Positions 1-64,000 of a DNA stretch of 64,000 bases are shown one piece after another. Origin of the DNA: Chloroflexus aurantiacus J-10-fl (GTDB taxonomy: Bacteria; Chloroflexota; Chloroflexia; Chloroflexales; Chloroflexaceae). The notes beneath the pieces are model-generated. The model worked only from the letters and a program-made list of their open reading frames with translations. It was not told where the DNA came from and did not search any database. Position numbers and translations under genes: made by a program. The DNA is taken from contig NC_010175.1 of assembly GCF_000018865.1 (NCBI RefSeq), forward strand, positions 3,534,001 to 3,598,000, written 5' to 3'. Each line of letters opens with the position of its first letter. Position 1 is the first letter of the stretch.

Positions 1-1005
1 CCCAATGGCCGATGGCTGGAGTTGCGTGGCTGTCGGGCCAACAACCTCAAAAACATCGACGTCCGCATTCCGCTTGGCTGCTTCGTCGTGGTCAGTGGTG
101 TCAGCGGCAGTGGCAAGAGTAGCCTGATCGGTGACACCCTGGCACCGCGTCTGAGCCAACTGCTGCATGGCGGCAAAACACGGGCCGGCGAACACGATGC
201 CCTGCTGGGGATTGAGCATCTGGAACGGGTTGTCGTAGTCGACCAAAGCCCTATCGGACGTACTCCCCGGTCAAATCCGGCGACATACAGCCGGATCTTT
301 GACACCATTCGCCAACTGTTTGCGGCTACCAACGAGGCCAAAGCCCGTGGCTACGATGCAGCTCGCTTCAGTTTCAACGTCAAAGGTGGTCGTTGCGAAC
401 ATTGTGCCGGTGAAGGGTTAATTCAGGTTGAAATGCAATTTCTCCCAGATCTGTTCGTGCCCTGTGACGTTTGCCACGGAACGCGGTATAATCGAGAAAC
501 ACTGGATATTCGTTATCGTGGCCTCAATATTGCCGAGGTGCTCGACTTAACCATTGCGGACGCACTAGACTTCTTTGCCCGTGTGCCGACAATTGCCGAA
601 CGGCTTCAGACATTGCACGACGTCGGTCTCGATTATCTCAAACTAGGGCAACCGGCCCCCACCCTGAGCGGCGGCGAAGCCCAACGGATTAAACTCGCTG
701 CTGAACTTAGCCGACGAAGCAATGGGCACACACTCTACATTCTTGATGAACCAACAACCGGTTTGCACCTTGCTGACATTGATCGTCTCCTGTTTGTCCT
801 GCAACGTCTGGTTGACGCCGGTAATACAGTGCTCGTAATTGAACATCAACTTGATCTGATTGCTGCTGCCGATTGGGTGATTGAATTAGGTCCAGAGGGA
901 GGTGAGCGGGGCGGTTATCTGATAGGTGCTGGTCCGCCAGAAACCATTGCCGCCATTCCTGTTTCGCCGACAGGCGCATATTTGCGGCAAAAACTGGCTT
1001 TCTAA
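1..1005 (+). CDS. uvrA: UvrA excinuclease ABC subunit A, C-terminal part (5' end outside window)
   Basis: The frame is open from base 1, so this is the second half of a gene that starts upstream. It shows the second ABC ATPase of UvrA, the damage-recognition subunit of nucleotide excision repair. Visible in order: Walker A (GVSGSGKSS, near residue 35 of this fragment), the UvrA zinc module with CEHC and CDVC pairs plus the typical FLPD and GTRYN spacing, the ABC signature [12 protein letters not shown], and Walker [13 protein letters not shown] followed by the HQLD switch. The C-terminus is short after the ATPase. Class I UvrA versus a UvrA2-like paralogue cannot be decided from this half. 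No uvrB or uvrC lies in the window. Confidence 0.93.
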
Positions 1006-1043
1006 TCAGGCAGATGCATTAATCCGAATGTAATCTCTAAATC

Positions 1044-1072
1044 TTGTGTCTACAGGAGCTACAACCTATAGT
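1044..1072 (+). promoter_or_regulatory. Candidate sigma-70 promoter for the beta-helix protein gene
   Basis: TTGTGT (1044-1049), 17-bp spacer, TATAGT (1067-1072). Transcription would start near 1079. That leaves almost no leader for the ATG at 1084 but a normal one for the ATG at 1126, so it supports the downstream start. Confidence 0.5.
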
Positions 1073-1125
1073 ACAAACAGACGATGAACCCATCCGCGCC
1101 GGCAACGGCAGAAAGGACTCGTTCG

Positions 1126-2622
1126 ATGGAGCGGATTATTCTGCGTGATCCAACCCTTATCCCGCCCTTCGCTGAGCCTGCCCGTGAATTGCGGATTCTC
1201 AACAAGCCACTCTGGCTCCTGCAGCGCGATCTGTTGAAGGTGTACGGTAAAAAAGCAACTGAAATTGACCATTTGGCCGAAGTCGCTGACATACCGGCCC
1301 ACGATGAGCGTTTGATCTACCGCGACAACCTCTTTTTCAATGCGGAACTGATCAACACCTTCATTCAGGAAGCCCGTGCACGTGGCACACCGGCCCAGAT
1401 TGCCTTCAAGGCGACCAATCCGGCAACCGGGCAGAAGGGCGATCCCAGCATCGAGCGCCACGCTACCCAGCTTTCCCGCCATATTCGCCGTGAAGGTGAC
1501 TATTATGTTGCCGATCTCTACTACCTCCCTGCGGGGAGTAACGACCTCTCACAGGCACAACCACTCGTGATCGATACACTCAGCCACGAGATGGGCTATT
1601 ACCGCATTCCGAGTTATATGGCCCACAAGGGCGATTTGACCTACCAGATTCCAATTCGGGCTTTCGTCTCTATCGAAAGCTGGCTGCATGTCTTGATGGC
1701 GAATGTTCTGATGGGCGTCTTCTCGTGGGCAGCAGCTCTCGATGTCAGGATGAGCAAGGCACGCCTGCACAACATTCTGCGCTGGACGGCGGAAGACTGG
1801 CGGCTCTTCCCAGGCAAAATCGCCTTTGCGCTGAAAGCCTTCTGGGAGAAGATCAATCCGCTGGAAGAGCAGTGGCGCAACCACTTCCTGGCTTCACGTG
1901 CGCTGGTGAAGGTAGGAAAACGCTGTTCGATTGACCCAACTGCCATCATCCATGGCCCAACGGTTATCGGTGACGATGTCTACATCGGGCCAGGCGTGGT
2001 AATAGCGAACAGCTATATTGGTAATAACGTGAACATTATGCAGGGATCACAAATCATGCTCAGCGTGGTTAGTGATCGTTGCTTCCTGCCATTCAATGCC
2101 GGCCTGTTCATGACGACACTGATGGAAAACAGCATGGTTGCCCAGAACAGCACGCTGCAACTCTGTGTTGTCGGGCGCAATACCTTCATCGGTGCCAACA
2201 ACGTGTTCACCGACTTCAATCTGCAAGGTGAACCGATTAAAGTCATCCACGAAGGTGTCCCGGTCGAGGTGAATATGCCGGTACTCGGTTCAGCGGTCGG
2301 ACACAACGTGAAATTAGGGAGCGGATTTGTCATCTATCCTGGTCGCATGATAGAATCAAATGCTGTTATAATCTTTGACAACGAACAAAATCTGATCCGG
2401 AAGACCGTAGCCGGTCATGACCTGAACGACATCGATGAAGCAACCGGAGAACCGCGACGGATTATTTACCACTGGCCAAACGTCTATTATGATCCGGCTC
2501 GACCAGATGTCAATTCACCATCAGAGGGTGATTCGCCGGTACGGATGAGTTCGCTTCGTTCCAATCAGTCTGCCGGGAATGGCCGCCTGCCCGATCACAT
2601 CAGTGCGAGCCAGCGGTTATAG
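1126..2622 (+). CDS. Left-handed beta-helix (hexapeptide-repeat) protein, transferase-like
   Basis: 498 residues if started at 1126, which has an AAAGGA SD eight bases upstream and suits the promoter at 1044-1072; an in-frame ATG at 1084 would add 14 residues. The N-terminal 270 residues have no motif I recognise and contain a hydrophobic stretch (WLHVLMANVLMGVFSWAAAL) that may be membrane-associated. From about residue 275 there are imperfect hexapeptide turns (IDPTAIIHGPTVIGDDVYIG and following), the fold of acyl- and nucleotidyl-transferases such as GlmU C-terminal domains. The tail after about 450 is polar and probably flexible. Substrate unknown. It sits 26 bp upstream of a response regulator gene, with a strong SD in between, so co-transcription is plausible. 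Confidence 0.7.
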   Translation: MERIILRDPTLIPPFAEPARELRILNKPLWLLQRDLLKVYGKKATEIDHLAEVADIPAHDERLIYRDNLFFNAELINTFIQEARARGTPAQIAFKATNPATGQKGDPSIERHATQLSRHIRREGDYYVADLYYLPAGSNDLSQAQPLVIDTLSHEMGYYRIPSYMAHKGDLTYQIPIRAFVSIESWLHVLMANVLMGVFSWAAALDVRMSKARLHNILRWTAEDWRLFPGKIAFALKAFWEKINPLEEQWRNHFLASRALVKVGKRCSIDPTAIIHGPTVIGDDVYIGPGVVIANSYIGNNVNIMQGSQIMLSVVSDRCFLPFNAGLFMTTLMENSMVAQNSTLQLCVVGRNTFIGANNVFTDFNLQGEPIKVIHEGVPVEVNMPVLGSAVGHNVKLGSGFVIYPGRMIESNAVIIFDNEQNLIRKTVAGHDLNDIDEATGEPRRIIYHWPNVYYDPARPDVNSPSEGDSPVRMSSLRSNQSAGNGRLPDHISASQRL

Positions 2623-2648
2623 CCGCCGTTTCGCGAGGAGAAATCGCT

Positions 2649-3593
2649 GTGAGCAAAGAACGAATCCTCGTCGTTGAGGACCAGCCAGACATCTCCAGCC
2701 TGTTGAAAATCTACTTCACTGCTCAGGGGTATGAAGTCTACACTGCTCTACGCGGTCAACAGGCACTTGAGATTTGCAGCAAAACGCCACCAAATCTGGC
2801 CCTGCTCGATGTCAATCTCCCGGATATGGAGGGGTATGACGTTGGACGTGCCCTTCGCGCCAGCCCACGTACCCGCCATATTCCAATCATCTTCCTGACA
2901 GCGCGTGGTGAACGACGTGATCGGCTGATCGGATTGGGTGAAGTACAGGCTCAGTATTACATCGTTAAACCCTTCGATATCGAAGAGGTGCACACGATTG
3001 TCAAGAACCAGCTCGAAGAGGCACGTCGCCGTAATCAGTTGCATCCGGTAACCAATCTACCAACGGCTGAGTTGCTGAATGACCAGCTTCGTCAGCTCCT
3101 GGTGGCACCGCGCTGGGCACTGATCAATGTTCATATCAATGGGTTTGAGACGTTTACGAACGTGTACGGCGCGGTGGTTGGCGAAGATGTGCTGCGCTTC
3201 GTTGCCCTGATGCTGAACGAAGTGGTGAGTGAGCTGGGTGGTAACGAAGAATTTGTTGGTCAACAATCGGTTGGTCAGTCGTTCATGATCACGACGCTTC
3301 CTGAACGAAGCCACGCTATCTGTGAACGCATCATTGCTCGCTTTGATGAAGAGATCGGTTTGCATTATAACTATCGGCATCGTAAACAGGGTTATATCGA
3401 GTTTGTTGACGACACCGGTGAAACCCGCCAGGCACCGTTAATGTCGCTCTCCATTGGGGTTCTGACCCAGGATGATGGCCCATTTGCCGACATTCGCGAG
3501 CTGAGTGAAGTGGCTGAGGAGGTGCGCCAGCGGGCACTCATTCAAGCCCGTGAGCAAGGTAAACGCAGCTTTGCTATCTATGGTCGCTCCTGA
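2649..3593 (+). CDS. Response regulator with degenerate GGDEF output domain
   Basis: GTG start with GCGAGGAG SD. Residues 1-120 are a receiver domain with acidic pocket E10/D11, phospho-acceptor D54 in LLDVNLPD, T84 and K107 (VKPFD). After a linker (EEARRRNQ) residues 135-310 have the GGDEF-domain fold pattern (TNLPTAELLNDQLRQLL, FTNVYGAVVGEDVLRFVALML, SLSIGVL). Where the GGDEF motif should be, the sequence reads VGQSF, so it is very unlikely to be a diguanylate cyclase. It may bind nucleotide or act by protein contact. It precedes the giant histidine kinase gene and is the natural candidate for its phosphotransfer partner (inference). Confidence 0.82.
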   Translation: MSKERILVVEDQPDISSLLKIYFTAQGYEVYTALRGQQALEICSKTPPNLALLDVNLPDMEGYDVGRALRASPRTRHIPIIFLTARGERRDRLIGLGEVQAQYYIVKPFDIEEVHTIVKNQLEEARRRNQLHPVTNLPTAELLNDQLRQLLVAPRWALINVHINGFETFTNVYGAVVGEDVLRFVALMLNEVVSELGGNEEFVGQQSVGQSFMITTLPERSHAICERIIARFDEEIGLHYNYRHRKQGYIEFVDDTGETRQAPLMSLSIGVLTQDDGPFADIRELSEVAEEVRQRALIQAREQGKRSFAIYGRS

Positions 3594-3698
3594 TCAGGGG
3601 CCGGCATCCATTACCAAATGTCGATCTGCGTCTCGTTTATGCATGCGAAGTAGTCCTCAGAGCAGAATAGACACGCCAGCAGGAGCGATAGTGTTACT

Positions 3699-6600
3699 AT
3701 GAGTACGACGGTCACCGGAGCACCGACACAGGGTTGGGAGTTACTTGCCCAGTTAGCCCTGCACAGCCAACGCCCCCTCGGCCAGACCGAGCCGGTAGCG
3801 CTGTGTCATTTGATCGGTGAACTGCTCGAACGTCACCTCGGCGTTGGTGGACGTCTGGCATTACTTGCCAACGAACAAGAGATCGCCAGTGTAAGCTGGG
3901 GTGAAACGCCGATCAATGGTCACGCACTTGAATTGCGTGACTCATCCCAGCTTTACGGACGATTAACGCTGGCGGCTGTCTTCGAGCCGGCATTTACCAC
4001 AGCACTTGTTACGCAAATTACGACCCTGCTGGCAGTCTGGCAACGTGCGCGCCTGAGTGAGCGTATCGAGCAACTGCGCGCGCTGGGGTATGCGACGCTG
4101 GAAAATATCGGCGTCGGCGATATGAGTGTCGCACTGGAGCAGTTGTGCCGCCAGGCATGTACACTCTTACCGGCGAAGGCTCTGGCTCTCTACTGGTTCA
4201 ACTTCAATGAGCAAATACTGACCAGAGCGGTAAGCAGTGCCGGGGACTCCATCTTCCCGCCACAACTGGCAATCGCCGATAACGAAACCATCGCGCAAAC
4301 GGTAACGTTTCAAACCACCCAACAGGGAATGTGGCGGAGTCGTACCCAGCGTCGCGGGGCATCCTCCACATGGCCACTTCTGGTCGAACCGCTAACCGTC
4401 GGGGTTGAGCTGGTTGGTTTGCTGTTACTTCTCGATCCCGGCCCGGAGGCGGCTTACACCATTCAATCGCTGGCACGACCATTAGCTCTGTTACTACACG
4501 CGACAGCTCTGCAACAGCACGAAAGTCGTCATGCACGCGAGCTGTTCGTCCTTTACGAAAATAGCCTTGAAATTGGTTCAAGTCTGGCCATTGAGGAGAC
4601 CATTGCACGTGCTACTGAAAACATGGCCGTAGCACTGCATGCCGATTTCGGGGCAGTTTATCTTTCTCACCCTGACCAGCCCGGTACTGTTCAGACCATT
4701 ACCATCTACAGCGAACGTCATGTCGAGACAGATTATCAAGACTCGATCCCCCTCACCCCTGCCTTGCAGCAGTTGAGTGAGCGGAATGAACCGACCCTGA
4801 TCTCTGACACTGCCGATGCTGCGCAAACCAATCCGATAACCGCCCACGCAGTGGCAGCCGGCTGTCATAGCGTATGGCTGGTACCGTTGCGCAGTAAAGA
4901 GCAGATGGTTGGATTTCTGGCAATTGGATATGCCGCAGCCGGCTACGTGCTCGACCAGATCGAACGCAATCTGTTGCAGGTGCTGAGCGCTCAGATTGCG
5001 ACTACGGTGCAAAACCGTCGGCTGTACGATGCTGCCCAGCAGCGGGCCGGTGAATTGGAGCGTTTACAACAGATTAATCAGCTTCTCGCTGCCGACCTGT
5101 CACTTGAAGAGACGCTTGAAGCAACGTTGACCGGTGCGGCGAAGCTGGTTCATTTCAGCGGTGGCCGGATCACCCTCTTCGATGAGCGTAACCAGCGTCT
5201 ACGGGTTGCCTATCAGCAACACCTGCGTTGTCAGGTGGGTGATGAAAGTGACACCCTTAGCTCCTGGTTGATTCGTCATCAACGTCTGCTGCGAATTGAT
5301 GATCTAAGTCGGCCACCAGCCTGGCTTGGTGCCCTCGATGACATCAGTGGGCTGACGTTGAATGGCAATCTCCGTGCACGAAGCTATCTCGGAATTCCTT
5401 TACGTAGTGGTAACACGCTGCTCGGTACCCTTGAACTGGTTTCAACTCAGGTAAACAATTTCAATGCCGAAGATGAACGCCTGATCGGTATTTTAGCCGG
5501 TCAGTCGGCACGGGCAATTGCGAATGCCAACCGGTTTGCCCAGGTAGACAGTAGCTTGCGACAACGGATTGAGCAATTACGTGCCCTGCAGCGCATCGGT
5601 AGCCAACTGGCAATCACGCTCAATCAGGATGAAATTCTGGCATTTGTGCTCGAACAGGCGCTGCGTGCAACTGGTGCCAGCCATGGCCTGATTGCATTAC
5701 GAGTGGCGGCGAATCATACATACGCTGTATCGGGTGAATGGTTACCACGGCTGGCTGAAGATGATCTGGAAACCGAGAGCTATACTTTTGTTATTGTCGA
5801 AGTTATTGGTTATGCTCCACCAATCCGTAGCCAGATATTGGGCAGTCAGCTCGACCATGCCATTTTGACGGCTCAGGAAGCGTTGACGCGCCGCGAGATT
5901 GCTCTCAGTGATTATCTGGGCGAACACGAGCGTACCGCTTTGCATTGCCCTACAGCTAATTCGGCGCTGGCAGCACCAATTTTCTACCAGGGTAGTGTGT
6001 ATGGTCTGGTGTTGCTGATGGCCGAGCAGCCCCGCCATTTCGATTTTGAAGCGAGTGAATTTGTGCGGGCGTTGACGCACCAGGCGGCCATCGGGATCGG
6101 TAACGCACAGCATTACCTTGAGCTTGAGCACATGGCGAAAATGCTGCAACGCCGGGCAGACATTCTGAGTGATGTGCTCGAGATCGGTCAGGCTATGCGT
6201 GCCGATCAATCACTGTCCAGTTTGCTGGAGCAGATCGGGTACAGCATTATCGAGGCACTTGGTCTGCGCACAGTACTCTTCTGCCTGAGCCGGCTCGACG
6301 ATCCAAACCGGCTGTATCTGGAGGTGGCTGCCGGGATTCCGCTGGCTGAGCAAGCCAGACTGGCCCAACACCCCATTGATCTGGCCCTGGTAACGCGCTA
6401 TCTTGATCCTCGTTTCCGCCTGGGGCGAGCCTACTTTGTCCCGGCTGAAGAGGCGCACAAGCTGGAAGCAGGCTTTGATACCGGTATCTTCGATTACCAT
6501 CCATTCGTAGATGAGCGAGATGCCGACGAATGGCAACTTGATGATCGACTCTGTGTGCCGCTCTATTCAACCGAGGGGATGCTGCTGGGCATCATCTTTG

Positions 6601-9600
6601 CCAGCGACAACGAAAATCGCCGACGCCCGACTGCCCGTGAAGTAGAGCCACTGGAGATCTTTGCCGATCAGGCTGCGATAGTGATCGAAAACCATCTCTT
6701 GCTGCGCGAGGCTCGTGATCGGGCGGAAGAGATGGCGGCACTCTTCCACGTTGGCGCGGCAGCCACTTCGACGACGGATCTCGACATCCTGCTGGAACGG
6801 GTCTATCAAGAGATTGTGGCATTCCTCGGTATACCCGACTTCTTCTATCTCGTTAGCTACAACGCTGATCAGAATACTGTCCGCTTTGAACTGTTCAAAC
6901 AACGCGGCGAATCTGTGGCCGGGTTTGAGAAATATGTTGCCCCCAAAACTGGCCTGATCGCTAAAATCATTGACGAGGGCAACCCCTTACGGATCGATGA
7001 TCTGCTGGCCAGTGATCTGCGGAATGAAGCGCGTTTCCTGGTGAGCGAGGGGCAGCAGATACGTTCGTGGCTTGGCGTGCCACTGATCAGTCAGGGCGCA
7101 GTTATCGGTGTGCTCTCAGTTCAGAGCGAAACGCCGGGTGCTTTCAATGATCGCACGTTGCGCTTCCTGGCGGCATTAGCCAATCAACTGGCGATAGCAC
7201 TGGAAAATGCCCGTCTGTTTGCTGAACGTGAACAGCGGATCGCTGAACTGAATATTATTAATCGCATCGGGCAGATCATTGCTTCTACCCTTGATCAGCG
7301 GCAAATGCTGCGTGATGTGTACAAACACATTCAGGCGTTCCTGAGCCTCGACTCGTTCGTGGCATTTCTGTACGATCCCGAACATGACGAGATGACTCTG
7401 TGCTACGAAGTCGATGAGGGTGCAGAGGAATTCACCGATCATCGTCAGCCTCCGACGCCGGGAAGCCTGACCGAGTACATCATCCGCACACGTCAACCGT
7501 TGCAATTTGTTGATCTGAGCAAAGAACTGGAGCAATCCGATTTTCGCTTCAAGCCAGTACCGTTTGGATCGGATCGCCGTTCGGCAGCATGGCTTGGCGT
7601 ACCGTTGCTAATTGGTGACCAGACTGTGGTTGGTGTGCTGGCGGTGATGAGCTATACGCCCGGCATCTACCGAGAGCGTGAGCGCGAATTTCTGATGACC
7701 ATTGCCAATCAACTGGCGCTCGGTGTTCAGAATGCCCGTTTGCTTGAACAGGCCCAGACCCAGGTTGAGCAGTTAGCCATTCTCAACCGGGTGGCAACTA
7801 CCACTAACGCCCTGACCGATTTAAAGGCGATCTATCAAGAGATCGTCAACGCCATGGGCGCTATCACCGGCGTTGATCAGGCGCGAATGGTGATCTATGA
7901 CCGCGCCAGCGGCTATGCACCGGCGGTAGCCGAGTACGTGGATAGTGGATTGCTCGATCAAATACGTATTCAACTCTTTGACAATCCGTCAGTTGACTGG
8001 CTGGATCGAGAGAAGCGACCACTCGTCTCGGAAGACGCCCAACATGACCCGTTGTTTGCACCATCGCATCCTATCTTCCGTGAACTGGACATTCGCTCCA
8101 TCGGGATTATCCCGATCATTTTGAACGACGAAGTAATCGGTGCCGTCGGGTTAGATTTTGTTGGCCGAACTGGAAGCTTCCCGCCACAAATTCTGGAGCT
8201 GTGTCAGACGATTGCCAGCCAGACCAGTACTGCGATCGCGCGTGCCCGTGCGACAGCCGAGGCACAGCGCAGTGCCGAGGCGACCCGCCAGAAGGTACGC
8301 GAACTTTCCACCCTGCTCGATGCAGCACGTATCTTATCGTCGCTGCTGCGGCCCCAGGAGGTGCTCAATAAACTGATGGAGCTGGTGAGCCGACAGTTGA
8401 ACGTGACCACAGTCGCTCTCTGGACGATCAGTGAAGGCAATGTACTGACGCCGGCTGCACTTGATGGTATTCCCGCCGAGCAGGGTCGCACTATGCGGGT
8501 GCCGATTGGTCAGGGGTTTACCGGACGGGTTGCTGAGACCGGGCAGCCGTTGATTATCGAAGATGTCAATTCACTGGGTGGGTCGCTCTATCCAAATTAC
8601 CAGCAGCGTAACAACCTTATTTCGTTCATGGGTGTTCCGGTCATCTACCGCGAGCAGATCATTGGTGTGCTCAGTGTGATGACCAATTACCGACGGCAGT
8701 TTACCAACGATGAGATGCTGTTACTGGCGGGACTGGCCGACCAGGCCGCAATTGCCCTCGAAAACGCTCGCCTCTTTGAAGAGCGTGAACAGCGAATTTC
8801 GGAATTAACAATCATCAATCGCATTAGTGCTGCCGTTAATGCTTCGCTTGATATTTATGAATTGATCGAACGCCTGCATCAAGGTATCGGCGAGATTATC
8901 GATACCAGTACCTCTCTGATCGGGTTGTACGATGAGTCAACCAATACGATCAGCTATCCCATCGCGTATGATCGTGGCACGCGGCTCTTCCTAGAACCAC
9001 GACCGCTAGGTGGTGGAACGAATGGTTGGGTCATTCGCAATCGCCGGCCATTGCTGCTAGGGACGGCTGCGGCTGCGCGGTCTATGGGGCTGGTTGTTGA
9101 TCAGGGCCGGGTTGGTGATGATCAATGGATCGAGGAGTCCTACCTGGTTGTGCCGATTATTTACGGTGATCAGGTGCTGGGGGTCGTCAACATTCAGAGT
9201 TATTCCCAGCATGCGTTTGATGACAATGATCTGCGCTTCGTCACAACGATCACGAATCAGGCCGCAGTAGCCCTCAACAACGCTCGTCTCTTTAGCGAGA
9301 TTCGCCAAAATGCCAGCGAGATGAGTACGTTGTTCGAGGTATCGCAGAACCTATCGGGAACCCTCGATCCGGATACGATTCAGATGTTGCTGGCCGATGC
9401 AGCAGTACGTTTGCTGCGGGCTGAACTGGCAGCCGTGCTGCGCCTTGATCGACGTGGCAACATTGAACGCCAGGTACTGATTGATGGCGTTGAATTTCGG
9501 GAAGATCTGTACATCGATTTTCGTCGCGATGGCTTAACTGCCAGCCTTTTGCGTCGCGATCAGCCGATTGCGATCAGTGACCTGGCTGATTTCGATAATG

Positions 9601-12047
9601 GCGACCATCATGCTCTCAAATTGGGTGTGCGAAGCGCGTTGGGAGTTGCTGTCGGCCCTATCGAAGAACGATTGGCTGTGATTTGGGTAGGGATGCGCAC
9701 GCCGCATGAATGGACACCACACCAGATTTCATTGCTGTCAATCCTGGCGAATCAGGCCAGTCAGGCGCTCAAGAGCACACAGCTCTTCGCCCTTGAGCAA
9801 AAACGGCGGTATCAGGCCGATATGTTGCGCGAAGTTGCCCAGTCATTTACCTCGACGCTGGCGCTGCGCGAAATTCAAACCCTGGTACTCACCCAGTTGC
9901 AGCGAATCGTCCGTTACGACCACGCAGCAGTGCTCTTACGCGATGAGGGGTATGGTGATCTGCGGGTGAGTGAAGAACGTGGCTTTGGCGTTACCACATC
10001 CCTTGTTAAAAGCATCGTATTGGAGAGTAGTAGCCTGTTCCAGGCTATGGCTATCGATCATCAACCGGTCTTGATAACAAATACGCACCAGGACCCGCGC
10101 TTCAACGAGTTGCGACGCTTTGGATGGCAGGATGGTTCGTGGATTGGTGCGCCATTGCTGGTCGATAATGAACTGGTCGGGGTGTTGACTATCAGCACAG
10201 GCGAGCCAGATGTCTACGACGAAGAGATGCTGGCTGTGGTCTTCACCATCGCCAGTCAGGCCAGTCAGGCAATCCAGAATGCGCGCCTGTTTGACCAGAT
10301 CAGCAATCTGGCCGCCGATCTGGATGCCCGGGTTCGTGAGCGGACTGCCGAACTGGAACAGGCGACTCGGCTGCTCTCGGAAGAGAAAGAACGTCTGGAG
10401 GCAGTTAACCGGATTACACTGGAATTGACAACGCAGCTTGACCTGAACCTGATTATTCAGCGTGCCCTGGAGTTAACATCCGAGAACCTGGGTGTGGAGC
10501 GTGGTTCGCTCATGCTGCGCGATCCGGTAACCGGCGAGTTGTTCTGTCGTGCGGTATTGCATGGGCGTGGGCGGGCCGAAATTGCCAACATCCCGCTACG
10601 CTTTGCCGATGGTACTGAAGGACTGGCCGGTTGGATTATCCAGCATCTGGAAGCAGTCAATATTCCCGATGTCAAACACGATCCACGCTGGCTCAAAGAA
10701 CCCGGACGGGCTGACGATGTGCAATCGGTGGCCGGTGTGCCGCTGCAAACCAGTGATAACGCCATTGGTGTTCTGATCCTGTCCAGCACGCAGCGCCACT
10801 ATTTCAGTGCTTCACAGATGAACCTGCTCGGTACAGTGGCCAGTGTGATCGCTGCCGCAGTGAATAATGCGCAGCTCTACAACTTCATCAATGATCTGGC
10901 ACTCCGCAACGCTGTGTTGCTTGAAGAACAGCGCGAAGAGACCTCGAAGAGCGCGGCAGTATTCCGCTCAATGACCGAGGGTGTGATTGTGCTTGATACG
11001 CGCCAGCAGATCACCCTCTTCAACCCTGCTGCCGAGCAAGTGTTGGATATACCTGCCAGCCAGGTTCTCAACCAGCCGTTGCAGCAACTGGCCAGCATCG
11101 GTGACGATGAGACCAGTCGTCGACGTGCCCAGACGATCTATAACGGGATTGTGCAGGGTCTGCGCCGCATGCGGGAGAGCCAGGGAATCTTTAGTACATC
11201 GGTCGATCTCACCGATCCATCGCAGGTTATCGCGGTCAATATTGCGCCGGTACGCGGCCCCGATGGTCAGCATTACGGGGAAGTCGTCGTTCTCCGCGAC
11301 ATCACCCGTGAGATCGAGGCTGATAAAGAGAAGCGGCAGTTCATCTCGGATGTCAGCCACGAATTGCGAACACCGCTCACAGCCATCAAGGGCTATGTTG
11401 ATGTGTTGCTACTCACCGCCAGTCTGAATCTGACACCGGATCAGATCAACTATCTGACGATTATCAAGAACAATACCAACCGACTGCGCGCATTGATTGA
11501 AGACATTCTGGAGTTCTCGCGACCCGACTCGAAGAAGAAGCTCACCTTTACTCAGGTTGAGATTCCAGCGGTGATCGACGAAGTGGTGCAATCGCTGCGG
11601 CTCGAATATGAGCGCAAGGGTATGACAGTACGGATTGATGCCCCGCCAACCCTGCCACCGGTCACTGCCGATCAAAAGCGTGTGAGCCAGATCATCTTCA
11701 ATCTCTTTTCTAACGCGGTGAAATACACCTATGAAGGCGGTTCGATCACCGTGCGCGCCTTCCTCAATCGGGCGAATATGATGCAAATCGAGGTGGAAGA
11801 CACTGGTGTCGGTATGTCACCTGAACAATTAAAGAAGTTGTTCCGCCCATTCTATCGGGCCGACAATCCACTGCGCGATATAGCCGGTGGTACTGGTTTG
11901 GGATTGAGCATTGCCAAACAACTGGTGGAAATGCACGGTGGCGAGATTTGGGTGACGAGTGAATTAGGAAAGGGAAGCACATTTGCTTTTGCCATACCGC
12001 TACAGCAAGAGACAAATGGCTCGTACACCGAGGAGGTGGAACTATGA
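3699..12047 (+). CDS. Giant multi-GAF/PAS sensor histidine kinase
   Basis: 2782 residues, no clear signal peptide or membrane segment, so probably soluble. About fourteen GAF-like units of roughly 165-195 residues follow one another, the clear ones starting near residues 281, 452, 626, 819, 1013, 1184, 1360, 1537, 1703, 1875, 2040 and 2236. They repeat a pattern WLGVPL...GVLSV...LANQxAIALENARLF and are joined by helical linkers. The two N-terminal units are degenerate. Residues about 2170-2235 are a coiled-coil linker, about 2420-2530 a PAS domain. The kinase core has HisKA with phospho-acceptor H2554 in VSHELRTPL, N box N2672 (NLFSNAVKY), G1 DTGVG and G2 GTGLGLS. SD CAGGAG lies upstream. Its TGA overlaps the next ATG (ATGA). 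Ligands of the GAF units cannot be read from sequence; none shows an obvious bilin Cys context. Confidence 0.93.
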   Translation: MSTTVTGAPTQGWELLAQLALHSQRPLGQTEPVALCHLIGELLERHLGVGGRLALLANEQEIASVSWGETPINGHALELRDSSQLYGRLTLAAVFEPAFTTALVTQITTLLAVWQRARLSERIEQLRALGYATLENIGVGDMSVALEQLCRQACTLLPAKALALYWFNFNEQILTRAVSSAGDSIFPPQLAIADNETIAQTVTFQTTQQGMWRSRTQRRGASSTWPLLVEPLTVGVELVGLLLLLDPGPEAAYTIQSLARPLALLLHATALQQHESRHARELFVLYENSLEIGSSLAIEETIARATENMAVALHADFGAVYLSHPDQPGTVQTITIYSERHVETDYQDSIPLTPALQQLSERNEPTLISDTADAAQTNPITAHAVAAGCHSVWLVPLRSKEQMVGFLAIGYAAAGYVLDQIERNLLQVLSAQIATTVQNRRLYDAAQQRAGELERLQQINQLLAADLSLEETLEATLTGAAKLVHFSGGRITLFDERNQRLRVAYQQHLRCQVGDESDTLSSWLIRHQRLLRIDDLSRPPAWLGALDDISGLTLNGNLRARSYLGIPLRSGNTLLGTLELVSTQVNNFNAEDERLIGILAGQSARAIANANRFAQVDSSLRQRIEQLRALQRIGSQLAITLNQDEILAFVLEQALRATGASHGLIALRVAANHTYAVSGEWLPRLAEDDLETESYTFVIVEVIGYAPPIRSQILGSQLDHAILTAQEALTRREIALSDYLGEHERTALHCPTANSALAAPIFYQGSVYGLVLLMAEQPRHFDFEASEFVRALTHQAAIGIGNAQHYLELEHMAKMLQRRADILSDVLEIGQAMRADQSLSSLLEQIGYSIIEALGLRTVLFCLSRLDDPNRLYLEVAAGIPLAEQARLAQHPIDLALVTRYLDPRFRLGRAYFVPAEEAHKLEAGFDTGIFDYHPFVDERDADEWQLDDRLCVPLYSTEGMLLGIIFASDNENRRRPTAREVEPLEIFADQAAIVIENHLLLREARDRAEEMAALFHVGAAATSTTDLDILLERVYQEIVAFLGIPDFFYLVSYNADQNTVRFELFKQRGESVAGFEKYVAPKTGLIAKIIDEGNPLRIDDLLASDLRNEARFLVSEGQQIRSWLGVPLISQGAVIGVLSVQSETPGAFNDRTLRFLAALANQLAIALENARLFAEREQRIAELNIINRIGQIIASTLDQRQMLRDVYKHIQAFLSLDSFVAFLYDPEHDEMTLCYEVDEGAEEFTDHRQPPTPGSLTEYIIRTRQPLQFVDLSKELEQSDFRFKPVPFGSDRRSAAWLGVPLLIGDQTVVGVLAVMSYTPGIYREREREFLMTIANQLALGVQNARLLEQAQTQVEQLAILNRVATTTNALTDLKAIYQEIVNAMGAITGVDQARMVIYDRASGYAPAVAEYVDSGLLDQIRIQLFDNPSVDWLDREKRPLVSEDAQHDPLFAPSHPIFRELDIRSIGIIPIILNDEVIGAVGLDFVGRTGSFPPQILELCQTIASQTSTAIARARATAEAQRSAEATRQKVRELSTLLDAARILSSLLRPQEVLNKLMELVSRQLNVTTVALWTISEGNVLTPAALDGIPAEQGRTMRVPIGQGFTGRVAETGQPLIIEDVNSLGGSLYPNYQQRNNLISFMGVPVIYREQIIGVLSVMTNYRRQFTNDEMLLLAGLADQAAIALENARLFEEREQRISELTIINRISAAVNASLDIYELIERLHQGIGEIIDTSTSLIGLYDESTNTISYPIAYDRGTRLFLEPRPLGGGTNGWVIRNRRPLLLGTAAAARSMGLVVDQGRVGDDQWIEESYLVVPIIYGDQVLGVVNIQSYSQHAFDDNDLRFVTTITNQAAVALNNARLFSEIRQNASEMSTLFEVSQNLSGTLDPDTIQMLLADAAVRLLRAELAAVLRLDRRGNIERQVLIDGVEFREDLYIDFRRDGLTASLLRRDQPIAISDLADFDNGDHHALKLGVRSALGVAVGPIEERLAVIWVGMRTPHEWTPHQISLLSILANQASQALKSTQLFALEQKRRYQADMLREVAQSFTSTLALREIQTLVLTQLQRIVRYDHAAVLLRDEGYGDLRVSEERGFGVTTSLVKSIVLESSSLFQAMAIDHQPVLITNTHQDPRFNELRRFGWQDGSWIGAPLLVDNELVGVLTISTGEPDVYDEEMLAVVFTIASQASQAIQNARLFDQISNLAADLDARVRERTAELEQATRLLSEEKERLEAVNRITLELTTQLDLNLIIQRALELTSENLGVERGSLMLRDPVTGELFCRAVLHGRGRAEIANIPLRFADGTEGLAGWIIQHLEAVNIPDVKHDPRWLKEPGRADDVQSVAGVPLQTSDNAIGVLILSSTQRHYFSASQMNLLGTVASVIAAAVNNAQLYNFINDLALRNAVLLEEQREETSKSAAVFRSMTEGVIVLDTRQQITLFNPAAEQVLDIPASQVLNQPLQQLASIGDDETSRRRAQTIYNGIVQGLRRMRESQGIFSTSVDLTDPSQVIAVNIAPVRGPDGQHYGEVVVLRDITREIEADKEKRQFISDVSHELRTPLTAIKGYVDVLLLTASLNLTPDQINYLTIIKNNTNRLRALIEDILEFSRPDSKKKLTFTQVEIPAVIDEVVQSLRLEYERKGMTVRIDAPPTLPPVTADQKRVSQIIFNLFSNAVKYTYEGGSITVRAFLNRANMMQIEVEDTGVGMSPEQLKKLFRPFYRADNPLRDIAGGTGLGLSIAKQLVEMHGGEIWVTSELGKGSTFAFAIPLQQETNGSYTEEVEL

Positions 12048-12880
12048 GCGTTATCCACCTCGATAACCGTCTGGCACACTACGAAGTCTTTGGTCGTGGC
12101 CAGCCGATCATCTTTCTGCATAGCTGGATCGGTTCGTGGCGCTATTGGGTGCCAATTATGGACATTGCTTCAGAGCGCCATCGCGCCTACGCCTTTGACT
12201 TCTGGGGGTTTGGCGAAAGCGACCGCCGTGGCGACCAGTTTACCGTGCCGACGTATGTCGAGATGTTGACTCAATTTATGGATCGTCTTGGTATTGCGCG
12301 CGCTACGCTGGTTGGTCACGGCATGGGGGGTATGGTCGCGATCCTCGCTGCTCATCAACACCCTGAGCGATTCAACCGTCTGCTCACCGTCTGTACGCCA
12401 TTACACGGTCAGGTATTGGCGCAACACATCAAGCCGGGCACACTCTCGCGACTGTTGGGGATGAATACCAGCCAGAATGGCTGGGCACGTATGGTGCGGA
12501 CATTGCAGGTGGCAGATGCTGAAATTCAGCAGGAGATTGAAGAAGATACGTCGAGCCTGAGTGAGAAGGTATTGTCACAGGTTCACGAGTCGTTGTTAGA
12601 GACCGATCTCCGCCCATACATCATCTCCTTGCAGACACCACTGCTGGCGGTCTACGGTGGGAAAGACCCGATTGTCAATGCTGCACATGCCGCATTTCTC
12701 AATGAACTGGCGGAGCGTCCGATCCAGTTGCTTGTGCTGCCTAAAGCCAGTCACTTTCCGTTTCTCGAACAGGCAAATACGTTTGGTCGGTTGTTACTCG
12801 ATTTTCTGGTCTCGCAGGGAACTGCGATTGAGATCAAAGAAGAGTGGCGTCGCCGTGTCAATCAGCGAGAGTATTTGTGA
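12044..12880 (+). CDS. Alpha/beta-hydrolase-fold protein lacking the nucleophile serine
   Basis: 278 residues. Fold landmarks are present: the oxyanion region HSWIGSWRYW near residue 26, the acid-loop YGGKDPIV and the histidine loop ASHFPF near the C-terminus. At the nucleophile elbow, where G-x-S-x-G is expected, codons 91-96 read G-H-G-M-G-G, so Gly93 replaces serine. Hydrolase activity by the usual triad is therefore not expected. The gene is translationally coupled to the GAF kinase (ATGA overlap, SD GAGGAGG), which suggests a sensory or ligand-binding partner. RsbQ, an alpha/beta hydrolase that works with a PAS protein in Bacillus, is a loose precedent. Cofactor-independent or noncatalytic members of the fold are the alternatives. 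Confidence 0.85.
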   Translation: MSVIHLDNRLAHYEVFGRGQPIIFLHSWIGSWRYWVPIMDIASERHRAYAFDFWGFGESDRRGDQFTVPTYVEMLTQFMDRLGIARATLVGHGMGGMVAILAAHQHPERFNRLLTVCTPLHGQVLAQHIKPGTLSRLLGMNTSQNGWARMVRTLQVADAEIQQEIEEDTSSLSEKVLSQVHESLLETDLRPYIISLQTPLLAVYGGKDPIVNAAHAAFLNELAERPIQLLVLPKASHFPFLEQANTFGRLLLDFLVSQGTAIEIKEEWRRRVNQREYL

Positions 12881-13391
12881 TATTTGGGTAGTGAAGACGG
12901 GAAGCAGGAGAGGTGACTCTGATACCTTCACCTGCCGATACGCCATCAGGCTGCGGATGACGCTAACACTACGCTTCGACCTCCCCAAGGTGTAATACCA
13001 ACTCTTGCTATAGAGATATGCCTCTTTCAGGGGGATGCGCCGTACTGAAGTGCCACCGGCGAGGCGCTGGTGTATGATCGCCAGTGCAGAGGTACTGGTT
13101 CCACGCATCAGCGCTCAGATGTGGCGGCAGGGTGATGGTGGATAACACGTCGAGCTTGCGCTGCTACCAGATGTGATACGCGATACGTCCTCACCTTAAC
13201 CCGTCCCGTTGGGAACAGGAATAAACCGTCCAGCGTGTTTTAGCAGTGCATGCGTTCACAGGTGATGACCGCGACGAAGGCGGGCGCTCCCAGGGGGTAC
13301 CAGCTCTTGCCTGCGGTGCTGCATTGTTCAGAGGTGCAGAATCGGGTAATGATTGGCTGACATGAAATCTTATGACTCCAGAGTTGATGTA
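12881..13391. other. Intergenic region without recognised gene
   Basis: About 510 bp between the hydrolase-fold gene and the valS terminator. Only short frames without SD or recognisable protein pattern are present. No tRNA or mobile-element end was seen. It may hold decayed sequence. Confidence 0.5.
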
Positions 13392-13422
13392 AAGAGGGAC
13401 GGGCGCCACTCCCGTCCCTCTT
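13392..13422 (-). terminator. Intrinsic terminator of valS
   Basis: Perfect 12-bp stem (AAGAGGGACGGG / CCCGTCCCTCTT) with a 7-nt loop, 24 bp beyond the valS stop. It is followed by T-rich sequence in both directions, so it may act bidirectionally. Confidence 0.75.
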
Positions 13423-13446
13423 CTTCTCTACGTACAACCTGCGCAA

Positions 13447-16218
13447 TCAGGCCAGTTCGGCAAGGCGCTCGCGTAGTCGGGCCAGGGCTGCCTGCGCGGC
13501 TTCCAGCCCTTCGCGCTCGCGCTGAACGACATGGGGAGGGGCTTTGCTGATAAAACTTTCGTTGTTTAGCCGGGCTGTACGCCGGGCCACATCAGCTTCA
13601 GCCTGGGCCAACTCTTTCTGCAAGCGCGCCTGTTCTGCGGCGAGATCGATCATACCGGCCAGCGGCAGGAAGCATTCCACCGAGCCGATTACTATCGAAG
13701 CCGCCTGTCGCGGTCTTTCGGCCAGTTCGCTCACGATCACCAGATCACCGGCTGCAACACGGGCCAGTCGGCTAATCAGCGCAGCCTGTGCCTGCAAAAG
13801 GTCGACGCGGTCGCCGGCAACGACCGTCGCTGCAACCAGCTTCGCCGGTTCAACTTTGTACTCACTGCGCACGTTGCGAATTGCCACGATCAAGGATTGG
13901 ACTAATGACCAATCGGCTTCTGCCGCTTCATCACGCATCGCCACCAGCGGTGCCGGCTCTGGATACGTTGCATAGCTGATTGTGCGCAGACCAAGCCCGG
14001 CAAACGGTGTAGCCGGTTCAGGATCAGGCCGTTGGTAGGCTTCGGTCAGGTATTGCCAGACCTCTTCGGTGACGAATGGCATGAAGGGGTGGAGCAGGCG
14101 CAGGCTACCGTCGAGTACGGTGAACAGCACGCGCCGGGTCAATTCGTTCCGCTGTTCATCACCTTCGAGCTGCACTTTGGCAATCTCGACATACCAGTCG
14201 GCAAACTCGCCCCAGAGAAAATCGTGAATCTGGCGACCGGCTTCGCCGAAATTGTAGCCTTCCATCAGGCGATCTACCTCGGCCACCAGATGGGCATAGC
14301 GCGAGAGAATCCAGCGGTCGGCCAGGGTGTAGCCTGCGGTCTGGAGCGACTCAGCAGTCACTTTGCTGGACTCGGTGCGCGGCAGGTTGCCGAGCTTGCT
14401 GATGACGAAGCGGGTAATGTTCCAGATTTTATTGGCAAAATTGCGTGCCGACTCAATGCGCTGGGGGTTCAGGTTCACGTCCTGACCGGGCGTACCACTG
14501 GTCACCAGCGTATACCGTAGCGCATCGGCACCGTACTGCTCAATAATGTCGAGTGGATTGACCACATTACCGAACGACTTCGACATCTTGCGGCCATGCT
14601 CATCGCGCACCAGGCCGTGCAGATAGACGGTGTGGAAGGGTGGCTGACCGGTGAAGTAGCAGCCCATCATCATCATTCGGGCCACCCAGAAGAAGAGAAT
14701 GTCGTACCCGGTCTCCATCACGCTGGTGGGATAGAACCGGCGGTAATCGTCGGTTTCGTCGGGCCAGCCGAGCGTGCTGAACGGCCACAGACCTGAGCTA
14801 AACCAGGTGTCGAGGACATCGGGGTCTTGCACACCCTCAGCCGGCGGTGGCTCATCAGGGCCGGGCACCACAATCGAACCATCGGGCATATACCAGACCG
14901 GAATCCGATGCCCCCACCAGAGCTGACGCGAGATACACCAATCTTCAATGTTTTCGAGCCAGTGGAAATAGACCTTCTCGAAGCGTTCGGGCACGATCCG
15001 CACCCGGCCATCGCGTACCGCAGCAATCGCCAGATCGGCCAGCGGGCGTGTCCGCACAAACCACTGTTCCGAGAGGAGTGGTTCAATGATCTCGCCACCA
15101 CGCTGGCTGATCCCGACATTCATCTTGTGCGGCTCGGTCTTGACCAGCAGTCCTTCGCGTTCGAGATCGGCGAGGATGGCCTTGCGGCACTCAAAGCGAT
15201 CCAGACCAACGTAAGGGCCACCGGCCTCGTTGATCGTCGCGTCAGGATTGAGAATATTGATCATCGGCAAGTGATGACGCTTACCGATTTCGTAGTCATT
15301 CTTGTCGTGGGCGGGTGTAATCTTGACTGCTCCAGAGCCGAATTCGGGATCAACATACTCATCGGCAATAATCGGCAGCGGACGGGCGAGCGCCGGCAGA
15401 ATCGCCTCTTTGCCGACCAGATGGGCATAACGCGGATCGCCAGGAGCAACCGCTACCGCTGTATCACCCAGAATCGTCTCAGGGCGTGTGGTTGCTACAG
15501 TGATAAACTCCGTCGCGCCAGCCGCCCACTGTCCCGATCCCCAGGGTGCTGTCGGGCCGGCCCAATCTGCCGTGCGAACGGGATAGCGCACGTACCAGAT
15601 GGAAACGTTGCGCTCCTCGTACTCTACTTCGAGATCGCTAACCGCCGTCTGCAATTTGGGCGACCAGTTGACCAGGTAGGTGCCGCGATAGATCAGGCCA
15701 TCGTCGTACAACCGTTTGAAGGCGGTATGCACAGCACGGGATAGACCGGGATCGAGCGTAAAGCGCTCGCGCGACCAATCACACGATGCCCCTAACCGAC
15801 GCAACTGGCGCGTGATCTCACCACCGTACTTCTCTTTCCATTCCCAGGTACGGCGTAAGAACTCTTCTCGACCAACCGCCTGGCGTGAGGTGCCTTCCCG
15901 TTCAAGCAGCTTCTCGACCTGCGTCTGAGTAGCGATCCCGGCGTGATCGGTACCGGGCACCCAGAGCGTTTGATAACCCTGCATGCGCCGCCAGCGGATG
16001 AGCAGGTCTTCGATGGCGACAAACATCGCGTGGCCGAGATGCAACTCACCGGTCACGTTGGGTGGCGGAATCGAGATTACAAACGGGGGGCGAGGAGCAT
16101 CATCACGTGGTGCGAAGAGACCATTGCGCTCCCACCATTCATAGAGTCGCTGCTCGACGAGCCGATGCTCGTAGGCTTTATCCATCTCTAACGGACGGGC
16201 AGCAGTCGAATCGGTCAT
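13447..16218 (-). CDS. valS: Valyl-tRNA synthetase
   Basis: 923 residues from the ATG at 16218, which has TGAGG upstream; a TTG seven codons further up is less likely. Class I aminoacyl-tRNA synthetase that charges tRNA-Val in the cytoplasm. Landmarks: PPPNVTGELHLGHAM (the HIGH signature), the CP1 editing domain with TTRPETILGDTAVAV, GRKMSKSFGNVV (KMSKS), the anticodon-binding helical domain, and the C-terminal coiled-coil arm (AEQARLQKEL...LARLRERL) typical of bacterial ValRS. Length is normal for the family. Single-gene unit with its own promoter and terminator. Confidence 0.97.
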   Translation of the reverse strand: MTDSTAARPLEMDKAYEHRLVEQRLYEWWERNGLFAPRDDAPRPPFVISIPPPNVTGELHLGHAMFVAIEDLLIRWRRMQGYQTLWVPGTDHAGIATQTQVEKLLEREGTSRQAVGREEFLRRTWEWKEKYGGEITRQLRRLGASCDWSRERFTLDPGLSRAVHTAFKRLYDDGLIYRGTYLVNWSPKLQTAVSDLEVEYEERNVSIWYVRYPVRTADWAGPTAPWGSGQWAAGATEFITVATTRPETILGDTAVAVAPGDPRYAHLVGKEAILPALARPLPIIADEYVDPEFGSGAVKITPAHDKNDYEIGKRHHLPMINILNPDATINEAGGPYVGLDRFECRKAILADLEREGLLVKTEPHKMNVGISQRGGEIIEPLLSEQWFVRTRPLADLAIAAVRDGRVRIVPERFEKVYFHWLENIEDWCISRQLWWGHRIPVWYMPDGSIVVPGPDEPPPAEGVQDPDVLDTWFSSGLWPFSTLGWPDETDDYRRFYPTSVMETGYDILFFWVARMMMMGCYFTGQPPFHTVYLHGLVRDEHGRKMSKSFGNVVNPLDIIEQYGADALRYTLVTSGTPGQDVNLNPQRIESARNFANKIWNITRFVISKLGNLPRTESSKVTAESLQTAGYTLADRWILSRYAHLVAEVDRLMEGYNFGEAGRQIHDFLWGEFADWYVEIAKVQLEGDEQRNELTRRVLFTVLDGSLRLLHPFMPFVTEEVWQYLTEAYQRPDPEPATPFAGLGLRTISYATYPEPAPLVAMRDEAAEADWSLVQSLIVAIRNVRSEYKVEPAKLVAATVVAGDRVDLLQAQAALISRLARVAAGDLVIVSELAERPRQAASIVIGSVECFLPLAGMIDLAAEQARLQKELAQAEADVARRTARLNNESFISKAPPHVVQREREGLEAAQAALARLRERLAELA

Positions 16219-16235
16219 ATATGCCTCAACAAATA

Positions 16236-16264
16236 GCAATACGATAACGTCATAATATTGTCAA
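16236..16264 (-). promoter_or_regulatory. Candidate valS promoter
   Basis: On the minus strand TTGACA (16259-16264), 17-bp spacer, TATTGC (16236-16241), just upstream of the ATG at 16218. A second consensus-like -10, TATAAT at 16266-16271, lies slightly upstream but has no good -35. Confidence 0.4.
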
Positions 16265-16380
16265 TATTATACCAGTCTTTGCAGAAAGACAGGAATAGAC
16301 TGGCAGGGGTCAACATTCCCTGATCTCAAGTACAATGGATGCAGAGGAATCTTCAGGACTGACATACCCACTGAGGCGTT

Positions 16381-17091
16381 ATGCAACAACCGCTCATTCA
16401 ACTCAACAATATTACCAAAGTGTACGTCATGGGAGAAACCGAAGTCCACGCGCTGCGCGGGATTTCGCTGAGTATTCAGCAAGGTGAGATGGTCGCGATT
16501 ATGGGGCCATCAGGGAGTGGAAAAAGTACGCTGATGAATATCATCGGCTGTCTTGATCGGCCAACATCAGGCGAGTATTTGCTGGAAGGGGTAAATGTTG
16601 GTGAGCTAAGTGATGATGAGCTGGCGATCATTCGTAATGAGAAGATCGGGTTTGTCTTTCAGCAGTACATGCTGCTCCAGCGCACAACCGCGCTACGGAA
16701 TGTTGAACTGCCAATGCTTTATGGCAGAGGGCGGCCTGATCGCCAGGAACGGGCGCGACGTGCATTGGAAGCGGTAGGCATGGGAGACCGGCTCCACCAC
16801 CGGCCAAACGAGTTATCCGGTGGACAGCAGCAACGGGTAGCCATTGCACGGGCGCTGGTCAACGAGCCACGTATCATCATGGCTGATGAGCCAACCGGTG
16901 CTCTTGACACCCGTACCGGCGCAGAGATTATGGGCATCTTTCAGCGGTTGAATGCTGAACAAGGGATTACAGTCATCCTCGTCACCCATGAACACGACGT
17001 TGCCCAATACGCCGAGCGCATTATCAGCGTGCGCGATGGTGTGATCGCAGACGACCAGCCGGTTAAACAGCGTGCGATGGTGCGAGGGTAA
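16381..17091 (+). CDS. ABC transporter ATP-binding protein (LolD/MacB type)
   Basis: 236 residues. Walker [11 protein letters not shown]-loop FVFQQYMLL, signature [15 protein letters not shown], Walker [13 protein letters not shown] and H-loop VTHEHDVA. The N-terminal pattern ([20 protein letters not shown]) and the length match the LolD/MacB/FtsE-like family that powers lipoprotein release, peptide or antibiotic export permeases of the FtsX fold. No permease gene is adjacent: the next gene encodes only a small membrane protein, and a hairpin terminator follows directly. The partner must be elsewhere or the unit is incomplete. Confidence 0.9.
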
Positions 17092-17109
17092 GGCGGTACA
17101 TACACTAGT

Positions 17110-17139
17110 GCGCTGCGGATGATACTTCATCCGCAGCGC
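17110..17139 (+). terminator. Intrinsic terminator after the ABC ATPase gene
   Basis: 13-bp perfect stem (GCGCTGCGGATGA / TCATCCGCAGCGC) with a 4-nt loop TACT, followed by TTGCTGTTTCT, 18 bp after the stop codon. Confidence 0.7.
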
Positions 17140-17439
17140 TTGCTGTTTCTGATGTGTGAACGTAGTGCTAAGCGTTGAGCTGACGACTATCTCCACTGAC
17201 AATCAGCTTTGCTGTTTGTACCAACATCGCAAGATTGATGTGACGAGCAGGAGCTAAACGGTTGTGCGCCCCTACGTGCATTGGCGATTGACCGCAATCG
17301 AGCCATCTAACCACACGTGCCGGCGTGCTGCCCAGACCGCAATGCTGAAGCGGTTTAGTTCCTTCAGGCATTGGAGTCCTGCATCCCCAACTCGCGTTAT
17401 GATAGGGCAGGAATTGATTGTCGGTATGGAGATGAATGT

Positions 17440-17751
17440 ATGTTTCAACCAACACGATGGGGCTGGTTCGTTCTGATAGCAGTATGCGTGACCATAGCGG
17501 TGATCGCACCTCCATCGCTGCACGCGGCGCATGGTGTTACCTTGTCGGCAATACCTGAACAGACGATTGCCGGAGATCACGGGTCATCACGCCTAAGCCA
17601 GGAGCCTGAGCCATCCCCTATCAGTGCCTTGTTCAATCGCTACGCCATCTGGCTACTGCTGGTGTTTTGCAGTTCGATGCTGGCATTACTCGGTGCCGCC
17701 GCTATCGCGGCACGGATGCGGCGGATTGCCGGCGGTGACGACGAGAAGTAG
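17440..17751 (+). CDS. Small protein with two hydrophobic segments
   Basis: 103 residues from the ATG at 17440, which has GGAG eight bases upstream; the longer frame from 17371 has no such site. An N-terminal hydrophobic stretch (WGWFVLIAVCVTIAVIAPPSLHAA) looks like a signal peptide with an Ala-rich cleavage site. A second segment (IWLLLVFCSSMLALLGAAAIAA) is followed by basic residues, so the C-terminal tail should be cytoplasmic. No family recognised. The preceding gene is separated by a terminator and about 300 bp in which I see nothing else. Confidence 0.6.
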   Translation: MFQPTRWGWFVLIAVCVTIAVIAPPSLHAAHGVTLSAIPEQTIAGDHGSSRLSQEPEPSPISALFNRYAIWLLLVFCSSMLALLGAAAIAARMRRIAGGDDEK

Positions 17752-17925
17752 TATTCAGCATAACCGGTAAACCTTTCGCCTCTTCAGGCGGATATTGACC
17801 CATTTGTGAAGTTTGGCTTTTTCGTGGACGCAGGGAGGTGGTGAGCACCACTATCAGACGCTGGTGACTCTTGGTTACTTACCGTGATGCGAGTGGTTTT
17901 GGGGAGGTAAGGCCACTGGATACTC

Positions 17926-18146
17926 CTACGCCCTGGCCGCCGCCAGCGCGGCGTTGATGATGGCGATGATCGGCTGCACTTGTTTCAGCCAATCGTTTGT
18001 GGACGGCGTCCAAAGCGACCGACATTCCTCGGTGTCCCATAGGGCAGCCCGGTAGTTGCGCCACAGGGTGGTGAAACGCCAGCGCTCTGCCTCAGGTTAG
18101 CGAGCAATGCGGTCACGACGGTCTGGGAGGGCTGCTTCCTGGTCAT
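17926..18146 (-). pseudogene. Frameshifted small gene (about 73 codons)
   Basis: ATG at 18146 with a GGAGGT SD five bases upstream begins MTRKQPSQTVVTALLANL. A one-base shift near 18094 then joins the frame EAERWRFTTLWRNYRAALWD and continues to AAARA and a TAG at 17926. Total length 221 nt is one base short of 74 codons. Restoring one G in CTGGAG gives a continuous 73-residue polar, Trp-rich protein. Either a recent pseudogene, a programmed shift, or a sequencing error. The family is not one I can name. Confidence 0.55.
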
Positions 18147-18365
18147 GGCATACCTCCTGGATGGTGATCGTGGTTGCTGATACTGACTCACCATACCAGC
18201 CCGGGGCGAGCCGGAGGCTCATGCTCTCAGGATGCAGAGTAGTGCTGATCGGTACCATGCTTCTATGCTACCAGGTTTGATATTACCGGTGGAGCACCTG
18301 GCCGCATTTTAGCCTGGGTATGACTGCGCGATGCACATCTTTGCGCAAGAGTTGGAGTAAACAGT

Positions 18366-18402
18366 AAAGAGACGAGGCAGTCTATCGCCACCTCGTCTCT
18401 TT
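18366..18402 (-). terminator. Intrinsic terminator of the FHA protein gene
   Basis: Stem AAAGAGACGAGG / CCTCGTCTCTTT with a 13-nt loop, about 30 bp beyond the stop codon of the minus-strand FHA gene. Confidence 0.65.
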
Positions 18403-18433
18403 TCCGTTCTACCTGATAAGCTTAACCAAAACG

Positions 18434-19969
18434 TTATGACTTCACGTGAAATGTGGCAACCAGTCTGCCGAACTGGAGTTTTGTGCCGTCACTGATCGGT
18501 GTTGGCGTCTGTGGTTCGATGCGCTGCCCGTTGACACGGGTATGATTGGTACTGTTGAGATCAACAATACTCCACTGATTGCCGATATGGACAATCTTTG
18601 CGTGTTGACGGCTCACCCCGCCTAATTCGCCGCCGTATGGGGTTAGATCGATTTCCGGAAAAATATTACTCACCGGGTCTTCTCGCCCGATAATGTATTC
18701 GCTCCTGCCCGGTGCTAGTGTGATCTCACTCCCATCGGCCAGTACCAGACATGCCTCTGGGGCAGGAAGAATTGAGACTGGCGTGCCAATTGGTGTTGGT
18801 GCTGCCGGATGCGCGACCGCAGCAGGCGCAGGTGTTGGAGCGTTTCCTAACAGCGCCGCAAGTTCAGCCTCGGTTTTAGCCAGTTCAGCCCGCGCTGCAT
18901 CAAGACCGGCGAGGATAAATGCGGGGACGCTGCCAGCCGGATAGCGGGCCGCCATCTGTTCGTACTGTGCCACTGTCTCGCGATGGGCAGTGAGTAGCCC
19001 TTCCAATCGGGCAATTTCAGCCGGGTCTGGGCCGCTGGGTAGCGCAGCGAGTTCAGCTTCGGTTTTAGCTAGTTCAGCCCGCGCTGCATCAAGACCGGCG
19101 AGGATAAATGCAGGGACGCTACCTGCCGGATAGCGGGCCGCCATCTGTTCGTACTGCGCCACCGTCTCCTGATGGGCAGCCAGCAGTGCTTCAAGGCGTG
19201 CACGTTCAGCGGAAATATCAGCAACCACAGGTGCTGATGACATTTGGGCAACCGGTGGATGTGGTGGCTCAGCAGGTGCGTCGGGTGGTGGTGTGACGAC
19301 GGCTGGTGTTTCAGTGACCGGTGGTTCAGCATCGGCTGCTGATGGTAGCTCAACAATCGTCGGCCCTTCAACCACTGGTGACGGAGCGAACACCGTCGGT
19401 GCATCGGCGGCGGTTGGCCCGGCAGGTGCGGCGGGAGGTGGGGCGATAATCGTCGGCTCGTTCGCCGTCGGCGCAATCACCGTCGGCGCATCGGCGGCTG
19501 ATGGCCCAGCAGGTGCGGCGGGAGGTGGGGAGATAATCGTCGGCTCGTTCGCCGTCGGCGGCGGTGCGATTACCGTCGGCGCATCGGCGGCGGTTGGTGG
19601 CTCGGCAGGTGCGACGGGAGGTGGGGCGATGATCGTCGGCTCGTTCGCCGCAGGTGGCGGTGCGATTACCGTCGGCGCATCGGCGGCGGTTGGCCCGGCA
19701 GGTGGCGCAATCAACGTAGCCTGATCGTTTCCAGCAGCCGGTACTGGCGGGGTTGTCATCAGGTCAGCGCCACAAATACTACAAAATCGTTCACCGGGCA
19801 ACACAGTCGCACCGCAAGCCGGGCAGGATGGCGCGAGTGCAGTTGGTTGATCGGGAGACACCATAAGCGGTACCGATGACGAAGTCGGCTCAGCCAACCG
19901 TCTGCCGCATTGGTCACAAAAGCGATTGGTTGGATCATTCTGGGCACCGCAAGAGGGACAGATAATCAT
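18434..19969 (-). CDS. Zinc-ribbon / Pro-Thr repeat / FHA domain protein
   Basis: 511 residues. Two zinc ribbons open the protein (C4, C7, C18, C21 and again CPAC...CSIC at about 49-70). Residues about 80-245 are a low-complexity Pro/Ala/Thr region built from alternating units like ADAPTVIAPPP and NEPTIIAPPP. Residues about 250-375 hold two near-identical coiled-coil-prone copies of 63 residues (ARLEALLAAHQETVAQYEQM). The C-terminal 95 residues form an FHA domain (YIIGRED, VSRQHAKI, DLNSTNHTRVNGQRI), which binds phospho-threonine peptides. The linker threonines are possible kinase sites. It is the last minus-strand gene of the kinase/PP2C/VWA cluster, after a 283-bp gap that may contain its own promoter. 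Confidence 0.85.
   Translation of the reverse strand: MIICPSCGAQNDPTNRFCDQCGRRLAEPTSSSVPLMVSPDQPTALAPSCPACGATVLPGERFCSICGADLMTTPPVPAAGNDQATLIAPPAGPTAADAPTVIAPPPAANEPTIIAPPPVAPAEPPTAADAPTVIAPPPTANEPTIISPPPAAPAGPSAADAPTVIAPTANEPTIIAPPPAAPAGPTAADAPTVFAPSPVVEGPTIVELPSAADAEPPVTETPAVVTPPPDAPAEPPHPPVAQMSSAPVVADISAERARLEALLAAHQETVAQYEQMAARYPAGSVPAFILAGLDAARAELAKTEAELAALPSGPDPAEIARLEGLLTAHRETVAQYEQMAARYPAGSVPAFILAGLDAARAELAKTEAELAALLGNAPTPAPAAVAHPAAPTPIGTPVSILPAPEACLVLADGSEITLAPGRSEYIIGREDPVSNIFPEIDLTPYGGELGGVSRQHAKIVHIGNQWSIVDLNSTNHTRVNGQRIEPQTPTPISDGTKLQFGRLVATFHVKS
18861..19215 (-). repeat. Internal 189-bp tandem duplication in the FHA gene
   Basis: The sequence from about 18861 recurs from 19050 with only scattered differences. 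A period of 189 bp equals 63 codons and keeps the frame. It encodes the duplicated coiled-coil-like segment. Confidence 0.85.
19385..19715 (-). repeat. Degenerate Pro-Thr coding repeats
   Basis: Repeated blocks such as GCGATTACCGTCGGCGCATC and GATAATCGTCGGCTCGTTCG alternate across this interval. They encode the ADAPTVIAPP / NEPTIIAPPP units of the FHA protein linker. Block spacing is irregular, as expected for a length-variable linker. Confidence 0.75.
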
Positions 19970-20033
19970 AGTCGTTCCTCATACTGGCTAGCAGTCGCTA
20001 TTGTGAGCGACGAACGAAACACATCAGGGAACC

Positions 20034-20046
20034 ATGTTCAGAACAT
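20034..20046. promoter_or_regulatory. Possible operator upstream of the FHA gene
   Basis: ATGTTCAGAACAT is a palindrome around a central A, and a further GAACAT lies 11 bp downstream (CGAACAT). It sits 65 bp upstream of the minus-strand FHA start codon. No regulator can be assigned. The rest of the 283-bp gap shows nothing clear. Confidence 0.25.
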
Positions 20047-20252
20047 TTCTCGAACATCAGGAATGGCATGATCCGTAAGATGCTCTCTCATTTTGCACCA
20101 CCGTGTTAATCGCCGTGAGCGCATTGTACGCAAGACTATAGGGCAAGGCGTATGATGACCATATTCCCACAACAGTGTGATCACGTGACAGCAACATTTG
20201 CCGGGTACATCAGATACACACCATTCCGTCCTTCAACGATGTCGAGAAATTC

Positions 20253-21500
20253 CTAGTGATCATCTAAACGTTGCGTGAGCCGGCGTGTCGCATAGCGCAG
20301 CTCTTTCTGGGCTTGCGGGCTGAGTTGTTGACCCTGTTCGAGCGCTACAGCCTGTTGCTGGGCCTTCTCTGCCAGCTCCAGTTCGCCGAGATCAAGTAAA
20401 CGAGTGGCGGCTGCACGCAGTTTCTGGGTGGCACCGGCCACATTGCCACTGGTCATTTCGTTAAGCGCTTGTGTTTGCAGCTTAAACGCAGTAACCCGCT
20501 CAACCAGATTCATGACCGCCGGGTTGTAACTTTCCGTCCCAACCTGATCGGCTACATCGAGCAGGATGTCTTGCTTAATCACAAGCTCACTGCTCTGATG
20601 AATCGGTTTGGTGTGAAGTTCAGCCTGCGCAATCCGAAACCGACCTTTCGCCCGTGGCGGAATCATCAGATCAATCAGAACTGCTGCCGGCTGTCCACCA
20701 ACCAGATCGCCGAGACGCACGGCGACAGTCGATTCACCAATCGGCTGATAGCCAAGATTGGCAATAACCGGTTTAACGCGATAGACGGTACGTGGCGTGG
20801 CATCACGCACAAACCGTAAGAGCAGACGGGTCTCGGTTGCTACTGTTGCCTGCGCTTCGTGCACGGCTTGCTGAAAGAAGGTGCCGATCTGTTCTGGCGC
20901 AGCAATATAGTCGCTATAGCCGTTACTGGCTGCGGCAATATCGTCGAGAAGCTGCTCATTCCATTCGGTGCCCAGCCCAAAAGCGACAATCTGTACCCCG
21001 GCCTGACCTAATGATCGAGCCAGATCGCGACAGAGCGGTTCATCTCCCCAGGTCTGACCGTCGGTGAGCAACAGCATGCGACTGAGTCGGTCAGAACCGA
21101 GGTGCTTCTGGAGTTCAACCTGACCGGCCTGCATTCCCAGCGACATAGCCGTACCTCCGGCCTCGCTGATCGAGTCGACAGCAGCCAGCAGTGCCGAGCG
21201 GTCACCGACAGGGGTAGCCGGGATCAATGTCTGTACCGTATCATCAAAGATGACGATTGCTGCGATGTCAGTTGGTTGTAATTGCTCAATCACCCGCCGG
21301 GTTGCGGCTTTCAAATTATCGAGCTTTGCCCCCTGCATCGACCCCGAACGGTCGAGCACGAAGCAAAGGTTGAGGGGAAGGGAGGGGGCCAGGGTGGCCG
21401 GCGCTACCGCTTCAACGAGCAAATATCCAACTTGCGGGGTGGTCGAGGATGGAATCGGTGCACGTCCCCACTGGCAGGTTAGAGTTATTGTATCAGCCAT
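20253..21500 (-). CDS. VWA-domain protein (phospho-signalling cluster)
   Basis: 415 residues from the ATG at 21500, four bases after the kinase stop; the upstream in-frame ATG at 21524 would overlap the kinase gene. The von Willebrand A domain (residues about 40-215) has an intact MIDAS: FVLDRSGSMQG (DxSxS), the conserved Thr in GGTAMSLG and TDGQTWGD. After it comes a beta-rich region (about 220-330) and a C-terminal helical region (TAFKLQTQALNEMTSGNVAGATQKLRAAATRL). No signal peptide, so cytoplasmic. The same architecture recurs at 52399-53658. It probably acts as a metal-dependent protein-interaction partner of the kinase/phosphatase pair. Confidence 0.88.
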   Translation of the reverse strand: MADTITLTCQWGRAPIPSSTTPQVGYLLVEAVAPATLAPSLPLNLCFVLDRSGSMQGAKLDNLKAATRRVIEQLQPTDIAAIVIFDDTVQTLIPATPVGDRSALLAAVDSISEAGGTAMSLGMQAGQVELQKHLGSDRLSRMLLLTDGQTWGDEPLCRDLARSLGQAGVQIVAFGLGTEWNEQLLDDIAAASNGYSDYIAAPEQIGTFFQQAVHEAQATVATETRLLLRFVRDATPRTVYRVKPVIANLGYQPIGESTVAVRLGDLVGGQPAAVLIDLMIPPRAKGRFRIAQAELHTKPIHQSSELVIKQDILLDVADQVGTESYNPAVMNLVERVTAFKLQTQALNEMTSGNVAGATQKLRAAATRLLDLGELELAEKAQQQAVALEQGQQLSPQAQKELRYATRRLTQRLDDH

Positions 21501-21504
21501 ACGC

Positions 21505-22800
21505 TTATGATCCCATCTGTGCAATCATGAAACCTAACACACAACAGAGTAGAAAGGCGCCGCTACTACTCGCAAAGCCAATAGCCGCATCGCGCCGCCC
21601 GTGTAGTGTTTGAGCCGTATTCGGACTGACCAGAGCAATCAGGCTGAGAGTACCACCAATGAGCGCGAACAGGATTGCTCCCATAGCGAGAATTAACCCG
21701 AAGCCACCGAACAACTCATCGGCGCCGAAAAGGGTAAAGGCTGCCAGGATGATCGCAACCACCATCAACACATCACTAATGATTCCGATCCAGCGCCCGG
21801 CGATGGCCATTCCGGTACTGGGTGTAACGGCAGTAACCTCACTGCCAATAGGGCCGGAGCGAGCAGCTACTGATGCAACGCCTGGTTGCACATTGACCAG
21901 TTGTTGGCTGCCAAACAGTGCCTGCTGGAACTCGATCACACTGGCAAAGCGGCGGCTCGGATCGTTATCTGTGGCGCGGGCAATCGCCGCTGCTATATAC
22001 GCCGGTACCGAGGGATTGAGTTGCGTGATCGGCGGTAAGCGAAACGGCGTGGTGCTGGGATCGTGACCGGTGAGCAGATGGTGCATCAAGACGCCGAGGC
22101 TGTAAATGTCGGAGCGGGCATCGGTCTGCCCACGACCGTACTGTTCGGGGGCGCTGTAGCCAGGGGTACCGAATGCCTGCGTATCGCGCTCCTTGTCTGG
22201 CTTGAAAAGTCGGGCAATGCCGAAATCAACCAGCTTGATTGTGCCTTCCGGCGTGATCATGATGTTCGTCGGTTTCAGATCGCGAAAGATGATCGGTGGC
22301 TGCTGGGTATGCAGGTAGGCCAGCACCTCACAAATCTGGGCAGTCCAGCGCAAGACTTCGTGCAGGGGGCGCGGCAACCCTACGCGATTAACATAATCGC
22401 GCAAGTTCTCGCCGGGCACAAACTCCATAACCAGGTAGTGCCGACCATTCTCTTCAAAGTGATCGGTGACCCGCGGTAAGGAAGGATGGCTCAATCTCGC
22501 CAGTAATTCTGCCTCTTGCTGGAATGCAGCCTGGGCCTGCTGGCGCTCAAGCGGTGAGGTGATAGCGGTGTCGCTCATCTCCTTAACCGCCCATTGGGCG
22601 GTACTGAGTCGTCGATCTGTGGCCAGATAGACCGATCCCATTCCACCTGCGCCGAGTCGCCGTCGCAGCTCATAGCGTCCCTGCAACACCTGAAGTGGCG
22701 GGGTTGTGGCCGGTACTTCCTCTCTGCGGATCCGTGCTCCACATTCCGGGCAGAAGATAATCTGATCGTGTACACTAGCGCCACATTGTGGACATCTCAT
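21505..22800 (-). CDS. Ser/Thr protein kinase with N-terminal zinc ribbon and C-terminal membrane segments
   Basis: 431 residues. Zinc ribbon C3, C6, C17, C20. Hanks-type kinase domain about 43-305: glycine loop GAGGMGSVYLA, K73 (AVKEM), catalytic loop with D174 (FRDLKPTN, with Phe in place of the His of HRD), DFG 192-194, APE motif SAPEQY. Residues about 330-431 contain three hydrophobic segments (IGIISDVLMVVAIILAAFTL and two more), so the kinase is membrane-anchored with the catalytic domain cytoplasmic. No extracellular sensor domain is evident. The ATG overlaps the TGA of the upstream PP2C gene, showing tight translational coupling of opposing enzymes. Confidence 0.94.
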   Translation of the reverse strand: MRCPQCGASVHDQIIFCPECGARIRREEVPATTPPLQVLQGRYELRRRLGAGGMGSVYLATDRRLSTAQWAVKEMSDTAITSPLERQQAQAAFQQEAELLARLSHPSLPRVTDHFEENGRHYLVMEFVPGENLRDYVNRVGLPRPLHEVLRWTAQICEVLAYLHTQQPPIIFRDLKPTNIMITPEGTIKLVDFGIARLFKPDKERDTQAFGTPGYSAPEQYGRGQTDARSDIYSLGVLMHHLLTGHDPSTTPFRLPPITQLNPSVPAYIAAAIARATDNDPSRRFASVIEFQQALFGSQQLVNVQPGVASVAARSGPIGSEVTAVTPSTGMAIAGRWIGIISDVLMVVAIILAAFTLFGADELFGGFGLILAMGAILFALIGGTLSLIALVSPNTAQTLHGRRDAAIGFASSSGAFLLCCVLGFMIAQMGS

Positions 22801-24521
22801 AGGCTTAGTCTCACCAGGATAACCGCGATGTTGTCTTCACCACCTGCCTGGTTTGCCGCTGCTACCAGCGCTTTGCAGGCTTCTTGTGGATCGGCTTCCT
22901 CAGTAATGATACGTTCCATGACCGGATCACGTGTCATTTCCCACTGACCATCTGAACAAAGCAAGAGCGCATCGCCGGGACGCAGGTGAACCTGAAACAG
23001 ATCGATCTCCGGCTCAGCGCGATCACCGAGTGATCGCAAGACGGCATTTCGCTGTGGATGCGAATAGATCTCGTCTTCGCTGAGATGTCCAAGTTCGACC
23101 AGCCGCATGACCAGCGAGTGATCTTGACTGATCCGTTGCAGCTTACCGTCGCGAAAGAGATAGGTGCGACTATCGCCGACGTTAGCTACCACTGCCCGAT
23201 CACCGACCACCAGCGCCATGGTTAAGGTTGAACCCATATCGTTTGCCTGCGCACGGCCTTCGTTGTAAATCGCCTCATTCGCTGCCAGCACTGCCTGACG
23301 TACCAGTGATTGCATGTCGGCTTCGTGATACAGACGAGGGCCGGCCAGCATTTGTTGCAGATACGAGTCAATAATTGTCTGGGCCGCATGCCGTACTGCC
23401 AGCCCGCTGGCTACTTCACCTGCGGCGTGCCCACCCATACCATCAGCAACGATGTACAATCCCCAGCTCTGTCGTTGACCGTTGTTTTCCAGGCAGAGGG
23501 TAAGTTTGAACAGGCTATCTTCATTGTGATCGCGCACCCGCCCAACATCACTGTATGCGCCGGCTACCTGCAAGAGCGGTACCGGATGTGTTCGTTCATC
23601 ACGCAGCGCTTCCAGTCGCCTGGCAACCGCAGTTGCATCAGTCAGTTCACCGGTACGAATCTGGCGCAGGATAGTCCCCAGGCTGTCAGTTGCCTGTTCG
23701 GCATCAATGATAGTAGCTTCGTCCAGCCGCTGGGTGGTTCTTGGGATGGCAGTCAATCGTTCCAACACATCGGTCAGTACGCGCAAATCGGTCTGAAATG
23801 CTGTTGCCCGTTCATCATCACTGACCAGGCGCAAATGATTGGCGTGGCGGAGGCAAACCTGCGTCGGTCCAATAAGACCGAGATCGTCGATGGTGAATGT
23901 TCCCAGGCTTATACCAGCACTATGGAGACTAACCAGCAAGCGGGCCAGCGCAGCGCCTATCGTAAGCGCTGTTGTCTCATCAAGAGGACTGTTCAGTGGT
24001 TGCAGTTCCTGATCGAGCAGGACCGTCAATTGCCACTCATCAAATTCATATTGATCGACAATATCAGGTAACATCGCTCGTGCCAGGGGGTCAGCCAGGC
24101 GCGAGATGAGTGCTGGCCCTTGTGGCATTGTGCGTACCGATAAAAAAGCCGGATATGTACGCACTTCGAGGGCAGCACCACAATCGATGCAATACGACTC
24201 ATTGGCTTCATTCGCGACCGAGCCGCAGGCCCAGCACCGCTGCCACGGTGCCAGATCACGCACTTCCAGTGGGCCAACGGGCCACGGGTCGGGCAACGGA
24301 TAGGTTGGGGCAAACCGATTGGCAAAGAGAGGCAGGTTCGCTTCCATCATCTCCTCCTCACCGCTGAGCGGTGATGTGAGTGGATCAATTGCCTGGGTCA
24401 GCATTGTGCTCAGGCAAGCGTCGGTAACCGGCAAGGGTTCTCGCCCTGGTAAGGGTTGACCGCAGCCGGCGCAGCAACGGGCATTGGAACGATTCTCGGT
24501 ACCACATGTCGAACAGCGCAT
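22797..24521 (-). CDS. PP2C-type protein phosphatase with zinc ribbons and a kinase-like remnant
   Basis: 574 residues from the ATG at 24521, ten bases after the preceding stop. Two zinc-ribbon cysteine sets (C3/C6/C17/C20 and CWAC...CIDC at about 96-114). Residues about 155-260 resemble the C-lobe of a protein kinase: LLVSLHSAGISLGTF aligns with the LHxxGIxHxD loop and LIGPTQVCLRHANHLRLV with the strand pair before DFG, but the catalytic Asp, Asn and DFG are gone. Residues about 318-574 are a complete PP2C domain (RVRDHNEDSLF, ADGMGGHAAGE, NVGDSRTYL, CSDGQWE, GGEDNIAV), a Mn/Mg-dependent Ser/Thr phosphatase. Coupled to the kinase gene by ATGA. Confidence 0.9.
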   Translation of the reverse strand: MRCSTCGTENRSNARCCAGCGQPLPGREPLPVTDACLSTMLTQAIDPLTSPLSGEEEMMEANLPLFANRFAPTYPLPDPWPVGPLEVRDLAPWQRCWACGSVANEANESYCIDCGAALEVRTYPAFLSVRTMPQGPALISRLADPLARAMLPDIVDQYEFDEWQLTVLLDQELQPLNSPLDETTALTIGAALARLLVSLHSAGISLGTFTIDDLGLIGPTQVCLRHANHLRLVSDDERATAFQTDLRVLTDVLERLTAIPRTTQRLDEATIIDAEQATDSLGTILRQIRTGELTDATAVARRLEALRDERTHPVPLLQVAGAYSDVGRVRDHNEDSLFKLTLCLENNGQRQSWGLYIVADGMGGHAAGEVASGLAVRHAAQTIIDSYLQQMLAGPRLYHEADMQSLVRQAVLAANEAIYNEGRAQANDMGSTLTMALVVGDRAVVANVGDSRTYLFRDGKLQRISQDHSLVMRLVELGHLSEDEIYSHPQRNAVLRSLGDRAEPEIDLFQVHLRPGDALLLCSDGQWEMTRDPVMERIITEEADPQEACKALVAAANQAGGEDNIAVILVRLSL

Positions 24522-24531
24522 ATCGTCCAAC

Positions 24532-25794
24532 CTATGTTGTTGCAGGTATGCCAGTGAAACGAGCCAGGACAATTGAAATGTTGTCGCTCCCACCCCGTTG
24601 ATTAGCCAGGTCTATCAATCCACTCACCGCCAGACCCGGCTCGTGCACGATAGCCATCTGCGCCAGCTCCTCATCGGTCACATGGTTGAACAACCCATCT
24701 GAGCAGAGCATCAGCACATCCCCGGTCGCCAATGGTTGAACCAGCGTATCAATTTCCAGAGGTTGATCGGCTCCCAGTGAGCGGTAAAGGATGTGGCGTT
24801 GCGGGTGAGTGCGGGCTTCTTCCGGGCTAAGCTGACCAATATCGACCAGACGTGCCACGATGGTGTGGTCTGTTGTAAGCTGATGCCAGACCGGGGTCTC
24901 ATCACCTGTTCCAGGGGTAATCAGGTACGCACGGCTATCACCGACATGGGCAATGTATGCCCGGCGATGAATGATCAGCGCCAGGGTCAAGGTTGTTCCC
25001 ATACCGGCACGCTGAGGATCGCTGTGTGCTGCGGCAACAATCTGTCGGTGTGCTGTCTGCACGGCTGCTCGCAGCAACGATAACCAGTCATCGTCGGTTG
25101 TGGGTAATGTCGTGTTAAGTTCCCGTTGCAGAAAGCTCTTGATTGTTTCACTTGCCAGTTGTGAGGCAACTTCACCGGCTGCCGCTCCCCCCATGCCATC
25201 AGCAACCAGCAGTAAATAGCCAAGCGGTTCGTCACCCAGGCTAAACCTGCCGGCGTACACCGTGTCTTCGTTCAGCGAACGCACCTGTCCGGTGTGGCTT
25301 CGCACGGCAATCTCGGCTTGCAGGGGTGGTGGTAGCGGAGTGGCCTGCCACGGTGGTTGCAGGGCTGCCCCACACGAAACACAGAAGCGGGCACCGGCAC
25401 GGTTGCCACGACCACAATGGGGACAGGCCAGCGGATAGCGTCGTTGCGCCGGTAGGCGGGTTGTGATCCGTACTGTTTCGCGTCCTTGTCGGATTTGTTG
25501 TGCCAGACTGGCCAGAATCTGCGAGAGTTCGTTCAGCGCCTGGGCTGCCTGATCGCGGGCGACACCGGCAGAGTTCTCGTATTGCTGACGCCAGAAAGCA
25601 ACTCCTGCTTCCACGATCACCAGCAGATCACGCAGACTGATCGTATCGGCAGTAAGGGTGAGTTGTCGCTCGCCGGTTACAATCACCTGTTCGGGTAATA
25701 CTGACAGCGGGGCACCACAATGAGGGCATACCTGTTGTGCAGCCCCGGTTGCTTTGCCACAGATTCTGCATTGCCCGCGCTTGTGCGTTGCCAC
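24532..25794 (-). CDS. PP2C-type protein phosphatase with zinc ribbons
   Basis: 420 residues. An N-terminal zinc ribbon (CRIC...CPHC) is followed by a helical segment (about 55-110) and a second zinc ribbon (CPHC...CVSC at about 124-142). The PP2C domain spans about 160-420, with all metal-binding motifs intact (VRSLNEDTVY, VADGMGGAAAGE, GMGTTLTLA, HVGDSRAYL, CSDGLFNHV, GGSDNISIV). First gene of the minus-strand operon. Two PP2C enzymes beside one kinase suggests different targets or a regulatory role for the fused one. Confidence 0.93.
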   Translation of the reverse strand: MATHKRGQCRICGKATGAAQQVCPHCGAPLSVLPEQVIVTGERQLTLTADTISLRDLLVIVEAGVAFWRQQYENSAGVARDQAAQALNELSQILASLAQQIRQGRETVRITTRLPAQRRYPLACPHCGRGNRAGARFCVSCGAALQPPWQATPLPPPLQAEIAVRSHTGQVRSLNEDTVYAGRFSLGDEPLGYLLLVADGMGGAAAGEVASQLASETIKSFLQRELNTTLPTTDDDWLSLLRAAVQTAHRQIVAAAHSDPQRAGMGTTLTLALIIHRRAYIAHVGDSRAYLITPGTGDETPVWHQLTTDHTIVARLVDIGQLSPEEARTHPQRHILYRSLGADQPLEIDTLVQPLATGDVLMLCSDGLFNHVTDEELAQMAIVHEPGLAVSGLIDLANQRGGSDNISIVLARFTGIPATT

Positions 25795-25997
25795 CGGTTG
25801 TCCTTATCATTCCCGAACGAGGTTGCGTTCCTTACCCGTATGACGTTACAGATGCGCTATTGGATGCAGCACCCGATTGTTTGCCTGACGCTTGATGTTT
25901 TGGTTTCAGGGTATTGCAAATCAGGGCGAGATATGCTATCACAAAACAGGAATTGTTTGCTTAAAACGCCCTGCATTATAGCACAGGAGCTGCGATT

Positions 25998-28592
25998 GTG
26001 GCACCCGCTCAACCGTCAGTGTGTCCCTTTTGTCAGGCCCCACTAGGCCGTTCGGATGCGCGATTTTGCCCCGCATGTGGTCGATCACTGCCAGTTCCGG
26101 CAGCGACCGGTCCCTCTACCATCATCACCACCGGTAGTGCGACACTCCATATCAGCGAGCCAGGTGTAGAACGTGATGTTGTCTTAGGCGTACAACCGCT
26201 AACCATTGGTCGGGCGCCCGACAACGACATTGTCCTGCAATCGCGTTTTGTCAGTGGTCGGCACGCTCGTATCGAGCCGAATGGACAGGGGCATCGCATT
26301 GTTGATGTTGGCAGTCGTAATGGCCTGCTGTTCGCCGGTCAACGCATTACGATGCGTGAACTGGCCGATGGCGATGTATTGCGCATCGGTGATCCGGCTA
26401 CAGGTAATTTTGTCTCACTGACGTATCACAATACGGCTCTGACCACAACCGCAGCTTTGCGCGAAGTCCCCAGCCGTTTTCCGCTCGATCCCAACGATCC
26501 GGAGATCACGATTGGTCGCATTGGTTGCGACATCATTCTCGATAATCCGCAAGTTTCACGCTTTCACGCCCGGCTTGATCGCGCCCCTGGTGGTGGCGTG
26601 CTATTGCGCGATATGGGCAGTACCAACGGTACATTTGTGAATGGTCAGCGGGTAACCGCGCCAGTCGTGCTCAAGCCGGGAGACGTAATCCAGATCGGGG
26701 CATTCAAGCTGGTGTACAACGTCACCAGCCTTGATCGCTACGATCAGCGTGGTGCGCTCAGGATCGATGCGCGTAACCTGTCGCGCGTGGTCAGTCGTAA
26801 CGGAGTACAACGTGTCATCTTGCATGACGTATCACTTTCGATTGCACCGCGCGAATTCGTGGCGATTGTCGGTGGCTCTGGCACCGGCAAGAGCACATTA
26901 ATGAAAGCGTTGTGTGGCTATGCTCCCGCCGACCAGGGGGAGGTGCTGGTCAATGGTGATGATTTCTACCGCAATTTTGCCGCCTATCGTTCAGTACTGG
27001 GATACGTTCCGCAAGACGACATCCTGCATCGCACGCTGGTTGTGCAGCGTGCTCTGGAATACGCCGCTCGCCTGCGGTTGCCGGCTGATACAACCGATCA
27101 GGAGATCGTAGCCCGGATTGAGCGGGTGCTCGATGATGTCGAGATGTCTGCTCATCGCGATAAATCTATCGAGGCGTTATCCGGCGGGCAACGGAAGCGG
27201 GTGAGCATCGGTGCCGAACTCCTTGCCGATCCCAGCCTCTTCTTTCTCGACGAACCGACCAGCGGTCTTGATCCCGGTCTGGAGAAGAAGATGATGTATA
27301 CGCTGCGCCGCCTCGCCGACAGCGGACGTACAGTAGTGCTGGTGACGCATGCGACCGCGAATATTACCCAGTGTGATCACGTCATCTTCATGGCCGGCAA
27401 TGGCCGGATGGTCTTCTTTGGGCCGCCGGCTGCTGCGCTGAACTTCTTCCAGATCACAAGTGGCGATTTTGCCGATATTTACACCAAGATTGAAGGCGTT
27501 GCCACTGCCGATCATCCGGTTGTTCGCCAGGATTTACGGGCAGAATACGAGGCATGGCAGGCGGCGCACCCGCAGGCTGCGTCACCACCGAGTCTGGCTG
27601 AATTGTGGGAGATGCGGTATCGGCAATCGGCGTTGTATCGGCAATATGTTGCAGAGCGGCTGGCTGCTACCCCCGCCGGCCCGCATGTTGAGAGTGGTCA
27701 AACGTCGCAAACGACTCAACGCATCTCGGCCTGGCGGCAGTTCGGGTTGCTGACCAGGCGCTACCTTGATTTAATGCTCCAGGATCGGCGTAACCTGCTC
27801 ATCCTGTTGCTTCAGGCGCCTATCATCGCCTTACTCCTGTTGCTGGTTGCGCGTAGCGATGCACTAACCGGCGTGCAGGCCCAGGACCTGATCCAACGCG
27901 GTGAAGCGAAGAAAGTGCTCTTCATGCTGGCGACCGTGAGTGTCTGGTTTGGTATCATCAACGCGGCGCGCGAAATCACGAAGGAACAGGCGGTTTACCG
28001 GCGCGAGCGATTGGTCAATCTGCAGATAGGGCCATACCTGTTTTCAAAAGTTACTGTTCTGAGCCTGTTGATCCTGGTGCAGACCATCGTCTTGTTGGGC
28101 ATGCTACTGTTCAAAGTCGCACTGCCCGGCGAAACCGGAATTTTGTTGCCACCACTGATTGAAACCTTCCTCACCCTGTTTCTCTCGTCAGGGGCGGGCA
28201 TGGCACTCGGCCTGGCCATCAGTGCGGCATCGGCTACCCCTGATCGGGCTATCAGTCTGGTGCCGTTTGCCCTCATCCCCCAAATCCTCTTTGCCGGTCT
28301 GATCTTTGCTATCGAGGGATTGGCGACACCACTCTCATGGTTAACGATCAGTCGCTGGTCAATGGATGCCCTCGGCGCCAGCCTTGATCTGAACCGTCTC
28401 TGCGATCTGCCCAACACTGATGATCAGGGAAGTATTCCGGCAGGATGCACTCCTGGCTTCCTTGAAATCGAGGCTGCTTTTACTCACGACCCGCTACATT
28501 TGATTGGGCGGTGGGCGGCACTGCTCGGCTATGCCGGCATTTGTCTCCTGATAACCGCCTGGTTGCTACGACGCCGTGATCGTGTGATATAA
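25998..28592 (+). CDS. FHA-FHA-ABC transporter fusion (ABCG-like) with zinc ribbon
   Basis: 864 residues, GTG start with CAGGAG SD. Order: zinc ribbon C9, C12, C24, C27; FHA domain 1 about 60-135 (TIGRAPDNDIV, SGRHARI, GSRNG); FHA domain 2 about 165-240 (TIGRIGCDIIL, SRFHARL, GSTNGTFVNG); ABC ATPase about 255-480 with Walker A 291-300 (VGGSGTGKST), LSGGQRKRVSIG and LFFLDEPTSGLD; then a permease half of about six segments from residue 580 on. The ABCG-type architecture with FHA domains couples transport or membrane recruitment to Thr phosphorylation. Divergent from the kinase/PP2C operon across 203 bp and probably its substrate or effector (inference). Confidence 0.93.
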   Translation: MAPAQPSVCPFCQAPLGRSDARFCPACGRSLPVPAATGPSTIITTGSATLHISEPGVERDVVLGVQPLTIGRAPDNDIVLQSRFVSGRHARIEPNGQGHRIVDVGSRNGLLFAGQRITMRELADGDVLRIGDPATGNFVSLTYHNTALTTTAALREVPSRFPLDPNDPEITIGRIGCDIILDNPQVSRFHARLDRAPGGGVLLRDMGSTNGTFVNGQRVTAPVVLKPGDVIQIGAFKLVYNVTSLDRYDQRGALRIDARNLSRVVSRNGVQRVILHDVSLSIAPREFVAIVGGSGTGKSTLMKALCGYAPADQGEVLVNGDDFYRNFAAYRSVLGYVPQDDILHRTLVVQRALEYAARLRLPADTTDQEIVARIERVLDDVEMSAHRDKSIEALSGGQRKRVSIGAELLADPSLFFLDEPTSGLDPGLEKKMMYTLRRLADSGRTVVLVTHATANITQCDHVIFMAGNGRMVFFGPPAAALNFFQITSGDFADIYTKIEGVATADHPVVRQDLRAEYEAWQAAHPQAASPPSLAELWEMRYRQSALYRQYVAERLAATPAGPHVESGQTSQTTQRISAWRQFGLLTRRYLDLMLQDRRNLLILLLQAPIIALLLLLVARSDALTGVQAQDLIQRGEAKKVLFMLATVSVWFGIINAAREITKEQAVYRRERLVNLQIGPYLFSKVTVLSLLILVQTIVLLGMLLFKVALPGETGILLPPLIETFLTLFLSSGAGMALGLAISAASATPDRAISLVPFALIPQILFAGLIFAIEGLATPLSWLTISRWSMDALGASLDLNRLCDLPNTDDQGSIPAGCTPGFLEIEAAFTHDPLHLIGRWAALLGYAGICLLITAWLLRRRDRVI

Positions 28593-28709
28593 TAAGTGCG
28601 TAATCGATGACGAACTTTTATGTCATTTGCTTTTATGAAACGTGTGCATTCTTTGCGTCATCTTGCATCTTTATGAGCTAAAGTACATTCATTTGCCCTG
28701 TGCAACACC

Positions 28710-28738
28710 TTGACGTAACGCTGACGCTAGCGTATAAT
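28710..28738 (+). promoter_or_regulatory. Sigma-70 promoter with operator-like palindrome (XRE-cupin gene)
   Basis: TTGACG (28710-28715), 17-bp spacer, TATAAT (28733-28738). The perfect palindrome ACGCTAGCGT (28724-28733) lies in the spacer and touches the -10 box. That is a position from which the downstream XRE protein could repress its own transcription. Confidence 0.6.
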
Positions 28739-28781
28739 CACATCTGACAATATGCAACAGTTGAGATAGTGGTATGTTCGG

Positions 28782-28817
28782 CGGCACAGACAAAAGTGCC
28801 GGCTATCGTTTTTCTTT
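28782..28817 (+). promoter_or_regulatory. Possible leader hairpin before the XRE-cupin gene
   Basis: CGGCAC / GTGCCG stem with an 8-nt loop, then GTTTTTCTTT seven bases later. It resembles a weak terminator or attenuator inside the 5' leader. The distance from stem to T-run is longer than usual. Confidence 0.3.
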
Positions 28818-28832
28818 ATATAGAGCTAACCT

Positions 28833-29378
28833 ATGTCACTCGGACAAAAGATCGGTCGTCTGCGTCAAGAACGTGGTCTGACCCTCCAGGAGGTGTCAGA
28901 GGGATCGGGGCTAACTCCCTCGTTCCTGAGCCGTCTTGAACGTGATAAGGTTAATATTTCGGTGGCCAACCTGCGCAAACTGGCACAGTTTTTTAGTGTC
29001 CAGATGACGCATTTTTTCGAGGGAGAGGACGATCAACAGCTTGGCCAGGTAGTGCGAGTCGCTGACCGTGTTCGCCTCTCGCTCGATGATGCGCCGGTGC
29101 AGGTCTTTTCGTTGCTGCCACCCAACAGCGATCTCGATGCGCGCCTGATCGAAGCCTATCCTGGCAGCAGTCAGCAGGGGTTCTCATCACGTGGCAGTCA
29201 GATGGTGCATGTCCTGGCTGGTCATGTGCGGTATACTTTGGGTGAGGAGCAGTACGATCTCGCCCCCGGCGATACGCTCTTCTTTCGCGATGATACGGCG
29301 TATAGCTGGACGAATACCGGCCATTCGATTGCGACTATGCTAACGGTCAGTACTCTCAATCCACGTGATGAGCGCTGA
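28833..29378 (+). CDS. XRE-family regulator with C-terminal cupin domain
   Basis: 181 residues. Residues 1-62 form a helix-turn-helix (IGRLRQERGLTLQEVSEGSG then LTPSFLSRLER). Residues about 75-175 form a cupin_2 barrel (GSQMVHVLAGHVRYTLGEEQYDLAPGDTLFFRDDTAYSW in sequence segments), the architecture of small-molecule-responsive regulators such as PuuR or SutR. The SD before the ATG is weak. The gene for an AI-2E-type permease follows after 19 bp and is probably co-transcribed and controlled by it. Confidence 0.88.
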   Translation: MSLGQKIGRLRQERGLTLQEVSEGSGLTPSFLSRLERDKVNISVANLRKLAQFFSVQMTHFFEGEDDQQLGQVVRVADRVRLSLDDAPVQVFSLLPPNSDLDARLIEAYPGSSQQGFSSRGSQMVHVLAGHVRYTLGEEQYDLAPGDTLFFRDDTAYSWTNTGHSIATMLTVSTLNPRDER

Positions 29379-29397
29379 CACGTTTTGGTGAGGTTTC

Positions 29398-30696
29398 ATG
29401 AGTATTCTGACCCCTGCGTTCCTCCGTCAGGCTGCCCGCTGGCTGCTGATTGGTTTTTCAATTTACCTCATCGGCTGGCTGCTGTCGGCGGCAGGGTCGG
29501 CAGTAACGCCATTTATTTTCGGTGGTGTACTGGCCTACCTCTTTTTGCCGCTGGTGAATTTCTTCAACCGGTGGCTGCCCCGCTGGCTGGCTATTTTGAC
29601 GGTGTACCTGCTCACGTTTGGGGCAATTGTGGCTGCCATTGCCTTCGTCGTGCCGCCACTGATTGCTCAGATCACGGAGTTGATCCGTGCTCTCCCAGAT
29701 ATTGCCACGATCCAGCGTGAAGCCAACCGGTTGATCGATGAGTATGAGCAGTTACTTGCCAGCCTGCCCCCAGCATTGCAAGCGGAAGTGCAGAGTGCAA
29801 TTGCTTCCGCAACCGCTGAAGGGCTAAGCACGCTACGGGCCAATTTTGTCAGTTATCTGCAGGGTGTTGGCCAGTTTTTGGTGAACAGTGTCCTTTCAGT
29901 GGTCAACACAGTTACCTTTTTGCTCGGTTTCTTCCTGGTTCCGTTCTGGCTTTTCTATGTGCTGATGGATCAACGAGCCGGGCGAGCCTACCTGGATCGG
30001 ATGATTCACCCCCGTCTGCGTGCCGATTTTTGGGCCATGGTGACAATTATCGATCACGATCTGAGTGGCTATCTCCGTGGGCAGTTGATCCTCGGTACAT
30101 CGGTTGGACTGGCGGCCTGGATCGGCCTTACGGCCTTGAATATGGCCGGGATGAATATTCCGTATACCGTGTTACTGGCAGTGGTTGCCGGCGTTACCGA
30201 ACTGGTGCCGGTGATCGGGCCGATCATCGGTGCTATTCCGGCAATCTTGCTCGGTCTGGCCGATTCACCGACGACAGCGCTGGCCGTGACGATACTCTAT
30301 ATTGCGATTCAGCAGCTTGAAAACCATATCCTGGTTCCTCGTATCATTGGTGAGAGTGTGGGCGTGCATCCGGCGATTTTGATGGTTGTCCTGGTAGTGT
30401 GCTCGCAGGTGTTCGGGTTACTGGGAGCCATTCTTTCGGCACCGCTCAGCGCAATGGCGCGTGACCTCTTCCTGTATCTGTACGGTCGCCTGAGCGATCC
30501 GCCGCGCCCTGCCGGTGTGTTGCCTGAACGACTACGTCCGTTTGTCACCCCAATTGAGGTGCCGCAAACGCCTTCACCATCCCCGGCCCAATCGCCAACC
30601 TCTGAGTCGTCATCGGCGCGGACAGCGCCATTATCTGATCCATCACCTACCGACGCTCCGTCGCCGCCCTCGGCGGCTGGTGATCAGCTATCGTGA
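29398..30696 (+). CDS. AI-2E family (PerM-like) transporter
   Basis: 432 residues. GGTGAGG SD upstream. About eight hydrophobic segments, with the long hydrophilic helical region after the second to third segment (LPDIATIQREANRLIDEYEQ) and the family motif in the C-terminal half (AVVAGVTELVPVIGPIIGAIPA, in two pieces). Some family members export autoinducer-2 and others move Na+/H+, so the substrate is not predictable. The last 50 residues are Pro/Ser-rich and unlike the family core. Confidence 0.88.
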   Translation: MSILTPAFLRQAARWLLIGFSIYLIGWLLSAAGSAVTPFIFGGVLAYLFLPLVNFFNRWLPRWLAILTVYLLTFGAIVAAIAFVVPPLIAQITELIRALPDIATIQREANRLIDEYEQLLASLPPALQAEVQSAIASATAEGLSTLRANFVSYLQGVGQFLVNSVLSVVNTVTFLLGFFLVPFWLFYVLMDQRAGRAYLDRMIHPRLRADFWAMVTIIDHDLSGYLRGQLILGTSVGLAAWIGLTALNMAGMNIPYTVLLAVVAGVTELVPVIGPIIGAIPAILLGLADSPTTALAVTILYIAIQQLENHILVPRIIGESVGVHPAILMVVLVVCSQVFGLLGAILSAPLSAMARDLFLYLYGRLSDPPRPAGVLPERLRPFVTPIEVPQTPSPSPAQSPTSESSSARTAPLSDPSPTDAPSPPSAAGDQLS

Positions 30697-30702
30697 GTGG
30701 CC

Positions 30703-31106
30703 CGGCGGGTTAAAACCCTGCCTCAATACGTGGAAGCTGGCAAGGCTGGCCTGGCGGCGGGGGTGGATCGGGCGTGCTGGATAGCCCCGTAGACTTGACT
30801 TCCGCAACGATTTCGGTTACAGCCGGTGGGTGCCGGGCGTGCTAATGGATAGCCCTGTCGGCCTTCCACAACGCGAGGCAGGGCTTCAGCCCGCCGCACG
30901 GTTCCAGCCCGCTTGACGGTGGCGAGAGGCAACCCGTGCGTGCTCCACTCTTGCCCCGCCGGGGCTTGCACGTCGTGAGGCAGGGCTTCAGCCCGCCGCA
31001 CGGTTCCAGCCCGCCTGACGGTGGCGAGAGGCAAGCCGCGCGTGCTCTACTCCAACCCCGCCGGGGTTTGCACAACGTGAGGCAGGGCTTCAGCCCGCCT
31101 AACGGT
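30703..31106. repeat. 102-bp tandem repeat array with an inverted partial copy
   Basis: GAGGCAGGGCTTCAGCCCGC occurs at 30875, 30977 and 31079, exactly 102 bp apart; the two full units are nearly identical, the third partial. A shorter inverted copy (CCCGGCGGGTTAAAACCCTG...) lies at about 30703-30745. Each core contains a GGGCTTCAGCCC-type hairpin. No gene fits this 459-bp gap. Confidence 0.8.
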
Positions 31107-31155
31107 ACAGTTTTGTCAGGGTATTTGCCGTTACCGCACGAGGCGCTGTGCGGTG

Positions 31156-31713
31156 CTATGGTGTCTGCCCATCCAGTTTCCACCACGACAGACCACTGCG
31201 TCCCAGCCGACGCCAGAGTGAGCTGATTAACTGTCGATGGCGGCGACGGGCACGGCGGGAAGCATAGAATGGATCACTACGACAAAGCTGGCGCCGGATA
31301 TGCAGGCTACGCCCGGAGAACAGGCCGCCGATAAATGCACTCAAGTCGGCCAGTGAGGCAAGCTTATCGGCTACCGCCAACACCCATCCTTCCCGTGTCG
31401 TCGGACGAGGGCCGAAGGGGTACATATGGCTCACAATAGCTGCTGAGACTGCTTCAGGTTCGCCTAACTCGGCAGCGATCCTGGCAGCAATAGCACCGTG
31501 TGTCGTTAATGTGCCGTAGCGCGAGTCGAGATCGTGGAGCAGTGCCGCCCGCACGCACGTTACCTGGTCAGCACCGAAGAACGGTGCCAGATAATATGAG
31601 AAATGCACTGAGCGCATCAAATGATCGTGCTTGGGGACACTATGGTGCATGTGATAACGGGTCTCAACGACTCGCGGATGGTGCAGCAGGTCTGCGATAG
31701 TTTCCCAATACAT
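31156..31713 (-). CDS. HD-domain phosphohydrolase-like protein
   Basis: 185 residues. The HD signature is present: H31 region (KHDHLMRSVHFSYYLA), H60-D61 in AALLHDLDSRYG, a later His (SHMYPFG) and the closing Asp (VADKLASLADL). HD proteins of this size act on nucleotides or small phosphorylated metabolites with a divalent metal. The C-terminal 45 residues are very basic (RRARRRHRQL) and may touch nucleic acid or simply be tail. Single gene, TATAAC at the upstream side but no clear -35. Confidence 0.8.
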   Translation of the reverse strand: MYWETIADLLHHPRVVETRYHMHHSVPKHDHLMRSVHFSYYLAPFFGADQVTCVRAALLHDLDSRYGTLTTHGAIAARIAAELGEPEAVSAAIVSHMYPFGPRPTTREGWVLAVADKLASLADLSAFIGGLFSGRSLHIRRQLCRSDPFYASRRARRRHRQLISSLWRRLGRSGLSWWKLDGQTP

Positions 31714-31904
31714 TGCGGTCCTTTTCCTGGTTTGGTATGTACCTGTTATGTTATACCATCTCTTCTCTTGCAGTGCAATGATAGCGTCATGATGCTACCA
31801 GGGTGTTACCAATCCTTATCTGTCATGATAACCGATTTTGTTTTATTCCTCAGGTATAATATCTACAGAGCTTGTTGTTTGCCGTAATGCCTGGAGAAGG
31901 TGCT

Positions 31905-32624
31905 ATGAAGCTAAAGGGGCGCGTTGCGATTATTACTGGCGCTTCGAGTGGAGTCGGCTATGCTGCTGCCCGTCTCTTCGCCCGTGAGGGGGCGACCGTT
32001 GTCGCTGCTGCCCGGCGACGTGATCGATTGGAACATTTGGTCAGTATGATTACATCTGAGGGTCATCACGCCTTTGCAATTCCAACAGATATTACCGTTT
32101 CAGCTCAGGTTCAGCAACTGGTTGACACCACGGCCCAAATGTTTGGTCGCATCGATATTGTCTTGAACTGCGCCGGCAATATCGAGAAGATCGCGCCGCT
32201 CGAACAGTTTAGTGACGCCGAATGGCAAGATGTGATGAATACGAATCTCAACGGCGTCTTTTACCTCATGCGGGCAGTTGTTCCCTATATGAAGCGCCAG
32301 CGCAGCGGTACGATTGTCAATCTCGGTTCACGAGTTGGGAAGGTTGGGATGGCAAATATTGCACCGTTCTGTGCAGCGAAGTTTGCTCTATCGGGTCTGT
32401 CACAGGCGCTCGCTCAGGAGTTGCGTCCGTACAACGTCTTCGTAACGACCGTGTATTCTGGTATGATCAATGCCGATATTGCGCCGCTCAATCCTGCCGA
32501 AGAACTGCGCAAGCGATTGATGACTGTTGATGATGTCGCGCAGGCACTACTGTGGGTCTGTACCTTACCGCCAAGCCTGCGGGTTGATGAACTACCGATT
32601 ATGCCACGGACAATTGATCTGTGA
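31905..32624 (+). CDS. Short-chain dehydrogenase/reductase with Phe at the catalytic Tyr position
   Basis: 239 residues from the ATG at 31905, which has GGAGAAGG upstream; the frame extends 11 codons further without SD. NAD(P) motif TGASSGVG, NCAG motif, and the Ser/Lys of the active site: S142 and K159. The residue four before the lysine is F155 (APFCAAK) instead of Tyr, which is the general acid in classical SDRs. Oxidoreductase activity is therefore doubtful. The next gene, a methyltransferase, follows 17 bp after the stop with its own SD; the two are likely co-transcribed. Confidence 0.87.
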   Translation: MKLKGRVAIITGASSGVGYAAARLFAREGATVVAAARRRDRLEHLVSMITSEGHHAFAIPTDITVSAQVQQLVDTTAQMFGRIDIVLNCAGNIEKIAPLEQFSDAEWQDVMNTNLNGVFYLMRAVVPYMKRQRSGTIVNLGSRVGKVGMANIAPFCAAKFALSGLSQALAQELRPYNVFVTTVYSGMINADIAPLNPAEELRKRLMTVDDVAQALLWVCTLPPSLRVDELPIMPRTIDL

Positions 32625-32641
32625 TTGCGCCAGGAGCTGCT

Positions 32642-33457
32642 ATGCCTGACCAGGCCTCTCGTGAATGGTGGGAAGAATTATTTCAGGTCTATGAGTTTGC
32701 CCACTATCGCCAATATGCCGATGAGTTGACCCGCCGCGAGGTTGATTTTTTGATTGATGCATTGGGATTGCGCGGTGTTGAAACCGTTCTCGATGTAGCC
32801 TGTGGTGGTGGACGGCATAGCCTGGCTCTGGCGGCGCGTGGCTGGACGGTGGTTGGGCTTGATGCTGCGGCATCGGTTATTGCTCATGCCCAGGCAGCGG
32901 CTACCGATCAGGGTTTAAATGTTGAGTTTGTGACCGGCGATATGCGGCAGTTGCCCTATCACGAGCGGTTTGATGTCGTCCTGCTGATGAATAGCAGTCT
33001 CGGTTTTTTCGATGATGAGACGAATCAGGCCGTGCTCAATGGGATAGCTCGTGCGCTCGTTCCCGGTGGGAAGGTGTTGATTCAGTGTCTTAATCCATAT
33101 CAGATCGAACGCTACTTGCGCGATTTTCGCAGTGGCTGGTATCCGGTTGGCAGTGGGTTTGTGTTGCGTGAAGCCCGTTTCGATCCGCGACGGGCAACCC
33201 TCGTTATTAACTATCGCTATGTTGATGCCGGGCGTGGGATTGACGTTACCCATCCCGGCGACCAGATTCGCCTGTATGGCTTTCCTGAATTGACGGCCAT
33301 GCTGCGGGCAGCCGGTTTACGTCCGCTGAGTGTATTTGGGGATACGACCTTGCCCCCGGTTCCGTTCGAGGAGGCAAGTATCTGGCAGGTGGTGATCGCA
33401 ATCCGCGACCGACCGGTCAGGAAGGAGGCGGAGGATGCAGATCGCGCTGATCGGTGA
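32642..33457 (+). CDS. SAM-dependent methyltransferase (class I)
   Basis: 271 residues from the ATG at 32642, behind CAGGAG; a GTG at 32621 overlapping the SDR stop is the alternative. Motif I VLDVACGGGRHS, motif II acidic residue in VVGLDAA, GDMRQLPY, and post-motif DVVLLMNSSLGFF are typical of methyltransferase_25/11 families. Substrate unknown. The last 23 bases overlap the next gene in another frame. Confidence 0.88.
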   Translation: MPDQASREWWEELFQVYEFAHYRQYADELTRREVDFLIDALGLRGVETVLDVACGGGRHSLALAARGWTVVGLDAAASVIAHAQAAATDQGLNVEFVTGDMRQLPYHERFDVVLLMNSSLGFFDDETNQAVLNGIARALVPGGKVLIQCLNPYQIERYLRDFRSGWYPVGSGFVLREARFDPRRATLVINYRYVDAGRGIDVTHPGDQIRLYGFPELTAMLRAAGLRPLSVFGDTTLPPVPFEEASIWQVVIAIRDRPVRKEAEDADRADR

Positions 33458-33752
33458 GTTTGAAGCAGCGTACCATCCCGACGCAACCCCGGCTTTGGTA
33501 TTGCACCATCTAATTCGTGGTTATGATGCTGTCGTGCTGAACGCCGATGAAGTGGCTGTCTTGCGTGATCTGCTTGGCTCGGTGCAGAAGCGGATTCGGG
33601 AATTGGGATCGTATCGCTTGATTCTCGGTGCCGGCGGTGATCTGACCTTCTACACCGCCAGCGGGCAGCGCAGTGCTTATCTAAATGCCGATCAAATGCG
33701 GCAGTTGGCCCGTCTGATCGGAGCCACCCCTCCTCATTTGGCTGCGGTCTAG
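33435..33752 (+). CDS. Conserved-looking small protein of unknown function
   Basis: 105 residues, strong SD GGAGGCGGAGG just before the ATG and overlap with the methyltransferase gene, which supports real translation. The chain is a plausible mixed alpha/beta domain (MQIALIGEFEAAY, YDAVVLNADEVAVLRDLL, YRLILGAGGDLTFY). No motif known to me. The TAG stop shares a CTAG palindrome with the stop of the convergent pfkB-type gene. Confidence 0.65.
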   Translation: MQIALIGEFEAAYHPDATPALVLHHLIRGYDAVVLNADEVAVLRDLLGSVQKRIRELGSYRLILGAGGDLTFYTASGQRSAYLNADQMRQLARLIGATPPHLAAV

Positions 33753-34687
33753 TACGCGCCGAGGCGTACCTGGGCAGCGAGTGTGGCGACGGTGGCTGGA
33801 TCAATTCTTCCCGGTTCCAGTGTCTGGGCGTCGGTAGCGCCGCAAGCGGTAGCCAGGCGCATGGCATCGGCGAGAGAGTGTCCCCGGCTCAGGGCAACGG
33901 TTAACCCGGCAAAGAAGGAATCGCCGCATCCAATCGGATTGTGTACCGGGATGGCTGGCGGTGTGGCACGTACCGCCCCATTCGCGTCAATCCCGATAGC
34001 ACCTGCCGCACCGAGGGTGATGACGATCCGGGCAATACCCTGGCGATGAAGCGCATGGGCGGCTCGATACACACTCATCTCATCTGGTAAGTCAATACCG
34101 GTCAAGTGACTGAGTTCCTGGCTGTTTATTTTCACCACATCCGGGCCGGCGCTGACTGCTGCCGCCAGTGCCGGCCCACTCGTATCGACCAGTACGTGCC
34201 GTCCCTGATCACGAATCTCTTTAATCAATTCCGCGAGCGCTGTCGGTTCAACCCCTGGCGGTAAGCTGCCGCAGATCAGATTCCACGGTGCCGGGTCGTC
34301 TACAATTGCCGCTGTAAAGGTTTGCCATTCGGCACCGGTCAGCCGTGGCCCCTTCTCATTTAACACCGTAACCTGCTGATGTGACGGATCGACGATCAAG
34401 GTGCACGCACGCGTTTCATTGCTGATGACGCTGCCGTGAAGGGCCAAACCTTCCTTCTGGGCCAGATGACTGACATGCTGCCCGGTGATGCCTCCGAGTG
34501 GTGCCCGGATCGTGGCATTGACCCCAAGGGCACGCAGTGCCCGGCCAACGTTTAACCCTTTACCGCCAGCCGCAACCAATACCTCGTGTACCCGCTGCTC
34601 CTGACCAACGCGCAAGCCGGGTGTGATCAGAATGCGATCAACGGCTGGATTGGGGGTAATGATGAGAAATGGCGAGGAATGGATCAT
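33749..34687 (-). CDS. PfkB-family sugar kinase (1-phosphofructokinase/tagatose-6-phosphate kinase type)
   Basis: 312 residues from ATG 34687; upstream codons in the frame lack an SD. N-terminal ITPNPAVDR and AAGGKGLNVGRAL (PfkB signature 1), and the C-terminal anion-hole/catalytic motif NPIGCGDSFFAGL with the catalytic Asp (signature 2). The TPNPAVDR start is characteristic of the FruK/LacC branch. It phosphorylates a phosphosugar with ATP, giving a bisphosphate. No PTS or fru genes are near; a lone gene, so the substrate is open. Confidence 0.88.
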   Translation of the reverse strand: MIHSSPFLIITPNPAVDRILITPGLRVGQEQRVHEVLVAAGGKGLNVGRALRALGVNATIRAPLGGITGQHVSHLAQKEGLALHGSVISNETRACTLIVDPSHQQVTVLNEKGPRLTGAEWQTFTAAIVDDPAPWNLICGSLPPGVEPTALAELIKEIRDQGRHVLVDTSGPALAAAVSAGPDVVKINSQELSHLTGIDLPDEMSVYRAAHALHRQGIARIVITLGAAGAIGIDANGAVRATPPAIPVHNPIGCGDSFFAGLTVALSRGHSLADAMRLATACGATDAQTLEPGRIDPATVATLAAQVRLGAY

Positions 34688-34783
34688 AGAGAACCTGTTG
34701 CAAAACCGGTATGAGATTGGGTGGGCGACGGTATTGCTGTCGCCCACCCGCTACCATCAGCGCAAGAGCCGGTAATCGCTGGA

Positions 34784-36037
34784 TCAGCCGTCGCTCTCCC
34801 AGAAATCGGGGTCATACGCCGGCAATTCACAGCGCAAATTCGGATACTTGCGATACCCCATCACGAAATCTGCCTGCAACAACTCTTGTAGTTCGCGGGT
34901 ACCTTCGTAGATGATAGCACCGCGTGCATTACGCAGATAACGCTCAACCGGGTATTCATCGGCGTAGCCGTAGGCGCCATGGATTTGAATGGCATCATCG
35001 GCAGCCTCAAAGCTGCTAACCGTCGCGTGCCACTTGGCCAGTGTCGTTTCACGGGTGTTGCGAATGCCCTTATTCTTCATCCATCCCGCTCGATAGACCA
35101 GCAGACGTGAGGTGTCAAGTTTGCGCACCATATGGCTGATCATCCGCTTGACGAGCTGGTGCTCGGCAATGGGTACGCCAAAGGTTTGCCGCTCGCGAGC
35201 GTAACGAATGCTGGCTTCGAGACTGGCCTGGATCAGACCGGTAGCGCCGGCAGCTACAGTGTAACGGCCATTATCAAGCGCTGCCATTGCAATCTTGAAC
35301 CCTTCACCCTCTTCGCCCAGCCGGTGCGAGCGCGGCACGCGAACATCGTTAAAGACGACACCACCGGTATTACCGGCGCGTACTCCCAGTTTGCCGTGAA
35401 TGGGATAGCTGCTGACACCGGGCATCGAACGCTCGACGATAAAGGCTGTGATCCCGCGCGGGCCGGCACCGGGGTCGGTTTTTGCGAATACCAGGAAGTT
35501 ATCGGCCAGATCGGCCAGACTAATCCATATCTTCTCGCCGTTGAGAATATAGTCCTCGCCGTCGCGGCGGGCGGTCGCCTGCATAGCGGCAGCGTCGGTA
35601 CCGCTGTTGGGTTCGGTGAGACAGAAGGCGGCCAGCTTTTCACCCCGCGCCTGTGGCACCAGGAAGCGCTGTTTCTGCTCTTCCGTTCCCCATTGGAAGA
35701 TCGAGAGCGAATTCAGACCGGTGTGGACACTCATGACCACCCGCAAGAAACTGTCGACTCGCTCAAGCTCTTCACAGACTACCGCCAGCGCCAGGTAATC
35801 CATCCCGGCGCCACCGTAGCGTTGTGGAATACAGATACCCAACAGCCCCAATTCACCCATCCGCTTCAGCACCGGACGTAGATGAGGCCGATCTTCTGGC
35901 CCCTCAGCCGCTGCGCCACTCCGATCCCATTCGCGAATATGCGGTGCGACTTCGCGCTCGGCAAAGTTGCGCACCGTCTGGCGCAACATCTCGTGTTCGG
36001 GGCCGAGAAACATGTCATAATTTGCCGTCAAATCCAT
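34784..36037 (-). CDS. Acyl-CoA dehydrogenase
   Basis: 417 residues, SD AAAGGAG nine bases upstream. FAD-dependent acyl-CoA dehydrogenase: AFCLTEPNSGTDAAAM (signature 1), WISLADLADNFLVFAKT flavin loop, RQTFGVPIAEHQLVK, IQIHGAYGYADEYPVERYLRN (in segments), and the catalytic base Glu in AIIYEGTRELQ, the glutaryl/short-chain-type position. It introduces the alpha-beta double bond of an acyl-CoA and passes electrons to ETF. Upstream on its strand TATAAT at 36100-36105 may be the -10. Single gene. Confidence 0.93.
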   Translation of the reverse strand: MDLTANYDMFLGPEHEMLRQTVRNFAEREVAPHIREWDRSGAAAEGPEDRPHLRPVLKRMGELGLLGICIPQRYGGAGMDYLALAVVCEELERVDSFLRVVMSVHTGLNSLSIFQWGTEEQKQRFLVPQARGEKLAAFCLTEPNSGTDAAAMQATARRDGEDYILNGEKIWISLADLADNFLVFAKTDPGAGPRGITAFIVERSMPGVSSYPIHGKLGVRAGNTGGVVFNDVRVPRSHRLGEEGEGFKIAMAALDNGRYTVAAGATGLIQASLEASIRYARERQTFGVPIAEHQLVKRMISHMVRKLDTSRLLVYRAGWMKNKGIRNTRETTLAKWHATVSSFEAADDAIQIHGAYGYADEYPVERYLRNARGAIIYEGTRELQELLQADFVMGYRKYPNLRCELPAYDPDFWESDG

Positions 36038-36236
36038 TGTGATACTCCTTTGTATCAGGCAGAGCAGCGCCTCTCGCTCGCCAATGTACGAACGCTTTGA
36101 TTATACCGCGAGTGCTCTCACTGTGGATGGCACCGGTACATACATCTTTCCAGAAATGATGGAGTCGGCTGAACTTCCCTTTTGACGCAGTGCGAAAGAT
36201 AGTTTACACTTTAAGTAAATCACCATCGGTATCGAC

Positions 36237-36330
36237 GCGCCTATCCGAAAAGACCTTACTGAGGTAGACGAAAGCACGGCTTTTGTCTCTTCATCGCTGT
36301 AGACCCTGCGTGGACTGTTCGGATAGGCGC
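36237..36330 (+). ncRNA. Possible structured leader RNA before the alcohol dehydrogenase gene
   Basis: A perfect 12-bp closing stem GCGCCTATCCGA (36237-36248) / TCGGATAGGCGC (36319-36330) encloses a short hairpin ACCT/AGGT (36253-36265) and a 9-bp hairpin GACGAAAGC / GCTTTTGTC (36267-36287, one G-U). This multibranch layout, ending 37 bases before the start codon, is what a riboswitch or leader RNA looks like. I do not recognise a known riboswitch consensus. An inverted-repeat DNA element is the alternative. Confidence 0.35.
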
Positions 36331-36367
36331 CGGGCTGTCGTTCACCTGTTGGAAAGGAGGGGCGTGT

Positions 36368-37555
36368 ATGATGCCACCACGTGAGTTTATCATGCCGGCA
36401 CAGATGATCATTGGTTCAGGTGCTGTCGATCAGGTTGGTGCACAGTGCGCGAAGCGGGGCTGGAAGAAGGCACTCATCGTCACCGATCAGATCATGCAGA
36501 AACTCGGCATCGTCGGCCAGGTCGAACAGAATCTGGCTCATCACGGCATAAACAGTGTGGTGTATGCCGGTGTCAACACCGAACCGGTGGTGGAATATGT
36601 GCAAGAGGGGTTGACAACATTCCGGGAGGGTGGCTGCGATTTTGTGCTGGCAGTTGGTGGTGGCAGTCCAATTGATACCGCAAAAGCGGTTGCTGTGCTC
36701 GTAACCAATCCCGGTTCCATCGAGCAATACAAGGGGATTGGCAAGATTGGCGCTCCCGGTGTGCCGCTGGTCGCTATCCCCACTACAGCCGGCACCGGTA
36801 GTGAAGCGACAATCTACACCGTCATTACCGATCAAAAGACCGATGTGAAAATGTTGATCGGTAGCCCCTATTTAATGCCGACCATCGCCATCGTCGATCC
36901 GATGTTGACCATCTCATCGCCACCCAGTGTGACCGCAGCTACCGGTGTTGATGCGCTGGTACACGCGATTGAAGCCTATGTGTCGGTCAAACGCCAGCCG
37001 ATGACTGATGTATTATGTTTGTCGGCCATCGAGCTAATCGCCGGTAATATTCGTCAGGCCTGGGCCAATGGCAACAATATCGAAGCCCGCGAGAAGATGA
37101 TGTTGGGGGCAACACAGGCCGGGATTGCGTTCAGTAATTCGTCAGTAGCGCTTGTCCACGGCATGTCCAGACCGATTGGCGCTTACTTCCACATTGCCCA
37201 TGGCGTCTCAAACGCAGCCCTCCTTGCCGTAGTGACTGAATTCAGCCTGGTTGGTGATCCACAGCGCTATGCCGATATTGCCAGAGCAATGGGCGAGCCG
37301 ACCGAGGGTCTATCGCTGATGGAAGCGGCTGATCGAGCGGTCGTTGCCATCCGTCGTCTGGTGCGAGACATCAAGATACCCTCGCTTCGCCAGTTAGGCG
37401 TGGAGCGCGAGCGGTTGATGGAACTGGCGCCGGCAATGGCCGATGCCGCCATTGATAGCGGTAGTCCGGCGAATAATCCGCGCAAGCCCACCAAACAAGA
37501 AATTATTGAACTGTATGCCAGGGCCTACGATGAAGGCGACCGGATGAGTGCATGA
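36368..37555 (+). CDS. Iron-containing (class III) alcohol dehydrogenase
   Basis: 395 residues, very strong SD GGAAAGGAGGGG. NAD-binding LAVGGGSPIDTAKAVAV, PTTAGTGSEAT, and the iron ligands Asp and His in GVDALVHAIEAY plus HGMSRPIGAYFHIAHG. It interconverts alcohols and aldehydes or ketones with NAD(P)H. Members close to this pattern (1,3-propanediol, lactaldehyde, 4-hydroxybutyrate dehydrogenases) share the layout, so the substrate is open. Preceded by the possible structured leader. Confidence 0.92.
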   Translation: MMPPREFIMPAQMIIGSGAVDQVGAQCAKRGWKKALIVTDQIMQKLGIVGQVEQNLAHHGINSVVYAGVNTEPVVEYVQEGLTTFREGGCDFVLAVGGGSPIDTAKAVAVLVTNPGSIEQYKGIGKIGAPGVPLVAIPTTAGTGSEATIYTVITDQKTDVKMLIGSPYLMPTIAIVDPMLTISSPPSVTAATGVDALVHAIEAYVSVKRQPMTDVLCLSAIELIAGNIRQAWANGNNIEAREKMMLGATQAGIAFSNSSVALVHGMSRPIGAYFHIAHGVSNAALLAVVTEFSLVGDPQRYADIARAMGEPTEGLSLMEAADRAVVAIRRLVRDIKIPSLRQLGVERERLMELAPAMADAAIDSGSPANNPRKPTKQEIIELYARAYDEGDRMSA

Positions 37556-38126
37556 GTGGTCCGGTTGAGGGTATATCAAATCTGACGTGATCGAGGTCAT
37601 AGCACGCTATCCGACAAACACCCTGACACTGTACCTGAGCCGGGGCTGCGAAATCAGCGTTCCTGCTGCGCACACAGCCGTACCACTCTCTTAAGGGGAT
37701 ATTGTGCCTGGTTCAGGTTGCCCGTGGTGCATCGTTCGGAGTGCGGCAGCGTGGCTGCCGCACCGGCCTTGCTCACGATCAGGCGTCTGTCGCAGCAGTT
37801 TCCCCTGTGGGTCATGGGGTCGATGTGTGCAGAACACGTCCGTCTGGTTTGAGCACCTGTAGTGAGCAAGCTGGGCGTGAGCAATGGTGTGGATCGGGGA
37901 GCAGGTGTCCAGCTTGATCATCAGCCTCCTCCTGCGCCTGTAACCCAATGGCAGCACAGGTGATCGATAAGTACAGGCGGGATGTTCACCCCTTGAAGCG
38001 ATGAGCGGCATCAGCAGTGATGTGCCGTATCAATGAAGATCCTATGCCTTTATCCTGGATCGGGAAGTATCGAGTTGATGGTTCGTGAGCGTGATGTAGA
38101 ATACAGATAGTGGCGCCAACAAGATA
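37556..38126. other. Intergenic region with a REP-like palindrome, no supported gene
   Basis: About 570 bp. Frames up to about 105 codons exist on the minus strand but have no SD and read as random, basic, Cys/His-rich composition, so I do not call them. The only structured element is the hairpin at 37741-37763. Confidence 0.5.
37741..37763. repeat. REP-like palindrome, copy 1
   Basis: GTGCGGCAGC-GTG-GCTGCCGCAC, a perfect 10-bp stem. The core GCGGCAGC-NTG-GCTGCCGC recurs at 51820-51838. Confidence 0.6.
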
Positions 38127-38150
38127 GGGGGCAACATCTGTTGTGCCCCC
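38127..38150 (-). terminator. Probable terminator of rsbS-rsbT
   Basis: GGGGGCAACA / TGTTG-TG-CCCCC hairpin with a 2-nt bulge and tight loop, about 40 bp past the rsbT stop. No long T-run follows on the minus strand. Confidence 0.4.
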
Positions 38151-38187
38151 AACCTCTGACATCTCTCGCGCATATAAACGCTGCCTA

Positions 38188-38589
38188 TCAGTTCCGCCAC
38201 TTGCGACAGACGATGGTTGTGCCGACGCCTTCTTTCGACTTAATATCGAACTCGTCCATTAGCCGTTTGGCGCCGGGTAAGCCCATTCCCATCCCGCGCG
38301 AGGTGCTGTAGCCGTCTTGCATCACCAGATCGATATTCGGAATCCCAGGACCTTGATCTTCGCAAATAATTTCAATCCCCTTGCGGGACCCTTTCTCTAT
38401 ATCACGCACCGTCACATTGCCGGTACCGGCGTAGAGAAAGATATTGCGGGCCAGCTCGCTCACGGCTGTCGCAATACGAGCCTGATCAATCGGCCCGAAG
38501 CCGAGCGCCTTGGCCATATCGCGAGCCATGGTGCGCGCGATGACAATATCAAGGTCGCTTCGAATGACAGCAGTCTTACTCTGCGCCAT
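38188..38589 (-). CDS. rsbT: RsbT-type serine kinase (switch protein)
   Basis: 133 residues from ATG 38589 behind GGAGAG. GHKL ATPase fold: N box SELARNIF, G1 EDQGPGIP, G2 GMGMGLPGAKR. RsbT phosphorylates RsbS (and RsbR) in the stressosome and then activates a downstream phosphatase or other output. The start lies inside the rsbS gene (14-nt overlap), which fits the known fixed-stoichiometry arrangement. Anti-sigma kinases such as RsbW share the fold, but the neighbour and the motif set favour RsbT. Confidence 0.88.
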   Translation of the reverse strand: MAQSKTAVIRSDLDIVIARTMARDMAKALGFGPIDQARIATAVSELARNIFLYAGTGNVTVRDIEKGSRKGIEIICEDQGPGIPNIDLVMQDGYSTSRGMGMGLPGAKRLMDEFDIKSKEGVGTTIVCRKWRN

Positions 38590-38962
38590 CGTCGCTCTCC
38601 TCACCAGTCATCCGCTGCATCATAGCCAACCCCTTTTCGAGGTTAAGAGCCGTGAGTACACGCGGTAATTCAAGTCCTAATTCAACCAGGGTGATAGCAA
38701 CGGCCGGTTGCAAGCCGGTAAGGACTACACGGGCACCCATTAGGCCGGCCATTGCGGCAATGTCGGCAATCAGGCGACCGATAAAGCTATCGACAACATC
38801 AAGAGCAGTTAAATCAATAATCACACCACGGGCACGGGTGTCGTGAATTTTCTGCAACAGATCATCTTTAAATTGAACTGCTGACGCATCGTGTAGCGCC
38901 ACCTGAATTGAGGCGATTAAAATGTCGCCTATTTTCAAGATTGGAATGCGAAGATTATCCAA
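38576..38962 (-). CDS. rsbS: RsbS-type STAS domain protein
   Basis: 128 residues, TTG start with GAGGAG SD (GAGGAGCGCAGC). A single STAS domain (IPILKIGDILIASIQ, then VIIDLTALDVVDSFIGRLIADIA). The Ser of VVDSFIGR is the conserved phosphorylation site targeted by RsbT. A scaffold subunit of the stressosome. No RsbR or RsbU gene lies next to it, so the partner co-antagonist must be elsewhere. Confidence 0.88.
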   Translation of the reverse strand: MDNLRIPILKIGDILIASIQVALHDASAVQFKDDLLQKIHDTRARGVIIDLTALDVVDSFIGRLIADIAAMAGLMGARVVLTGLQPAVAITLVELGLELPRVLTALNLEKGLAMMQRMTGEESDDGAE

Positions 38963-39009
38963 GCTGCGCTCCTCTACAACTTCAGTGAGCGTTGCCCCAC
39001 CAGACTAAT

Positions 39010-39039
39010 ATTATCACACAACTCCTAGCATTACGGCAA
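39010..39039 (-). promoter_or_regulatory. Candidate rsbS promoter
   Basis: Minus strand TTGCCG (39034-39039), 18-bp spacer, GATAAT (39010-39015), about 48 bp before the rsbS start. The -35 lies inside the 3' end of the upstream gene. Confidence 0.4.
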
Positions 39040-39724
39040 TGACTGCACCGGCCAATAGTGGTACACTTATGTTATCGGTTCCATGCGGTGAAACACCTTC
39101 GGCGATTGTTGCCACCAGTCCCGCCACAATACTGGTGATCAGTGCTGCCCCAACATCTATCGGGGAACTCTGCGGGCTAAGCGCTGATCCCGGTGTAAAT
39201 AGCAGGGTCAGCAGAATTGCGACAGTGCTGGCGATGAACATCGCTGCCGAGCCTTCAAATGAGCGGCGTCCCTGACCGATTTGATAGTAGTGGCGCCCCC
39301 AGCGCTTGCCAACAATTGCTGCCAGTGCGTCACCCCACGTCATAGCCATTGTACCGGCTGCTGCGATATAACCGCGATCATCGGGAGAATTGGTACGCCA
39401 GAAGATTAAAAAGAGGATTGTTATGGATAAGGCAAAGTAGACTGTGCCTGGTGTGCTGTCGGGAGCGTCAATTGCTGCCAGTAAGCGAAAACGATAGAAG
39501 ATGAAATTGAGGACGATGAAGGTCGCAAACGGAATAATCCCAATTGTCCAGTTTTCAAACAGGGCCAGTACCCCAAACACCCACATACCGGCACCGATGT
39601 GGACAAATTTGCGGGTGAAATCTTGCGGATACCCTCGCCAGCGGCGAATCACCTCGGCAATGATGAGCAGCCCAAATGCATACCCGAACGAGACAATCAG
39701 TCCAATGAGATCGCGTGTGCTCAT
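39014..39724 (-). CDS. Phytol/dolichol kinase-like membrane protein
   Basis: 236 residues with about six or seven hydrophobic segments. Family pattern of CTP-dependent polyprenol kinases and CDP-diglyceride synthase-like proteins: RKFVHIGAGMWVFG near the N-terminus, then TMAMTWGDALAAIVGKRWGRH and GRRSFEGSAAMF. In a phototroph the likely role is phosphorylation of phytol or another isoprenoid alcohol released from bacteriochlorophyll, feeding quinone or pigment synthesis (inference). Dolichol-type lipid carriers are the alternative. Confidence 0.75.
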   Translation of the reverse strand: MSTRDLIGLIVSFGYAFGLLIIAEVIRRWRGYPQDFTRKFVHIGAGMWVFGVLALFENWTIGIIPFATFIVLNFIFYRFRLLAAIDAPDSTPGTVYFALSITILFLIFWRTNSPDDRGYIAAAGTMAMTWGDALAAIVGKRWGRHYYQIGQGRRSFEGSAAMFIASTVAILLTLLFTPGSALSPQSSPIDVGAALITSIVAGLVATIAEGVSPHGTDNISVPLLAGAVIAVMLGVV

Positions 39725-39932
39725 AATGGTGCCGGTGCTATCTATGGCGATACTTGACTTTTATTCTATCTATAACCTGTCGAATCGTCAATTGATTGGC
39801 GGTAGTGTACGTGGTGAATATTTAATGACAAATCTTTGCATGCGACAAGTATTGTGATATGGCTACACTGTGTGCAATCGAGTCGGTTATTACCTGTGAC
39901 ATATTGCACGCTTTATTATTCAGGAGGCGTCT

Positions 39933-41204
39933 ATGCTGGTTGCCGAGTCGACGGCTGCAATCAATGCAGCCTGCTTGAATGCAGACCATGTACGACCGTT
40001 GTACGATACCTTCGGGTTTGCCCGGATTCCGGATACCATTCGCTATCTGTTAACCGGCAAGGCTGCGTCACCGTTACCTGAGGTTGCTCTTAGTGGCTTA
40101 CCTGATCATCCGGCGACGGTGGTGATGGTGATGCTCGATTCGTTCGGCTGGCATTTCTTCAGCCAGTATCTTGAACGGGCACCGTTTTTGCGCCGTTTTC
40201 TCCACCACGGGCGAATTTGCCAGTTGACGACCGCTTTTCCCTCCTCTACTCCTGTCCATGTAACGTTACTCCACACCGGTCTGGCTGTCGATCAGAGTGG
40301 TATCTACGAGTGGCATGTCTTTGAACCCGATCTCCAGGCTGTCATTGGCTCACTGCTCTTTTCTCCCGTCTTTGATCGCAAGGCCGATGGGTTGGTGGCG
40401 TATGGTGTTGATCCGCTTGCCGTCTATCCGCAGAGCCGTTTCTACCAGCAGTTGCAAACGGCAGGTGCGAGTAGTGTTGTGCTCATGCCGGCGGCGCTGG
40501 CCCATTCGGTGTATACCCGTACCATGTGCAGTGGGGCGTTGGTCGTGCCATTCCAGGATATTCCTGATGCAACTGTCCGCCTGCGGTATTTGTTTGAACA
40601 ACAGGTGGCACCCACCTTTTACCATCTGTACATCGACTCTGTCGATGCTGCGATGCATCGGTACGGGCCAGAGTCGGTTCAGGTTGAGAATGAAATTGTC
40701 ACCACGCTTGATCATCTTGAACAGTATCTCTGGCCGCTCCTTCACAGGGCACCGCAACCGACCGTCTTGTTATTGACTGCCGATCACGGTCATATAACGG
40801 TTGATCCGCAACAGGCAATTGTGCTTAACCGGCTATGGCCCGACCTGGAGCGCTTCCTGCGGCAGGGTGGTGATCGCCGACCTCTCCCACCATCGGGATC
40901 GCCGCGCGTGACGGTCTTGCACGTGCAGCCCGCAGCCGTCGCTGATGTGCAGCTAGCATTGCAACGTCGACTCGGCGAGCGGGCAACGGTGGTGGCGAGT
41001 GCCCGTCTGGTGGAAGATGGCTATTTCGGGCCGCAACCCGGTGAACGGCTACGCTCTCGATTGGGTGAATTGATAATTCTCCCTGCACCTGGAGAAGTGA
41101 TTGTCTGGGATCATCCGCAAGCCAACCCGTTTACGTATCGTGGCATGCACGGTGGTCTAACCCCGACAGAGATGCTGACGGAACTGGCCTGGGTTGTGGT
41201 ATAG
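39933..41204 (+). CDS. Alkaline-phosphatase-superfamily phosphodiesterase/phosphatase
   Basis: 423 residues, SD CAGGAGG. Metal and nucleophile landmarks: VMVMLDSFGW (metal-binding Asp), FPSSTPVHVTLLHTG (the Thr/Ser nucleophile region), YIDSVDAAMHRYG, LLTADHGH and RGMHGGLTPTEM. This is the nucleotide pyrophosphatase/phosphodiesterase branch. No signal peptide is visible, so cytoplasmic. Substrate unknown. Confidence 0.82.
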   Translation: MLVAESTAAINAACLNADHVRPLYDTFGFARIPDTIRYLLTGKAASPLPEVALSGLPDHPATVVMVMLDSFGWHFFSQYLERAPFLRRFLHHGRICQLTTAFPSSTPVHVTLLHTGLAVDQSGIYEWHVFEPDLQAVIGSLLFSPVFDRKADGLVAYGVDPLAVYPQSRFYQQLQTAGASSVVLMPAALAHSVYTRTMCSGALVVPFQDIPDATVRLRYLFEQQVAPTFYHLYIDSVDAAMHRYGPESVQVENEIVTTLDHLEQYLWPLLHRAPQPTVLLLTADHGHITVDPQQAIVLNRLWPDLERFLRQGGDRRPLPPSGSPRVTVLHVQPAAVADVQLALQRRLGERATVVASARLVEDGYFGPQPGERLRSRLGELIILPAPGEVIVWDHPQANPFTYRGMHGGLTPTEMLTELAWVVV

Positions 41205-41325
41205 GTGTGGGGATGATGGTTTTCATGCCGGGTCTTTGTCTGTTGTCGCTACTACCCGCACGCAGCCCTTGCCACGATGTGATAAGATACACGAGAGACG
41301 TTTGCATTGTAGCGGAGGCCAGTCT

Positions 41326-42888
41326 GTGTCTGAGACCGAACCCTCACCTGTTCCGTCAACGCCAGGGCCGCGACTGAGTCGTGACACGTGGCTGTTGATC
41401 GGTGCGTTGGCTTTGCTCGGCCTTGGTGTTGCACTGACGTTCATCTTCTCACCCGGCACCAATGTCGTTGACACGACCCCTACGATCACCTCACCGATAA
41501 CTCGCCCGCCAACCCTGACTGCGTCGTACCCGGCACCTACCGGTGCTGCCGGTGGAGCGACAACCGGCCCGTATCCGGTTACTGTCCCAACGATTGATGT
41601 GGCTCAAACCCAGACCAGTGTGGTACTTGAGACGACTGCTCTGGCCGCTACGCTACAGGCTGAAATGACCGCTACTGCAAGCGGTGTACCGGCATACCCG
41701 GTTCCCGAAGGTACCCCACCGTCAGTGCCGACAATGGTGCCAACCGCTACAAATCCTCCACCAACTGTGCCTCCGCCGCCTACAGCACCACCACCGCCAA
41801 CACCAACCAGCGCCGATCTGATCATTGATGACAGTCCGACGAATCCGCCACCGCCAACCGCTACTCCTCTGCCAACGGCTACGCCGGCACCAACACCGAT
41901 CCCGGCTCTGGTCTTGCGGGGTAGTACGCGCTGGGCCAGCGGGCAGGGGCCAATCGTTCTCAATCGCGATGTGCAGATTCCCCCTGGCAGTGAGTTGATC
42001 ATTGAGCCGGGTGTGGAAGTACGTTTGGCGCCAGGCGTGTCAATCTATGTTGATGGTGGACGCATGATTGCCCTGGGCCAGGCCGGCAGTCCAGTGCGTT
42101 TTGTGGGCGCAACCGGCGCACGCTGGAGCGGTATCTTTGGCCGTCCTGGGAGCTTTATTGCACTGGAACATACCGAAATTCGCGGCGGCGGACTGGCGGG
42201 AACGGTGCTGGTCAGTGAAGAGGGAGGGCTGGTTGTTCGCGCTGCCCGTATTACCGACAATGGTGGTGGGGTGTTGGTTGTCGACTCGCGGCTTGAACTC
42301 AGCCAGAGCGAAATTGCCGGCAATGACGTTCCTTTTGGGGCAGCCCTTGATGCGTCGTACAGTCGTGGGAATAGTGTCACGTTAACCGGTAATCGGATTG
42401 CCGGTAATTTGCTTAGCGCGGGCGCTCCAATGGTGCGAATTGCGAATCAAAATGCGCGCGACACCTTAATCCTCACGATTGAAAGCAATCTCTTTCGGGG
42501 TGGTAGTGTCAATCTCCAGCTTACGACCAACGGTATCTTGCAGGGAACGATCACCTGCAATGCCTTAATCGGCGGCGATTTGGGATTTGGTCTGCGGAGT
42601 GAAACTCTGCAAGTAGCACCTGATGGTGGCTTCCTGATGCCGCTGCGAATTGAACAGAATCTCCTGGAAGGCCATACACCGGTTATTCGTCCAACCTATC
42701 TCACCTTTGGCATCGGTCGTGGGGCAGCCAGTGAAGTTGCATTGGATATGCGCAATAACTGGTGGGGGAATGCGTCTGGTCCGTATGAACCAGATGCCAA
42801 CCCGCAAGGGATTGGTGATGCAGTCGGAAGTAACATTTCCTTTGCTCCCTGGCTGACAAGCCGCCCTGGTTGTGTGCCGGCACCTTAA
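41326..42888 (+). CDS. Membrane-anchored surface protein with Pro/Thr linker and parallel beta-helix
   Basis: 520 residues from the GTG at 41326, behind AGCGGAGG; upstream codons in the same frame run through the intergenic region without SD. A short cytoplasmic tail, one membrane segment at about 21-41 (TWLLIGALALLGLGVALTFIF in two parts), a Pro/Thr/Ala-rich stalk of about 140 residues, then a right-handed beta-helix domain (DVQIPPGSELIIEPGVEVRL, GGGVLVVDSRLELSQSEIAG, WWGNASGPYEP). The end motif NNWWGNASGP is common in pectate-lyase-like repeats. Probably exposed on the outer face and binds or processes polysaccharide. The next gene follows after 16 bp. Confidence 0.8.
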   Translation: MSETEPSPVPSTPGPRLSRDTWLLIGALALLGLGVALTFIFSPGTNVVDTTPTITSPITRPPTLTASYPAPTGAAGGATTGPYPVTVPTIDVAQTQTSVVLETTALAATLQAEMTATASGVPAYPVPEGTPPSVPTMVPTATNPPPTVPPPPTAPPPPTPTSADLIIDDSPTNPPPPTATPLPTATPAPTPIPALVLRGSTRWASGQGPIVLNRDVQIPPGSELIIEPGVEVRLAPGVSIYVDGGRMIALGQAGSPVRFVGATGARWSGIFGRPGSFIALEHTEIRGGGLAGTVLVSEEGGLVVRAARITDNGGGVLVVDSRLELSQSEIAGNDVPFGAALDASYSRGNSVTLTGNRIAGNLLSAGAPMVRIANQNARDTLILTIESNLFRGGSVNLQLTTNGILQGTITCNALIGGDLGFGLRSETLQVAPDGGFLMPLRIEQNLLEGHTPVIRPTYLTFGIGRGAASEVALDMRNNWWGNASGPYEPDANPQGIGDAVGSNISFAPWLTSRPGCVPAP

Positions 42889-42904
42889 TTGAAGGGAGAC
42901 TCTG

Positions 42905-43678
42905 TTGATTGCACGAATGGCTCGTCCACTGATCTTGGTGGTTGTGATAATGCTTGTGGCGTGTACGGCTTCAGCGCCGGTAGCCGACATGCCGTCGCCA
43001 ACAGCCGTGGTTCCAACCACAACACCGTCGACGTCACCCACATCCACGACGGCGCCAACGGTTGCTGCGCCGACCGCAGCACTGCCAACCGTCACCGCAG
43101 TACCGGCGACCGCAGTGCCGGTGGTAACGTACCGCGGTGCGCTGGTCGGACGCGATGCAAATGGTGCGTATACGCTGGGTGATCCGGCAGCTCCGCTCAC
43201 CCTGACCGACTATTCCGATTTTCTTTGAACGGTATGTCGCCGTCACGTGTTGACGGTTGAACCGGCATTGATCGAACAGTACGTTGTGACCGGGCGTGTC
43301 CTGTATGTCTTCCGTCCGGTATTGAACCATGGCGCGGCTTCCCTGATCACGACTGCGGCTGCCTTCTGTGCCGGTGAGCAAGACGCTTTCTGGCCGATGC
43401 ATGAATTGCTCTTCGAGCGACAGGGTGAAGTGGCGGCGACCCGTGATAGTGACCTACCGGCGCTTATGCGGTCGTATGCCGCTGACTTAGGGCTTGCTAT
43501 TGAGCCATTTGATGCCTGTATGAATGACGGTGCAGCGCAACGACTGGCTGAGACGCTTGATGCCGAACAACGTCAGCGTGGGATTCGCGTGCAGCCGGTT
43601 TTCGAGATCGGAGATATTCGCCTGGTAGGCTTGCAGACACTCGAACGATTTGCCAGCCTGATCGAGCGACAACCCTGA
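42905..43678 (+). CDS. DsbA-like thioredoxin-fold lipoprotein with in-frame TGA at the CxxC site (candidate selenoprotein)
   Basis: Read through, 257 residues. TTG start with GAAGGGAG SD. Lipoprotein signal (LILVVVIMLVAC), then a Pro/Thr stalk, then a DsbA_4-type thioredoxin fold: LTLTDYSDFL-(TGA)-TVCRRHVLTVEPALIEQYV continues to FCAGEQDAFWPMHELLFE and the cis-Pro loop VQPVFEIGD. The TGA at 43226-43228 (codon 108) is exactly where the family has the first Cys of the DFxCxxC motif, giving UxxC. The frame is otherwise open on both sides. A hairpin follows at SECIS distance. The alternative is a nonsense mutation TGC/TGT to TGA. Role: oxidising or reducing disulfides outside the membrane. Confidence 0.75.
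43229..43264 (+). promoter_or_regulatory. SECIS-like hairpin after the in-frame TGA
   Basis: CCGTCA (43240-43245), loop CGTGT, TGACGG (43251-43256), with an outer helix CGGT (43230-43233) / ACCG (43261-43264). The apical loop begins 17 nt after the TGA and contains G and U, as in bacterial SECIS elements. It could also arise by chance, since it lies in coding sequence. Confidence 0.45.
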
Positions 43679-43689
43679 CCTGGCAGGCG

Positions 43690-44921
43690 CTACATCCGGC
43701 GTAAGTACGGCGCCTGCCATTCAACGCTTAACACCAGCAGCCAGCCGATCAATGCACTACCGGCAACTACCAGCGGAACACTCCCGACCAGCTCAGCAAT
43801 ACTGCCGGCCAGCATACCGCCAAGCGGACTCAGCCCCATCAATGAGAGGGTAAACACACTCATCACCCTCCCACGCAGGTCATCGGGCACGATCAATTGA
43901 ATAAGCGTATTGGTCAGCGCCATCGTGGTCACACCGGCCCAACCACACAATCCAATAAACAAGAGAGCAAGCGGCACCGTGCGTGCCTGCGTAAAGCCGA
44001 TCAAGAGCGGTGCGTACACAGCAATGAGGCTGTGGTCAGGAGCTTACCGCGTGGCGCATCATCGCGTAATTGAGCGAGCGTCAGTGCTGCCACCAAAGAG
44101 CCAAAACCGCTTGCTGCCGACAACCATCCCAGTCCGGCGGCACCGATCTGAAGAATATCACGGGCAAAAATCGGCAAAAGCGGGATATGCACGAAGCAGA
44201 AGAAACTAACTGCACCGGCTCGCAAAAGCAATGCCCGTACAGAAGGTTCACTGGCAATGTACTGCAAACCGGCGCGCAACATATTGCCACGCTGCATACC
44301 GTTGGCCTGACGTGCATCCAACTGCATCAGCGAGAGACTGGCTAACACTGCACCAAAACTCAGGGCATTGAAGAGAAATGCCGGCCCTTCACCGATCCAT
44401 GCCACAACAATACCGGCTACTGCTGGCCCCATAGTGCGGGCACCGTTGAAGATGGAAGAATTGAGGGCAATCGCATTCAACAAATCTTCACGCCCTACCA
44501 TCTCGACGGTAAACGCCTGGCGGGCTGGTGCATCAAAGGCATTGACACAACCGAGCAGGAAGGCAAGAATCAGCACATGACTGATATGAACCGTACCGGT
44601 CAGCGTAAGCCCGGCCAGGGTTGCCGCGAGTATCATGGCAACCGATTGTGTGACCAGTAAAATGCGCCGCTTGGGGAAGCGATCGGCGACCGTTCCGGCG
44701 AAAAGGGTCAGAAACAATACCGGTAGCGAATTGGCCGCCGCAACCAGACCGAGGAGAAAAGGCGAGTCGGTTAATCGTAAGACCAACCAGCCCTGTGCCA
44801 CACTTTGCATCCACGTCCCGGTCAACGAAATCAGTTGTCCGAAGAAGAAGAGGCGATAATTGCGATGACGGAGTGCCCGAAACATTGCCGGGCGGCTGGA
44901 CAGGGTCTGGGTAGATCGCAT
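43690..44921 (-). pseudogene. MFS exporter gene with a one-base frameshift
   Basis: ATG at 44921, 306 codons in the first frame to a premature TGA at 44001, then the second frame continues from near 44024 to 43690. The first part has six to eight membrane segments and the MFS_3 pattern (RNYRLFFFGQLISLTGTWMQ, GTVADRFPKRRIL); the second has the last four (LALLFIGLCGWAGVTTMAL, LRGRVMSVFTLSLMGLSPLGG). Adding one base in TC-ATTGCTGTG near 44025 restores about 410 residues, the normal length of EntS-like exporters. Two bases downstream of its marR gene. Decayed, or a sequencing error. Confidence 0.8.
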
Positions 44922-44923
44922 AG

Positions 44924-45388
44924 CTATTCAGTATCTTCGTGATCTTGATGCGTTAGTAGCGCTTCATACAAATGTTGCATTGCTTGCTGAAAGGCAGCCA
45001 GCTCTTCTTCCGAAAGATAACTCAGGCGCTGTTCAACCAACCGGCGATGGCGCGGTCGCAATTCGTCAATCAGCGCCTTACCGGCCGGAGTCAGTTGCAC
45101 CAGGGTTACCCGGCGATCTCGCGGATCGGTCGCTCGACGTACCAGCCCCCGCCGTTCCAGGCGATCAACCAGCCGGGTCAGGTTAGAGTTGTCGGCCAGC
45201 ATCTCGTTACAGATGTAACTGAGCGGAACTCCCTCTTCAGTCGCGTAAAAGAGGATCGCGTACTGCGGAGTCGAAAGATCGTAGGGCCGAAACTCTTCAC
45301 GGTTAAGCTCCTGGAACCGACGGTGCAGTTTCAGGAAGAGGCGGTAGGCTTCAATTTGTGGTGAATCGCAGGTGCTGATTTCAGGCAT
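44924..45388 (-). CDS. MarR-family transcriptional regulator
   Basis: 154 residues. Winged helix: LSTPQYAILFYATEEGVPLSYICNEMLADNSNLTRLVDRLERRGLVRR and the wing DPRDRRVTLVQLTPAGKAL (in segments), with helical dimerisation ends. Located directly upstream of the exporter gene in the same direction, the usual arrangement for a ligand-relieved repressor of an efflux pump. If the exporter is truly dead, this gene has lost its obvious target. Confidence 0.92.
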   Translation of the reverse strand: MPEISTCDSPQIEAYRLFLKLHRRFQELNREEFRPYDLSTPQYAILFYATEEGVPLSYICNEMLADNSNLTRLVDRLERRGLVRRATDPRDRRVTLVQLTPAGKALIDELRPRHRRLVEQRLSYLSEEELAAFQQAMQHLYEALLTHQDHEDTE

Positions 45389-45413
45389 AGTTTACATCCT
45401 GGACTTATCAACT

Positions 45414-45441
45414 ATTGTACCAGAAAACATAGATTTGGCAA
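45414..45441 (-). promoter_or_regulatory. Promoter of the marR-exporter unit
   Basis: Minus strand TTGCCA (45436-45441), 16-bp spacer, TACAAT (45414-45419), about 26 bp before the marR start. The -35 abuts the T-run of the terminator at 45452-45482. Confidence 0.55.
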
Positions 45442-45451
45442 GAATAAAATT

Positions 45452-45482
45452 GCGCCTGCCCCACGAACCGGGTTTCAGGCGC
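45452..45482 (-). terminator. Terminator of the 37-residue peptide gene
   Basis: GCGCCTG / CAGGCGC stem with extra CCC/GGG pairing inside. On the minus strand it is followed by AATTTTATTCTT, 17 bp past the stop codon of the small gene. Confidence 0.7.
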
Positions 45483-45498
45483 ACCGTTGGCTTCACCA

Positions 45499-45612
45499 TC
45501 ACCAGTAGAAAGCAAAGAGCCAGACCATCAACAGGAACGCGACCATGCCGGTCAGCGTCACTGCCAGGAATACCGGTTTCACTTCTGGGTCACCGCTCCA
45601 TTCAGGTTGCAT
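45499..45612 (-). CDS. 37-residue single-span membrane peptide
   Basis: ATG at 45612 with a strong SD (AAAGGAGAGAGGG directly upstream) and TGA at 45499. The peptide starts MQPEWSGDPEVKP and then has one hydrophobic span (VFLAVTLTGMVAFLLMVWLF) ending in AFYW. Own terminator downstream. Between marR and the sugar ABC operon. Size and form resemble small accessory subunits of membrane complexes (for example CcoQ-like or transporter-associated peptides), but no family is recognised. Confidence 0.65.
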   Translation of the reverse strand: MQPEWSGDPEVKPVFLAVTLTGMVAFLLMVWLFAFYW

Positions 45613-45688
45613 CCCTCTCTCCTTTCCAGCGTTGTGCTATGAGGTAGTCTGATATGACACATTGTACCGCGTTTTGTCGTGGTATGTG

Positions 45689-45703
45689 GCAGTATGGTAC
45701 TGC
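45689..45703. promoter_or_regulatory. Possible operator upstream of the sugar ABC promoter
   Basis: GCAGTA-TGG-TACTGC inverted repeat ending 17 bp upstream of the -35 box. Suitable place for an activator or repressor of the sugar operon; no regulator gene is adjacent. Confidence 0.3.
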
Positions 45704-45720
45704 ACAGATATATTAAGAAC

Positions 45721-45749
45721 TTGCATGGTTCACACAACAACCATATAAT
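45721..45749 (+). promoter_or_regulatory. Promoter of the sugar ABC-galT operon
   Basis: TTGCAT (45721-45726), 17-bp spacer, TATAAT (45744-45749). It leaves a leader of about 130 nt before the binding-protein start at 45887, with no obvious riboswitch. Confidence 0.6.
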
Positions 45750-45886
45750 ATCGCCTACCACACACTGCTCAACGTCATCTGCACTGATGCACGTTTTGAT
45801 GGCACGCCACGTCTGTTGCGGCAGTCGAGTGACGGAGACGGTTGTGGTAGATGGTTGGGGGTTATCTTGAGAAAGGAACAGCAACG

Positions 45887-47197
45887 ATGCTACGAAAACA
45901 CACCCTGTCGTGGATTGCGCTGGTGGCCTTGTTGGCCACAGTGCTGGCTGCGTGTGGCGGCAGCCAGCAGCCGACTACCGGTACCGGTGGCGGAACAGGA
46001 AGTGGTGAACAGCAGTCGGTGACGATTCGCTGGCGTACACGTCCCGGTGATGCTGCCGAGCAGCGCGTCTATGAGGAGTTGAATGCGCTGGTGAACGAGA
46101 AGCTGAAAGACAAGGGCATTACTGCGGTCTACGATCCAGCGCCTAACCAGGGCTATTTCGAGAAGCTAAAGACTGAGCTGGCTGCCGGGAACGCACCTGA
46201 CATCTTCTGGATCGGTGGCGTTGAGCTGGCAGATTTCGTGAATACCGGCCAGATTCTCGATCTGAAGCCGCTGATCGATGCCGACAGCAGCTTCCAGTTG
46301 AGCAATTTCTACCCGAACGTGATCGAGCAATTGACACGCGACGGTAAGATTTATGGCCTGCCGCGTGACATCTCGACGATGGTTGTTTACTACAACGAGG
46401 ACCTCTTCAAGGCTGCCGGCCTCAAGACGCCGAAGGAGCTGGCTGCCGAGGGGAACTGGAACTGGGAGACCATGCTGGATGCAGCACGGAAACTGACCGA
46501 TCCGGCCAATCAGCAGTACGGCCTTGGCTTTGGTAACTGGTGGGGGCCGGCATGGGGGTACTTCGTCTACGCTGCCGGTGGTAGCCCCTTCACGCCTGAT
46601 CGCCGTGGCTGTGCTTTGAATACCCCAGAGTCGATTGAGGGCGCGAAGATGGTGCGTCTGCTCTACGACGAGAAGCTGTTGCCGGCCGGTGATGCCGACG
46701 GCGAAGCGCTCTTCAATGCCGGTAAGGTCGCGATGTACTTCAACGGTCGCTGGTTTACCCCCGGTGTGCGCACGAATGCACAGTTCAACTGGGATGTGGC
46801 AGTGATGCCGGAGGGTAAGGTGAAGAGCACCTGGCTCTTCTGGGGGCCGTACCTGGTGCACGCGAAGACGGCCAATCCGCAGGCCGCCTGGGAAGTGCTG
46901 AAGGTGCTCACCAGCGCCGAGGCAACGGCGAAGGTGGCTGCTTTGGGTACCAATATCCCGCCCCGCAGCGATCAGGCCGCAGTTGAGGCTTTCCTGGCCT
47001 CGACCCCACCCGCTAATAACCAGGCCTTCCTCGATGGCATCTCCTATGCTGCGCTCGAAGCACCGGTCTGGGATGGCAACTGGGCTGATTTCAGTGGCAC
47101 TGTCCAGAGCCTCTGGGATCAGATGATTGCTGGTCAGATTACCCCAGAGCAGTTTGGTCAGCAGGCCTGTGAACAGACGGCCAGCACATTTAAGTAG
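45887..47197 (+). CDS. Sugar ABC transporter substrate-binding lipoprotein
   Basis: 436 residues from ATG 45887 behind AAAGGA; a longer frame from 45851 lacks SD. Lipoprotein signal with LAACGG lipobox, then a Gly/Thr linker. Family 1 solute-binding fold (ELNALVNEKLKDKGI, AGNAPDIFWIGGVELADFV, GKIYGLPRDISTMVVYYN, NAGKVAMYFNGRWF). Captures a sugar or oligosaccharide outside the membrane. First gene of an operon with two permeases and galT, which points to galactose-containing substrates (inference). Confidence 0.93.
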   Translation: MLRKHTLSWIALVALLATVLAACGGSQQPTTGTGGGTGSGEQQSVTIRWRTRPGDAAEQRVYEELNALVNEKLKDKGITAVYDPAPNQGYFEKLKTELAAGNAPDIFWIGGVELADFVNTGQILDLKPLIDADSSFQLSNFYPNVIEQLTRDGKIYGLPRDISTMVVYYNEDLFKAAGLKTPKELAAEGNWNWETMLDAARKLTDPANQQYGLGFGNWWGPAWGYFVYAAGGSPFTPDRRGCALNTPESIEGAKMVRLLYDEKLLPAGDADGEALFNAGKVAMYFNGRWFTPGVRTNAQFNWDVAVMPEGKVKSTWLFWGPYLVHAKTANPQAAWEVLKVLTSAEATAKVAALGTNIPPRSDQAAVEAFLASTPPANNQAFLDGISYAALEAPVWDGNWADFSGTVQSLWDQMIAGQITPEQFGQQACEQTASTFK

Positions 47198-47210
47198 ATC
47201 ATGACACACG

Positions 47211-47240
47211 GAGCGAACGGTGGGCGTGCACCGTTCGCTC
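47211..47240 (+). terminator. Intra-operon hairpin after the binding-protein gene
   Basis: GAGCGAACGGTG / CACCGTTCGCTC, 12-bp perfect stem, 6-nt loop, then TTGTTGGTTT. Partial termination here would give more binding protein than permease, a common arrangement. Confidence 0.7.
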
Positions 47241-47316
47241 TTGTTGGTTTATAATGCTTCCAGGTCATTAATTGCTCCTACGCATTTGCGTTTCAGATAT
47301 TCCCCGGAGGTGATAC

Positions 47317-48258
47317 ATGGCCAAACAGGCGCCGGCAGCGTTGCCTGCCGCTTCCTCACGCCGATTCAATGGTCGGCGTGTTCGGCTGTGGCTTGACGCT
47401 TTCGGTATGTTGCTGCCGACGATTTTGGGTGTGCTGATCTTTTTCCTGGTGCCACTCGGTATCTCGTTCTACCTGAGCTTTACCGATGCGCGTCTATTTG
47501 GTGACCCAAATATCATTGGTTTCAGCAATTACCAGCGTGCGCTGTCTGATCCAACCTTCTATCGGGCAATGTGGAATACCGCAGCCTTTTCGATGGTGAC
47601 GCTGGTTGTCTCGACCGTCCCGGCATTGTTGCTGGCAGTGATCCTGAATGAACGCATCGCCGGACGTACCTTTTTTCGGGCAGTGTTTTTTATTCCGGTC
47701 GTGGCTTCGGTCGTTGGTGTGACCCTGCTCTGGCGATACCTGCTCAATATTGATTTTGGGTTTGTCAATTACGCTCTGCGGCTCTTCGGTTTGCAACCAA
47801 TCCCCTGGTTGACCAGCCCGGAATGGGGGTTGATCAGTGTGATTCTGGTCTTTTCGTGGAAGACCATCGGCTACAACATGGTGATCTTTCTGGCCGGTTT
47901 GCAAGGGGTACCGCCCCAACTCTACGAGGCCGCCAGTCTCGATGGCGCCAGTCGCTGGCAGCAGTTTCTTTTCATTACGGTGCCAATGCTGTCGCCGACA
48001 ACTTTTTTTGTACTGGTGACGACTCTGATCAATTGTCTGCAAGTGTTTGATGTGCCGGTTGCTCTGGGTTTGACCCGTTCCAATACGGTTGGCCCAGCCG
48101 ACTCGATGCTGACGGTGGTACCGTTGCTCTGGCGTGAGGCGTTTATTGGTGGGCGGATGGGCTATGCTTCTGCGCTGGCCTGGTTGTTGTTCGTTATCAT
48201 TTTGCTGTTGACTCTGATCCAGTTTCGGATTTCACGGCGCTGGGTTCATTACGAATAA
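47317..48258 (+). CDS. Sugar ABC transporter permease (MalF/UgpA type)
   Basis: 313 residues, SD CCGGAGG. Six membrane segments and the EAA loop YEAASLDGASRWQQFLFITVPML facing the ATPase (in two parts). First of a permease pair that forms the channel. No ATPase gene is present in the operon, so a shared MsmX/UgpC-type ATPase encoded elsewhere is expected. Confidence 0.93.
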   Translation: MAKQAPAALPAASSRRFNGRRVRLWLDAFGMLLPTILGVLIFFLVPLGISFYLSFTDARLFGDPNIIGFSNYQRALSDPTFYRAMWNTAAFSMVTLVVSTVPALLLAVILNERIAGRTFFRAVFFIPVVASVVGVTLLWRYLLNIDFGFVNYALRLFGLQPIPWLTSPEWGLISVILVFSWKTIGYNMVIFLAGLQGVPPQLYEAASLDGASRWQQFLFITVPMLSPTTFFVLVTTLINCLQVFDVPVALGLTRSNTVGPADSMLTVVPLLWREAFIGGRMGYASALAWLLFVIILLLTLIQFRISRRWVHYE

Positions 48259-48270
48259 GCGAGGCCGGAC

Positions 48271-49110
48271 ATGGCAAGTGCAATCTTACGCCGACCATGG
48301 GAGCGATTGCTGGCGTATCTGGTGCTGAGCGTCACAGGCTTCATCATGGTCTTTCCGTTTATCTATATGGTATTATCCTCGCTGAAACCGTCAACGGAAG
48401 TGGTACAGGTACCACCAACCCTGTGGCCGAGCGAGATACGCTGGTCGAACTATCTGGAGGTGTTGAGTATCGTGCCTCTGGGCACGCAGTTGATCAACAC
48501 CATTATCGTGACGGTGTTGGTCGTTTTGGGGTGGGTGTTTACTTCGGTGCTGGCCGGTTATGCTTTTGCCCGCCTCGATTTTCCCGGTCGCGAATGGCTG
48601 TTTGGCGCGTACCTGGCGACGTTGATGGTGCCGTTTGCAGTGCTGATTGTGCCAATGTACCGTCTGATGCTGGTCTTTGGCTGGGTTGATCGCCTGGAAG
48701 CGCTAATCATCCCGTGGTTGTTTACCGCTTACGGAACATTCCTGCTCCGTCAGTTTTTCATGAGTGTACCGAAAGACCTGGAAGATGCAGCGTTAATTGA
48801 TGGTGCTTCGCACTGGGGTATTCTCTTTCGTATCTTTTTGCCGCTGGCCCGCCCTGCCATCGCCACGCTGGCGACGTTTGCCTTTCTTTACGCCTGGAAT
48901 AGTTTTCTCTGGCCGCTGATTATCATTAGCAGTCCGGATCGTAAAGTCGTAACGCAGGGGTTGGTCGATCTCCAGGCCCTCTATGCCGCGCGAGTTGATC
49001 TGATCATGGCCGGTTCCACCCTCGCTGTTCTACCGACCCTGATCGTCTTCCTGTTTGCCCAGCGTTATTTCATCGAGGGTATTGCAACCTCTGGCCTGGC
49101 CGGGCGCTAA
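48271..49110 (+). CDS. Sugar ABC transporter permease (MalG/UgpE type)
   Basis: 279 residues, starting 12 bp after the first permease. Six membrane segments; EAA loop LEDAALIDGASHWGILFRIF followed by LPLARPAIATL. Pairs with the upstream permease. Confidence 0.93.
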   Translation: MASAILRRPWERLLAYLVLSVTGFIMVFPFIYMVLSSLKPSTEVVQVPPTLWPSEIRWSNYLEVLSIVPLGTQLINTIIVTVLVVLGWVFTSVLAGYAFARLDFPGREWLFGAYLATLMVPFAVLIVPMYRLMLVFGWVDRLEALIIPWLFTAYGTFLLRQFFMSVPKDLEDAALIDGASHWGILFRIFLPLARPAIATLATFAFLYAWNSFLWPLIIISSPDRKVVTQGLVDLQALYAARVDLIMAGSTLAVLPTLIVFLFAQRYFIEGIATSGLAGR

Positions 49111-49125
49111 GCAAGCGAGATGTGC

Positions 49126-50181
49126 ATGGAACAGCAAGAACTCTTTCTGCGACCGCACCGCCGCCTGAATCGGCTGACCGGCGAATGGGTGCTGGTGTCG
49201 CCGCATCGTACCCAACGCCCGTGGCTGGGGCAGGTGGAGACGTTGCCGCCAGCCGAATTACCGTCTTACGATCCGGCCTGCTATCTGTGTCCGGGAAATA
49301 CGCGGGCGAATGGCGTCCAGAACCCACCGTATACCGAGACGTTTGTCTTCGAGAACGATTTTGCCGCTCTTTTACCTGATATTCCGTTGGATCGGGTCAG
49401 TGTGCGGCTGCCCCTCGCCGATCAGCACGACGCAGGGCCGGTGCTGCTCCACGCCGAGGCCGAACGTGGTATTTGTCGCGTGGTGTGCTTTTCACCCCGT
49501 CATGATCTGACGCTGGCCCAAATGTCTCAGGCAGAGGTTAGACGGGTCGTTGATGTGTGGGTTGACCAGTACAACGAGTTGGGGGCCATCGATTGGGTGC
49601 AGTCAGTGTTGATCTTCGAGAATCGTGGCGCGATGATGGGTGCATCCAATCCACATCCCCACGGTCAAATCTGGGCCAACGAGCAGTTGCCAAACGAGAT
49701 GCGTAAGGAGCTGGCCACGCAAACGGCGTACTGGCACGAGCATCAACGTTGCCTGCTCTGCGACTATCTGGCGCTGGAATTGCAGCTTGGTGAGCGGATC
49801 GTGTGTGCCAACGACGCCTGGGTGGCGCTGGTGCCGTTTTGGGCTGTGTGGCCCTTCGAGACGTTGGTGTTACCGCGGGTGCACGCCGGTGCCATTGGTG
49901 ATCTTGATGAGAGTGGTCGTGATGGCCTGGCGGCGATATTGCGCGAGTTAACCGGTCGCTATGACCGTCTCTTCAATGTGTCGTTTCCCTACAGTATGGG
50001 ATTTCATCAGCGCCCTACCGATGGCCTTGCTCACGAAGGCTGGCATCTGCACGCACATTTCTACCCGCCATTACTCCGCTCGGCAACTGTCCGTAAGTTT
50101 ATGGTAGGGTACGAAATGCTGGGTCAGCCGCAGCGTGATCTGACGCCGGAGCAGGCAGCCGCCCGCCTGCGCGATCTGTAA
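49126..50181 (+). CDS. galT: Galactose-1-phosphate uridylyltransferase
   Basis: 351 residues from ATG 49126 (GCGAGA upstream); an ATG two codons earlier at 49120 is possible. Leloir pathway enzyme that swaps UMP between UDP-glucose and galactose-1-phosphate. Zinc Cys pair CYLC, the substrate region [14 protein letters not shown], and the active-site [12 protein letters not shown] with the nucleophilic His of HPHxQ; C-terminal domain [13 protein letters not shown]. Last gene of the sugar ABC operon, which ties the transported sugar to galactose. No galK or galE is in the window. Confidence 0.94.
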
Positions 50182-50214
50182 TCTGTTGTTTGTCTCACAT
50201 CGGATACATCGTTC

Positions 50215-50248
50215 GAGGGTACGTAACAACGTGCCCTCTTTTTCTTCC
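50215..50248 (+). terminator. Terminator of the sugar ABC-galT operon
   Basis: GAGGGTACGT / ACGTGCCCTC (one G-U pair), loop AACA, followed by TTTTTCTTCC, 34 bp after the galT stop. Confidence 0.8.
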
Positions 50249-50414
50249 TCATTTGTCATCTCCTGCTCATCTAAGCATCTTCTCACTCACAAGCCAACTT
50301 CCTACAATGCAGCGCAGAGGGATCGAAATCAGTATTCGTTGCGCGGCGTCACTACGTCAGGCATCGGTGAGTAACCAGGATGACGAGCGCATCTACAGAC
50401 AAAGCGAGGAAACT

Positions 50415-51173
50415 ATGATTGCGCCTGCAATGACACCTTCTCATCAATCGCCCCGGCTTCAGGCGCCAGTGGTAGGCGATGAGGTTGCAATTGACGTTAC
50501 GACAATGGATGTTGCAGATCTGGCCCAGCGCTGTGCGATTGAAAGCGAGCGATTTTACCGTGGTCAGTCGCACGACTCGCGCTATAGTTATGAGCTGTTT
50601 CGGCGAGCATTAGTTGAACGTGACGAGATTGCCTGGAGTTACCTCTTTCAGCACTACAGCTCGCTGGTTGAAGGTTGGATTCGCCGGTGTAGTGCGTTTG
50701 TCAACAGTGGTGAAAGCAGCGAATACTTTGTGGTGGGTGCCTTCACCAAGTTCTGGCGAGCGGTGACGCCTGAACGGTTTGCGGCCTTTCCGAACCTGGC
50801 CGCGTTGTTGCAGTATTTGCAGCTCTGTGCCTCTAGTGTGGTGATTGATGCGGTGCGTGCACAATCGTGGGCAGAAATGATGCCCGAAGAGCGGATCGAT
50901 CTGCAGCGTATGCCCCACGCAGCACCCGATGAAGAGGCAATGCAACGGGTTGACCGGCAGGAATTCTGGCGCTACATTGATAGTCAGTTGCACAGTGAGG
51001 GTGAACGTGTCGTGGTGTATGGCTCGTTTGTCCTGGGCTTGACGCCACGTGCAATCTTCGAGCGCTACAATACGCTTTTCGAGAGCGTCTACGATGTGTA
51101 CAATATCAAGCGTAACGTGTTGAGTCGGTTGAGTCGGAATAGTCATCTGCGCACCATTGCTGACCAGATATAG
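50415..51173 (+). CDS. Divergent sigma-70-like (ECF-type) RNA polymerase factor
   Basis: 252 residues from ATG 50415 behind GCGAGGA; the frame runs on upstream but without SD. Residues about 60-160 resemble sigma region 2 (RALVERDEIAWSYLFQHYSS, then FTKFWRAVTPERFAAFPNLAALLQYL and ASSVVIDAVRAQ). Residues about 190-245 would be region 4 with a helix-turn-helix (LTPRAIFERYNTLFESVYDVYNIKRNVLSRL), though it is weak. The next gene encodes a zinc-finger anti-sigma-like protein, which supports the assignment. Confidence 0.65.
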   Translation: MIAPAMTPSHQSPRLQAPVVGDEVAIDVTTMDVADLAQRCAIESERFYRGQSHDSRYSYELFRRALVERDEIAWSYLFQHYSSLVEGWIRRCSAFVNSGESSEYFVVGAFTKFWRAVTPERFAAFPNLAALLQYLQLCASSVVIDAVRAQSWAEMMPEERIDLQRMPHAAPDEEAMQRVDRQEFWRYIDSQLHSEGERVVVYGSFVLGLTPRAIFERYNTLFESVYDVYNIKRNVLSRLSRNSHLRTIADQI

Positions 51174-51176
51174 GGC

Positions 51177-51240
51177 CTGTTGGAAAATGATGGTAACGGG
51201 GACGTAAAAAAACGTCCCCGTTAACGTTTCTTTCAACAGG
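51177..51240 (+). terminator. Nested inverted repeat between sigma and anti-sigma genes
   Basis: Inner stem AACGGGGACGT / ACGTCCCCGTT around an A6 loop (51195-51222), and an outer pair CTGTTGGAAA / TTTCAACAG (one bulged G) at about 51178-51239. Could be a partial terminator setting the sigma to anti-sigma ratio, or a small mobile-type palindrome. Confidence 0.5.
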
Positions 51241-51287
51241 AAATGTGTGCAGATCAATCTGCCGGTACTATCTGGAGGCGCGCCGGT

Positions 51288-51671
51288 ATGGAGAACGATC
51301 AACGAAGTGACGGCGCAGGTCATCTTTCTGGTCTGGAACTTGTTGCAGCAGTCGATGGTGAGCTTGATGAAGCCACCGCTCAACACCTTCATCACTGCGA
51401 TCTTTGTCGTCAGCGTTTAGTAACTCTGCGCAATCTACAGCAGGCTTTACGACGAAGGTTATATCGAGTTCTTTGCCCGTCTACCGATCAGTTAATCGAT
51501 TACTGTCAGGGCCTGCTCACGCCTGCTCAACAGGCCACTATTGCTCATCATCTGACCTCCTGTCCCTATTGCCGGTCTGAGGTTGATCTGTTGATGCAGC
51601 GTGATCCGCTGATTGACCGTCTGTTGCTCAGCAGTTTGCTTGATGGGCGGGTGTTACGTTTCTTGCGCTGA
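51288..51671 (+). CDS. Putative anti-sigma factor with two zinc-finger-like motifs
   Basis: 127 residues from ATG 51288 behind CTGGAGG. Two copies of the anti-sigma zinc-binding pattern: ELDEATAQHLHHCDLCRQRL and LTPAQQATIAHHLTSCPYCR (HxxxCxxC each). No membrane segment, so a soluble ZAS-type regulator that would hold the upstream sigma factor inactive, possibly redox- or zinc-sensitive. The double motif is unusual compared with single ZAS anti-sigma factors. Confidence 0.7.
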   Translation: MENDQRSDGAGHLSGLELVAAVDGELDEATAQHLHHCDLCRQRLVTLRNLQQALRRRLYRVLCPSTDQLIDYCQGLLTPAQQATIAHHLTSCPYCRSEVDLLMQRDPLIDRLLLSSLLDGRVLRFLR

Positions 51672-52398
51672 GCACGTTTTAGAACCTATTTCAAAAAACG
51701 TCTACGAGAAGTTGTCTCATTCATTCCTGGACTCTATGAACGTGACGAGCACCCACAGCATTGCCGTGCTCAGCAGGGTCAACCGCGTGACACGCACCTG
51801 GCACAAAGCACGGCTGGGGCGGCAGCATGGCTGCCGCACTCCACACCGCGCAACACGTGCATAACGAGCGGGCAAGGCAACCAATCCAACGCGTGATGGC
51901 ACCGATGATGGTCGGCAGCCTTCCTCGCTGCCATACCGGCAGCCTGGGAGCCGGATATGCTGGCGTTGGCGATTAGTAAGCGTTCGTGCACCTGGGCAAC
52001 CGGCTGGGAGCACGACAGCACAGCTTTTATGAAAAAAGTTCTATGACATCCCGATTACTGCCAGATCCGCTGCACCAGGTGTTCAACTCTCTGCCACAGT
52101 GCTACGAGTGCTCATGATCCGCTTGTCAAATTGGGCGGCAAAAACTACGGTGTCTCCGGTATTTTCCCTCTCCGACATGCCAGGGCTGCACCAATGAGAA
52201 CCTCGCTTCTATCATTGGGCCTGCCGTTGGTGCCCAGGCTGGTAGTCCCCGGCATCTCCCGCTTTGCCAGAAGATTGCCCATGAATTTGCTCATTGTGCG
52301 CTACAATACAGGTAGTTGCAACCGTTGCCGACCTCGCATCGTCGCATAGGCGAAGTTATTTTGCCGAATGGCCGTCATGCAGAGACGAGGAGTTTGCC
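51672..52398. other. Intergenic region with REP-like element, no supported gene
   Basis: About 727 bp. Frames on both strands are short, lack SD sites and are rich in Arg/Cys, typical of noncoding GC-rich DNA. It contains the palindrome at 51820-51838 and an upstream TACAAT near 52310 without a convincing -35 for the next gene. Confidence 0.5.
51820..51838. repeat. REP-like palindrome, copy 2
   Basis: GCGGCAGC-ATG-GCTGCCGC, same core as at 37741-37763 with one loop base changed. Confidence 0.55.
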
Positions 52399-53658
52399 AT
52401 GGCAGGAGAAGTTACCCTACGTGCCGCACTGGCGCGTCCCTTTCTGGCCGCGACAACCACGCCACAGGTAGCGTATGTATTGCTTGAAGCACAGCCGGGT
52501 GCGGTATTGACGCAGGTACGAGTACCGATTCACGTCTGTTTCGTGCTCGACCGCAGCGGTTCGATGAAGGGCGAGAAGATTGAACGGTTGCGACAGGCGG
52601 TGGTGCGAGCAATCGAGCAACTCAATGAGCAGGATATCATTTCGATTGTGATTTTTGACCATCGGACTGAGGTACTGGTGCCGGCCCAACCGGTGCGGCA
52701 ACGGACAGCGATCCTCGATCTGGTGCATCGGATCCGCGATGCCGGTGGTACTCGCATTGCCCCGGCCCTGGAGAAGGGGATACAGGAATTACAAAAGATG
52801 CCGCAGGGGGTGCGCCGACTGGTACTGCTAACCGATGGTCAGACCGAACACGAGAAGGAGTGTCTGCTCCGGGCAGACGATGCCGGACGGTTGGGGATTC
52901 CGATCACAGCGTTGGGGATCGGTAAGGATTGGAACGAAGACCTGCTGATTGAAATGGCAAATCGCTCGCGGGGAGTAGCCGATTACATTGCGCAGCCCGG
53001 CGAGATTGTGCAATACTTTCAGCACACGGTACAGCGTGCCCAGCAGACCACCATCCAGAACAGTGTCCTCACGCTGCGCCTGGTGCAGGGAGTGACACCA
53101 CGGGCCGTCTGGCAGGTGACGCCGCTCATTGACAATCTCGGTTATCAGCCAATTGCTGATCGGGCTGTCAGTGTCAATCTCGGCGAGCTTGAGAGTGGGC
53201 AGGTGCGGGTATTGCTGATCGAATTGGTGATTGATCCCCGTCCTATGGGGACGTATCGGATCGGTCAGGCTGAAATCAGCTACGATGCACCGGCATTGCA
53301 GATTCAGGGCGAGAAGACGAAAATCGATATTATGCTCACCTTCACTGCCGATCCGGCCCAGTTGCAACAGGTCAATCCCAACGTTATGAACATCGTCGAA
53401 AAGGTCAGCGCCTTTAAGCTACAAACGCGCGCCTTGCAAGACCTGGCTGCCGGTGATGTCAGTGGGGCAACCCAGAAGTTGAAGAGTGCCGTCACGCGCT
53501 TGCTCAATCAGGGTGAAGTAGAACTGGCGGCAACGATGCAACAGGAGATTGCCAACCTCGAACAGCACGGCCAGATGTCGAGTGAAGGCCAGAAGACTAT
53601 CAAGTTCCAGGGGCGGAAGACGGTTAGGCTAACCGATATTGAATTACCAAAGGAGTAG
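52399..53658 (+). CDS. VWA-domain protein, paralogue of the one at 20253-21500
   Basis: 419 residues from ATG 52399 behind GACGAGGAG. Same plan as the VWA protein of the kinase cluster: MIDAS FVLDRSGSMKG, GGTRIAPAL, TDGQTEHEKE, then a beta-rich middle and helical C-terminal part (VSAFKLQTRALQDLAAGDVSGATQKLKSAVTRL). No signal peptide. Only one base separates it from surE, so they form an operon. The repeated architecture suggests a lineage-specific family of intracellular VWA proteins. Confidence 0.88.
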   Translation: MAGEVTLRAALARPFLAATTTPQVAYVLLEAQPGAVLTQVRVPIHVCFVLDRSGSMKGEKIERLRQAVVRAIEQLNEQDIISIVIFDHRTEVLVPAQPVRQRTAILDLVHRIRDAGGTRIAPALEKGIQELQKMPQGVRRLVLLTDGQTEHEKECLLRADDAGRLGIPITALGIGKDWNEDLLIEMANRSRGVADYIAQPGEIVQYFQHTVQRAQQTTIQNSVLTLRLVQGVTPRAVWQVTPLIDNLGYQPIADRAVSVNLGELESGQVRVLLIELVIDPRPMGTYRIGQAEISYDAPALQIQGEKTKIDIMLTFTADPAQLQQVNPNVMNIVEKVSAFKLQTRALQDLAAGDVSGATQKLKSAVTRLLNQGEVELAATMQQEIANLEQHGQMSSEGQKTIKFQGRKTVRLTDIELPKE

Positions 53659-53659
53659 T

Positions 53660-54424
53660 ATGTACTTTTTGGTAACCAACGATGATGGCTACCAGAGTCC
53701 GGGTCTGGTAGCGCTGCGTGCTGCTTTAAGTGACATTGGCGAAGTGGCTGTCGTTGCGCCGGATCGAAACTGGAGTGCTGCCGGCCATTATCGCAAGCTG
53801 TTTGATCCATTGCGAGCCTGGGAAGGAACGTTGAGCGATGGCTCACCAGCGCTGATCTGCGATGGCACGCCGGCTGATTGTGTGGCACTGGCGGTTATGG
53901 GACTGCTCGACCGCAAACCCGATCTGGTGGTGTCAGGGATTAATCTGGGCGCGAATCTGGGTACCGATCTGCTCTATTCGGGTACCGTCGCCGCAGCGAT
54001 GGAAGGGCTGGTGTTTGGCATTCCCGGTCTGGCGGTGTCACAGGTGCGCCCGAAGGATGGGAAGTGGGATTTTCGGGCGGCGCAAATAGCGGTGCGCCAG
54101 TTGGTTACGCTGATTCATGAGCGTTCCTTGCCTTCAGAGGTGCTGTTAAATCTGAACATTCCGGCAGTACCACCCACCAGCCTGCGCGGGATTAAAGTTG
54201 GCCGCCTGGGTCGTCGGGTGTATCGTGATGAGCTGGTGGTGCGGTATGACCCACGTGGCCGACCGTACTATTGGATTGATGGCGCAGAACCTGAAGATCA
54301 TTACGAGGAAGGCACTGATATTGCTGCTATTAGTGACGGATATGCCAGCCTGACGCCGGTACACATGGATCTGACCAGTCATCGCTGGTTGGAAGAGCTA
54401 CGGAGTTGGGAATTGGAAGGGTGA
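53660..54424 (+). CDS. surE: 5'/3'-nucleotidase SurE
   Basis: 254 residues from ATG 53660 behind AAAGGAG. Metal-binding NDDGYQSPGL, VAPDRNWSAAGH, DGTPADCVALAV and VSGINLGANLGTDLLYSGTVAAAMEG (in segments) are the SurE active-site motifs. Hydrolyses nucleoside monophosphates and exopolyphosphate in stress survival. Its last 27 bases overlap the convergent gene. Confidence 0.95.
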   Translation: MYFLVTNDDGYQSPGLVALRAALSDIGEVAVVAPDRNWSAAGHYRKLFDPLRAWEGTLSDGSPALICDGTPADCVALAVMGLLDRKPDLVVSGINLGANLGTDLLYSGTVAAAMEGLVFGIPGLAVSQVRPKDGKWDFRAAQIAVRQLVTLIHERSLPSEVLLNLNIPAVPPTSLRGIKVGRLGRRVYRDELVVRYDPRGRPYYWIDGAEPEDHYEEGTDIAAISDGYASLTPVHMDLTSHRWLEELRSWELEG

Positions 54425-55153
54425 GATCAGGGCTACTTCGATCCACTGGGCTTCGTTGCAGGCACGCACGCCCCAGCCCAGTTGCCCGGTTGGGCGCACA
54501 ATCGCGTATTGATTATCAATCCAGATCACAATGCTGAGCGGGCCACGGGGTGAGGGTGCCCGTAATACCGTTATACCGTCAACCAGAAGTTCACTTTCAT
54601 GCAGTCCCCACCGGATTTCATACTCGTGCCACTGGGCAATATCCTGGCTGATGACTGCTTCGGCGACGCCGACATCGCGCTGGATGCATGGCCAGATGCG
54701 GCGGTACAGCGGTGGAATGTTGAGCAGCGGGACAATGACCGGGGCAAGCGGTATCCATTTGCGGGCTGCCGGACGACCTGTATCAACGACGGCGGCTTTC
54801 CAGCCGTGGCCGGGTATGCCGATTGCCAGTGGCATATCGTGTGGTGGCGCACCGAAAAAGAACCAGACCGCCTGCGGCATACGAAGCGGCCAGGCCCATG
54901 GATAGCTCCACAAGCCAAACCCGGCAGTACCAACCAACCGATCTGCCGGATGTGACGTGCGTGCACGCAGACGAAGGGTAAACGGTGGCTGCAACGCTCG
55001 TGGGTTACCGGGCCACTGCCCAAAATCATCGATCTGCGCATTTCGATAGCGGTTGGCAGGGCCGGGTGGTCGAAGCAGACGCAAGCCGCTTGCCGTTTGA
55101 ATAACGCCTGCGCCACCGCTACAGCGTGGTCGTAAGCGCCATGGAGATACCAT
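54398..55153 (-). CDS. Protein of unknown function with a C-terminal beta-sandwich-like segment
   Basis: 251 residues, ATG behind AAGAGG. The N-terminal half is rich in Trp/Pro/Gly and Arg. The C-terminal part (QWHEYEIRWGLHESELLVDG, GPLSIVIWIDNQYAI) resembles the jelly-roll of LamG/glycoside-hydrolase-16-like concanavalin folds, but the catalytic motif of GH16 is absent. No signal peptide. The opposite strand has a competing frame; I prefer this one for its length and beta-strand-like pattern. Confidence 0.5.
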   Translation of the reverse strand: MVSPWRLRPRCSGGAGVIQTASGLRLLRPPGPANRYRNAQIDDFGQWPGNPRALQPPFTLRLRARTSHPADRLVGTAGFGLWSYPWAWPLRMPQAVWFFFGAPPHDMPLAIGIPGHGWKAAVVDTGRPAARKWIPLAPVIVPLLNIPPLYRRIWPCIQRDVGVAEAVISQDIAQWHEYEIRWGLHESELLVDGITVLRAPSPRGPLSIVIWIDNQYAIVRPTGQLGWGVRACNEAQWIEVALISPFQFPTP

Positions 55154-55202
55154 GATTGCCTCTTACTCCGCCTGGGTGTTGAATGCACCTCTTTTGAATG
55201 CA

Positions 55203-55297
55203 CCACAGAGACACGGAGAACACAGAGGTATCTTGTTGGATGTCTTCCACTCTCCTCTGTGCCCCCGTGGTGTGATATAGCCACAGAGACACGGAGA
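55203..55297. repeat. Two copies of a short intergenic repeat
   Basis: CCACAGAGACACGGAGA occurs at 55203-55219 and 55281-55297, and the spacer contains a partly complementary CCTCTGTG...GTGGTG. A dispersed type of repeat also seen in many other genomes (from memory). The 201-bp gap holds nothing else. Confidence 0.55.
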
Positions 55298-55354
55298 GCG
55301 TAGAGGAGAATAGACCAATCAGCATTTCGCTACGTATCCGCTTGTGGAATGGAA

Positions 55355-55909
55355 TTATTGCAGCGATGGCACACTCTCGCCTGTACGGGCAGCCGGCCAC
55401 AAGCCAGGCCAGACTGAAGCGAAGAAGATGCCGGCAGCGAAACCAGCCTGTATCCCATTCACCAACAACAGCCAGAGCGGTGCAAACCACCAGCCGCTGT
55501 AATGGCCGACAATTTCAAGCGGCCAGAGCAGGAAAGGCAGTGCAGACAGCAACAGGCGCCACGACCAGTGCAGGGAACGATAGCGGCGCAACAAGGTAGG
55601 CGCACGGTCACCAATAGCCAGGCGGCCCAGCCAGAGACCAATGGTGGCCCCCCAACAGCGGGCGCAGACCGCCATCGGCCACCCCAGCAACCACAACGAG
55701 CGTTCTGGAGTCGGGCAGATATAGGTAGCCAGCAACTCACGGGCCAGGGTACCCGTCTCACTGACGAGAGGTAAACCTGTTGCCCGTAACAGTGGCGAGG
55801 CTATCGGGCCTAAAAAGAGGACCCACAGGATTACATCAAAAACCAACGGTGACCACGAATGTTGTGAGTGAGGTCTGGAGAGAGCGTATGACGACATAGC
55901 GCTGTCCAT
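55355..55909 (-). CDS. DUF2085-family membrane protein
   Basis: 184 residues with about four membrane segments (VILWVLFLGPIASPLL, ATIGLWLGRLAIG, LLLSALPFLLWPLEIVGHY, GFAAGIFFASVWPGLW). The family motif is visible: CPTPERSLWLLGWPMAVCARCWGATIGLW (in segments), where two Cys pairs flank a loop. Function of DUF2085 is unknown; the conserved Cys could bind metal or form a redox pair. The start has a poor SD; ATG at 55897 is an alternative. Confidence 0.75.
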   Translation of the reverse strand: MDSAMSSYALSRPHSQHSWSPLVFDVILWVLFLGPIASPLLRATGLPLVSETGTLARELLATYICPTPERSLWLLGWPMAVCARCWGATIGLWLGRLAIGDRAPTLLRRYRSLHWSWRLLLSALPFLLWPLEIVGHYSGWWFAPLWLLLVNGIQAGFAAGIFFASVWPGLWPAARTGESVPSLQ

Positions 55910-56003
55910 TTCGGCGTGTCAGATTTGATCTCGGCGGGCAAAACTGATTGTATTGTACCAGAAGATCAAACACCGGTGCATTCACGAAGAGGACAGCGTA
56001 CTG

Positions 56004-57011
56004 TTACCGCGATAACTTCTTCGTCAAACCACGCACATCCCACCAGATACCCGGCAAACGCGCAATCTTCTCGCGTAACGGCACATAGGCCCGGCGGGTG
56101 TATGAGTCGTATTGGTTTTGTTCTATTTTATCGAGAATACCGCTATACACCCGGGCTGCGGCGGCAATCGCCAGTCGCACCTCTGGTGGCAGCAGAGCAA
56201 TACCTGGCCAGCTCTCGGCGTACAATTGCCGGGCACGTGCAATCTGGAACTTCATCAACCTGATAAACCGCTCGTCGTACACACGGGCCAGAATATCATC
56301 GGCAGTCAAACCAAACCGTGCCAGCTCATCTTCGGGCAAATAGACGCGCTGGCGGTCGGCATCTTCGCCAATATCGCGCAGAATATTGGTGAGCTGCAAA
56401 GCGACACCGAGCTTGATCGCGTAAGGCTGGGCGCCGGGTGCAGCGCCGGTAATCCCGATCACCAGCAATCCAACCACTGAAGCCACCCGATAGCAGTAGA
56501 GCCAGAGATCGGCAAACGTGGTATAGCGCGAAATCGTGAGATCCATCGCCACACCGGCCAGCAACTCATCAATCAAACTCGGGGCAAGATTGTAGCGCTG
56601 ACAGGTATCGGCCCAGGCCAACAACACCGGGTGTGAGGTGTCAAACCGTGGTCGGCGCGCAATGCGCACCCATTCGGCCAGAGCACGCGCCGGGTCCGAC
56701 TCGGCCATGTCAACCGTATCGTCAGTTGTCCGACAGAAGGCATACAGGGCGCGCACGGCTCGCCGCTGTGCCGGCGGTAGAAACTGGGTGCTGAAGAAAA
56801 AGCTCTTAGAATGACGACGAATGATTTGTTCGCAGATCGCGTAAGCCTCGGCCAGCGTGCGGCCCGGCGGTGGCGGCAATTCATCGGCGTGAGGCGATAC
56901 AGGAAGTTCGTTAAGACGGAGGAGTTGGGCAAGCTGCTCTTCAGCCGGTAGCGCCTGGTTCACCGGCAAACTATTACCTCGCGAAAAGATCGTGAGTGAA
57001 TTCAGCGACAC
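56004..57011 (-). CDS. crtB: Phytoene synthase
   Basis: 335 residues, GTG start with AAAGGAG SD. Squalene/phytoene synthase fold: first Asp-rich motif RTTDDTVDMAE (D97, D98, D101), YCYRVASVVG, and second Asp-rich motif NILRDIGEDADRQRVYLP (in segments). Condenses two geranylgeranyl diphosphates to phytoene, the first carotenoid step. An extra N-terminal 55 residues are Pro-rich. Its gene has its own promoter and lies directly after the B12-photoreceptor-type regulator gene. Squalene synthase is unlikely, given the carotenoid context. Confidence 0.9.
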   Translation of the reverse strand: MSLNSLTIFSRGNSLPVNQALPAEEQLAQLLRLNELPVSPHADELPPPPGRTLAEAYAICEQIIRRHSKSFFFSTQFLPPAQRRAVRALYAFCRTTDDTVDMAESDPARALAEWVRIARRPRFDTSHPVLLAWADTCQRYNLAPSLIDELLAGVAMDLTISRYTTFADLWLYCYRVASVVGLLVIGITGAAPGAQPYAIKLGVALQLTNILRDIGEDADRQRVYLPEDELARFGLTADDILARVYDERFIRLMKFQIARARQLYAESWPGIALLPPEVRLAIAAAARVYSGILDKIEQNQYDSYTRRAYVPLREKIARLPGIWWDVRGLTKKLSR

Positions 57012-57047
57012 ACCACACTCCTTTTGTCACATATTACGCTTGTTTTT

Positions 57048-57076
57048 ACTATACGCAATATTGAGCTTGAAGGCAA
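57048..57076 (-). promoter_or_regulatory. crtB promoter
   Basis: Minus strand TTGCCT (57071-57076), 17-bp spacer, TATAGT (57048-57053), about 37 bp before the GTG. Direct repeats GCAATATTGAG (57056-57066) and GCAATACTGAG (57073-57083) cover the spacer and -35, a possible regulator site. Confidence 0.55.
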
Positions 57077-57136
57077 TACTGAGTTACGCATTATCAGCCA
57101 GGACATGGTGATAATGCCGGCGATGTACCTGCACCA

Positions 57137-58084
57137 TTAGCGACTGCGACTCAGGAGTGATGCGACGTTCTCAACTGCTTCCTGTGCGTCACGCCCCAAA
57201 AATGTGCCCGGCATCTTATGTGTCAACACCGGATTCAAATTGAATGCACGACCACCATAGCCGAAGAGAGGAGTAGGCGGTGGTAACTGTTGCAATGCCC
57301 GACCAATTTCGAGTAATTGGGTGGCCGTTTCGGTCGTTGAAGCAGACAGACACACCAGGTCGGGTTGGATATGCTGCACCGCATCAAGAAGGTCTTTTAC
57401 CGGCACTTCCGGGCCGAGGTAGATCACCTGCCAGCCGTGGCGCACCAGAAAGACGGCCAGCATCAGGGCACCAAGATCGTGTTGTTCGCTTGGCGCACAC
57501 CCTACCACAACCAGCCCCCGACCCTCGGTAACGTTATAGGTATTGAACAGGCTTGATAACTTGCGCCGAATGAACTGGGTAGCAAAATGCTCTGCGGTTA
57601 CGGAAAGCCGCCCGGCATGCCACTGCTCACCGATTTCAACCATTGCCGGCTGGATCAATTTCAAAAAGACATCTTCCAGCGGATAGAGCGCAAATGCTTC
57701 ACCCAGAATTTGCTCGGCCCGTGTCGCATCAAAATCGGTTAAGGCAGCGATCATGCGTGCCTGCATCCGTTCCCAGGTATGCGGTTCGGTATCAACTGCG
57801 GTATTCAGCCACGAAAGACTGGTGTCGCTTCCTTCGATCATCAGGGCAATCGCCTGACTGATCGTCAGTCCTTCGGCGGTTCGATCACGCAGCCAGCGAA
57901 TCGTTGCAATGTCGCGCTCGGAATACAGGCGATGACCACCTTCCGTCCGCTGTGGACGCGGTACACCGTAACGGCGTTCCCAGGCGCGGAAAGTGTCGGC
58001 AGGCACGCCCGTCTCCTGTGCGACAGCCTTGGTATTGTAGCGTGGCTTGTCTGAAAATTGGGAGAGAAAATGCTGCGGTGCCAT
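57137..58084 (-). CDS. carH: MerR-type regulator with cobalamin-binding domain (CarH/LitR photoreceptor type)
   Basis: 315 residues. N-terminal MerR helix-turn-helix (NTKAVAQETGVPADTFRAWERRYG...GGHRLYSERD) without a separate dimerisation helix. Residues about 100-180 are the four-helix bundle with W155-H156 and E165-H166 in EQWHAGRLSVTAEH. Then a B12-binding Rossmann fold with H202 in SEQHDLGALM. W-H, the Glu ten residues on and the lower-ligand His match the adenosylcobalamin-binding residues known from Thermus CarH (spacing recalled, not looked up). Predicted to repress carotenoid genes in the dark and release on light. The neighbouring crtB strongly supports this role. Confidence 0.88.
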   Translation of the reverse strand: MAPQHFLSQFSDKPRYNTKAVAQETGVPADTFRAWERRYGVPRPQRTEGGHRLYSERDIATIRWLRDRTAEGLTISQAIALMIEGSDTSLSWLNTAVDTEPHTWERMQARMIAALTDFDATRAEQILGEAFALYPLEDVFLKLIQPAMVEIGEQWHAGRLSVTAEHFATQFIRRKLSSLFNTYNVTEGRGLVVVGCAPSEQHDLGALMLAVFLVRHGWQVIYLGPEVPVKDLLDAVQHIQPDLVCLSASTTETATQLLEIGRALQQLPPPTPLFGYGGRAFNLNPVLTHKMPGTFLGRDAQEAVENVASLLSRSR

Positions 58085-58235
58085 GGTTCCGCGACCCTTC
58101 CCAGCGCTTATGCAAAGACGAGACTATTGCGCATAGTTTTTACACTTGAATCCTATTGTACCATCATTCACGGAAACGATTGCACGTTGGAATGATATTT
58201 TGACCTGTATTGACCAACCGTGAAGCGTGGTACAA

Positions 58236-58254
58236 TGTTACAAATATTGTAACA
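58236..58254. promoter_or_regulatory. Palindrome over the carH -10
   Basis: TGTTACAA-ATA-TTGTAACA, perfect 8-bp arms. It overlaps the carH -10 and touches a TACAAT (58231-58236) that may serve the opposite gene, so a regulator here could act on both directions. Confidence 0.5.
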
Positions 58255-58274
58255 CGGTGCACAATCACTGTCAA
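58246..58274 (-). promoter_or_regulatory. carH promoter
   Basis: Minus strand TTGACA (58269-58274), 17-bp spacer, TACAAT (58246-58251). Confidence 0.6.
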
Positions 58275-58290
58275 TAAATTGCACAATCAA
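58258..58290. promoter_or_regulatory. Three tandem 11-bp repeats over the carH -35 (candidate CarH operator)
   Basis: TGCACAATCAC (58258-58268), TGTCAATAAAT (58269-58279), TGCACAATCAA (58280-58290). The outer units match in 10 of 11 bases and the middle one more weakly. The middle unit contains the -35 box. Confidence 0.5.
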
Positions 58291-58326
58291 ACAAGACACT
58301 TCTGAACACAAGGTATCAATAATACC

Positions 58327-59301
58327 ATGCGGGCACTCATTACTGGCATTAACGGTTTTGTTGGCGGCCACCTCGCCGAATATCTCCTGGCCGATGGACG
58401 CTGGGATGTTTGGGGATTATCTCGCTCTCCTTCGCTCGTACTTCCCGAACTGATCGGGAACGTGCAGATCGTCCAGGCCGATCTGGCCGATGCTGAGGCC
58501 ACTACGCGCGCTCTGGTGCAGGTGCGACCGAACGTCATTTTTCACCTTGCCGGCCAGCCATTCGTGCCAGAATCGTTTCGCGACCCGGCGGGAACGCTGG
58601 CCGCCAATACGTTGGGCGCCTTGCACATCTTTCTGACGTTGATTGAATACCGCATGACCACCCGCGTGATAGTGATTGGCACGAATGAGGAATACGGAAA
58701 GATTGACCCGGAGGATTTACCGATTGACGAAGACACCCCCCTGCGTCCGACCAGTCCGTATGGGGTGAGCAAGGCCGCCCAAAGTTTGCTGGCGTTGCAA
58801 TACCACTACAGCCACGGTCTGGATGTCGTGCGTGTACGGCCCTTCACCCATATCGGGCCGCGCCAGAATGAACGATTTGTGACTGCCGCCTTTGCCCGTC
58901 AGATTGCACGGATCGAATTAGGCTTGCAACCGCCAGTTGTGCAGGTTGGTAATCTGGCTGCGCAACGCGACTTCACCGATGTCCGTGATGTTGTCGCGGC
59001 GTATGCGTTACTGGCCGAACACGGCGAGAGTGGCGAGGTGTATAATGTTGGTTCGGGTCGGGCCGTGATGATACGCGAGCTACTTGATATGCTGTTAGCC
59101 GAATGTACTGTACCGGTTGAAGTGCGGCTCAATCCCGAATTGATGCGCCCGATTGATATACCGCTGGTCGTCTGTGATGCGAGTCGGCTCCGTGCCCGCA
59201 CCGGCTGGCAACCGCGCTATACGCTGGCAGAGACGCTGCACGATATCCTGAATTACTGGCGCGCACGAGTCCGTGCAGAAGTACAAGCGACCACCGGCTG
59301 A
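58327..59301 (+). CDS. NAD-dependent nucleotide-sugar epimerase/dehydratase (GDP-mannose 4,6-dehydratase type)
   Basis: 324 residues. Extended SDR: N-terminal TGINGFVGGHL, Asp-binding D52 region (QADLADAE), VIGTNEEYG (catalytic Thr/Glu region) and active Tyr/Lys SPYGVSKAAQ. The GTNEEYG form and DVVRVRPFTHIGPRQ suit the GDP-mannose 4,6-dehydratase/RMD group, but the exact substrate is not fixed. The next gene encodes an NTP-sugar transferase, consistent with GDP-sugar synthesis for surface polysaccharide. Confidence 0.85.
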   Translation: MRALITGINGFVGGHLAEYLLADGRWDVWGLSRSPSLVLPELIGNVQIVQADLADAEATTRALVQVRPNVIFHLAGQPFVPESFRDPAGTLAANTLGALHIFLTLIEYRMTTRVIVIGTNEEYGKIDPEDLPIDEDTPLRPTSPYGVSKAAQSLLALQYHYSHGLDVVRVRPFTHIGPRQNERFVTAAFARQIARIELGLQPPVVQVGNLAAQRDFTDVRDVVAAYALLAEHGESGEVYNVGSGRAVMIRELLDMLLAECTVPVEVRLNPELMRPIDIPLVVCDASRLRARTGWQPRYTLAETLHDILNYWRARVRAEVQATTG

Positions 59302-59411
59302 GAAAATCGTCACCCAAACCCCGGTTTGCGGTAAACTTTTTGTGGTCTGATGGCGTTATACTACGCCTATCTATCAGGAGCGTTGTGTACATTTAGTAAG
59401 TAGAACTGTCT

Positions 59412-60524
59412 ATGAAAGCTGTTATTCTTGTTGGTGGGCAGGGATCACGTTTGCGCCCGCTGACCTGCCGGACACCCAAACCAATGTTGCCGCTGGTCAA
59501 TCAGCCATTCATCGAGTGGATGTTGCTGCGTCTCCGCGACTATGGTATTCGAGATGTCATCCTGGCCGTGCAATATCTGGCCGACCGCTTCCGCACAGCG
59601 CTCGGCGATGGTTCACGACTGGGTATGAATGTCCACATCGTTGAAGAGCCGGAACCACGCGGTACTGCCGGCGCGGTGAAACACGTCGAGCACATGCTTG
59701 ATGGGACAACGTTTGTCTTCAATGGCGATGTGATGACCGACCTCGATTTGCAGGCAATGCTCGATTTTCACCGCGAGCGTGGCAGCAAGGTGACCATCTC
59801 GCTCACGCCGGTTGATGATCCGACGCAGTTTGGGCTGGTCGAGACTGAACGCGATGGACGTGTGCGCCGTTTTCTTGAGAAGCCCCGCGCCGAAGACATC
59901 ACGACCAATCTGGTCAACGCCGGTACCTATCTGATTGAACCGGAGATTTTCCGCTACGTGCCCCCGAATCAGTTCTATATGTTCGAGCGCGGCCTCTTCC
60001 CGGTGGTGCTTCAGACCGGTGATCCGATGTACGGCTTTCCGTCACGCGCTTACTGGACGGATATTGGCAAGCCGCAAACGTATCTTGATGTTCACCATGA
60101 CATTTTGATCGGGAAAGTGCAGTACCACTTCCGTGGACAACAGATTGGCGAGCGTGTCTGGCTTGAAGGCGAAGCAGAGATTCACTCTAGCGCGCAGATT
60201 GTTGGTCCGGTGGTCATCGGCCACGGGACACGGATTGGGCGCGGGACACGGATTATTGGCCCAACCGTTATCGGCTCGCGCTGCACGATTGGTCCTGAAT
60301 GCCAGATCGAAGGTGTGGTCATGTGGGATGGGAATACGATTGAAGAGGGCAGTACACTCCGTAACTGTGTGCTGGGGTACAACAATCGGATTGGCGAGCG
60401 ATCCCACATTATTGACGGCACTATCATCAGTGATGAGTGTCAGATTGGTCAGGAAAACCGGCTTGAACGCGGCATCCGTATCTGGCCGGGTACCACCCTG
60501 GGTGACCGGGCAGTTTCGTTCTGA
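59412..60524 (+). CDS. Mannose-1-phosphate guanylyltransferase-like nucleotidyltransferase with beta-helix
   Basis: 370 residues. NTP-transferase domain 1-235: VILVGGQGSRLRPLTCRTPKPMLPL, VFNGDVMTDLD (metal Asp), GLVETERDGRV, FLEKP, AYWTDIGKPQTYLDVH. Residues about 265-365 are a left-handed beta-helix (AQIVGPVVIGHGTRIGRGTR). The architecture equals that of eukaryotic-like GDP-mannose pyrophosphorylase. Glucose-1-phosphate enzymes have the same layout. The preceding dehydratase gene favours GDP-mannose (inference). Confidence 0.85.
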   Translation: MKAVILVGGQGSRLRPLTCRTPKPMLPLVNQPFIEWMLLRLRDYGIRDVILAVQYLADRFRTALGDGSRLGMNVHIVEEPEPRGTAGAVKHVEHMLDGTTFVFNGDVMTDLDLQAMLDFHRERGSKVTISLTPVDDPTQFGLVETERDGRVRRFLEKPRAEDITTNLVNAGTYLIEPEIFRYVPPNQFYMFERGLFPVVLQTGDPMYGFPSRAYWTDIGKPQTYLDVHHDILIGKVQYHFRGQQIGERVWLEGEAEIHSSAQIVGPVVIGHGTRIGRGTRIIGPTVIGSRCTIGPECQIEGVVMWDGNTIEEGSTLRNCVLGYNNRIGERSHIIDGTIISDECQIGQENRLERGIRIWPGTTLGDRAVSF

Positions 60525-60608
60525 GAGGCTATCCGATCCGTGGGTTGGCCCGAAAGATTACCCGCACGAATTGCAGTTCACCGCAAAAGATTATCCTGGC
60601 ACCATCCA

Positions 60609-60636
60609 GTCGGGGCGCACGGTCGTGCGCCCCGAC
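60609..60636 (+). terminator. Hairpin downstream of the nucleotidyltransferase gene
   Basis: GTCGGGGCGCACG / CGTGCGCCCCGAC, 13-bp perfect stem with a 2-nt loop. Strong, but without a T-run, so either a terminator-like or REP element. Confidence 0.45.
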
Positions 60637-60820
60637 CGCTGTCTCTGCTGAGCTGTGCAGGCTTTCATACAGCCCGGAGTGATTGGGAATCTACGCTATG
60701 TCAAATCTTGAGCGATAGGGGGCATCACTGCCTGCTACCGCATATGCGGTGAACCATAACTATTCGTCCCCTCTGCGATGATCCGTGGGTGTCACGTGCA
60801 GGATACGGATGAGCGGGTTC

Positions 60821-60853
60821 CCGTAGGGGCGGGTTTGGAACCCGCCCCTACGG
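60821..60853. repeat. Palindromic repeat in the intergenic region
   Basis: CCGTAGGGGCGGGTT-TGG-AACCCGCCCCTACGG, 15-bp perfect stem. A GTAGGGGCGGGTTT type of palindrome is common as a dispersed element in many genomes (from memory). The 472-bp gap 60525-60995 holds no other gene. Confidence 0.6.
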
Positions 60854-60995
60854 ACGTACATTTGCCCGTTCACATTGTCATACGATGATGCGGTATAGCA
60901 GGTTATACGTCGTCAATCCTGTACCAAACCACACAGCGCTGCCCACACCCACCTGAATAGATGAAAGGGCAGGGGATGATGCGATCACCCCCTGA

Positions 60996-61415
60996 TCACC
61001 CCTGCCGGGCCAACAAATCACGAATTTCGGCCAACAGGCGTTCGCTCGGCGTTGGTTCCGGTGGTGCAGGTGGTACAGCCTCCGGCTTACTCCGCATACG
61101 ATTGACGGTACGTACAATCATGAAGACCACGAATGCGATCAACAGAAAATTGATCACAGCCGTCAAGAACGAACCATAGGCCAGCACCGGCCCGGCGGCC
61201 TGAGCTTCGGCTAACGTTGTCGCAGTTTGACCGGCCAGCGGAATAAAGTAGTTGCTAAAATCGGCCCGGCCACCAACCAGCAGGCCAATCAGCGGATTGA
61301 TAATGTCGTTGACCAATGAATTGATGATCGCTGTAAACGCTGCCCCGACAATCACGCCAACCGCCAGATCGATCACGTTGCCACGGCTGATAAACTCGCG
61401 AAACTCCTTGATCAT
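60996..61415 (-). CDS. mscL: Large-conductance mechanosensitive channel
   Basis: 139 residues from ATG 61415 behind GGGGGAACG; the frame runs 17 codons further up without SD. Signature [29 protein letters not shown]1 with the Gly-rich gate ([20 protein letters not shown]), TM2 [20 protein letters not shown], and the C-terminal helix [15 protein letters not shown]. It opens at high membrane tension to release solutes on hypo-osmotic shock. Confidence 0.95.
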
Positions 61416-61478
61416 CGTTCCCCCCATACAACACAAAAACGCTCCATGCAACCATACTGATTTCATGAGTAAAGATTG

Positions 61479-61520
61479 AGGTGTCGAAGATTGAGAAATG
61501 GTATAAGAATCTTCACACCT
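61479..61520. promoter_or_regulatory. Inverted repeat upstream of mscL
   Basis: AGGTGT-CG-AAGATT / AATCTT-C-ACACCT with a 15-nt loop containing ATGGTATAAG. Could be an operator or a leader hairpin. Confidence 0.3.
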
Positions 61521-61616
61521 GGTTGCGGGCTATTGCACTCTACGTAACCGAATTTGTGATAACGTGTACATAGTATCACCGTTGGCAGAGGGTTTCAAGC
61601 CGGAGATAAGCATGCT

Positions 61617-61946
61617 ATGGCACGACCGAAACGACCGCCGCATCCGATGATTGCTCGCGCTCGCGCTCATCTGCGCACTATTGCACCAGATCTGCAATAT
61701 GCGCCACTGATCCTGCGCACACTCGATGGACCACCTGGCAGCCCGCGCTACGCTGTCTCGGTCGCACGCTGCCAAAATGTGGGAGAATGTCCGTATGAAA
61801 TGGCCGATCCTTCGGTCTGCACTGTGCCAAGTTGTGATCTCCGCCGCTCACTACGCCTCTTGCTCAACGCCGATGGCAGTCTGGCACAGGTTATCGAAGG
61901 ACACCGTCGTTGGAATCCACGCCCACTCGACGATCCTGGGCCGTGA
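61617..61946 (+). CDS. Cys-containing small protein of unknown function
   Basis: 109 residues, SD CGGAGATAAG about ten bases upstream. The middle has a cluster CQNVGECPYEMADPSVCTVP plus SCDLRR (four Cys), which could bind a metal. N-terminus basic. The gene ends 25 bp upstream of the universal stress protein start, so the two may be co-transcribed. Confidence 0.55.
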   Translation: MARPKRPPHPMIARARAHLRTIAPDLQYAPLILRTLDGPPGSPRYAVSVARCQNVGECPYEMADPSVCTVPSCDLRRSLRLLLNADGSLAQVIEGHRRWNPRPLDDPGP

Positions 61947-61971
61947 AGGATGACGCAACAAGGAGGTTGCA

Positions 61972-62433
61972 ATGTATCGCCACATTCTCGTTCCCCTCGA
62001 TGGTTCGGAACTTGCCGAGCAGGTATTACCGCACGTCCACGCCCTGGCCGCCAATGAAGGTACGACGAAGATTACATTACTCCGTGCGGTACCACCCATT
62101 TTTACCACCAGTGTCGATTACAGCGGCATGCTGGCGACGACAACTGAAGCCATCACGCAGATGGAACAGGAGGCGCTCGATTATCTGAAACACATTGCCA
62201 AACAATTCCAGAGCGAAGGTTATGAGGTACATACCGAGATCAGCGCACTGCCACCAGCCGAGGCGATTATCGAGTACGCCGAGAACCACAATGTCGATCT
62301 TATCGTCATCGCCACCCACGGTCGCAGTGGACTGAGTCGCTGGGTGTTTGGTAGTGTGACCCAAAAGGTTGTGCAGGTTGCCCCCACGCCGGTGCTGGTG
62401 ATCCGTCCGCGCCACGACCATGACAAGTCGTAA
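61972..62433 (+). CDS. Universal stress protein (UspA family)
   Basis: 153 residues, SD AAGGAGG. N-terminal YRHILVPLDGSELAEQVL, and the ATP-binding loop ATHGRSGLSRWVFGSVTQKVV followed by PVLVIRP. The Gly-rich loop places it in the ATP-binding subgroup. A single-domain Usp. Confidence 0.93.
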   Translation: MYRHILVPLDGSELAEQVLPHVHALAANEGTTKITLLRAVPPIFTTSVDYSGMLATTTEAITQMEQEALDYLKHIAKQFQSEGYEVHTEISALPPAEAIIEYAENHNVDLIVIATHGRSGLSRWVFGSVTQKVVQVAPTPVLVIRPRHDHDKS

Positions 62434-62539
62434 GCGTCGTATCACCGGCCTGCGACGCGGCTGGTTCAGATATGCTGGCGGGGTGTGACGTCGCACGCCA
62501 ATCGCTCCTGATCCCAGCCGGTCTGTTCATTCATCCTGA

Positions 62540-62564
62540 GAGGGCAGGTGTTATCCCTGCCCTC
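62540..62564 (+). terminator. Terminator-like hairpin after the usp gene
   Basis: GAGGGCAGG / CCTGCCCTC stem with a 7-nt loop about 105 bp after the stop. No T-run. Confidence 0.45.
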
Positions 62565-62700
62565 CAGGAGCGGTGATTGCCCATTGATGCTCAGTTCCTT
62601 TGCGGAAGATATGTGCCAACTATCTACACCGGACAGGTACCGGCAACGATGCCGGTTTGTGACTCTAGTCGCTCAACAGCTTTGAATTTCCTGTGCAAAA

Positions 62701-62749
62701 GTTGTGTTGCGTCTTACCCTATTGACGCAACCATCACAACCCTGATAAT
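62701..62749 (+). promoter_or_regulatory. Promoter of the EF-G-like gene inside an inverted repeat
   Basis: TTGACG (62722-62727), 16-bp spacer, GATAAT (62744-62749). The -35 lies within TTGCGTC (62707-62713) / GACGCAA (62724-62730), and GTTGTG (62701-62706) / CACAAC (62735-62740) extends the repeat with a bulge. This suggests control by a dimeric regulator. Confidence 0.5.
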
Positions 62750-62822
62750 CTGTTCTTAACAACTTTATTTTCCTTTCCAGCACACGCCCAACGGGCGCGG
62801 GCTTGCGTCAAGGAGGACAGCT

Positions 62823-64000
62823 ATGCGAGCGTTCGAATCGGAAAGGATCCACAACATCGGCATATTCGGTCACCTCGGCAGCGGGAAGACAACGCTGGCC
62901 GAGGCAATGCTGATGACCGCCCACGCCATCCCGCGGATGGGGCGCGTCGAGGACGGGTCTACGACGAGTGACTACGACCCCGACGAGCACCGACGCGGGA
63001 TGTCTATTTCGCTGAGTGTGCTGCCGCTGGAGTGGAACGGCGATAAGATCAACCTGATCGACGTGCCCGGTGCCGCTGATTTTGCCGGTGAAGCTGCCGC
63101 CGCGATGCGTATCATCGATGGCGCATTGATTGTGCTCGATGCAAGTGCCGGTGTTGAAGTCGGTACCGAACTCTTCTGGGAGATGGCCGTCCAACAGCGC
63201 ATTCCACGCATCCTGTTTGTCAATAAACTCGACCGCGAAAATGCGAATTTCTACCGCGTGATCGAGCAGGCCCGTGAGCTGCTCGATGCCGCTGTTATTC
63301 CGATGCAGATTCCTATCGGTGCCGGTAAAGAGTTCAAGGGTATTATCTCGCTGCGTCAACAACGAGCCTGGCTGACCAGCCCGAAACACGATGGCGGCTA
63401 CATCGAGGCTGATGTGCCGGCGGAACTCAATGATCTGATGCACGAGTGGCGCACCGCGCTGATTGATAAAATTGCCGCAACCAATGATCATCTGATCGAA
63501 CGGTATCTTGAAGGCGGTGAAGATGCGCTGACCCGCGAGGAATTGCTGCTCGGTCTGCGCACCGGTATTGCCGATGGCTCAATCGTGCCGGTGTTCTGCG
63601 GTTCAGCAACTGAAGTCGTGGGGATTGCCCAGCTCCTTAACGGAATCGTCGACTCAATTCCTTCCGCAGGCCGCAAGACAACCACCGCCACCGATCTGAA
63701 CACCGACCAGGAGGTTGAGCTACGTCCAGACCGCGCCGAACCACTGGCAGCACTGGTCTTTAAGACGGTCTCTGACACCTACGGCAAGCTTAGCTATTTC
63801 CGCGTCTTTTCGGGTGAGGTGCGGGCCGGTATGACGCTCATGAATGCACGCACCCGTAAGGAAGAGCGCGTCGCCCACGTGTATATTGTGCGTGGTAAAG
63901 AGCAGATTGAGGTTGAGTCGGTCGGGCCTGGCGATATTGGTTTGTTAACGAAGCTCGGTGATACGCAAACCAACGATACCCTCTGCCTGTCGTCGCGACC
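62823..64000 (+). CDS. EF-G-like translation GTPase, N-terminal part (runs off the window)
   Basis: At least 392 residues, SD AAGGAGGA. G1 GHLGSGKTT at 16-24, G2 RRGMSIS, G3 DVPGAADF at 80-87, G4 NKLD at 134-137. In EF-G the G3 motif is DTPGHVDF and the His activates water; here it is Ala84, as in EF-G-like paralogues such as FusA2. GTP hydrolysis should be slower or differently controlled. Domain II (PLAALVFKTVSDTYGKLSYFRVFSGEVRAG) follows normally. Likely a paralogue of the housekeeping fusA, not the main EF-G. The C-terminal domains lie outside the window. Confidence 0.9.
   Translation, partial: MRAFESERIHNIGIFGHLGSGKTTLAEAMLMTAHAIPRMGRVEDGSTTSDYDPDEHRRGMSISLSVLPLEWNGDKINLIDVPGAADFAGEAAAAMRIIDGALIVLDASAGVEVGTELFWEMAVQQRIPRILFVNKLDRENANFYRVIEQARELLDAAVIPMQIPIGAGKEFKGIISLRQQRAWLTSPKHDGGYIEADVPAELNDLMHEWRTALIDKIAATNDHLIERYLEGGEDALTREELLLGLRTGIADGSIVPVFCGSATEVVGIAQLLNGIVDSIPSAGRKTTTATDLNTDQEVELRPDRAEPLAALVFKTVSDTYGKLSYFRVFSGEVRAGMTLMNARTRKEERVAHVYIVRGKEQIEVESVGPGDIGLLTKLGDTQTNDTLCLSSR

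Follow-up and report, generated by a model that had tools for sequence, protein, structure and literature searches.

The gene at 42905–43678 very probably encodes a DsbA-like UxxC selenoprotein that carries its own bacterial SECIS element, a reading to which we assign a probability of about 0.96. Four lines of evidence lead to it: the selenocysteine (Sec) machinery of the genome, the distribution of TGA and selA among relatives, a covarying hairpin, and purifying selection on the gene; insertion of Sec at the UGA is what we infer from them. The gene lies in the window, a stretch of 64,000 nucleotides corresponding to positions 3534001–3598000 of the single 5,258,541-base contig of the Chloroflexus aurantiacus genome. 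The analysis supports, from sequence only, that an exported redox lipoprotein of a Chloroflexus-type bacterium contains selenocysteine. The selenoprotein reading is right, but the family is already listed among predicted UxxC selenoproteins.

Gene frame and protein architecture

The frame runs for 258 codons from a TTG start to the final TGA and contains a single internal TGA (Table 1), just as the preliminary description had read it; if that TGA is read through, the product has 257 residues. The motif around the internal TGA is DYSDFL-U-TV-C-RRH. Alignment to the solved DsbA-like chains 4pwp and 4pwo (E about 1e-12) matches the TGA with the first Cys in the CPFC motif of these chains, which bears out the earlier assignment to the first redox Cys of a CxxC. 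The family pattern proposed at the same time, DFxCxxCRRF, was slightly off, since the two arginines are present in the window protein but are followed by H and not F.

Table 1. Features of the gene and its surroundings (window coordinates)
Feature	Position	Strand	Basis
UxxC DsbA-like lipoprotein gene (predicted)	42905–43678	+	frame and translation, Pfam Thioredoxin_4, NCBIfam NF041057
Shine-Dalgarno-like AAGGGAGA (putative)	42892–42899	+	ends 5 nt upstream of TTG 42905; by eye
Presumed lipobox LVAC, codons 17–20; lipid-modified Cys would be codon 20	42953–42964	+	read from translation, by eye
In-frame TGA, proposed Sec codon 108, first position of UxxC	43226–43228	+	frame, translation, homologue codons
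TGT, second (resolving) Cys of UxxC, codon 111	43235–43237	+	frame, translation
Bacterial SECIS candidate, hairpin CCGTCA-CGTGT-TGACGG	43240–43256	+	fold and covariation over 21 loci
True stop TGA	43676–43678	+	aligned homologues finish about here

A Pfam Thioredoxin_4 match (2.9e-22) covers residues 89–254. N-terminal to this domain we read, by eye, a signal with LVAC, which we take to be a lipobox from the general pattern and which supplies the lipobox of the NF041057 family, followed by a Pro/Thr-rich linker. By domain family the protein is DsbA-like (Thioredoxin_4), with a putative role as a DsbA oxidase or DsbG isomerase. Four further DsbA-like matches in the same genome (E below 1e-18) have no stops and are Cys-type paralogues. 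Directly downstream on the minus strand, 43690–44921 holds what appears by eye to be a single MFS-type transporter in two overlapping frames (44001–44921 and 43690–44019), as if frameshifted near 44001–44019.

To the orthologue in a second species of the genus (G008), dN/dS is 0.10 over the 149 codons after the TGA (pS 0.65, dS about 1.5) and 0.014 over 32 codons before it, the count starting at YRGALVGRD and omitting the linker. Judged by these ratios, purifying selection acts on the codons 3' of the TGA. The two genes are identical at the TGA and at all 17 bases of the hairpin.

Sec machinery in the genome

The preliminary description had named the absence of selABCD as evidence against Sec. 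All four genes are found in the same genome, each above its cut-off: selA (586.7 bits), selD (367.9 bits) and a tRNA-Sec gene (selC) with anticodon TCA (70.7 bits) exceed their curated cut-offs, and selB, taken together with the neighbouring match in its frame, reaches 342.6 bits against a cut-off of 242. Two further matches just above the cut-off of the tRNA-Sec model are tRNA-Ser according to ARAGORN. Among 14 control genomes, 5 exceeded the cut-off for tRNA-Sec, 2 for selB, 1 for selA and 2 for selD, with more matches below it.

The genome's own selD (L020, G000:C1:1171907-1172830, minus strand) has one in-frame TGA at U-AAK, directly before AAKLGPGAL, and thus looks like a selenoprotein too. 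One TGA is found in 29 of the 30 selD frames of the family given as loci (own included) and none in the remaining frame, that of G027; the codon at this position was read in L020 and L078 (both TGA) and in L072 of G027 (Cys). Formate dehydrogenase was considered as a further selenoprotein and rejected, as its eight matches in the genome contain no internal stops and none exceeds the cut-off. In three other genomes, one contig carries both the UxxC gene and selD, with about 4 kb between them (G013:C166, G014:C72 and G015:C164).

TGA and Cys among relatives

We searched 41 genomes of the family and read the codon at the TGA site; the Cys paralogues of the window genome and of G008 are outside these counts. 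Counting our own, 21 homologous loci from 18 genomes have TGA at this codon, which agrees with the earlier argument that its position is not chance, and other homologues carry Cys there. Nor are the orthologues uniformly Cys, the other finding that would have spoken against Sec. In the close group (51–74% identity to the window protein, 11 members with our own), TGA occurs in 8 genomes (G000, G004, G008, G016, G017, G018, G020 and G028), all with selA above the cut-off, and Cys in 3 (G005, G021 and G022), which have no selA match and no selD above the cut-off. This 8/8 and 3/3 split has a probability of 1/165 if the cases are independent. In the sister group (32–36% identity for the members aligned), 13 loci have TGA, while Cys is found in six other Chloroflexus genomes and in G027.

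Both selA and selD exceed the cut-off in 18 of the 18 TGA genomes (in G018, selD is in two pieces). As selA does so in 34 of the 41 genomes and fails to in 7, 18 positives out of 18 would arise by chance at 0.011, a value that ignores kinship. tRNA-Sec scores at least 64.9 bits in 17 of the 18; the best match in G029, which is 88% complete, reaches only 45 bits. A tree of 33 rows requires five changes between Sec and Cys, including one within the outlying pair L051/L057. When Sec was tested against selA with the tree taken into account, the sample of 5 pairs was too small (median p 0.5), with no pair opposite in direction.

Two genomes count against this pattern. In G027, L039 is Cys (TGC) although selA, selB, tRNA-Sec and the hairpin are all retained, and selD of this genome is also a Cys form; from sequence, L039 looks like a recent Sec-to-Cys change. 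G001 has only a fragment of selA, below the cut-off, and its DsbA-like match is weak and contains both a TGA and a TAG, one of each. G006 (L092) and G005 (L091) each have a tRNA-Sec gene with anticodon TCA, no selA match, and neither selB nor selD above the cut-off; judged by this gene content, these tRNA genes are relics of a lost Sec system. The family thereby offers a natural experiment, with Sec forms, Cys forms after loss of the machinery, and a Cys form that still has its SECIS hairpin.

A candidate SECIS hairpin

A bacterial SECIS is a hairpin just 3' of the UGA, with about 16–37 nt between the UGA and the loop and a G in the apical loop. The hairpin of the window gene has this form, with 17 nt between the TGA and the loop CGUGU. 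Its conservation was measured over the 21 TGA loci, 20 of them distinct (alignment A1). This alignment omits L061, which is the same site as L033, as well as L057 and L059, which belong to another subgroup (SDFEUPFC) with a hairpin at a different offset; with these two counted in, the hairpin is present in 21 of 23 loci. The ten Cys loci (alignment A2) omit the distant paralogues L050, L051, L052 (two sites) and L058 and the Cys site of L056.

At the five inner pairs, all 100 of 100 cells are paired. Changes on both sides occur in four of these pairs (CG/UA, UA/GC, CG/UA and CG/UA), and one-sided changes number zero; 11 of the 20 distinct loci also have the sixth, outer pair. Compared with shuffled alignments of the 21 loci, more cells are paired (92.5% vs 71.3%), more are changed on both sides (24 vs 7.4) and the covariation score is higher (0.570 vs 0.232), with none of 500 shuffles as high for any of the three. 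Slid versions of the alignment are far lower on all three measures. Over the same loci there was no excess of pairs with a double change (5 vs 3.9, 133/500 shuffles) or of pair types (6 vs 7.7, 488/500).

Of the ten Cys loci, only L039 of G027 has the complete set of five inner pairs. As a set they still pair above shuffles (65.0% vs 58.1%, 20/500). The helix has decayed in the three Cys loci lacking selA: by a hand count, 3 of the five inner pairs are left in L028, 1 in L029 and 2 in L031. In the six Cys loci from other Chloroflexus genomes, four of five remain, with only pair 19–27 broken, and this helix is perhaps a remnant.

A wider scan of named genomes, covering the best 80 of 443 relatives, gave 102 sites, six of which had neither TGA nor Cys and were not counted. 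In these best 80, the five pairs form at the same offset in 21 of 36 TGA sites vs 1 of 60 Cys sites. Ten of the 21 TGA sites and the one Cys site had already been counted above; the other 11 sites, in 9 loci, are additional.

Single-sequence folding was rejected as proof of a SECIS. The z-score is not significant, at −1.2 for the window's own hairpin and between −0.1 and −1.4 across five TGA loci, and 4.7% of the 40-nt segments in the window (432 of 9138) contain a 6-bp hairpin. Synonymous recoding alone yields the five pairs in 5.2% of cases.

Proposed function and alternative readings

Taken together, the machinery in the genome, TGA in 8 of the 11 close orthologues (own included) and the covarying hairpin support the decoding of this TGA as Sec that was originally suggested. 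SelB carrying Sec-tRNA(UCA) would bind the hairpin just downstream of a ribosome at the UGA, and selenocysteine would be inserted in place of termination. The product would be a membrane-anchored, extracytoplasmic thiol-disulfide oxidoreductase of the DsbA-like type with a Sec-x-x-Cys catalytic motif. The Sec selenol would act as the attacking residue on its putative substrates and Cys111 would resolve, forming a selenenylsulfide.

A Cys codon, TGC or TGT, is one base from TGA, and the stop could therefore reflect either gene decay with a nonsense mutation at this codon or an error in sequencing. Neither fits a TGA that is kept in 21 loci of 18 genomes next to a covarying hairpin, nor a dN/dS of 0.10 downstream of it. 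Because a second Chloroflexus species has the same TGA at near-saturated synonymous divergence, sequencing error is untenable. By these comparisons, both decay and error are excluded for practical purposes, and we regard this explanation as the least credible of those considered. Only marginally more credible, and still highly improbable, is that the UGA is read as another residue through a suppressor or code change, or that the region encodes two separate proteins. A 143-aa frame does open at GTG 43247, but we see no Shine-Dalgarno-like stretch upstream of it (by eye), its product would be without the motif, the Cys relatives have one continuous frame, and the genome has the Sec machinery.

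The Sec reading could itself carry a further layer, in which insertion is conditional and termination at the UGA serves as a regulatory switch responding to selenium or oxygen. Recoding of UGA as Sec can in general be conditional, and the four Cys-type DsbA-like paralogues could stand in for the selenoprotein; no specific sequence evidence points to such a switch, and we consider it unlikely here.

Relation to known families

The window protein matches NCBIfam NF041057, 'Rcas_1661 family thioredoxin-like (seleno)lipoprotein', with 300 bits (cut-off 190) over model positions 2–247 of 247. It is a full-length member by score, with no difference found, and the name of the model allows Sec or Cys in a thioredoxin-like lipoprotein. 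NF041057 matches 27 of 27 members of alignment A3, which omits L053–L056, at E≤0.001 (an E threshold, not the curated cut-off). Table 1 of a 2026 review lists NF041057 as a 'DsbG-like protein' with a UxxC motif, 'Predicted with high confidence' (PMC13188914). That entry, which is computational only, has the same model and motif as the window protein; given the match and this listing, the family is not new as a predicted selenoprotein, and in the review it is predicted only. The main text of the review contains no word beginning 'chlorofle'.

A Sargasso Sea survey describes DsbA-like and DsbG-like UxxC selenoproteins, with a downstream SECIS predicted for the DsbA-like ones (PMC1088965). These marine proteins share UxxC with the window protein and were assigned to COG2761 and COG1651; the likeness is by description only. 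A 2006 count gives three selenoproteins in three families for Chloroflexi and two DsbG-like selenoproteins, one of them in Symbiobacterium (PMC1794560). Sequence homologues of known structure are the DsbA-like chains 4pwo/4pwp and 7unn/7uno and BdbD 3eu3 (E 1e-12 to 2e-9); 4pwp, 4pwo and 7unn have Cys where the window protein has the proposed Sec. A literature search on selenoproteins or selenocysteine in Chloroflexus aurantiacus, Roseiflexus and Chloroflexota returned no title about the window protein, and one under the name Rcas_1661 returned nothing.

Further UxxC groups in Chloroflexota

In fifteen TGA sites of the wider scan (best 80 of 443 relatives), as in L057 and L059, no more than three of the five pairs form at the window gene's hairpin offset, or the site was not counted there. 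Folding of 16 of the 17, with L145 left out, gave another hairpin, by eye, in many. In one group of eight (alignment A4) the hairpin is CTGGCG-CGGGT-CGCCAG or a variant of it, the TGA and the loop are 28 nt apart and 48 of 48 cells are paired; its covariation is weak (56/500 shuffles as high) because only one pair varies. UxxC DsbA-like loci with hairpins at other distances are L142, L148, L149, L154, L155, L156, L167 and L172, and also L121, L123, L169, L057, L059, L134 and L168.

Seven such proteins were scanned with NF041057. L057, L134, L142 and L148 score 164–183 bits, below the cut-off of 190, and L121, L155 and L168 exceed it with two matched stretches each, i.e. tandem domains. Sec machinery was assessed for the genomes of L057 (G028) and L059 (G029). 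The groups with hairpins at other distances, some of them below the cut-off, are possibly new. We give an even chance to a broader picture, in which the DsbA-like UxxC proteins of Chloroflexota would fall into several groups that may go back to independent changes from Cys to Sec and that each place the hairpin at a distance of their own (17, 28 or another number of nt from UGA to loop). Tandem-domain forms would be among them, as would groups below the cut-off that naming by NF041057 would miss, and lineages that lost selA would have switched to a catalytic Cys and lost the hairpin. Finally, L101 and L102 each contain two UxxC sites, each site with the same kind of hairpin, which suggests tandem or fused UxxC domains in the close group too.
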